Shown here in pieces: positions 1 through 27,008 of a DNA stretch of 27,008 nucleotides. Source of the DNA: a virus. The stretch's first letter is position 1, and each line of letters starts with the position of its first letter. The stretch covers positions 1 to 27,008 of IMG/VR virus record IMGVR_UViG_3300033108_000003. The stretch is one strand, 5' to 3'. The position numbers were made by a program, and so were the translations under genes. The notes beneath the pieces were generated by a model, which saw nothing but the letters and a program-made list of their open reading frames with translations, was not told where the DNA came from and did no database searches.

Positions 1-2
1 CC

Positions 3-1052
3 GGCACGTACACCAACACAGCCCCGATAACGGCCAAAACCCTCCCCATTGACCAGGGCGGCACGATTCGCGTCAAAGGGTATTCCTTTCAGGGACTGCC
101 GCAGCACGGCACAGCAAAGGCGCGTTTACTCGCTGCGGGAACGGCGATAACCGACTATTCAGATATGACGGGGGTGCTGGACCGCACCGTTGCAATAACC
201 GACATTCTGGCGTCAGACGTTCAAGCCGAAGTGCTTTTGCAGTATGACGGCACTCCCGTTGCAGCCACGGCATTCAACGATCCTGTGTACGCCAACAAAT
301 TGCCCGATGCCCCGTCTACATTCGTAGGGTTTGAGGTGTATTTTGCTCCTCCTCCTTATCCTTTTGCACTGAATGCCAGCAACAAGGCCGCAAATTCGTT
401 TACGCTGTCCTTCAGCAATGCCGGCGTTCCAACCGCTACCGCCTACTACGTTTGGCGCAAGCAGGTCGGGGAATCCGAGTTCTCCCGCTGGCCGGATGCT
501 GATACCAGTTTTGTCACTACCAGCATCCCGATTACCGGCGTCACCTCTGGCGACACATGGGCCGTCTCCGCGATGGTGGACGGCGTGGAGTCGGCTCAGA
601 GTGAGGGGTTGGTGGTGGATCTGCAAACTGACTACGAAGTGGCCGCTGTTGTTGCGCCTATGTCATTTGTAGGTGTTGTCCCTACCATTACAGTATCTAA
701 AACCGTCACCTCCGCAGTAGGCAGTATCCCCTTAACAGGTGTCATACCTGCCGCAACTAGCGCAAAGCGCGTAACTTCTGTTGTGGGCAACATGACCATT
801 GCAGGCGGAGTCCCTTTTGTCTCGGACAAACATGCCTACCTTGTGACCGCTGTAACGGCCAACATGACCATTACCGGCGTTGTCCCTGTCGTGGTAGCGG
901 TACGCACTCAAACTGCCGTGGTTGCCGAAATGCCGTTAGAAGGTGTGCGACCCGAAATCACCGACCCTCCTATACGCGCCCCGGCGTTGCAGCTTTACGT
1001 ATGGGACGGGGCGGAGTGGTTTGAAACTTCGCTCCAAACGCTAGTAGCATGA
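3..1052 (+). CDS. Tail-associated protein, C-terminal part (5' truncated by window edge)
   Basis: The frame is open from the first bases of the window, so this is the C-terminal 349 residues of a longer protein. An ATG at 165 is internal and is not the start. The middle (roughly residues 120-205) looks like a fibronectin-III-type beta sandwich, with alternating hydrophobics and a Tyr-Tyr-Val-Trp strand. It is followed by five copies of a 22-24-residue repeat ending in Gly-Val-x-Pro, and a short Trp-rich tail (YVWDGAEWFETS). This composition is usual for phage tail fibres or tail-tip proteins that act outside the cell. Position upstream of a tailspike and endolysin agrees. I do not recognise a specific family; the tail assignment rests on composition and neighbours. 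Confidence 0.6.
   Translation, partial: GTYTNTAPITAKTLPIDQGGTIRVKGYSFQGLPQHGTAKARLLAAGTAITDYSDMTGVLDRTVAITDILASDVQAEVLLQYDGTPVAATAFNDPVYANKLPDAPSTFVGFEVYFAPPPYPFALNASNKAANSFTLSFSNAGVPTATAYYVWRKQVGESEFSRWPDADTSFVTTSIPITGVTSGDTWAVSAMVDGVESAQSEGLVVDLQTDYEVAAVVAPMSFVGVVPTITVSKTVTSAVGSIPLTGVIPAATSAKRVTSVVGNMTIAGGVPFVSDKHAYLVTAVTANMTITGVVPVVVAVRTQTAVVAEMPLEGVRPEITDPPIRAPALQLYVWDGAEWFETSLQTLVA
642..966 (+). repeat. Five tandem copies of a 22-24-codon protein repeat
   Basis: Within the truncated tail protein, five units share the pattern (V/T)xxVxx(M/I)xxxGVxPxxxxxxxx. Recognisable cores are MSFVGVVP, IPLTGVIP, MTIAGGVP, MTITGVVP and MPLEGVRP. The nucleotide sequence has diverged between units, so this is an old protein-level duplication. 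It probably forms a short repetitive beta stalk. Confidence 0.7.
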
Positions 1053-1098
1053 CATTTAATTCCATTGCGGGAGAACACCCGCCACAAAGGAGCCTCAA

Positions 1099-1548
1099 AT
1101 GGCAACAGCACAAAGCAATACCATGTGGAACAACTTCAAGTACCTGACCCTTGGCGGTTACGCCAACTGTCGCACGGACACCTTTAAGGCGGTCCTCGTC
1201 ACTACCGGTTTCACCCAGAACATTGACGACGATTACGGGCTGGCTAACATTACCTATATAACCAGCAACCTGCAAAACAGCGGCGTGGAAACCCTCACCT
1301 CCACCTCCGTCAACCAGGACGACACCAACAACGCGCCATACTTCACCTCCGCACCTGTGACATTCACGGCTACCGGCGCAGTTACCGCAATCGGCATGGT
1401 TATCTATGACGACACCGTTGCGTCCCCGACCGCCGATCCCCTCGCCTGTTACGTCCTTTTCGACGCGACCAAAACCCTGGCATCGGGTGACACCCTTACC
1501 ATCACCCCCCCCGCTACAGGCTCGACTTACGGCTGGTGGAAAGTCTAA
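1099..1548 (+). CDS. Small phage structural-type protein
   Basis: This 149-residue protein has no signal peptide or membrane segment. It is rich in Thr, Asn, Ala and beta strands. It contains the segments DTFKAVLVTTGF near residue 25 and GMVIYDDT near residue 95, which I recognise as typical of a widespread family of short phage virion proteins without an agreed name. The start follows an AAGGAG ribosome site with about seven bases of spacing. It lies between two tail genes, so a role in the tail, or as a decoration or adaptor, is likely. That role is inferred from context. Confidence 0.6.
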   Translation: MATAQSNTMWNNFKYLTLGGYANCRTDTFKAVLVTTGFTQNIDDDYGLANITYITSNLQNSGVETLTSTSVNQDDTNNAPYFTSAPVTFTATGAVTAIGMVIYDDTVASPTADPLACYVLFDATKTLASGDTLTITPPATGSTYGWWKV

Positions 1549-1555
1549 TCTCATG

Positions 1556-1577
1556 GCCCCGGTGTAACAGCCGGGGC
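1556..1577 (+). other. Intercistronic GC hairpin
   Basis: GCCCCGG and CCGGGGC form a 7-bp stem around an 8-base loop, between the stop at 1548 and the AGGAGG of the tailspike gene. There is no U-tract, so it is not a standard terminator. It may protect or process the mRNA. Similar short GC stems sit just upstream of ribosome sites near 19262 and 20474. Confidence 0.45.
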
Positions 1578-1593
1578 GCTCTCAGGAGGCCGC

Positions 1594-3837
1594 ATGGCAA
1601 CAAATGCCCAATCCATTCAATTTTTGCTCTCTCAGGTGCGCGCCTCCGGTGTGGTGCTTTCAGGCGGCACCGTGGAGTTTTTTGCCGCAGGGACGGAGAT
1701 AAACAAGACCATATGGACCGACAGGGGGAAGACGCAAGAGGCCGCAAACCCCTACACCCTTGATGCCAACGGCACCGCGCAACTCTACGGGGATGGGCTG
1801 TATCGCATGGTCGTCAAGGACTCGGCGGGAGTCACCAAGTACGACCGGGATTATCAGGCGTTCAAGGACGCTTCGGGCTACTCCTACGACCTGGCGGATT
1901 ACGACTCCCTTTCCGCCGCGATAACCGCCATTGGCTCCACTAAGGCAACTTTGCAATTTGGGGCTGACATTCCCCTTACGGCTAACGTGGTCGTCCCGGC
2001 CAACATCGACCTAGTGAGTTACAACGGGGCAAAAATCATCCGTGGCAGCTACACCATCACCGGCCTGAAAACCGCGACCCCTGAGCTTTTCGGCGGGGCC
2101 GTGGGGGTGTCTACCGACAGCGGTGCGGCAATCAACGCGGCGGCGGCGAGTTGTAAGCGGCTTCTATTCCCTGCCGGGAATGACAGGTATTACAGCTCCA
2201 TTGCGCTGGCAATCCCTGCCGGGGTCGACGTAAAGATGGAGAACGGGGTGACCATCACCGCCGCATCGGGAACGGCGCTTGTAGGGATGACGGTAGGCAG
2301 CGCGGGGGTGTCCAACGGCGGCGTGAAGCTGGAAGGGATCGACATTACCCGCACCAATCTCGGCACCTGGGGCGATACCTCCCATGTCGGCCTTCTGCTC
2401 TACAATTGCAGTTCCGCCAATGTCAGCATCAAGCAGGTTACCCGCTTTGGCGGGATCAACCTCAAGGCGTTCGGTTCGGGGGCTGGCTTCCAGTACAGCG
2501 AAATTGTTCTTGGGGATATGGGCCATGCGGCCTACGAGGTTGTCCTTTCTAACGAAAATTCCGGCTACGTCAATCAAAACAATTGGTATGGCGGGCGTTT
2601 CTGGGTGCTGACCGGCATCACCGACTCCAACCGGAACGGGATCACCATCACGTCCGATGACGGGTCGTATCTCAGCAACAACAATAACCATTTTTATAAC
2701 CCCAACTTTGAACTTGGACTTAGCAAAACTTCCACCGGCTTCACTGTCGTCCATGGCGTAAGCAACTACGTCCATGGATGTCGCAGCGAAGGCAATGACC
2801 TTGTTGCCAAGTTCCAGAACGCCTCCGCCGCTAACACGGTGGTGATGGGCTACGACATAGCCACTTCCACTGCATACAGCAACACATCCAGTTCCAGCGA
2901 CAACTACGTTTACACGTCAACCGAAATGGCACGGCTGGCTTACAACAAGCCTGTCTTTGTGGCAAGAGACTTAGCAGGAATAACCAACGTCTACAACGGA
3001 GCCGGGACGTATTACACCCAAGGGATGAGCTACAACACCAATGGGAACATTGGCAACACCACGGCAACCCTCACGCTCAAAAACGACAGCATAGAAATAT
3101 CAACCCGCCCCGTGGGGGTGAAGGTGGATACCTCCACGGTCAAGTCATTCCTCCTTTCTCGCACCGGCACCGCAGGGGGCCGCGTGGTTGTCGCCTGCTA
3201 CGACAGCAACGGCGCTTTGCTCACCAGTTCAGGCGGCGGGCATCCCTACGTTGTAGGCGTGACCGGGGCGGCGTTCTCGTACTCGGCTAACCATGGGGGA
3301 GTGTATCAGACCGGCTCCGATTCCCTGACCCCGCAGCGGTTCACCGTGGGAAGCGATGTTAAGTCCATATGGGTAGGTGTAGCGGGCGGAAGTGCCAACG
3401 CGGTTATTAACGCCTTCGCGCTCTACACCAATGACGCCAACGCGCCTACTGTGACCACGGGGGCAACACCCGTGCCAATGGGCAGGCTTGCCGTTGCCGT
3501 CCCCTCTGTTGGGACGCATGACCTAGGCGTTAGGTACGTCAACGCCACGCCCGCAGTGGGTCAGCCTAAAGCCTGGGTAACCACCGTTGCCGGGACGTTT
3601 GGCACCCTTTCCGCGACCACGGGCAACATTACCACCGGCACGACCGCCCTTGTCGTCAACGATGCCAGCGGGCTAGCGTATGGCATGTATATCACCATTG
3701 CGGGTGTCTCAGGGGTGAAGCGAATAACGAAGATTGTAGGCACGGCGGTCACTATCGACAGCGCAGCCAATGCCACCGTGACCGGAGCAGCAATAGCATA
3801 TCAGACGCCTACACTCACCAGCGAGGGCAACCTATGA
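1594..3837 (+). CDS. Tailspike / tail fibre with predicted beta-helix
   Basis: This 747-residue protein starts 4 bases after an AGGAGG. The first 75 residues carry a module common at the N-terminus of phage fibres (VEFFAAGTEINKTIWTD, then LDANGTAQLYGDGLYRMVVKD), probably a virion-attachment or capping domain. Residues about 100-480 show periodic short beta strands with Asn, Gly and Ser turns, including an Asn-rich ladder (SNNNNHFYNPNF). This resembles the parallel beta-helix of pectate-lyase-like tailspikes. The C-terminal 200 residues form separate beta domains, the last a 60-residue Thr/Val-rich module. It should recognise, and perhaps cleave, a surface polysaccharide of the host. Catalytic residues cannot be named. 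Its stop overlaps the endolysin start (ATGA). Confidence 0.75.
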   Translation: MATNAQSIQFLLSQVRASGVVLSGGTVEFFAAGTEINKTIWTDRGKTQEAANPYTLDANGTAQLYGDGLYRMVVKDSAGVTKYDRDYQAFKDASGYSYDLADYDSLSAAITAIGSTKATLQFGADIPLTANVVVPANIDLVSYNGAKIIRGSYTITGLKTATPELFGGAVGVSTDSGAAINAAAASCKRLLFPAGNDRYYSSIALAIPAGVDVKMENGVTITAASGTALVGMTVGSAGVSNGGVKLEGIDITRTNLGTWGDTSHVGLLLYNCSSANVSIKQVTRFGGINLKAFGSGAGFQYSEIVLGDMGHAAYEVVLSNENSGYVNQNNWYGGRFWVLTGITDSNRNGITITSDDGSYLSNNNNHFYNPNFELGLSKTSTGFTVVHGVSNYVHGCRSEGNDLVAKFQNASAANTVVMGYDIATSTAYSNTSSSSDNYVYTSTEMARLAYNKPVFVARDLAGITNVYNGAGTYYTQGMSYNTNGNIGNTTATLTLKNDSIEISTRPVGVKVDTSTVKSFLLSRTGTAGGRVVVACYDSNGALLTSSGGGHPYVVGVTGAAFSYSANHGGVYQTGSDSLTPQRFTVGSDVKSIWVGVAGGSANAVINAFALYTNDANAPTVTTGATPVPMGRLAVAVPSVGTHDLGVRYVNATPAVGQPKAWVTTVAGTFGTLSATTGNITTGTTALVVNDASGLAYGMYITIAGVSGVKRITKIVGTAVTIDSAANATVTGAAIAYQTPTLTSEGNL

Positions 3838-4259
3838 CAAAGCGCATTGATACCTTAGAGGCAGATTTCAAGCCGATAGTGGAAGAACTGCTAGCCAAGA
3901 CGGAAGCCGCCACTAACCGCAAGTGGGCTATCTCGGATGCACGGCGCACTATGGCTGAACAGCGGGCGATTTATTCGCAAGGAAGGACCAAGCCGGGAAA
4001 GGTAGTCAGCAACGCCAAGCCGGGGCAATCCGCGCATAACTTCGGTTATGCCGTGGACCTCTGGCCCCTCAAGGCCAACGGTGATTTTGATTGGGGGGCA
4101 AAGGTGGATCTGTTCAAGACCATGGGGAAGATTGCCGAAGAGTTGGGGCTTACCTGGGGAGGGGGCTGGCGTACTCTCATAGACTACCCCCACATAGAGC
4201 ACCCCAAGTGGAAGCAGCAGCAAGCCGCATGGCGCGAGGGCCGCATTGAAATCGTTTAG
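3834..4259 (+). CDS. Endolysin, M15-type L-Ala-D-Glu (VanY-like) peptidase
   Basis: This 141-residue zinc peptidase is expected to cut peptide stems of peptidoglycan at lysis. The M15 signature is visible: SAHNFGYAVD around residues 66-75 supplies the zinc ligands His68 and Asp75, and YPHIEHP supplies His120. SDARRT and YSQGRT near residues 34-52 match the conserved upstream loop. The length is that of a single catalytic domain with no cell-wall-binding domain, as is usual for phages of Gram-negative hosts. There is no signal peptide, so release should need a holin, which is not obvious nearby. Translation is coupled to the tailspike gene by an ATGA overlap. Confidence 0.9.
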   Translation: MTKRIDTLEADFKPIVEELLAKTEAATNRKWAISDARRTMAEQRAIYSQGRTKPGKVVSNAKPGQSAHNFGYAVDLWPLKANGDFDWGAKVDLFKTMGKIAEELGLTWGGGWRTLIDYPHIEHPKWKQQQAAWREGRIEIV

Positions 4260-4488
4260 CGTGCTGGCATTGTTGTTTCTTACCGGCTGTATCGGCCTAG
4301 GCACCAGGGAATCCTCCGTACTCCTTCCAGACGGCAAGATTTACAAAGTACGCTGTCAGTCAGACGGGAAAGTAGATTACGACGATGGTGCGGTGAAGAT
4401 AACCGTTGACAACCGTGGACCGGCAGGGCAGGTATTTGGCGCGGCGGGGGCGGCGGTGATGAGGGCGAAGGAGTTGGTTGAAAAATAA
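4246..4488 (+). CDS. Small lipoprotein of the lysis region
   Basis: This 80-residue protein starts at a TTG overlapping the endolysin end by 14 bases. This start gives Lys at position 2 and a hydrophobic stretch ending in the lipobox LTGC (Cys near 14), so export and lipid attachment are predicted. The mature part contains VLLPDGKIYKVRC and a Gly/Ala-rich segment near the C-terminus. Position directly after the endolysin suggests a lysis accessory such as an outer-membrane spanin. However, it lacks the Pro-rich body of typical Rz1 proteins and no inner-membrane partner is visible. The ribosome site is weak. The lipoprotein call is firm; the spanin role is speculative. Confidence 0.65.
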   Translation: MKSFSVLALLFLTGCIGLGTRESSVLLPDGKIYKVRCQSDGKVDYDDGAVKITVDNRGPAGQVFGAAGAAVMRAKELVEK

Positions 4489-4493
4489 AAAAT

Positions 4494-4512
4494 GCCCCCG
4501 GAGAGAGGGGGC
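4494..4512 (-). terminator. GC hairpin with U-tract on the minus strand
   Basis: GCCCCC (4494-4499) pairs with GGGGGC (4507-4512) around GGAGAGA. Read leftward, the stem is followed by ATTTTTTATTTTTC, a good intrinsic-terminator tail. Read rightward there is no U-run. It would stop the leftward transcript from the 5077-8996 unit before it runs antisense into the tail genes. Confidence 0.55.
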
Positions 4513-4592
4513 GAATTGCATGACGTGGGAAGCGGATATGCTCAAAGCAGTATAGGGAAATGATTGCAGGTTGTCAACAAAAAGGGGGCTGT

Positions 4593-4763
4593 ATGGAAGA
4601 AGGCACCTATTGTACCTATGCCGGGGCAATTTGCTTGCACCACAACACCACCCGCTGCGCTGCACAGTCAGTCCTGAAACATTGCAATGTCCTCAAGGAG
4701 GCCGCTAATGACGCCAATCGTTGTGAATCAGCCGCAGATAATGCAGCACCCGAAAGACCCTGA
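4593..4763 (+). CDS. Possible small Cys-rich protein
   Basis: This 56-codon frame starts after AAGGGGG with 4-5 bases of spacing. Its first 40 residues hold four cysteines and two histidines (CTYAGAICLHHNTTRC, then KHC), a spacing that could bind a metal. The last 56 bases overlap the DUF1353 gene in another frame, and that part of the protein has low-complexity Ala/Asn/Glu character. No family is recognised. It could be a real small gene or a chance frame in the 220-base gap after the lipoprotein. Confidence 0.35.
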   Translation: MEEGTYCTYAGAICLHHNTTRCAAQSVLKHCNVLKEAANDANRCESAADNAAPERP

Positions 4764-5076
4764 CAAGTGGATACTCCTTAAGAAGTTCCGCGAGGTGCCA
4801 GCGGGGTTTGTGTTCGACTTCGCCAGCATCCCCCGCGCCCTCTGGTGGCTTATTTCCCCAACTGAGTTAGGCGACGTTGGCCCTCTGGTGCACGACTATT
4901 CGTACCGCCTTGCCACTGGCTCTCGCGCCGCAGCCGATAAGCAATTCCTAGAGGACATGAAAGCAGACGGCATTACCAAGTGGAAGCGCAATGCCGCCTA
5001 TGCTGCCGTGCGAGCTTTCGGGTGGATGGCGTGGGGGAAAAGCCCGGTGGTTATTGAGGAGTTGCAACCTTCCTAA
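4708..5076 (+). CDS. DUF1353 family phage protein
   Basis: This 122-residue protein matches the DUF1353 pattern: a GFVFDFASIPRALWWL segment followed by a conserved HDYSYR near residues 54-60. I chose the ATG at 4708 because an AAGGAGG ends six bases before it. An in-frame ATG at 4687 has no such site. DUF1353 proteins are frequent in phage lysis or late regions and are of unknown function; the conserved Asp and His suggest a small hydrolase-like fold, which is only a guess. Its stop abuts the stop of the convergent minus-strand gene with no gap. Confidence 0.75.
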   Translation: MTPIVVNQPQIMQHPKDPDKWILLKKFREVPAGFVFDFASIPRALWWLISPTELGDVGPLVHDYSYRLATGSRAAADKQFLEDMKADGITKWKRNAAYAAVRAFGWMAWGKSPVVIEELQPS

Positions 5077-5304
5077 CTACTTTTCTGTAAAGGTGGTCCA
5101 TTTTCTTCCTGCTGTTTTGCAACCTTCCCATTGCACGTTATTGGCTTCCAGTGCGGCAAGCACTGACCGGATAGCTTTTGCGTCAAGCATGTCGGTATAA
5201 CGTTCACTGCCTTTAACGGCACTGCCATAAAGGACTTGCATTTTGCGCTCGTTCAATTCAAGCCTTTCCGCCAACTTCACTAGCCGCTGTACTTCCTTCT
5301 TCAC
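5077..5304 (-). CDS. Hypothetical protein, last gene of the leftward unit
   Basis: This 75-residue protein starts at a GTG, with GGGAGGG three bases upstream on the minus strand. It is mostly helical and charged at the N-terminus (MKKEVQRLVKLAERLELNER), with an Ala/Leu helix near residue 45 and a basic Trp-containing tail (GRKWTTFTEK). No family is recognised. It follows the Rad52-like gene by 24 bases and is probably co-transcribed with it, so a recombination accessory role is possible but unsupported. Confidence 0.55.
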   Translation of the reverse strand: MKKEVQRLVKLAERLELNERKMQVLYGSAVKGSERYTDMLDAKAIRSVLAALEANNVQWEGCKTAGRKWTTFTEK

Positions 5305-5328
5305 TCTTCCCTCCCTGCCTCTCGGCTG

Positions 5329-6210
5329 TTAATACGGCGGCGCTGCCAATGGGCAGCTCGGCGCATGGTTGCCGCCTGTCTCCCGGCACTCTGAGCACAT
5401 TTCGGTGTTCTTCTCCGCTTGCTTCACGGCAGACTCCAGCTTGTGGCAAAGCACCTGTAGCTGCTTGCCGTCCATCTTGCGGTAATCCTCCTTCCCTTCC
5501 ACCATGTTGCCATCCCGCCCCTTGAACGTGGTCAACGCCGCTATCTCCTGCTTCTTGGCGGCTACATCGCTGCCGAAGAGAGTATCTAGGGCGGCTTTGA
5601 CGCGGGGGAAGTATTTGGCCTGATCCTCCGAAAGTGCAGGGGTATGGCTACCCTCTCCCCCCTTCGCCCCCTGTGCGCCGGATTTGGCCGCTTGCGGGCG
5701 GGGTTGCTCAGGCTGTTGATGCTGCGTGTTTGATGCCGGTTGAGGCAAAGCCCACGCTGGCAATTTAGGCGGATTCCACTTGAAATAGGTATTGTCCTTA
5801 GTCTTGCCCCGGTACTCGCCGTTGTCGGCAATGGTGGCAAAACCCGCCTCTAGGTTGTAGAGGTAACGGCCAATGCCCCACTGTACCCCGGCGCGTTTCA
5901 TGGCATCGGACAAGCCGCCCTTCGTCGCCTCAACTTGGGTATTGTCGGCCCCGTCCCACTTTGTGACCCACTCGTCACCGCACCGGATGGACAAGCCGCA
6001 AATCACCCCGCCCTGTGGCCCCGCGTGGTATTCGTTCTTCCAGTTTTCAGGGCTGCACACGTCGTCAAGCCGCTGCATGATAGCGCGGTTAGTGATGTAG
6101 GCAAGGCACATGGCCCATATCTTGCCGTCCTTTGTTTTACCGCACTCTTGCAGCCGCCACTCCACGTCGCTAGCCGGGAATGGTTCTCTTAGCTTTGCAA
6201 AGTCAATCAT
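5329..6210 (-). CDS. Rad52/Rad22-type single-strand annealing protein
   Basis: This 293-residue protein should bind and anneal single-stranded DNA in phage recombination or replication restart. Residues 1-160 carry the Rad52/22 family pattern: FPASDVEWRLQE at the start, the central segment GADNTQVEATKGGLSDAMKR, and WGIGRYLYNLE at 111-121. A Pro/Gln-rich linker follows. The C-terminal 60 residues hold a helix and the arrangement CSEC, x6, H, x3, C, which could bind zinc. The ATG at 6210 is chosen because GAGAGGTGAG precedes it; the frame is open further upstream without a ribosome site. It lies 43 bases after the RepL-like gene. No exonuclease partner is seen next to it. Confidence 0.85.
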   Translation of the reverse strand: MIDFAKLREPFPASDVEWRLQECGKTKDGKIWAMCLAYITNRAIMQRLDDVCSPENWKNEYHAGPQGGVICGLSIRCGDEWVTKWDGADNTQVEATKGGLSDAMKRAGVQWGIGRYLYNLEAGFATIADNGEYRGKTKDNTYFKWNPPKLPAWALPQPASNTQHQQPEQPRPQAAKSGAQGAKGGEGSHTPALSEDQAKYFPRVKAALDTLFGSDVAAKKQEIAALTTFKGRDGNMVEGKEDYRKMDGKQLQVLCHKLESAVKQAEKNTEMCSECRETGGNHAPSCPLAAPPY

Positions 6211-6253
6211 CTCACCTCTCCCCCTGATATCCGCACCGATCACAAAACCGCCG

Positions 6254-6694
6254 CTACTTCGCCTTCTTGTTAAGCAGTGAGTATGCCTCATACACCGCTT
6301 GCCGGTCATCCCCCGCCGCCTTGCAAGCATAGCCTGGGTTTACCATGTAAACATGAGGCGTCCTCTGTCTGATGTAGTCCATTTCCATAAGCTGCGCTTT
6401 GGCCCTCGCAATGGATGCCGTTGACATATCCATGCGCTCTTGGATTTCCGCAACCGGGGCAATGGCTACGTTCTGCTTGTCCATGACTACTTTCAGGTAG
6501 TCCAGCAAGTCCCTAGCCGATTGGTTCATTTCCTTTGGATACATACGATATCCCCTTTCAGGTAGAAAAATCTTTACAAAGTTAACGTCTTGAATCTTCT
6601 GCTTGACCAGAACGGCGCGTTCAACTTCGCCGGTCTTGATATCAACAGTCTCTTTAGTGCCGGAATAGCGGTAAATCTTTCGTGAATTGCGCAT
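6254..6694 (-). CDS. RepL-like plasmid replication initiator (winged helix)
   Basis: From the ATG at 6694 the product is 146 residues. The N-terminus has VDIKTGEVE followed by VNFVKIF, both typical of RepL (plasmid replication protein) family members. Residues 60-120 form a winged helix: ARDLLDYLKVVMDKQNV, then an HTH around residues 81-112 and a wing ending VYMVNPGYA. RepL proteins start plasmid replication at an origin often within or near their own gene. An upstream GTG at 6763 would add 23 residues but spans the 6736-6749 palindrome, so the shorter start is preferred. Neither start has a good ribosome site. It could instead be a winged-helix regulator. Confidence 0.6.
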   Translation of the reverse strand: MRNSRKIYRYSGTKETVDIKTGEVERAVLVKQKIQDVNFVKIFLPERGYRMYPKEMNQSARDLLDYLKVVMDKQNVAIAPVAEIQERMDMSTASIARAKAQLMEMDYIRQRTPHVYMVNPGYACKAAGDDRQAVYEAYSLLNKKAK

Positions 6695-6735
6695 GTGGAA
6701 AGGTATCACAGGCGTATCTGCCGTGCAATATCTTT

Positions 6736-6749
6736 TATCACCGGTGATA
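6736..6749. promoter_or_regulatory. Perfect palindrome upstream of the RepL-like gene
   Basis: TATCACCGGTGATA is a perfect 14-bp palindrome 42 bases upstream of the preferred RepL start, in the only gap of the leftward unit longer than 80 bases. A partial relative, GTATCACAGGCGTATC, lies near 6703. The half-site resembles lambda-type repressor half-sites (TATCACC). It is probably an operator for an internal promoter, or an initiator-binding site. Confidence 0.5.
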
Positions 6750-6850
6750 CAGAAAAATCGCACGGTTGATAAAAAAAGAGTACTATCTTGCTGTTTTTGC
6801 GAGGGGTGCCTTCTCTTCTATCTTATACACTGGAAAAGTGGCGCTTCAGC

Positions 6851-7075
6851 CTAAGTACCAAATGTGAAATGCCGCCCTGCGCCGCTATGCCTCAACACCT
6901 CCCCCGCCCTCTTCGCCGCCTCTTGATACTTCCCTGCCTCCACCACTACCGCTGTAAACGTCTCTGCCCCCGCGTACCTCTTGGCCAGTTCTTCAGCCTG
7001 GGCCAGCGGCATAAAAGGGGAGCGGCGGAAACAGGCACCGGAGGGGAGGCGGAGTTCTACGGTGTGGGTGGTCAT
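6851..7075 (-). CDS. Hypothetical protein of the leftward unit
   Basis: This 74-residue protein overlaps the DHH gene stop by ATGA, showing translational coupling. It has a short beta N-terminus (THTVELRLPSGACF), a helix around LAQAEELAKRYAG, a hydrophobic strand (FTAVVVEAG) and a basic helix. The alternation could form a small alpha/beta fold. No family is recognised. It is the last gene before the 156-base gap that carries the palindrome. Confidence 0.6.
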   Translation of the reverse strand: MTTHTVELRLPSGACFRRSPFMPLAQAEELAKRYAGAETFTAVVVEAGKYQEAAKRAGEVLRHSGAGRHFTFGT

Positions 7076-7884
7076 AGCAGCACCACTTGCGGGGCATCAA
7101 TGGTGAAGCCCGCTGCGTTTTTATGCCCGCCCCCGCCATACTTCTTAGCAATTTCGGATACGTCAAAACTGCCAATGGAACGAAGGGAGTAAGACCGTTT
7201 GCCGTCTGCGCGGTCACAGTATGAGACGCTGAAAGGAGCATCAGGGTAGACCTTACATAGCTCGTTACCAACCTCGCTGACATTGGCGGTGCAGTTGAGC
7301 AAAGGCACCTCGTACCCCGCAACAACCCCCATCCTCACGTCTTTCTGCGCCCCGCTTATTTGCTTGTCCTGAAACGCGATTATTGCCGCACCAGCGGACA
7401 GCGCAGTGTCAAGACTGAACATTTTCCATTCCTCAAAATCTTTCGGGAGTGTGGCAATGTAGGCGTTAACCTCCCGGCTGGCTGGAAGCGCCCACGTCCA
7501 AAGGTCACGGTCCTGCACGTATCGGAGAATAGCCGGTGGGGTTGCATCACCAAAAAACCACTCCCACGCCATAATCGCCCCTGACTTGGTGCTGTCAAAA
7601 ACTGCGTAGGGAAGTCCTGCAAGCTCGCCCATCGCTGTTTTGTGGTGGTCAAGGATTGTGATGTTGCCTTGTACCTTTGCGGCCAACAACTCGCACGTAT
7701 TGCGGTCATAGGAAAAATCCACGATAAAAAGGCTGTTAAGGGCATCGGGCAAGTCAGGCACTGGTTGACCATACTGCACGGGTATGAAATTTACATCCGT
7801 CATGTGACCGCACAGCCCCTCCCAACAGGCATAAGCAGCCCCAAAACCATCTGCGTCATTGTGGTACAGCACCGCTGTTTTCAT
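7072..7884 (-). CDS. DHH/DHHA1-family phosphoesterase
   Basis: This 270-residue protein has the full set of DHH motifs: HNDADG at 8-13, DFSYD at 56-60, LDHHKTA at 78-84, DRD in the middle and the DHHA1 signature GGGGHKNAAGF at about 250-260. DHH enzymes are manganese-dependent and hydrolyse phosphodiester or phosphoanhydride bonds, for example in nano-RNA, cyclic dinucleotides or polyphosphate. The substrate is not readable from sequence. The ATG at 7884 forms an ATGA overlap and has AAGGAG seven bases upstream, so it is preferred to the GTG at 7890. Placed in the repressor-led unit, it may degrade short RNAs or a nucleotide signal during early infection; this is inference. Confidence 0.85.
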   Translation of the reverse strand: MKTAVLYHNDADGFGAAYACWEGLCGHMTDVNFIPVQYGQPVPDLPDALNSLFIVDFSYDRNTCELLAAKVQGNITILDHHKTAMGELAGLPYAVFDSTKSGAIMAWEWFFGDATPPAILRYVQDRDLWTWALPASREVNAYIATLPKDFEEWKMFSLDTALSAGAAIIAFQDKQISGAQKDVRMGVVAGYEVPLLNCTANVSEVGNELCKVYPDAPFSVSYCDRADGKRSYSLRSIGSFDVSEIAKKYGGGGHKNAAGFTIDAPQVVLL

Positions 7885-8066
7885 CTGCACTCTCCTTGAA
7901 CAAAGTTAGTTACCGCCGCCTCAAACTCCCCCACATCAAACACCCCCATTTCCCCGCTGTGGCAATCCTTTATCCCGATCCGCCCTTGCGCCGTATGCAC
8001 CAGCATGAACCGGCCTATCTGCATACGGGGGGAGGGGAGGGGGGTGTCACCCTTGAGCTTGCCCAT
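7881..8066 (-). CDS. Hypothetical small protein
   Basis: This 61-residue protein overlaps its upstream neighbour by 20 bases and the DHH start by ATGA. A GGGAGG site lies five bases before the start, inside the preceding gene. The core (GRFMLVHTAQGRIGIKDCHSGEMGVFDVGEFEAAV, residues 18-52) looks like a tiny beta barrel followed by a helix. No family is recognised. Confidence 0.6.
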   Translation of the reverse strand: MGKLKGDTPLPSPRMQIGRFMLVHTAQGRIGIKDCHSGEMGVFDVGEFEAAVTNFVQGECR

Positions 8067-8271
8067 TGTCGGCCTCCCTTATTTCAATTTCATACTTTGG
8101 CTTGCCGTCAACGGTTACTGTTTCAACATTCCCCACGCCCACTTTGTCAATGATAGACTTGAGAACGTCGCTAGTAACATCCTGCTTGCTGGTGAACGCA
8201 GTACGCGCCTTGTTGAGTCGTCCAGCGTAGATACGTTTTGAAAGAGCAGCACACGCAACCGTTATTTGCAT
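8047..8271 (-). CDS. DUF7446-like phage protein
   Basis: This 74-residue protein has the pattern SKRIYAGRL, then SKQDVTSDVL and DGKPKYEIEIRE. I associate this with DUF7446, a small uncharacterised phage family seen in early regions. The ATG at 8271 lies seven bases after GGAGG; the GTG at 8274 would be closer and is less likely. The predicted fold is beta-beta-helix-beta. It overlaps the stop of the upstream gene. Function is unknown. Confidence 0.6.
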   Translation of the reverse strand: MQITVACAALSKRIYAGRLNKARTAFTSKQDVTSDVLKSIIDKVGVGNVETVTVDGKPKYEIEIREADNGQAQG

Positions 8272-8471
8272 CACTCCACCTCCTTCATGTTATCAAGGCA
8301 CTCCTTCGCAGAAAGCCCGTAACCCTTCGCCACCACCTTGCTCAGCCGGTTGTCAGGGTAGACATAGGCGGCGTACACTTCCTCGTGGTCGTGGCAGCAG
8401 GTGATTATCACCGATACCCATTTGCCGGGATAGAACCGCTTGATGGCTTGCCGTAGCTCTTGCGGTGTCAT
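8271..8471 (-). CDS. Hypothetical protein
   Basis: This 66-residue protein starts with an ATGA overlap to the membrane-protein gene and has a strong GGAGGAAACGCC leader. It contains an N-terminal helix (PQELRQAIKRFYPGKW), a central beta segment with CCHDHEE, and a C-terminal helix (SAKECLDNMKE). The Cys-Cys-His-Asp-His run could bind metal. No family is recognised. Confidence 0.6.
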   Translation of the reverse strand: MTPQELRQAIKRFYPGKWVSVIITCCHDHEEVYAAYVYPDNRLSKVVAKGYGLSAKECLDNMKEVE

Positions 8472-8800
8472 GGCGTTTCCTCCTTCCCATCAAATATCGC
8501 CGCCTCGCACATCATTTGCCAGAACTGCGCCCCCGCCAAAAAGAACCGGCCCACGGCGGCAAGAATGGCGATCATGGCAATATCGGATGCTACGGAAAGC
8601 CAACGGGGAACGCTGCGCCCTTTCTTCTTGGCGATTTTCTTTATCTCTGTGTTGAGGGCGAAAAACGTCAACATGACAATATTGACCCAAAGGAAAAACA
8701 CAGTGATGTTAGACGCCCAATCCACACCGCGAAAGAAGCCGTAATATGCCCCTGCGAACAATCCTCCGTTGACCGCTCCCCAATACAGTTTCCTAACCAT
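8468..8800 (-). CDS. Predicted three-helix membrane protein
   Basis: This 110-residue protein has hydrophobic helices at about residues 6-23, 30-49 and 71-92, joined by a strongly basic loop (EIKKIAKKKGRS). It starts inside the end of the repressor gene, with GAAGGAGGGG four to six bases before the ATG. A membrane protein directly behind a phage repressor could act in superinfection exclusion or membrane sensing. A holin is less likely because the lysis genes are elsewhere. No family is recognised, so the role is open. Confidence 0.65.
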   Translation of the reverse strand: MVRKLYWGAVNGGLFAGAYYGFFRGVDWASNITVFFLWVNIVMLTFFALNTEIKKIAKKKGRSVPRWLSVASDIAMIAILAAVGRFFLAGAQFWQMMCEAAIFDGKEETP

Positions 8801-8996
8801 TGTTCCCCTCCTTCGTGGTTAAATCCTCCACCTTGCACCCTAGCGCCCTGGCGATCCGGTTGCCGGTATGCTCCGTACACTCCCCGTCACGTTCCAGCCT
8901 GTAGATAGTGGACAATGAGCACTCGGATTTAACCGCGAGCTTTTCCATTGACCATTGCTTTTCTCTTCGTTTTGCTGCCAGCCTAGATAGCTTCAT
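8793..8996 (-). CDS. XRE-family helix-turn-helix regulator (repressor-like)
   Basis: This 67-residue protein is essentially one HTH_XRE domain: SRLAAKRREKQWSMEKLAVKSECSLSTIYRLERDGECTEHTGNRIARALGCKVEDL shows the five-helix pattern, with the recognition helix at about SLSTIYRLE (residues 28-36). It is a Cro/CI-type DNA binder without a separate oligomerisation or cleavage domain. GGAGG lies four bases before the ATG. It is the first gene of the leftward unit and faces the divergent control region, so it probably regulates both directions and itself. Confidence 0.85.
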   Translation of the reverse strand: MKLSRLAAKRREKQWSMEKLAVKSECSLSTIYRLERDGECTEHTGNRIARALGCKVEDLTTKEGNNG

Positions 8997-9035
8997 AGTG
9001 CCTCCACTTCTGCGGGTGTTGTCAAATTCAAGGCA

Positions 9036-9064
9036 AGCTTAACCCCTTTCTCCGCCCATTGCAA
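9036..9064 (-). promoter_or_regulatory. Candidate leftward promoter for the repressor unit
   Basis: On the minus strand TTGCAA (9059-9064) and TAAGCT (9036-9041) are spaced by 17 bases. The match to sigma-70 boxes is modest (4/6 and 3/6). It would give a leader of about 35 bases before the repressor ATG. It is supported mainly by position. Confidence 0.35.
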
Positions 9065-9080
9065 CTATTTATTTAGGTAT

Positions 9081-9112
9081 CTAAAAAAATATTCACGCGC
9101 ATATTTTTTTAG
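9081..9112. promoter_or_regulatory. Perfect 12-bp inverted repeat, probable operator
   Basis: CTAAAAAAATAT (9081-9092) and ATATTTTTTTAG (9101-9112) are exact inverted copies around TCACGCGC. The element ends one base before the rightward -35 box and lies upstream of the leftward promoter. A repressor bound here could shut both. A second short inverted pair, AGGTATC (9075-9081) and GATACCT (9137-9143), brackets the rightward promoter. Confidence 0.6.
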
Positions 9113-9113
9113 C

Positions 9114-9142
9114 TTGACAGCCCCCGGTTATCGTGCGATACC
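9114..9142 (+). promoter_or_regulatory. Rightward early promoter
   Basis: A perfect -35 box TTGACA (9114-9119) is followed after 17 bases by GATACC (9137-9142), preceded by TG as in extended -10 promoters. The -10 itself is weak (3/6). It points into the early operon starting at 9191 and touches the inverted repeat, as expected for a repressor-controlled early promoter. Confidence 0.55.
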
Positions 9143-9190
9143 TTTCTCATGATATCCAATCTACCGGCGTTTCATTACAGGGAGGCTGTT

Positions 9191-9442
9191 ATGGAAATAC
9201 GCTGCATGTATGACGACTGCAACGCGCTGCTAGGGCATCGGGGGGATGAGGCGGGGGAGACTTCGGGCATCTGCGAAACGTGCCTTGATACCCATTGGCC
9301 TAATGAAGCGGCCAAGGTGAGAGCCTACCGCACCTGCGCCGGTTGCGAGAGAAAGTCCATCAAGTGCCAGATGGTTGCTTGCGATGAGCTGTCGGCGGTG
9401 CTGGATGAAATCGACCAGCGGCTGCGCCAGGAGGGGAAATGA
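9191..9442 (+). CDS. Small zinc-ribbon protein, first early rightward gene
   Basis: This 83-residue protein starts at an ATG five bases after GGGAGG. An in-frame upstream ATG at 9149 falls too close to the promoter. It has two Cys sets: CMYDDC and CETC in the first half, then CAGCERKSIKC. Such ribbons bind zinc and often contact nucleic acids or host polymerase in phages. The C-terminal 20 residues form a helix (SAVLDEIDQRLRQEG). No specific family is recognised. Its stop overlaps the next start by ATGA. Confidence 0.65.
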   Translation: MEIRCMYDDCNALLGHRGDEAGETSGICETCLDTHWPNEAAKVRAYRTCAGCERKSIKCQMVACDELSAVLDEIDQRLRQEGK

Positions 9443-9588
9443 AACTTTGCCCACGCTGCCGGAAGAATGAGACGGACACATTTTACTGCAAGCAGTGCCA
9501 GCGCGAGTTAAAGAAGCCGCCCATGTGCAAAGCGAGCACCACCCGCCCCGCATGGTGGCCTTGGAATGAAGGGGGGAAAAACGTATGA
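9439..9588 (+). CDS. Very small zinc-ribbon protein
   Basis: This 49-residue protein begins at an ATGA overlap with the gene before and ends at an ATGA overlap with the gene after. The N-terminus MKLCPRCRKN followed by FYCKQCQREL gives a classic CxxC/CxxC zinc knuckle; the remainder is a Trp/Pro-rich tail (RPAWWPWNEG). The chained overlaps argue that it is translated. Function is unknown. Confidence 0.6.
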   Translation: MKLCPRCRKNETDTFYCKQCQRELKKPPMCKASTTRPAWWPWNEGGKNV

Positions 9589-9761
9589 CGTGGCAACCAT
9601 CCCGTGTCCGCCGCGATCACCGGCACATCACCCGCAACTGTCTACTATTCATCGCCGCCATTCTCTTATCTTGCTGGCTCTGGTCGCTGGCCGGTGACAT
9701 AGACGGCGGGAACGTTAATTGGAAGGAAATGGCGCGAGAGGGCGCAAGGAGGACGAAGTGA
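9585..9761 (+). CDS. Small single-pass membrane protein
   Basis: This 58-residue protein starts in an ATGA overlap. It has a basic N-terminus (RVRRDHRHITRN), one hydrophobic helix (CLLFIAAILLSCWLWSLAG, about residues 19-37) and a short polar tail. The positive-inside rule places the N-terminus in the cytoplasm. No family is recognised. A small early membrane protein may alter host membrane functions or block superinfection, but nothing confirms this. Confidence 0.55.
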   Translation: MTWQPSRVRRDHRHITRNCLLFIAAILLSCWLWSLAGDIDGGNVNWKEMAREGARRTK

Positions 9762-10213
9762 GGATGAGCGAAGCGGAGCTAGCCGCCTACCAATCGCGTC
9801 AGGGGAAGGACGCCTTTCAGCGACTCATAGAGAGCAAGGGCTTTAACCCCCGCGAAGAGGTTGACCACATGGCGGTGGCTCAGTACCTCGACCTTCTAGG
9901 CTTGTTTTGGATGCATGTGCCAAACGAGGGCCGCCGCAAGGCATCGACAGGTGCGCGGCTAAAGGCTATGGGGATGCTCCCCGGTGTTTCAGATTTCATC
10001 ATCTTTGACGCCCCCCCGCTTCACCCCTGCGCCAAAGGGGTAGCTTTGGAGTTGAAGCGAACTAAGGGTGGGACGGTATCGGACGCACAACAGGAATTTC
10101 TTGACCGGCTCAACCGCAAGGGTTGGCTGACCCACATTGCCCACGGCGCAAATGAGTCGCTTGATTACCTTCGCGGCCTTGGCTGGCATGTGGGATCAAA
10201 ATTATCGAAGTGA
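9758..10213 (+). CDS. VRR-NUC domain nuclease
   Basis: This 151-residue protein of the PD-(D/E)xK superfamily has the VRR-NUC core: MHVPNEGRR, then GMLPGVSDFIIFD supplying the metal-binding Asp, GVALELKRTKGG with the E-x-K pair, and SDAQQEFLDRLNRKGW with the supporting Gln. Related phage proteins are proposed to cut branched DNA or Holliday junctions during replication and packaging. A GTG at 9758 forms a GTGA overlap and lies five bases after AAGGAGG; the ATG at 9764 is the alternative and would remove two residues. Confidence 0.8.
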   Translation: MRMSEAELAAYQSRQGKDAFQRLIESKGFNPREEVDHMAVAQYLDLLGLFWMHVPNEGRRKASTGARLKAMGMLPGVSDFIIFDAPPLHPCAKGVALELKRTKGGTVSDAQQEFLDRLNRKGWLTHIAHGANESLDYLRGLGWHVGSKLSK

Positions 10214-10223
10214 GGAGGAAGTA

Positions 10224-10391
10224 ATGCCTAAGCGCATGGTGCAGGAATGGGAAGCCGAAACCCTCTACGAGAGGGTGAAGCGTTGCCGCCAAATGCTTTT
10301 TCTTCACGGACTTTTGTCTTACAAGGAAAACGTGAAGGTGTGGGATCGCCTGAATAAAATGGAAGCCAGATTGAAAGGAGAGGAAGAGTGA
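10224..10391 (+). CDS. Hypothetical small helical protein
   Basis: This 55-residue protein starts after a GAGGAGGAAGTA leader. It is almost entirely amphipathic helix with alternating Lys/Arg and Glu (AETLYERVKRCRQMLFLHG, then KVWDRLNKMEARLKGEEE). No family is recognised. It is coupled to the next gene by a GTGA overlap and could be its small partner. Confidence 0.55.
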   Translation: MPKRMVQEWEAETLYERVKRCRQMLFLHGLLSYKENVKVWDRLNKMEARLKGEEE

Positions 10392-10687
10392 GCGAGGGGA
10401 CTAAACACGACGCTAGCAAGCTTGACTGGAGCCTGTTGGATATGGATCTGATAGAGCCTTTGATTCCCGTTCTTATCCTTGGCGAGCAGCGGTACACCTA
10501 CGAAAACTGGAAAAAGGATTTTGGCCCTAACGCGCAGCGCAGGTTTAGAGCCGCTATGCTGCGCCACATTCAAGCGGCGGGTAATGACCCTTTGTCCATC
10601 AATGAGCAAGACGGGGGTGTGTATCACTACGCACAAATAGCTATCAACGCGTTGTTTGCGCTGTACCACGCGAAGAAAAAGGCATGA
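10388..10687 (+). CDS. dATP/dGTP diphosphohydrolase N-terminal-type domain protein
   Basis: This 99-residue protein starts at GTG in a GTGA overlap. It matches the pattern of the dATP/dGTP diphosphohydrolase N-terminal domain: KHDASKLDWSLLD, then YENWKKDFGPNAQRRFRAAMLRHI, and HYAQIAINALFALYH. In larger phage proteins this domain accompanies MazG-like enzymes that adjust deoxynucleotide pools, including those of phages with modified adenine. Here it stands alone. Whether it is catalytic by itself cannot be read from sequence. Conserved His, Asp and Glu residues in the first and third helices could bind metal and phosphate. Confidence 0.65.
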   Translation: MSEGTKHDASKLDWSLLDMDLIEPLIPVLILGEQRYTYENWKKDFGPNAQRRFRAAMLRHIQAAGNDPLSINEQDGGVYHYAQIAINALFALYHAKKKA

Positions 10688-10851
10688 GCGGTTTCCGCAC
10701 CCCATACACCCCTCCCGCTTGCCGCTGTGGGCGGGAGTTAGCCACGGCGGTATTTCAATGGAACGGAGCGAGCGGGGCCGCTAGTGCTTTCCTGTGCTGG
10801 AGGTGCTGGCTTGCGGAGAGGAACGGACATGACACAAGTGATGCTGAATAA
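10684..10851 (+). CDS. Very small zinc-ribbon protein
   Basis: This 55-residue protein begins at an ATGA overlap. ACRCGREL at residues 13-20 and CWRCWLAERN near 38-47 form a four-Cys zinc ribbon. The final 23 bases overlap the next gene in another frame. The overlap at its start and the paired Cys motifs support translation. No family is recognised. Confidence 0.5.
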   Translation: MSGFRTPYTPPACRCGRELATAVFQWNGASGAASAFLCWRCWLAERNGHDTSDAE

Positions 10852-11149
10852 GGAGGACGCCCGATCAATCACCATCCTGGCGCTGATAGAGACGCTGCTT
10901 ATCGACCTTCGCCGCACGGCGATACCCAAGACGCGCCGGGATAACGCTATCAGGGCCATGCAGGAGAAGCTTGAGGTGGCGAACGAAACGTTTGTGGGCG
11001 TGGTAGGTGAGGATTTCATAACCTACTGCGACAGATATTTATGTCAGGTTCAAAACAGCACCGATAACTTCTTTGATGAAATCACCGAGCACGACCTTTT
11101 AGAGATGGAGCGGGTCAAGGCTAATTGGCCAAACGGGGAGGCGACATGA
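10829..11149 (+). CDS. Hypothetical early protein
   Basis: This 106-residue protein starts seven bases after GAGAGG. An upstream in-frame ATG at 10784 lacks a ribosome site. The N-terminal half is helical (SITILALIETLLIDLRRTAI, then RDNAIRAMQEKLEVAN). The second half contains aromatic and acidic residues (FITYCDRYLCQVQ, FFDEITEHDLLEME). No family is recognised. It overlaps the following zinc-finger gene by ATGA. Confidence 0.6.
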   Translation: MTQVMLNKEDARSITILALIETLLIDLRRTAIPKTRRDNAIRAMQEKLEVANETFVGVVGEDFITYCDRYLCQVQNSTDNFFDEITEHDLLEMERVKANWPNGEAT

Positions 11150-11730
11150 AACTCTGCGCCCGCTGCCAGAAGCGCCCTACCCCTTCCAAGCGCCGTAAAT
11201 ACTGCGATCCCTGCCAGGAGATAGTCGAGAAGGAGAACAACGTTAAATCCACCGCCAAGGGTAACGCCAAGGCGAAGGCTAAACGGGCCGAGCTGCGGGC
11301 GGCGAAGGGGTTTACCTGCCGCTGTGGTTGTGGGCGCGAAGTGAGGCACCCCAAGTTCTACCACCCCGACTGTAAGGAAGCCGCCCGCCGTCAACGGCTG
11401 GACAAGCAAGCCGAGCGGAGCCGTGCAAAGATGGCGGTTTACAAGGGAAGCGGGCCGAAGCAACTCACCCCCCATACGCCGACACAAGGGGTATTGACCG
11501 ACGAGGAACAGGCGCGGATAGACGCGGAGGCGCGGGAGAGGGAGGCGAAATACGACCGCTGGCGCTTCCGGCAATTAGGGCTGACATTCTCCCCCGGTCG
11601 CCCGCTGGCATCGGAGCCGCGCAGCTTGACGCGGGAGGAGATAGAGGCATTGGCGGCGGTGTATAGACCGCCTAGCGTGGAGGATGGACTACATTTGAAG
11701 CCGTGGGTGCTTCATGGAGGAGGCGCATGA
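11146..11730 (+). CDS. Double zinc-ribbon protein with charged linker
   Basis: From the ATGA-coupled ATG the product is 194 residues. Two metal sites are visible: CARC with YCDPC (residues 4-25), and CRCGCGREV with FYHPDC (about 58-78). Between and after them lie Lys/Ala/Arg-rich segments that could bind nucleic acid. The C-terminal third is helical with RWRFRQLGL and a TREEIEALA helix. The layout suggests a nucleic-acid-binding adaptor. No family is recognised, and the base composition is like its neighbours. Confidence 0.6.
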   Translation: MKLCARCQKRPTPSKRRKYCDPCQEIVEKENNVKSTAKGNAKAKAKRAELRAAKGFTCRCGCGREVRHPKFYHPDCKEAARRQRLDKQAERSRAKMAVYKGSGPKQLTPHTPTQGVLTDEEQARIDAEAREREAKYDRWRFRQLGLTFSPGRPLASEPRSLTREEIEALAAVYRPPSVEDGLHLKPWVLHGGGA

Positions 11731-11927
11731 AAAAGGAAGAAATTGACCTGAGATTTTACTACCCCTACAACACGCCGGGGCGCTGCCGCAAGTGCGACCA
11801 CAAGACCTACAGGGCTGGACAGGTGGGGGCGATACCTCCGGGGATACATTGCCCGATCTGCGGCTGGCGCGACTTTGATATGAAGGGGATGGGGCTGGTG
11901 GATTGGGACGCGCAGCCGGTGCGTTAA
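11727..11927 (+). CDS. Small zinc-ribbon protein
   Basis: This 66-residue protein begins in an ATGA overlap. CRKCDHKTY near residue 20 and HCPICGW near 42 form a rubredoxin-like ribbon, with aromatic residues on either side (RFYYPYN, WRDFD). It is the last gene before the promoter of the homing endonuclease, so it may mark the original edge of the early operon. Function is unknown. Confidence 0.6.
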   Translation: MKKEEIDLRFYYPYNTPGRCRKCDHKTYRAGQVGAIPPGIHCPICGWRDFDMKGMGLVDWDAQPVR

Positions 11928-11935
11928 AACCCTAC

Positions 11936-11965
11936 TTGACGCGCAGCGGCGTTTTGGGTTATACT
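11936..11965 (+). promoter_or_regulatory. Promoter of the homing endonuclease
   Basis: TTGACG (11936-11941) and TATACT (11960-11965) are separated by 18 bases, a near-consensus sigma-70 promoter. It lies in the 63-base gap before the HNH gene, within an operon otherwise read through, so the endonuclease appears to have brought its own signal. Confidence 0.7.
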
Positions 11966-11990
11966 GCTTGCGCTTCAGATAGGAGGGTAT

Positions 11991-12617
11991 ATGGAAGACT
12001 TGACCGGAGAAGTATGGAAGCCTGTTGTTGGTTTAGAAAGTGACTACGAGATTAGCAGCAAGGGGCGGCTTAGAGCAATCTACCGCAGCAGAAGCAGTTT
12101 ATGGCGCAATTCAGGTAATCCCATTGTAAGGCTACTGTCTCCACGTATCAGCAACGGTTACTACAGGACGCATATTGGATTGGTGCATAGGCTTGTTGCC
12201 AGAGCTTTTTGCGACGGTTTTGCACCCGACCTTGTGGTGAATCACTTGAACGGAGTGAGAACAGACAACCGGCCTGAAAACCTTGAATGGTGCACGCCCA
12301 AGCAGAACGCTCAACACGCATGGGAAACTGGCTTGTGCAATGAGGAAACGCGGGCCAAGATGAGCGCCAAGGCTAAGTTGAGGACCGGAAATAAAAACTC
12401 CTGTTGGCGTGGCAAGGTGCAAATTTCAAAGTTAAACGGGACGGTAGTTCATATTGCAGACGATTTGAGGGGGGCGGCGGAATGGGTCAGAGAGCACACG
12501 CAATTCAAACAGGCAGCAAAGGGGAACATCAGCTTAGCTTGCAATGGGAAGAGGGGGATAAAGAAGATGTACGGGCACTATTTCAGCTACATCAAGGAGG
12601 TCCGGACGCCAGTTTAG
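11991..12617 (+). CDS. Free-standing HNH homing endonuclease (NUMOD4-HNH)
   Basis: This 208-residue protein starts after AGGAGGG. Residues 7-30 (EVWKPVVGLESDYEISSKG) are a NUMOD4 DNA-binding motif. VHRLVARAF (65-73), NHLNG (84-88), DNRPENLEW (92-100) and a final His near 109 form the HNH_3 nuclease. The C-terminus (FKQAAKGNISLACNG, then GHYFSYIKE) is a NUMOD1-type recognition element. It should make site-specific DNA breaks that promote its own spread. No intron core was recognised around it. The gene after it has no conventional start, which suggests that insertion disturbed that gene's 5' end. Confidence 0.9.
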   Translation: MEDLTGEVWKPVVGLESDYEISSKGRLRAIYRSRSSLWRNSGNPIVRLLSPRISNGYYRTHIGLVHRLVARAFCDGFAPDLVVNHLNGVRTDNRPENLEWCTPKQNAQHAWETGLCNEETRAKMSAKAKLRTGNKNSCWRGKVQISKLNGTVVHIADDLRGAAEWVREHTQFKQAAKGNISLACNGKRGIKKMYGHYFSYIKEVRTPV

Positions 12618-12643
12618 AGCATCTTATCGGTGCAATTAAGGGC

Positions 12644-13270
12644 ATGAGCGAAGAGGGCAAGATTGCTTTCATCAACAAGGTCAAGCTGGCATTGCACGAA
12701 ATTTCGCCTTTTAAAACCGAGCCTGTCGATTGCGTCATCTGGGTCAAAGGCACTAGCGTTAAGGCTAACGACTACAACCCAAATTCCGTCGCTCCGGTCG
12801 AAATGGAGTTACTGAAAACCTCTATCCTTGCTGACGGATACACACAACCCATTGTCACCTTTCCCGTTGACGATCACAGAGAAGTAGTTGATGGTTTTCA
12901 CCGCAACCGCGTGGGAAAAGAGTGTGAAGAGGTAAAAGCCCGCGTTCTCGGCTACCTTCCTGTTGTAACCATCAACGCAGACCGCACAGACAAAAATGAC
13001 CGCATTGCGGCCACTATTCGCCATAACAGGGCGCGTGGCAAACACAAAGTGGAGTCCATGTCTGACATCGTGATAGAGCTCAAAAAGCGCAACTGGTCCG
13101 ATGCCAAGATATGCAAGGAACTTGGCATGGATGAGGATGAGGTGTTGCGCCTGTGCCAAGTGTCGGGGCTGGTGGAAGTCTTTGGTGATGCCGAGTTCAG
13201 CAAAGCCTGGGATGCGGAAATCTTCTCGGATGAAGACATTGACTTGCTTGACGAGGAGGATATCGCGTAA
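12644..13270 (+). CDS. ibrB: IbrB-like ParB-fold protein, 5' end uncertain
   Basis: From the ATG at 12644 the product is 208 residues. The ParB/Srx fold is clear: SVKANDYNPNSVAPVEMELL (39-58), the box GYTQPIV, the catalytic-type DGFHRNRVGKE (83-93), and IRHNRARGKH. An HTH (SDAKICKELGMDEDEVLRL) follows. This is the IbrB type that pairs with IbrA. The frame stays open upstream through the endonuclease end, and about a dozen upstream residues (ASLEHLIGAIKG) resemble the usual IbrB N-terminus. Yet no ATG, GTG or TTG lies there behind the AAGGAGG at 12594. The true start is therefore unclear or has been lost. ParB-fold proteins bind or hydrolyse nucleotides; this one may act on DNA or phosphorylate a partner. 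Confidence 0.8.
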   Translation: MSEEGKIAFINKVKLALHEISPFKTEPVDCVIWVKGTSVKANDYNPNSVAPVEMELLKTSILADGYTQPIVTFPVDDHREVVDGFHRNRVGKECEEVKARVLGYLPVVTINADRTDKNDRIAATIRHNRARGKHKVESMSDIVIELKKRNWSDAKICKELGMDEDEVLRLCQVSGLVEVFGDAEFSKAWDAEIFSDEDIDLLDEEDIA

Positions 13271-13692
13271 TGGAGCGCATCTACCACACATGGGACAAGT
13301 GGGAGTGTTACCCCGCTGGCTTCTACGAAAACAATCCGCCGGACAAGATGACGCGGGAAGAGGCCGAAGCATTTTACCGTGACTTCCTAGTCGACATCCC
13401 GCTTTTTGAAGCCAGCATGGAACGGGTAATCACCGAGTGGAAAAACTCTTGTGAGCACTACCTTACCAATGACCGCATGAACCGGATAGCCTGGATGGGG
13501 CAAAGCGCCGTTTGCATCCATGCCGGTGTCCCCTCCAAGTTTCGCGGCGGCTACAACCTCTTAACTCCAGATCAACAGCGGGCGGCAGATGAAGCAGCTT
13601 TGCGCTACATGAATAAGTGGTTTGTTGCCAACGGCTATCCTGAATTATCATGGTCAGAGGCACAGTCTAGGACGGAGGCCAACCTGTACTGA
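13270..13692 (+). CDS. Conserved-type protein between ibrB and ibrA
   Basis: This 140-residue protein overlaps ibrB by TAATG and the next gene by TGATG, with GAGGAGG upstream. It opens with the aromatic segment HTWDKWECYPAGFYE, continues with WKNSCEHYLTNDRMNRIAWMGQSA around residues 57-80, and RFRGGYNLL-like text near 93. Conserved-looking Cys, His, Glu, Asn and Arg residues suggest an enzyme or a tight partner, not a filler protein. I have a recollection of similar proteins beside phage IbrA genes but no function for them. Its stoichiometric coupling suggests a three-part complex. Confidence 0.65.
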   Translation: MERIYHTWDKWECYPAGFYENNPPDKMTREEAEAFYRDFLVDIPLFEASMERVITEWKNSCEHYLTNDRMNRIAWMGQSAVCIHAGVPSKFRGGYNLLTPDQQRAADEAALRYMNKWFVANGYPELSWSEAQSRTEANLY

Positions 13693-14897
13693 TGAAAACT
13701 AAACGCTATCTCGACATAGACGTGTTAACGGCGGCAAAAGAGCGCATAGCCTTCACGTTTGACAATTTCTCCCGCATGTTCATTTCTTTTTCCGGTGGCA
13801 AAGACAGCACCGTGATGTTTCACCTTGTGATGGAGGAGGCAAAGCAACGCGGGCGCAAGGTTGGTGTGATGCTGATTGACTTTGAGGCGCAGTACAAACA
13901 CACTTCTGACCACGCCTTAGAGCTGTTCCAGCAGTATCAGGACCATATTGACCTTTACTGGATTTGTCTGCCTATGGCCCTTCGTAACGCTGTAAGTAAT
14001 TTCGAGCCTTCATGGACCTGTTGGGAGCCTGGGCGTGAAAAGGATTGGGTGCGCCCTCTGCCTGACTTCCCCGGTGTTATTTCCGATCCCGCCTTTTTCC
14101 CTTTCTTTTCCCCGCGCATGGAGTTTGAAGAGTTTATAATCCTCTTTGCTGAATGGTATAGCCAAGGGGAGCCTTGCGCGGCCTTTGTCGGTATCCGTGC
14201 CGACGAGAGCCTTAACCGCTTCCGTACCATAGCCATTCACAATAAAGAGACGTTCCAGGGGAAGCGGTGGACAACTAAGATAGTGGATGAGGTTTACAAC
14301 GTCTATCCTATCTACGATTGGAAAACCAGCGACATTTGGGCGTATCACGCCAAAACCGGCAAGAGCCATAACAGGATTTACGATCTCATGCACCAAGCGG
14401 GCGTTCCTCTGGCTCAACAGCGCCTTTGCCAGCCTTACGGCGATGATCAACGGCGCGGCTTGTGGCTCTACCATATCCTTGAGCCTGAGACGTGGTACAA
14501 GGTCGTTTGCCGCGTCAACGGGGCCAATAGCGGGGCGCTTTACATCAACGAAACGGGTAATGTGACCGGCTACAACAAGATCACCAAACCGGACGGGCAT
14601 ACATGGAAGAGCTTTTGCAACCTGCTCCTTTCCACACTCCCCGAGAAGACGCGCAACCATTACATTTCCCGTTTCAAAGGCTTCATTTCTGGATGGAAGG
14701 GGCGCGGTTACGTTGACGGGATACCTGATGAAGCTCCGAAAGTACTGGAAGATGCTCATTGGGCTCCGAGCTGGCGGCGGCTGTGTAAGGTATTACTTCG
14801 CAACGACTGGTGGTGCAAAGGGTTAGGACTGACACAGCCGAAAAGTGAGGCTTACGGTAAATATCTCCAGATAAAGAAACAGCGACAGGAGGCGTAA
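13692..14897 (+). CDS. ibrA: IbrA-like PP-loop ATP pyrophosphatase (PAPS-reductase family + DUF3440)
   Basis: This 401-residue protein has the PP-loop SGGKDST at 34-40, which binds ATP and activates a substrate by adenylation. FVGIRADESLNRFRTI near 170-185 and YPIYDWKTSDIWAY near 205 complete the PAPS-reductase-like domain. The C-terminal 150 residues fit DUF3440: WKSFCNLLLSTLPEKTRNHY, then WAPSWRRLCKVLLRNDWWCKGL. The reductase nucleophile motif ECGxH is not seen, so sulfate reduction is unlikely. IbrA is known with IbrB as a regulator pair in E. coli, whose chemistry is unsettled. Here the pair may modify a nucleotide or nucleic acid. Confidence 0.85.
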   Translation: MKTKRYLDIDVLTAAKERIAFTFDNFSRMFISFSGGKDSTVMFHLVMEEAKQRGRKVGVMLIDFEAQYKHTSDHALELFQQYQDHIDLYWICLPMALRNAVSNFEPSWTCWEPGREKDWVRPLPDFPGVISDPAFFPFFSPRMEFEEFIILFAEWYSQGEPCAAFVGIRADESLNRFRTIAIHNKETFQGKRWTTKIVDEVYNVYPIYDWKTSDIWAYHAKTGKSHNRIYDLMHQAGVPLAQQRLCQPYGDDQRRGLWLYHILEPETWYKVVCRVNGANSGALYINETGNVTGYNKITKPDGHTWKSFCNLLLSTLPEKTRNHYISRFKGFISGWKGRGYVDGIPDEAPKVLEDAHWAPSWRRLCKVLLRNDWWCKGLGLTQPKSEAYGKYLQIKKQRQEA

Positions 14898-15095
14898 ATG
14901 TCCGGTGAACATTACGGCAAGAACACGACACAGGTAAGTAAGTTTTGCAATACCTGTAACAGAGTGACAATGCACAAGGTTTCCGGCAAGAAATTGGGTC
15001 ATTGTACTGAGCATGGGCCGACAGGGTTATCTAAGTATCAGGAAAAGCTTAGGAAAGCGTTAGAAGAAAAGAGGCAACAGCCGGACCTCTTTTAG
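14898..15095 (+). CDS. Zinc-ribbon protein ending the ibr cassette
   Basis: This 65-residue protein starts directly after the ibrA stop, behind AGGAGG. FCNTCNRVTMHKV (17-29) and GHCTEHG (35-41) form a CxxC/CxxH zinc site, like substrate- or tRNA-binding ribbons. A basic helix (SKYQEKLRKALEEKRQQ) follows. Its position suggests it serves the ibrB-X-ibrA group, perhaps as a nucleic-acid-binding subunit. No family name is recognised. Confidence 0.65.
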   Translation: MSGEHYGKNTTQVSKFCNTCNRVTMHKVSGKKLGHCTEHGPTGLSKYQEKLRKALEEKRQQPDLF

Positions 15096-15103
15096 CATTT
15101 CCC

Positions 15104-15132
15104 TTGCTTTCACCCTCATTAGCGTATACAAT
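15104..15132 (+). promoter_or_regulatory. Candidate promoter before the replication genes
   Basis: TTGCTT (15104-15109) and TACAAT (15127-15132, 5/6 to TATAAT) have 17-base spacing. A second option is the extended -10 TGCTACTAT at 15177-15185. The first overlaps an imperfect inverted repeat: CCTTGCT with CATT (15102-15120) against AATG with AGCAAGG (15143-15153), which may be an operator. Confidence 0.4.
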
Positions 15133-15191
15133 GCACGGGACAAATGAGCAAGGTTGACCACATCGGGCCGGATGTGTGCTACTATAGAAGC

Positions 15192-15272
15192 TTAGGTGAA
15201 GGGTTGAGCCGAAAGGCGCAGCCATGAACCGGGACACCCTACCAGAGACGGCCCTCTTTGGTAGGGTGTTTT
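15192..15272 (+). ncRNA. Candidate short structured RNA or attenuator leader
   Basis: Starting from the extended -10 at 15177-15185, transcription would begin near 15192 and meet a strong terminator at 15234. The roughly 80-base product contains a second stem, GGTTG/CAGCC enclosing GCC-GAAA-GGC (15202-15223). It matches no riboswitch or ribozyme consensus I can recall. It may be a small regulatory RNA or a leader that limits entry into the replication genes. The RNA itself is inferred. Confidence 0.4.
15234..15272 (+). terminator. Intrinsic terminator/attenuator upstream of the replication initiator
   Basis: ACACCCTACCA (15234-15244) pairs perfectly with TGGTAGGGTGT (15259-15269) around a 14-base loop, followed by TTTGCATTTTG. 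This is an 11-bp stem with a U-rich tail. It sits 33 bases before the initiator start codon, so readthrough or antitermination is needed for the genes behind it unless they have another promoter. Confidence 0.7.
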
Positions 15273-15304
15273 GCATTTTGATGCATTTTAGCAGGAGCGG
15301 CATT

Positions 15305-16033
15305 ATGTCAACAGGGTTTATCAAGCTCCACCGATGCCTTAAACAATCCGCCTTCTACAAAGATTCCGAGTATGTCCACCTTTGGGTTCACCTGCTCATG
15401 TCGGTTAACCGGACCCAAAAGCGGTTGAAGGTGGACAAAACGAACCAATACATAGTCCTTCTTCCCGGCCAAGTTTTGACCAGTAGAGACAAACTTTCGG
15501 AGCAAACCGGCATTTCAAGTTCCAAGATCCAACGAATTTTAAAATCGTTCGAAAGTGAACAGCAGATTGAACAGCAAACTTTTTCAAAATACCGTGTAAT
15601 ATCAATAACTAAGTGGCAACAATACCAACACACTGAACAGCAACTTGAACAGCAAGTGAACAGCAACCGAACAGCAAGTGAACAGCAAGTGAACACAAAC
15701 AAGAAGGAAGAGAAAGAGAAGAAAGAAGAAGAAAAACCACTACTGCGCGTCTCAGATGTTTCCGCTCTCTATCAAAAATACGCTGGCGTCAATGTAGTCA
15801 ACGGTGGGCAAGTGGCAGTGTTCCAAGACTTCATAAAACGATTTACCCCTGAAGCCATAGAAGAGGCATTTGCTGCCGCTGCCTCCGCCAACATTTCGAT
15901 ATCAGCGTTTTTGAACTGGTGCAAGACCCGGCTTGAGCGGACCCAACAGGCGCAAAAGACGGATCAAGGTAAAGCCACCGATGAGGGCGAAAAGGAAATC
16001 GCCTACTATCGCTCTTTGGGGTACGACCTATGA
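15305..16033 (+). CDS. Phage replication initiator / replisome organiser (HTH, O-like)
   Basis: This 242-residue protein starts seven bases after AGGAG. An upstream in-frame ATG at 15224 is excluded because it lies inside the terminator stem. Residues 1-110 (FIKLHRCLKQSAFYKDSEYVHLWVHLLM, then LSEQTGISSSKIQRILKSFE and ISITKWQQYQ) match the winged-helix N-terminus of phage replication proteins that load DnaB. A Gln-rich linker and an acidic/basic Lys-Glu run follow. The C-terminal domain (YQKYAGV, then FTPEAIEEAFAAAAS and FLNWCKTRL) resembles a DnaD-like or helicase-contacting module. The linker DNA carries an iteron array, as in lambda O. It overlaps the helicase gene by ATGA. Confidence 0.7.
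   Translation: MSTGFIKLHRCLKQSAFYKDSEYVHLWVHLLMSVNRTQKRLKVDKTNQYIVLLPGQVLTSRDKLSEQTGISSSKIQRILKSFESEQQIEQQTFSKYRVISITKWQQYQHTEQQLEQQVNSNRTASEQQVNTNKKEEKEKKEEEKPLLRVSDVSALYQKYAGVNVVNGGQVAVFQDFIKRFTPEAIEEAFAAAASANISISAFLNWCKTRLERTQQAQKTDQGKATDEGEKEIAYYRSLGYDL
15556..15736 (+). repeat. Iteron array and purine tract: probable replication origin
   Basis: Eight copies of TGAACAGCA occur at 15556, 15568, 15634, 15646, 15657, 15668 (CGAACAGCA), 15679 and 15690 (degenerate TGAACACAA). The last six are spaced 12, 11, 11, 11 and 11 bases, close to one helix turn. Because 11 is not a multiple of three, copies fall in all three reading frames of the host gene, so the repeat is kept at DNA level. An AT-rich segment (15577-15630) separates the two groups. 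A 36-base uninterrupted purine run (15701-15736) follows. Iterons plus an asymmetric tract inside an initiator gene is the lambda ori layout. Confidence 0.7.
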
Positions 16034-17346
16034 CCTATGCTGACGAAACAGCCGAAAAAGAAATAATCGGCAACTTGTTGAACGATGCTGATTGTGCCGT
16101 GGAGGTGATGGGCTTCCTCTCTCCAGAGGATTTTACCAGCGTTGAACTGGCAGCGGCCTATGGTGCTTTTTGTGAATGCTTTGCCAATGCGGAGCAGGTT
16201 GATGTGCGAATGCTGGCAGAAAGGTCAAAAGCCCCTGTTCCGCTTCTTGCCGAATGTATGGATTTGGGCTTTATGTCGGCTAACATCAAATGGAGGGCTA
16301 CAAAGGTAGTCGAACATTCTCATCGCCGCCGTACCATTTTGGAATGCCGCCAACTTGCCGCCTCCCTAGGAACTATGACTAGCGCCGAAATAAGCGGCAA
16401 ACTTTCTGAGATTGCGGCCGGCATAACGCTAAAATCTAGCGACAAGAAGGTATACGGAGCCAATGAGCTTGTCCTGCGAGTGGCGGCAAGTCAGCAACAG
16501 CGGTTCAAGGATAGGGGTAAGGTGGACGGCATATTGACCGGCTACCGGCTGACTGATGAACAGGTGAGGGGGTTAAAGGGCAAACGTGTTACTGTCATTG
16601 CCGCAGGTACAGGTTTTGGGAAGACAAGCCTTGCACTCAACCTATTCAACAACGCAGTCAGGGCAAACGTGCCTAGCCTTTACGTGAGTAATGAGAACGA
16701 TGTAGACGATAACCTTGACCGGCTGTGCGCTATGACGGCTAATGCCGACATGAAGCAGGTCGAGTCTGGGTTAGCTTATGAGAGCGTATGTTTCAAATTC
16801 CAGAAGCTTTACCAAGGCAAGAACGCTTTTATGTCCGACAACTCCCCGCGCAACATAGACGAGGTGTGCGCCACGATCAGCAAGTATGTCATTCAGCATG
16901 GTATCAAGCTTGCCGTGGTGGACTACATCGGGGAAATTAGCGGGGAAGTGAAACACCGCGAAAGCGAAGAGGCTATGTATGCCCGATACAGCCAGCGGTT
17001 GGTAGACTGCGCCCGCACTCACAACGTGCATATCATTATCCTGGCGCAGCTCAACCGGGAGGGGAACAAAAAAGGTAAGCCGACAAAGGCTGAGTTGGCG
17101 TTGTGTTTCCGGCTGGCTCAAAAGGCGCATACCATGATGCTTTTTTGGCAAGACGAAACAAGCAACGGCGAGACACAAGACGTTATCACCATCGAGAAAA
17201 ACCGGCAAGGACCGGCCAAGATTGACATTGCAGTAACCTTTAACCGCCCGACACAACTGATTAAAGAGGAAGGCTTTTGGTCAAGCAGCAAAAAGCAGAT
17301 ATTCAGGCCAAGGGTTAATGACCCTGACGCCCCTTGCCCCTATTAA
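16030..17346 (+). CDS. DnaB-type replicative helicase
   Basis: This 438-residue protein has an N-terminal helical domain (residues 1-130, beginning AEKEIIGNLLND) and a RecA-like ATPase core. The Walker A is AAGTGFGKTS at 191-200, a variant of the usual GRPxMGKT. The Walker B is LAVVDYIGEI near 296, followed by the sensor segment IIILAQLNRE and a late arginine-finger region (ITIEKNRQGP). It should unwind DNA at the phage fork, loaded by the initiator encoded just upstream, with which it shares an ATGA overlap. The length is near that of small phage DnaB proteins. Confidence 0.9.
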   Translation: MTYADETAEKEIIGNLLNDADCAVEVMGFLSPEDFTSVELAAAYGAFCECFANAEQVDVRMLAERSKAPVPLLAECMDLGFMSANIKWRATKVVEHSHRRRTILECRQLAASLGTMTSAEISGKLSEIAAGITLKSSDKKVYGANELVLRVAASQQQRFKDRGKVDGILTGYRLTDEQVRGLKGKRVTVIAAGTGFGKTSLALNLFNNAVRANVPSLYVSNENDVDDNLDRLCAMTANADMKQVESGLAYESVCFKFQKLYQGKNAFMSDNSPRNIDEVCATISKYVIQHGIKLAVVDYIGEISGEVKHRESEEAMYARYSQRLVDCARTHNVHIIILAQLNREGNKKGKPTKAELALCFRLAQKAHTMMLFWQDETSNGETQDVITIEKNRQGPAKIDIAVTFNRPTQLIKEEGFWSSSKKQIFRPRVNDPDAPCPY

Positions 17347-17355
17347 GGAGATGTT

Positions 17356-17553
17356 ATGATTGCCAAGGATTTGTTGGGGGATGAAGTGTGGGAGTGTTCA
17401 CAGGAAGAGGCTAGGGAAATTTGGGAAAAAGACCCAAATAACCGTTGGCGCATATGGACCCATGAAGAGGTTGATGCCCATATGTTGAGCGATGCAGAAA
17501 CTATAGCCGGGATCATTCAACTAAAAAAAGAACGACCTGGGAGTTGTTTGTAG
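17356..17553 (+). CDS. Hypothetical protein after the helicase
   Basis: This 65-residue protein starts after AAGGAGATGTT. It is acidic and Trp-rich (EVWECSQEEAREIWEKDPNNRWRIW, residues 10-34) with a helical C-terminus. No family is recognised. A small hairpin (GCTATC/GATAGC, 17553-17570) follows its stop. It may belong with the helicase, or with the PP-loop gene 62 bases downstream. Confidence 0.55.
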   Translation: MIAKDLLGDEVWECSQEEAREIWEKDPNNRWRIWTHEEVDAHMLSDAETIAGIIQLKKERPGSCL

Positions 17554-17615
17554 CTATCCGCCGCGATAGCAGCGAAGAAGGCGAAACCCGGCAGGGTCGG
17601 GTAAGGAGAGAGAAG

Positions 17616-18413
17616 ATGTTGATGAGAGAGGATTTGTTTGGGGCGGTTGATTTGGAGGACATAGCAATAAAGCGGCTTCAAATGTACGAACCGCCAGAGG
17701 GATACATTCTGTGTAACTCCTATGGCAAAGATTCGTGCGTGATAGAGGCATTAGCAAAAAAAGCGGGTGTAAAGTTTGAAAGCCACCATTCGCACACGGG
17801 GTTAGACGCACCAGAGCTTGTTTATTTTGGTCGTGCCAACTTCCCTAACACAATTGTGCATCCTCCGCTAGAAACGATTGAGCAACTAATAATCAAGAAA
17901 GGAGTACCGCCAACAAGGGGAGTTGCGTACTGCTGCCAATACCTCAAAGAAAATTTGCCCGTGTCTTCAGGGCGGCGGATTATTCTAGGCGTGAGGTGGG
18001 CTGAAAGTGTTAAGCGGTCAAGTAGAAGGGCTGTTGAGCAGTGTTACAGGGACGTATCAAAGACATATATCAACCCTATCATTGAATGGACCAATGACGA
18101 GTTGTGGCAGTACATTAGGGAAGAGGAAATCCCTTATTGTGCCGGATATGACAGGGGGGTGAAAAGGTATGGGTGCATCGGTTGCCCAAAGGCCGGACCC
18201 GAGCAAATGAAAAAAGAATTTGAGATGTACCCCAAATACTACGACCGTTTTATGCGGATATTTGCCAAATCGTGTCTTACCACTCAACAGCCAAACAAAA
18301 GGACTGGTGAGCCTCGCAAAATCATATTTCGCAACGCGCAGGAGACTATGGACTGGTGGCTAAGTAAGGCTGCACATGCCGCCGATCCGGATCAAACTAT
18401 TATGTTTGAGTAA
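17616..18413 (+). CDS. PP-loop ATP pyrophosphatase of PAPS/APS-reductase family with Fe-S cysteine motif
   Basis: The ATG seven bases after AAGGAG gives 265 residues; an upstream frame from 17544 has no ribosome site. The PP-loop is NSYGKDS at 34-40. Adjacent cysteines at 106-107 (YCC) and CIGC at 187-190 give CC-x79-CxxC, the spacing used by assimilatory APS reductases and related enzymes to hold a [4Fe-4S] cluster. GVRWAESVKRSSRR and INPIIEWTNDELWQYI complete the fold. The catalytic ECGxH tail of true reductases is absent. The enzyme probably adenylates a substrate and handles sulfur in another way, as DndC-type proteins do. It lies 2.5 kb after the ibr cassette. Confidence 0.8.
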   Translation: MLMREDLFGAVDLEDIAIKRLQMYEPPEGYILCNSYGKDSCVIEALAKKAGVKFESHHSHTGLDAPELVYFGRANFPNTIVHPPLETIEQLIIKKGVPPTRGVAYCCQYLKENLPVSSGRRIILGVRWAESVKRSSRRAVEQCYRDVSKTYINPIIEWTNDELWQYIREEEIPYCAGYDRGVKRYGCIGCPKAGPEQMKKEFEMYPKYYDRFMRIFAKSCLTTQQPNKRTGEPRKIIFRNAQETMDWWLSKAAHAADPDQTIMFE

Positions 18414-18428
18414 ACCCGGCAAACTCTC

Positions 18429-18456
18429 TTGACACGGGCGCGGGAGTGTGTATAAT
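18429..18456 (+). promoter_or_regulatory. Consensus sigma-70 promoter
   Basis: TTGACA (18429-18434) and TATAAT (18451-18456) are both perfect, with 16-base spacing. AGTGT (18445-18449) and ACACT (18466-18470) form an inverted pair around the -10 box. The downstream ribbon-helix-helix protein could use it for autoregulation. This is the strongest promoter in the window. Confidence 0.8.
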
Positions 18457-18483
18457 GGCAACACAACACTAACGGGGGGCAGC

Positions 18484-18696
18484 ATGAAAGAGAACCGGCA
18501 ACAAGTCTATCTTCCCCTTCCCTACCGCGAAAAGCTCCGCTCTGAGTCCACCCTCACCGGCAGGGGGATATCAGAGATAGTGCGGAGGGCGCTTGATGAG
18601 TACTGGGGAAGAAACGGTCAATGGAACGGTGACCTGTCAAAAGTTATCGACCACGTGAAACGGAATAAGCCCGTAAACGAGCAAAAAGGTACCTAA
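18484..18696 (+). CDS. Ribbon-helix-helix DNA-binding protein
   Basis: This 70-residue protein starts after GGGGGGCAGC. The N-terminal strand QQVYLPLPYREKLR and helix GRGISEIVRRALDEYWG (about residues 6-40) give the Arc/MetJ-type RHH fold, which dimerises to insert a beta ribbon into the major groove. The remaining 30 residues are basic and polar. It sits alone behind a perfect promoter with an inverted repeat over the -10, so it is probably an autoregulated repressor of the following genes. Confidence 0.75.
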   Translation: MKENRQQVYLPLPYREKLRSESTLTGRGISEIVRRALDEYWGRNGQWNGDLSKVIDHVKRNKPVNEQKGT

Positions 18697-18773
18697 AAGC
18701 CACGCAGGGGCGTTGGTGCAACCGGACGGCAGGGTAAAAGGCCACGCGGCCAATTTAGCGAGAGGGGGAGGGG

Positions 18774-19043
18774 ATGAATAACCTGAGATGGAAAAGTGTT
18801 TTTAGGTGGGACAAGGGCGTAAAGCGGTTGCGGTTGTTCCGTGTCATGTGGGAGCAACTCACTCCTGACGGCGTGGAGTATTCCAGCAAATTGTCAGTTG
18901 CCATAGACTTCAAGCTTGAAGATTTCTGGCTTGGTGTTTTTTGGAGCAAGGAACTATTTGGCGCAAAGGTATGGATATGTCTGCTGCCGTGCGTCCCGCT
19001 TCGCATTCACTTACAACAAGCTTGGGGTGGCAGGTTTGTTTAG
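18774..19043 (+). CDS. Hypothetical phage protein
   Basis: This 89-residue protein starts after a GGGGGAGGGG leader. It is aromatic-rich, with beta strands (WKSVFRWDKGV, LSVAIDFKLEDFWLGVFW) and a hydrophobic C-terminal segment WICLLPCVPLRIHLQQAWGG. The pattern of a Trp-Leu-Gly-Val-Phe-Trp strand followed by a Leu-Pro-Cys-x-Pro-Leu-Arg-Ile strand occurs in small uncharacterised phage proteins. No function is assigned. A GGCC-ACGC-GGCC hairpin lies in the gap before it. Confidence 0.55.
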   Translation: MNNLRWKSVFRWDKGVKRLRLFRVMWEQLTPDGVEYSSKLSVAIDFKLEDFWLGVFWSKELFGAKVWICLLPCVPLRIHLQQAWGGRFV

Positions 19044-19077
19044 CCGCCCCCATCATCGCAGAATAGGAGGGAAGGGG

Positions 19078-19260
19078 ATGGAATGCGCGCATGTTTTTGA
19101 CCGCATAAGGTTTTCAGTGATGAGCCAACTTCAACAGCGGTTGGTCCATCTAGGAAAATGCCCGACCTGTAAGGGCAGATTGCAAATCATCCTGTTGGCT
19201 GGTCACCCTGAATTTTCTCCGCGACAGTGTGAAAGCTGCCAAAGGGTATATATTGTTTAG
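19078..19260 (+). CDS. Small zinc-ribbon protein
   Basis: This 60-residue protein starts after AGGAGGGAAGGGG; the long in-frame extension upstream overlaps the preceding gene and has no site. GKCPTCKGRLQ (26-36) and QCESCQRVY (49-57) give a regular four-Cys ribbon with a beta hairpin between. The N-terminus is a short helix. Function is unknown. Confidence 0.6.
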   Translation: MECAHVFDRIRFSVMSQLQQRLVHLGKCPTCKGRLQIILLAGHPEFSPRQCESCQRVYIV

Positions 19261-19289
19261 CCCCCGCAATGACGGGGAAAGGAGGAGGG

Positions 19290-19631
19290 ATGGGGAACCA
19301 GATAAGAAGGTGGTGTGATCAAATAGCTTATCACGAAGACTTAGACTTTGGCTCAATCCGCACACTTGGTATGATCAAAAACGAAGCAGACCGCCTCACC
19401 GCCGACCTCGCTTCACTCCGCGCAGCTAAGGAGGCGGGGGAGAGGGAGGTGGAGCGGTTGAGGGGGTTTGTTGCTAAGGTCGCTGAAATGGAACCTGCCG
19501 AGCACTATTTGGGCGATCACGGCATGGGTCACTATGAAGAGTGTGGCCAATGCGAGGCGCTTATTGAAGAAGCAGCTATTTTGCTGGATGTTTCGACTGA
19601 TGCCGCTCTGTCGGCAGAGGAAGGGAAGTGA
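19290..19631 (+). CDS. Hypothetical coiled-coil protein
   Basis: This 113-residue protein starts after AGGAGGG; the upstream ATG at 19269 precedes that site and is not used. Residues 25-65 form a coiled coil (ADRLTADLASLRAAKEAGEREVERLR). A His/Cys-containing segment, HYLGDHGMGHYEECGQCEALIEE, follows and could bind metal. It overlaps the next coiled-coil gene by GTGA. The upstream gap has a CCCCCG/CGGGG hairpin. No family is recognised. Confidence 0.55.
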   Translation: MGNQIRRWCDQIAYHEDLDFGSIRTLGMIKNEADRLTADLASLRAAKEAGEREVERLRGFVAKVAEMEPAEHYLGDHGMGHYEECGQCEALIEEAAILLDVSTDAALSAEEGK

Positions 19632-20179
19632 AAAGCGTAACCGTTGCCGCGATTTGTGACATTATGGCCGAGAATGGGCAACTTCGCGCCACCCTCTCCC
19701 GCGTTGAGGCGGAGAAAGACGCCGCCCTAGCCAAGTTGGAGGAGGAAAGACAGCTAACTGACGCAGCCAGGAAGCGGGCAACGGGAATGGCTCAGTCCGC
19801 GGATACCTATAGGGTTCGCGCCGAAGCCGCCGAATCCCTCCTCACCTCCCTCTGCACCACTCTCGGATGCTCTCAGGAGGAGCTGGTGGGGAGGGTGGGG
19901 GAGTTGCGCGAAGAAAACTCGCGGCTTAATTCGTGGGTCGAGAATGACCGGGAGATATTCATCGCCCTCGGCTTTCCCGATCCTCCTGGCCCGACTTTGG
20001 TGGATGCGCGCAACCTTGCCGCAAACCTCTACGCCGCAGGTCAGACCGACATGCTATCAACGGTGAAGCGGCTGATGGAGGAAGCAGATATGGCACACAG
20101 ATGCTACGATGAGACTTGGTATCATTTTGAGGATGCTATCAAATCTCTCCCCATCAAGGAGAGGAGGGAGGTAGGGTGA
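19628..20179 (+). CDS. Hypothetical coiled-coil protein
   Basis: This 183-residue protein begins at GTG in a GTGA overlap. Residues 12-75 are a long coiled coil rich in Ala, Glu and Arg. A second helix (EELVGRVGELREENSRLNSW) and an alpha-helical C-terminus with AGQTDMLSTVKRLMEEADMAH follow. It may form a parallel complex with the preceding protein, whose layout is similar. No family is recognised. Confidence 0.55.
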   Translation: MKSVTVAAICDIMAENGQLRATLSRVEAEKDAALAKLEEERQLTDAARKRATGMAQSADTYRVRAEAAESLLTSLCTTLGCSQEELVGRVGELREENSRLNSWVENDREIFIALGFPDPPGPTLVDARNLAANLYAAGQTDMLSTVKRLMEEADMAHRCYDETWYHFEDAIKSLPIKERREVG

Positions 20180-20472
20180 GTGAGTATGCGGTCAATCGTA
20201 GGCGAAGAGTGCAGATAGAGGAACTGGCTGAGATTGTCAAATCGGCGAAACTACTTGCTGTCCCGCGCTATCAGGTAACTTGCCAAGGTACGCAACCTTC
20301 TAGGCCCAGTGGGGTGGGACACCAGCGGTGCGGTAAAGTCGTTTCTATCGAGTACGCATTCCGTTGTCTTTATTGCGGTTTTTGGTTCTGTCAATCCTGT
20401 GCAGAACAACACTTTGGCATGACCCGAGCCGAGCATGTGGACGAATATAACAGTTTTGACGGGACCATTTAA
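20176..20472 (+). CDS. Zinc-finger protein with CxxC pair
   Basis: This 98-residue protein starts at GTG in a GTGA overlap. The first 40 residues are basic and helical. The centre has TCQGTQPS and RCGKVV, then RCLYCGFWFCQSCAEQHFG (64-82), a cross-brace-like set of Cys and His resembling small B-box or RING-like knuckles. Two zinc ions are plausible. The gene is followed by a CCCGC/GCGGG hairpin. Function is unknown. Confidence 0.55.
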   Translation: MSEYAVNRRRRVQIEELAEIVKSAKLLAVPRYQVTCQGTQPSRPSGVGHQRCGKVVSIEYAFRCLYCGFWFCQSCAEQHFGMTRAEHVDEYNSFDGTI

Positions 20473-20504
20473 CCCCGCCCAAAGCGCGGGAAGGAGGAGA
20501 GAAA

Positions 20505-20747
20505 ATGGCCCACGCTGATTACGTGCCGCCGATGTCGGCATTGATGGAAGAGAACCGAAATCTCCGCGTTGAACTGCGGCAGGCCAAAGAGTCCCTGCGC
20601 GACCAATTTGCAATGGCGGCGTTGCAGGGGATTATCGCGTCACTTTCCGCGCTACCTTTAGACGACCGGAGCACCGATGAGGCGCTTTATGCGGTGAACG
20701 CATACAAGTTTGCCGACGCCATGCTCAAGGCCAGAGAGGAGGAGTGA
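20505..20747 (+). CDS. Conserved-type small phage protein
   Basis: This 80-residue protein starts after AAGGAGGAGAG. An N-terminal coiled coil (SALMEENRNLRVELRQAKESLRDQ) is followed by MAALQGIIASLSALPLDDRSTDEALYAVNAYKFADAMLKARE. The closing motif AYKxADAML is common in phage proteins of unknown function from early gene clusters. It overlaps the next gene at TGATG. A soluble helical protein is expected. Confidence 0.6.
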   Translation: MAHADYVPPMSALMEENRNLRVELRQAKESLRDQFAMAALQGIIASLSALPLDDRSTDEALYAVNAYKFADAMLKAREEE

Positions 20748-20932
20748 TGAGCCTTAAACCGTTTTGGGTGAAACATCCGATACTGCTGCGGCTGACTGCG
20801 GGCTTGATGCTGCTAGGTGCTCCGCTTTTGCTGCTCTACTCCGTGGTCATGGCTGCATGGGACGAAAGGGAAGAAATAGCCGACATGTACAGGCAGGTAT
20901 GGCGGTACATGATAAGGGGGAACAATGAGTGA
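20747..20932 (+). CDS. Small single-pass membrane protein
   Basis: This 61-residue protein is coupled to the previous stop, with AGGAGG seven bases upstream of the ATG. One strong hydrophobic segment spans residues 12-37 (LLRLTAGLMLLGAPLLLLYSVVMAAW), flanked by a short basic N-terminus and an acidic cytoplasmic-type tail (DEREEIADMYRQVW). No family function is known to me. It is too short and too far from the endolysin to call a holin. Confidence 0.6.
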   Translation: MSLKPFWVKHPILLRLTAGLMLLGAPLLLLYSVVMAAWDEREEIADMYRQVWRYMIRGNNE

Positions 20933-21275
20933 GTTTGAGGAGTGGTTTGCGGCGGATACCGGATGTTCACCGGAAGGGGCACGGCGTTACGCGGAAAAGA
21001 ATCCACACATGGTCAAATGCTGGAACGCCGGTCAACTCTCAGGCCGCGCCCAAGGTCTGCGGGAGGCGGAGAGGATAGCGGCCAAGTACGTTGCCGACTA
21101 TTGGGATGACAGCGTGGGGAAAGAGATTGCCGAAGCCATCCTCGCCGCCGCATCCTCCCCCTCGCCCAAGGAGACGGTGTGCGAGTGGAAGGCGAATAAA
21201 GCAGGGTGTGGGGGTTGGCAGCAATACAAGTTCTGCCCCTACTGTGGCCGCCCGATCACCATCAAGGAGGGGTAA
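20925..21275 (+). CDS. Hypothetical protein with C-terminal zinc ribbon
   Basis: This 116-residue protein overlaps its neighbours on both sides. It begins EFEEWFAADTGCS and carries a helix GRAQGLREAERIAAKYVADYW. Its last 35 residues hold C-x7-C-x11-CPYC followed by GRPIT, the usual ending of many phage zinc-ribbon proteins. The N-terminal box EFEEWF recurs in the next gene, so the two are related by duplication of that module. Confidence 0.6.
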   Translation: MSEFEEWFAADTGCSPEGARRYAEKNPHMVKCWNAGQLSGRAQGLREAERIAAKYVADYWDDSVGKEIAEAILAAASSPSPKETVCEWKANKAGCGGWQQYKFCPYCGRPITIKEG

Positions 21276-21445
21276 TGACAGAGTTTGAAAAGTGGTTGGA
21301 AAGCATACCTATGGATAAGCGTCACTCTTTGTGCCTCACAGATGCTTACCGCGCTGGATACATTCAGGGCGTTGAGGATGCTAGGGCGGCTGTGCACAAG
21401 ATTTTTAAATCTCATTACCCAATTCCGCCAGAGGAGTTGGAATGA
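21275..21445 (+). CDS. Small protein sharing the EFExW module
   Basis: This 56-residue protein starts at TAATG, overlapping the previous stop, with AAGGAGGGG upstream. It begins EFEKWLESIP and includes YRAGYIQGVEDARAAVHKI, matching the first two thirds of the preceding protein in layout but without the zinc ribbon. This is a phage 'AYxAGxxxG' type helical module. The function is unknown. It overlaps the nuclease gene by ATGA. Confidence 0.55.
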   Translation: MTEFEKWLESIPMDKRHSLCLTDAYRAGYIQGVEDARAAVHKIFKSHYPIPPEELE

Positions 21446-21738
21446 CCGGCCCGTACCAGCCAAAGCCGCGCCCCCTCCGCAACCCCAAGCACCTTGCCCA
21501 CGTCCGCACCCTCCCCTGTTGTGTCCCAGGATGCAACGCAAGGCAACGCTTCGCGCATCATGTGAGTACCGGGGGGATGGTGACCAAATGCGACGATAGC
21601 GACACCGTGCCGCTATGCGACCCATTCGGCCATCACTCCGAGCTGCACCGCATAGGGCGCAAAAGTTTTGAAGCAAAGTACAGGGTCAACCTCGCAGAGA
21701 TAGCCGCAGACACGTATGGAAAAAGCCCCTTCGTGTGA
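21442..21738 (+). CDS. HNH-like nuclease (DUF968-type)
   Basis: This 98-residue protein starts at an ATGA overlap. The pattern PCCVPGCNARQRFAHHVSTGG (25-45), then VPLCDPFGHHSELHRIG (56-72) and FEAKYRVNL gives zinc ligands and the His-His pair of the small HNH nucleases found in phage recombination regions (DUF968-like). It probably cuts or resolves DNA. Its location immediately before the packaging genes fits an HNH protein that assists terminase, a role known for HNH proteins beside cos-type terminases. Which of the two applies is open. Confidence 0.7.
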   Translation: MTGPYQPKPRPLRNPKHLAHVRTLPCCVPGCNARQRFAHHVSTGGMVTKCDDSDTVPLCDPFGHHSELHRIGRKSFEAKYRVNLAEIAADTYGKSPFV

Positions 21739-21749
21739 GCGTCGGGGCT
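21724..21749 (-). terminator. Hairpin over the nuclease stop codon, terminator-like on the minus strand
   Basis: AGCCCC (21724-21729) pairs with GGGGCT (21744-21749) around 14 bases that include the stop codon of the plus-strand gene. Read leftward the stem is followed by TTTT. Read rightward it is followed by GGCC. A minus-strand TTGACA about 60 bases upstream (21784 region) raises the chance of a short antisense transcript. Confidence 0.35.
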
Positions 21750-22173
21750 GGCCTTCCCCTCGTAAGCAAATCTCGCCAAAATTGTCAACAGAAAAATCTT
21801 GCCTCCACTTCTCATTAGTGCTAATCTCAAACAAAGCCCGAAAGCCAAACCTCCTCAAGCTTGGGGCGCTCCTCGCTGGTCCGGTTTGCCGCAGCGTCAA
21901 GGAGCACGGCGGCGAAGGTAGAGCACGGCTCCCGCGCCGTCTATCGCCGGTAGAAGACCGGCAGAATTTAACAGCGTTCCCGCTCTGCTTTGGCATCGGG
22001 CTTGTGCCGCAAAAGTGGCCCCTGAGACTCACAGGGATATCAACCGAGGAACAAACCCGCGACCTACCAGTGCAGCGGGCAGGAATCTAGGATGACTGGG
22101 TTTAAAGTGGCTTGGGAACACATCGCCTAGCCTGGCAGCCGGGAAAGACCGGCCCTTTACAGGAGAGGTAGTG
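21739..22173. other. 435-base non-coding region before terminase, hairpin-rich
   Basis: No credible gene is visible on either strand; frames crossing it have no ribosome site and protein-unlike composition. It holds several stems: a bulged stem from GGCGA at 21911 to TCGCC at 21944, built round ACGGC/GCCGT; GCCGGTAGAAGACCGGC; CCCTG/CAGGG near 22021; CCCGC/GCGGG near 22050-22078; and GCCGGGAAAGACCGGC just before the terminase start. The position fits a cos or pac site, or a structured RNA. No tRNA pattern was found. Confidence 0.5.
21946..22153 (+). repeat. Pair of near-identical GCCGG stem-loops flanking the pre-terminase region
   Basis: GCCGGTAGAAGACCGGC (21946-21962) and GCCGGGAAAGACCGGC (22138-22153) share stem and A/G-rich loop and are about 190 bases apart; the span given covers both. 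The second lies eight bases before the terminase ribosome site. Paired binding sites of this kind are plausible for terminase small subunit or for translational control. Confidence 0.5.
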
Positions 22174-22668
22174 ATGAAGCAAGGCAAGGGGAAACAGGGG
22201 CAGAAGCATCCGGGGGGGAGACCTCCCAAATTCCCCACACCCCAAGACTTACAAGCCAAGGTCGATGAGTATTTTGAATCCTGCTGGGTGGATAAAGTCA
22301 CGGAGGTGACGGACAAGGAGACGGGCAACGTCACCATGTCGAATGTCCGTTATCAGGACCGCCCTTACACTATTGCAGGGTTGGCCTATCATCTTGGAAT
22401 GACCACGCAAGCCCTTAGAAACTACGAAGCCAAAGATGAGTTTCTTTGCATTATAAAAAGGGCTAAACAAAAAGTGGAAATGAATGTGGAAGAACAGCTT
22501 ATTGCGGGCAAGAGTGCAACGGGGCCGATCTTCTGGTTGAAGAATCATGCGGATTACAGGGACAAGTTAGAACAGGACGTAAACCACAAGGGAGAAGTTG
22601 TCCACAAGCATAAGCACGAAATGACCGAGGAGGATCTGATTGCTGTCATCCAAGGAAGCAGCAAGTGA
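22174..22668 (+). CDS. terS: Terminase small subunit (P22 gp3-like)
   Basis: This 164-residue protein starts eight bases after AGGAG; a GTG one codon earlier is also possible. It has the family pattern HPGGRPPKFPTPQDLQAKVDEYFE at residues 12-35, a central HTH-like region (YTIAGLAYHLGMTTQALRNYE), and EEQLIAGKSATGPIFWLKNHADYRDKLEQD. The length is close to P22 gp3. It recognises phage DNA at the packaging site and recruits the large subunit. The C-terminal end overlaps the large-subunit gene by 29 bases. Confidence 0.9.
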   Translation: MKQGKGKQGQKHPGGRPPKFPTPQDLQAKVDEYFESCWVDKVTEVTDKETGNVTMSNVRYQDRPYTIAGLAYHLGMTTQALRNYEAKDEFLCIIKRAKQKVEMNVEEQLIAGKSATGPIFWLKNHADYRDKLEQDVNHKGEVVHKHKHEMTEEDLIAVIQGSSK

Positions 22669-24142
22669 AATCCTCCGTAGGCGCAAGGCCCGCACAGGGC
22701 TGATTGCCTACGCCAACGCCATAGAGATACCGGGCGCGCCTGTCAACAACGACGAGGACGCTTGGTTATTCCTCCCCATAGAAACCACCGTAGCAAAGCA
22801 CCATGAGATAATCCTTTCCACTTTGGACGCTGTTGTTGCTGGAGAACTTCAGCGCGTTATGTTCTTCATGCCGCCTGGGTCCGCAAAGTCAACCTATGCG
22901 TCTGTTGTGTTCCCAACGTACTTTCTTGGCAAAGTGCCAAACTCCAAGATCATTCTTGCCTCTTACGGCAGCGACCTTGCCAAGCGGTTAGGGCGCAGGG
23001 CGCGGCAGATTGTTCAATCACCGGCATACAGGCCGATCTTCGATGCCGATATCAGCAAGGCAACGTCTGCCGCCGACGAATGGGCGTTAAGCAACGGCTC
23101 CGAGTTTATGAGCGGCGGTATCCTGTCGGGTATTACTGGTAACCGTGCTCATGGGCTTATCATTGACGACCCGATTAAAGGGCGGCAAGACGCAGACTCG
23201 GAAGTTATTCGCGACCGCACTTGGCAGGCGTATCAAGACGACCTTTTGACCCGTCTTATTCCCGGTGGTTGGCAGGTAATCATTCAAACCCGCTGGCACG
23301 AAGATGATCTAGCGGGGCGCATCCTCCCCCGCGATTGGAATGGGGAAAGCGGTGATATCAAATGCCGAGACGGTAACGTGTGGCGCGTGGTCTGCATCCA
23401 GGCACTTTGTGAACGTGAAGATGATCCTGTTGGGCGCAAGATAGGCGAGTACCTTTGGCCGGGATGGTTCAGTGCCGAGCATTTCGCCACGTTCAAGCGC
23501 ATACCGCGCACATGGAGCGCATTGTACCAGCAGATACCCGCGTCTGAGGAGGGCGACTACTTCAAGCGCGATTGGTTCCAGTGGTACGAAAAGGCACCGA
23601 AGCACCTTACCATTTACGGGGCCAGCGACTACGCAGTCACAGAGGGAAGCGGCGACAATACCGAACACGGCGTCTTTGGCATCGACCCCAATGGCGATCT
23701 TTACGTGCTGGATTGGTGGCACGGCAAAACAACCTCTGACGTATGGATAGAGTTTCAGCTTGACTTGGTGCGACAGCACAAGCCGCTGATATGGGGCGGC
23801 GAGGCGGGACCGATCAAGCGGGCGATAGAACCGTTTCTTTTACAGCGCATGAGGGACAGGCGGGATTATTGCCGGTTGGAATGGTTGCCGAGCACCGTTG
23901 ATAAGCCGACCAGGGCCAGAGGTTTCCAGGCATTGGCGTCAATGGGCAAGGTGTACCTTCCTGCTAATCGAGATTGGGCGCATAGGCTGCTGAATCAGCT
24001 TTTGCGCTTCCCCGCTGGCGCGGAGGATGACGGCGTTGACGTGTGCTCTATCATGGGCCGGATGCTGGATATGACATACGCGCCAGAAACAGATGAGGAA
24101 GAGGACCACTACGAACCGGCTATGAGCTGGCAGGGGATGTGA
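22640..24142 (+). CDS. terL: Terminase large subunit
   Basis: This 500-residue packaging motor starts at TTG, six bases after GAGGAGG and inside the small-subunit gene. The ATPase has Walker A PPGSAKST at 78-85 and Walker B LIIDDP at 173-178, followed by the coupling region IIQTRWHEDDLAGRIL. The nuclease domain begins with GASDYAVTEG near residue 330 (first catalytic Asp), continues with the middle segment LIWGGEAGP, and ends with DGVDVCSIMGRM (third Asp). It cuts concatemers and pumps DNA into the prohead. The family is Terminase_6/TIGR01630-like. The gene ends one base before the portal start. Confidence 0.95.
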   Translation: MLSSKEAASEILRRRKARTGLIAYANAIEIPGAPVNNDEDAWLFLPIETTVAKHHEIILSTLDAVVAGELQRVMFFMPPGSAKSTYASVVFPTYFLGKVPNSKIILASYGSDLAKRLGRRARQIVQSPAYRPIFDADISKATSAADEWALSNGSEFMSGGILSGITGNRAHGLIIDDPIKGRQDADSEVIRDRTWQAYQDDLLTRLIPGGWQVIIQTRWHEDDLAGRILPRDWNGESGDIKCRDGNVWRVVCIQALCEREDDPVGRKIGEYLWPGWFSAEHFATFKRIPRTWSALYQQIPASEEGDYFKRDWFQWYEKAPKHLTIYGASDYAVTEGSGDNTEHGVFGIDPNGDLYVLDWWHGKTTSDVWIEFQLDLVRQHKPLIWGGEAGPIKRAIEPFLLQRMRDRRDYCRLEWLPSTVDKPTRARGFQALASMGKVYLPANRDWAHRLLNQLLRFPAGAEDDGVDVCSIMGRMLDMTYAPETDEEEDHYEPAMSWQGM

Positions 24143-24143
24143 C

Positions 24144-26132
24144 ATGGAAAAGACCAAGGAAAGCCCGCACAAAGCTGTTGTAACGCTGGCCCGTGAGCGG
24201 TTCCGCAAGGTGTCTGAGGTGCAGAGTGAAAGCCGCGAGGAAGCGGTAACTGACCTCAAAATGCTGGTAGGCGGCGAAGAACAGTGGGAAGACACCGCGA
24301 GACAGGCGAGGAACGGACGCCCCACGCTCACGGTGAACAAACTCCCGAAGTTCCTCCGTGCTGTAACCGGCGACCAGCGCCAGAACAGGCCGAGCGTCAA
24401 GGTGCGGCCCGTTGACTCTCAGGCGGACGCGCAGATAGCAGAAATATTTGAGGGCCACATTCGCAACATTGAATACGTAAGCAACGCGGCTTACTCCTAC
24501 GACAGCGCGTTCAAGCACGCCACCTCTTGCGGCTTCCCCGGTTACTGGCGCGTTCACTACGATTACACCGATGACGATGTGTTTGAGCAAGACATCACCA
24601 TCATGCCTATCCGCAACCACTTCAGCGTCTACATGGATCATTCCTGTGTTCCCTACCAGGGCAAGGAGAAGTTTGCCTTCGTGGTGGAAACGCTGACTCG
24701 GGAGGAGTTTAAGTCGCAGTATCCCAAGGCAGACGCGACACAGTTTGAGGACGGGGCCAAAGGGGATGAACTAGCCGATTGGTATGACGATGATGGTATC
24801 AGAGTAGCGGAATACTTCTACAAGGAGCCGGTGACAAAGACGTTGCTCCTTTTGGAAGACGGGCGCGTGGTCGAGGAGAAAAAGGAGATGAAGCTTTTTA
24901 TCTCCACTGACCGCAAGACGCTTATGTCTGAGCAGATGCAGCCGCAGCGCATCGTGAAGGAGCGGCAGGTAAAGAGCCACAAAATCATGTGGTGCAAGAT
25001 ATGCGGGCTGGACGAGCCGCTGGAAGGTCCGCAGGAGTGGGCAGGACGGTACATTCCGATCATCCCCGTTTTCCCCGAAGAGTTCCTGATTGACGGCAAG
25101 ACCATATGGAAGGGGATTGTAAGAGACGCCCGTGACCCGCAGCGGCTTTACAACTACGTGGCATCGGCAAACATCGAAGCTGTCGCGCTATCGCCCAAAT
25201 CACCGCTGATGATTGGCAAGAGCCAGCTCAAAGGTAATGAGCAGCAATGGCGTAACGCTCACCTCATTCCTTATCCGTATCTTGTCTACAACGACGAAAC
25301 GGGCAACACTAACATTCCTCGCCGTGCCGAAGCGGTGCAGCAGCAGCCGGGGCTTCTCGCCACCATGCAGCAAGCCAACATGGATTTTGAAGACTGCATC
25401 GGCATCTACCGCGCCGGCCTGGGCGCTCCTTCCAACGAGAAATCCGGCATTGCTATCAAGGAGCGCAAGGAAGAAAGCGACACCGGCACCTTTGAATACC
25501 ACGACAACCTTTCCCGCGCCGTGCAATGGTCCTATCGCGTGCTGATTGACCTGATACCGCGCATCTACGACACCGAGCGCGGGCTTAGACTCATGAACCC
25601 CGACGAGACAGAAAGCTTTGCCGAGATAAACAAGGTCATTCAAGGCCCAATGGGTGAGCGCGTCATTGTCAACGATATCACCGTGGGCAAATATGATATC
25701 ACCGCAACCCTTGGCCCCGCATACACCACGCAGCGCCAGGAGGCACAGCAGGTGCTTTCCGATGTGCTCACGGCGATTGCCCCGGTAGCTCCGCCCGCCG
25801 TGCCGATCATTCTCCCGCGCCTGTTCAAGCTGATGGACTTCCCCGAAGCGGCGGATATTGCCAAGGAGTTGCAAGGTGTGCTTGGCCAGCAAGGACCAGA
25901 CCCGCAAATGCAGCAGATGCAACAGTTGCAGATGATGGCGGCAATACTGGACATGAAGAAGAAGGAGGCCGACATTTCCAAGGTGAAGACCTCCGCAATG
26001 CTGGACGTTGCCAACGCCGAAGCGAAGGAAGCAGGGACGCAGTTGCAAGGCTACCAGATGATGCTTGACGCCATAGACAAAGAAGAACAACGTATGCAGC
26101 CGCAACCGAGCGGCGAAGGAGTGGAACAATGA
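24144..26132 (+). CDS. Portal protein (P22 gp1-like)
   Basis: This 662-residue protein forms the dodecameric ring at the head vertex. Family features are the start VQSESREEAVTDLKML and EQWEDTARQARNGRPTLTVNKLPKFLRAVTGDQRQNRP (about residues 28-85), the central GFPGYWRVHYDY and RDPQRLYNYVASANIEAVAL, and the crown region GIAIKERKEESDTGTFEYHDNL. The last 110 residues are Gln/Met-rich helices (QQGPDPQMQQMQQLQ) that would form the barrel. It is slightly shorter than P22 gp1. AGGGGA is the only ribosome site. It overlaps the next gene by ATGA. Confidence 0.93.
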   Translation: MEKTKESPHKAVVTLARERFRKVSEVQSESREEAVTDLKMLVGGEEQWEDTARQARNGRPTLTVNKLPKFLRAVTGDQRQNRPSVKVRPVDSQADAQIAEIFEGHIRNIEYVSNAAYSYDSAFKHATSCGFPGYWRVHYDYTDDDVFEQDITIMPIRNHFSVYMDHSCVPYQGKEKFAFVVETLTREEFKSQYPKADATQFEDGAKGDELADWYDDDGIRVAEYFYKEPVTKTLLLLEDGRVVEEKKEMKLFISTDRKTLMSEQMQPQRIVKERQVKSHKIMWCKICGLDEPLEGPQEWAGRYIPIIPVFPEEFLIDGKTIWKGIVRDARDPQRLYNYVASANIEAVALSPKSPLMIGKSQLKGNEQQWRNAHLIPYPYLVYNDETGNTNIPRRAEAVQQQPGLLATMQQANMDFEDCIGIYRAGLGAPSNEKSGIAIKERKEESDTGTFEYHDNLSRAVQWSYRVLIDLIPRIYDTERGLRLMNPDETESFAEINKVIQGPMGERVIVNDITVGKYDITATLGPAYTTQRQEAQQVLSDVLTAIAPVAPPAVPIILPRLFKLMDFPEAADIAKELQGVLGQQGPDPQMQQMQQLQMMAAILDMKKKEADISKVKTSAMLDVANAEAKEAGTQLQGYQMMLDAIDKEEQRMQPQPSGEGVEQ

Positions 26133-26482
26133 AAAGAGTGATTGCTTTTACCTGTGTCGGCGCTTTGCTGGCTTGCGGTGTGGCACTGGCACAGGGGGTT
26201 ATTGGCAAGGACGCCGGGAAGAATCTTGTGCAAGACTTCATGCCCGCATCCTTTGGACTGCTGGAAGCGACCAAGACCGACATGACGCTGGACACCTCTG
26301 CGCTCCACGCCGTAAGGGTGCAGCCTTCCGTGGCCGTTACCGTCAAGATTAACGGCACCGGTAGCGCGTGGCCGATTGCCGCTAACACGGTGCAGGAGTA
26401 CCGCATTGGCAGCGGGGTTAACTCGCTGGTGTTTTCGGCACCTTCCTCCGCATCCAACAAGGTTTACTATCAGGCGGAATAG
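26129..26482 (+). CDS. Secreted or lipid-anchored protein between portal and scaffold genes
   Basis: This 117-residue protein begins MKRVIAFTCVGALLACGVALAQG, a convincing signal peptide with either a signal-peptidase I site after ALA or a loose lipobox at Cys16. The mature part is beta-rich (VQPSVAVTVKINGTGSAWPI, then YRIGSGVNSLVFSAP). The mature half alone would look like a small capsid-associated protein of phages, so the exported form is odd in a head operon. It is translationally coupled to the portal gene by ATGA. It may be a receptor-masking or superinfection protein, or a virion protein with a coincidental hydrophobic start. Confidence 0.6.
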   Translation: MKRVIAFTCVGALLACGVALAQGVIGKDAGKNLVQDFMPASFGLLEATKTDMTLDTSALHAVRVQPSVAVTVKINGTGSAWPIAANTVQEYRIGSGVNSLVFSAPSSASNKVYYQAE

Positions 26483-26485
26483 TTC

Positions 26486-26514
26486 TTGACAGAACACCGT
26501 GTTTATGCTACCGC
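26486..26514 (+). promoter_or_regulatory. Weak promoter candidate before the scaffold gene
   Basis: A perfect TTGACA (26486-26491) is followed after 17 bases by TACCGC, a poor -10 box preceded by TG. It lies in the 101-base gap before the scaffold gene, the only gap in the head operon. It may serve as a booster promoter or may be chance. Confidence 0.25.
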
Positions 26515-26583
26515 AACAATTAATGAGAAAGACGTTCACCGGCACCGTACAGCCGGGGTTAAATACGCCCAAGGGGTGACAAA

Positions 26584-27008
26584 ATGGAAGATGTAACGCT
26601 TGACCCTGTAGAACCGCAAGAGCCGACAGCGGCGGAACCCGCTGACACTGCCGAAGGAGCGGACCCGGCACCCGCAGACCCCGCAACACCCCCGGCTGAT
26701 CCTGCCGCCGAACCCGAGAAGAAAGAAAACAAGGTTCAGAAACGGATTGACGAGATTACCCGCGCCCGCAGGCAGGCCGAACAGGAAGCTGAATACTGGC
26801 GCAAGGTAGCAACCGGCGAAATCCAGCATCAACCGCAGCAGCCGCAGGGCGAAATCATCCCTCCCGGCTTGCCCCCCAAGCCCACGCTTGAGCAGTTTGA
26901 AGACTACGACGCTTATGTGGAAGCTTTGGGCGCATGGGGTGCAGAGAAAACTATACTCACCCGCGAGTACAAGGCACAACAGGCACAGGTGCAGCAGGCG
27001 CGGCGAAC
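26584..27008 (+). CDS. Putative head scaffolding protein, N-terminal part (truncated by window edge)
   Basis: The frame opens at ATG 26584 after AAGGGG and runs off the end of the window, giving 141 residues. The first 45 are an acidic Pro/Ala/Glu tract (PAEP-, PADP-type repeats). A basic helical region follows (NKVQKRIDEITRARRQAEQEAEYWRK) and then KPTLEQFEDYDAYVEALGAWGAEK. Acidic N-terminus plus coiled coil, encoded directly after portal, is the usual layout of scaffold proteins of P22-like heads, with the major capsid gene expected next. The call rests on position and this pattern. Confidence 0.75.
   Translation, partial: MEDVTLDPVEPQEPTAAEPADTAEGADPAPADPATPPADPAAEPEKKENKVQKRIDEITRARRQAEQEAEYWRKVATGEIQHQPQQPQGEIIPPGLPPKPTLEQFEDYDAYVEALGAWGAEKTILTREYKAQQAQVQQARR

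Follow-up and report, generated by a model that had tools for sequence, protein, structure and literature searches.

A probable replication origin of one-helix-turn iterons inside a DnaD/O-like phage initiator gene

The window analysed here, a 27,008-nucleotide stretch of viral DNA (positions 1 to 27,008 of IMG/VR record IMGVR_UViG_3300033108_000003), carries a DnaD-like or O-like initiator gene followed by a gene for a DnaB-type replicative helicase (Table 1), an order that corresponds to the gene 18-12 layout of P22. The initiator is likely to start at the ATG at 15305, since the upstream in-frame ATG, at 15224, falls inside an intrinsic terminator hairpin. Further upstream, a ParB-like gene (12404-13270) is followed by a PAPS-reductase/DUF3440 gene (13692-14897; phrog_2159, phrog_2302), an arrangement resembling the IbrB/IbrA pair; within the latter gene, the + strand has an uninterrupted run of 22 pyrimidines (14092-14113). 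A second PAPS-reductase-like gene (17544-18413), which PADLOC weakly matches to BrxP (E 3e-13), is found just past the helicase gene.

Table 1. Features of the initiator locus, in window coordinates
Feature	Position	Strand	Description
Intrinsic terminator hairpin	15230..15273	+	Upstream of initiator gene; 19-pair stem, T-rich tail
Initiator gene, DnaD-like / O-like	15305..16033	+	Winged-helix domain (predicted), residues ~1-108; disordered linker, ~109-165; helical C-terminal part
Upstream iteron pair	15556..15576	+	Exact matches at 15556 and 15568; spacing 12; in sequence that encodes the wing of the winged helix
A+T-rich spacer, candidate site of unwinding	15577..15633		Conserved terminal part of the winged-helix domain also encoded here
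Main iteron array	15634..15700	+	15634, 15646, 15657 (exact); 15668 (CGAACAGCA, one mismatch); 15679 (exact); 15690 (TGAACACAA, degenerate); period 11, first step 12
Purine run; by analogy with lambda ori, a candidate site of unwinding or helicase loading	15701..15736	+	36 bases; adjoins array
DnaB-type replicative helicase gene	16030..17346	+	Overlaps end of initiator gene; PF03796 (E 1e-31), PF00772, phrog_19

The initiator protein matches the profiles phrog_2514 (DnaD-like helicase loader, E 7e-31) and phrog_345 ('replication initiation O-like', E 1.6e-11). Searches of the protein against Pfam (PF04492, PF06970 and Phage_rep_org_N, PF09681, among them) and TIGR01610 gave no match, and its relatives KLEP17-4 and Orisa03 have only sub-threshold matches to PF09681. 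Membership of the lambda-O domain family proper, which might be read into the comparison with lambda gene O drawn in an earlier note on this DNA, fails on the lack of a PF04492 match. By tblastn the protein is 51% identical to one from KLEP17-4 over residues 3-131, and further matches are found in Orisa phages and in the O or gene-18 proteins of Pantoea, Klebsiella, Sf6, HK022 and P22-like phages, with E-values of 1e-9 to 1e-12 for the gp18 proteins of Sf6, HK022 and P22-like phages. An AlphaFold2 model has pLDDT values of 90-98 for residues 11-100 and below 65 for the linker encoded by the array, and on this model the N-terminal domain is a winged helix. The best PDB matches of the model in Foldseek are the RepA_N initiators 4pql and 4pt7 and DnaD, with a probability of ~1.00 but with E-values above a 0.001 threshold (0.006-0.011 for 4pql and 4pt7). 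A PDB search with the protein sequence gave just weak winged-helix matches.

Letter matching over the initiator gene (15305-16033) finds six exact copies of the 9-mer TGAACAGCA, one copy that departs from it by a single T to C change, and one degenerate copy. The start-to-start steps of the last six copies are 12, 11, 11, 11 and 11 bp. Counted from the ATG at 15305, the eight copies fall in codon phases 2, 2, 2, 2, 1, 0, 2 and 1, and they are read as the peptides EQQ, NS and TA. The earlier note had described eight copies of just these three grades, the last six spaced 11-12 bases apart and all three codon phases and these peptides represented, and its description is correct to the base. It had also placed an AT-rich stretch between the two clusters and a 36-base purine run after the array. 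Both are present: the 57 bp between the clusters are 68% A+T, compared with 54% for the whole initiator gene, and the purine run is exactly 36 bases long, the longest in the window, where the next longest is 18. Both regions are also predicted to be unstable. Of all 40-bp segments in the 27-kb window, 15575-15614 ranks second in instability and 15697-15736 falls among the six least stable. Tandem Repeats Finder, run on the whole window, reports only the purine tract and 15634-15695 (5.5 copies, period 11), making the array in this gene the sole short-period tandem array in the window.

The least stable 40-bp segment of all (9057-9096) lies at a switch from leftward to rightward genes, beside a repressor-like gene, and is probably a divergent early promoter region. 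Cumulative GC skew has its minimum near 9 kb and tracks gene orientation, which, in a linear and incomplete fragment, makes it uninformative on the origin.

Could the array have arisen by chance, given the protein that the gene encodes? We reshuffled synonymous codons within the initiator gene, keeping both protein and codon usage, in 20,000 trials. No shuffle reached six exact copies of TGAACAGCA, which bears out the statement in the earlier note that repetition at the protein level cannot account for them. Nor did any shuffle contain any 9-mer repeated six times or equal the gene's own combined self-match at lags 11 and 22, and seven copies with one mismatch allowed were reached in only five. 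Over the whole window the count of the 9-mer with at most one mismatch is 9, against 6.7 expected, and is not significant alone. What departs from chance is the clustering and phasing of the 9-mer, rather than its count in the window as a whole.

Arrays of this kind have precedents in phage initiator genes. The database records of Sf6 and P22 annotate a rep_origin inside the homologous gene, and gene 18 of phage L contains six imprecise 11-bp repeats, TGTCCAACGGA, that have been named as its likely origin and contrasted with P22 and lambda, where the repeats number four and are ~20 bp long (PMC8022706). Salmonella phage L (with ST64T/ST160 and Sf6) resembles the window in its homologous N domain, its in-gene 11-bp direct repeats and the DnaB-type helicase gene next to them. 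The units differ, that of the window being TGAACAGCAAG, as does their layout: phage L has 3+2 copies in clusters 66 bp apart, both in the linker, and P22-type genes likewise have two linker clusters at this distance, whereas the window has 2+6 copies with the first pair in the domain-coding part. Lambda likewise has iterons in the middle of its initiator gene, then an A+T-rich, purine-skewed tract, with a helicase-loading gene next. There the iterons are inverted repeats of ~18 bp, ~20-23 bp apart (PMC7466680), and lambda-O genes are enriched at lags 19 and 22-24 (range 19-24), with no excess at 11. Lambda O also carries PF04492/TIGR01610, neither of which the window protein matches, and lambda uses the loader P whereas the window phage has its own DnaB-type helicase. 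The comparison with lambda made in the earlier note holds for the layout and for the shorter, one-turn unit, but such units also occur in phage L (PMC8022706) and do not set this phage apart.

Two other groups are informative. Tuc2009 Rep (orf16) and TP901-1 orf13 are, like the window protein, DnaD-like phage initiators with origin repeats in the gene, although their N domains, unlike that of the window, are undetected by the family profile. Tuc2009 Rep is described as binding direct repeats inside its own gene that serve as origin, and the in-gene origin repeats of both phages are reported as experimentally tested (PMC8965321). The Tuc2009 database record likewise notes an origin within the Rep gene, where we find four units 11 bp apart; TP901-1 was rejected as a further 11-bp example because it has no 11-bp period. 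Gene-internal origins of this kind were already known, from phage L gene 18, with its published 11-bp iterons, and from Tuc2009 rep. RepA_N plasmids (pSK41, pTZ2162, pUSA03) have a winged-helix N domain, as the window protein is predicted to have, and an origin in the linker-coding middle of the gene, where the window has its array. Their origins lie in the linker-coding part of rep, the linker is dispensable as protein, and in plasmid pPR9 the N domain and origin have been replaced together by an N domain and origin of phage type (PMC5703833). The position of the array in the gene thus agrees, but the period differs. RepA_N Rep boxes are semi-palindromic in the family (PMC7145576), the pUSA03 rep gene has four boxes 23 bp apart, and in 16 RepA_N genes lags 22-23 are enriched and 11 is not; the window protein, in addition, lacks PF06970. 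We considered pUSA03 as a phage-plasmid hybrid initiator and rejected it, its rep being an ordinary RepA_N gene with period 23.

These precedents bear on the possibility that the array is an operator, through which the initiator would control the replication operon, at the level of transcription or translation, while replication began elsewhere. Autoregulation is common among initiators, and the sites do lie in the first replication gene. The array lies ~330 bp inside it, however, with no promoter-like site above chance found nearby, and database records or papers give the homologous arrays of P22, Sf6, L and Tuc2009 as origins. We therefore regard an operator as unlikely.

The period recurs in related genes. 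We collected 143 loci with a family member, which reduce to 74 that are non-redundant at 75% identity. Four of these (L144, L146, L149 and L154) are biased, as they were retrieved by scanning viral contigs for TGAACAGCAANNTGAACAGCAA, a DNA pattern made from the array; that scan found 16 contigs, just four of them with a detectable family member. In the linkers of the 74 relatives, self-match at lags 11 and 22 is 6.9 and 5.9 times the synonymous-shuffle mean, with other lags at 0.75-2.7 times. A combined lag-11 and lag-22 score of at least 20 is reached by 72% of family linkers, compared with 0.26% of the 1145 ORF segments drawn from the same loci as controls. In an independent set of 28 Bacillales genes, chosen by protein profile alone and by no repeat, the lag-11 self-match is 296 against 45 expected (6.6-fold). 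At least three chained copies are present in 61 of the 74 relatives, at spacings of 11 (164 cases), 12 (35) and 10 (3), and in 22 of these 61 arrays the first step is 12, as in the window. There is no clear array in about a fifth of the relatives.

The flanks of the array also recur. Extra copies of the unit occur 59-82 bp upstream of relatives' arrays (25 observed, compared with 8.4 in synonymous shuffles), as one or two copies in the part of the gene that encodes the winged helix. Most of them precede the array by 65-67 or 77-79 bp, and they resemble the window pair at 15556 and 15568. In the 60 bp after family arrays, A+T is 0.665 against 0.602 for the gene, and purines 0.666 against 0.590. 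The units are no more self-complementary than shuffled units, and palindromic units of the kind expected for dimer sites were rejected on this ground.

Selection could instead act on the flexible, Q/N-rich linker as a peptide, with the DNA repeat merely following. Family linkers are indeed Q/N/T/K-rich and disordered, and some relatives have a period that is a multiple of the codon (9 or 12); where it is 12 bp, as in L109, L127, L149, L243 and L245, synonymous shuffling cannot separate repetition of DNA from repetition of peptide. An 11-bp period, by comparison, cycles through all three frames, so that a repeated peptide cannot produce it, and the shuffles of the window gene argue in the same direction. 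The earlier note had named, as an outcome that would count against an origin, relatives that keep the peptide and lose the DNA repeat. What we find is the reverse: relatives swap both the unit and the linker peptide, yet retain the DNA period. The substitutions within the arrays point the same way. The mismatch copy at 15668 sits in phase 0, the sole phase in which TGA would be an in-frame stop, a detail absent from the earlier note. Across the 71 arrays of relatives there are 18 copies whose phase would make an unaltered unit read as a stop codon; 16 of them have exactly one base changed, inside the stop triplet, and the remaining positions of stop-phase copies are kept as well as those of other copies (mismatch rate 0.083, compared with 0.113). 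The array is a DNA-level feature under DNA-level constraint, and selection on the peptide is a very improbable source of it.

With what, then, does the unit vary? Unit sequences differ widely among relatives (GAACAGCAAGT, TGTCCAACGGA, TTACCAACAGA, CAACAAATCAA and GGCAAGCAAAG are examples). In Sf6 and HK022 the last 390 nt of the gene are 99.5% identical, while the N domains are only 46% identical and the iterons are different, and Staphylococcus SP5 and 23MRA show the same pattern of exchange. Conversely, the window and KLEP17-4 have the N domain (46%) and the iteron unit in common and differ in the C domain (25%). Similarity between units is correlated with the identity of the N domains (Mantel r 0.26, 0/2000 permutations) and hardly with that of the C domains (0.07). 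By these comparisons the array travels with the N domain, and hardly with the C domain, although, as it abuts the N-domain coding sequence, linkage alone could yield the correlation and the swaps and Mantel test are supporting rather than decisive. That the repeats are mainly short homologies promoting exchange of N- and C-terminal domains between phages, as the mosaic junctions near the array in Sf6/HK022 and SP5/23MRA might suggest, is hardly credible, since the iterons move with the N domain, exchange does not break inside them, and units that differ between exchanging phages offer little shared homology for recombination.

We conclude that the array is most probably, at a probability of about 0.86, a gene-internal iteron replication origin in the linker-coding part of the gene, bound head-to-tail, we infer, by the gene's own product. 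The earlier note had likewise proposed a probable origin in a replication gene, and the synonymous shuffles, the homology with P22, Sf6, HK022 and phage L and the 11-bp period across the set of 74 relatives all favour it. The sequence suggests how binding, stacking, unwinding, helicase loading and the start of replication at the array might proceed. The initiator would use its N-terminal winged-helix domain to bind the 11-bp direct repeats. As these are non-palindromic, all run in the same direction and are one helix turn apart, its protomers would line up head-to-tail along a single face of the DNA. This complex could then open the adjacent purine- and A+T-rich tract, or the A+T-rich gap between the iteron clusters, and the DnaB-type helicase encoded directly downstream would be passed onto the exposed strand.

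For the window phage alone this is an ordinary, well-supported origin prediction. The wider interest lies in a one-turn rule for the family as a whole, set against iterons spaced two turns apart, for, to judge from the relatives, the one-turn arrangement recurs across a large phage initiator gene family in several bacterial phyla. We did not find one-turn phasing across the family stated in the open-access literature searched, though the review by Weigel and Seitz (2006) may cover part of it. As a general rule, which we favour somewhat over its negation, the large DnaD/O-like phage initiator family (Proteobacteria, Firmicutes, Bacteroidota and other phyla) would keep an origin of non-palindromic, one-turn iterons within the gene, their unit hypervariable and paired with the N domain, whereas lambda O and RepA_N have (semi-)palindromic iterons two turns apart. 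Low-complexity linkers such as NNKRTTNEQQTNTNK would then simply result from translating an iteron in all three frames.

Such a rule would account for the low-complexity Q/N/T/K linkers of DnaD-like and O-like initiators, and would provide a route, from sequence alone, to the origin and recognition unit of phages and prophages annotated just as DnaD-like or O-like. The dozens of matched pairs of N domain and unit would be a data set provided by nature, from which to work out the recognition code of winged-helix initiators and to ask whether DNA is opened alike at head-to-tail sites one turn apart and at palindromic sites two turns apart.
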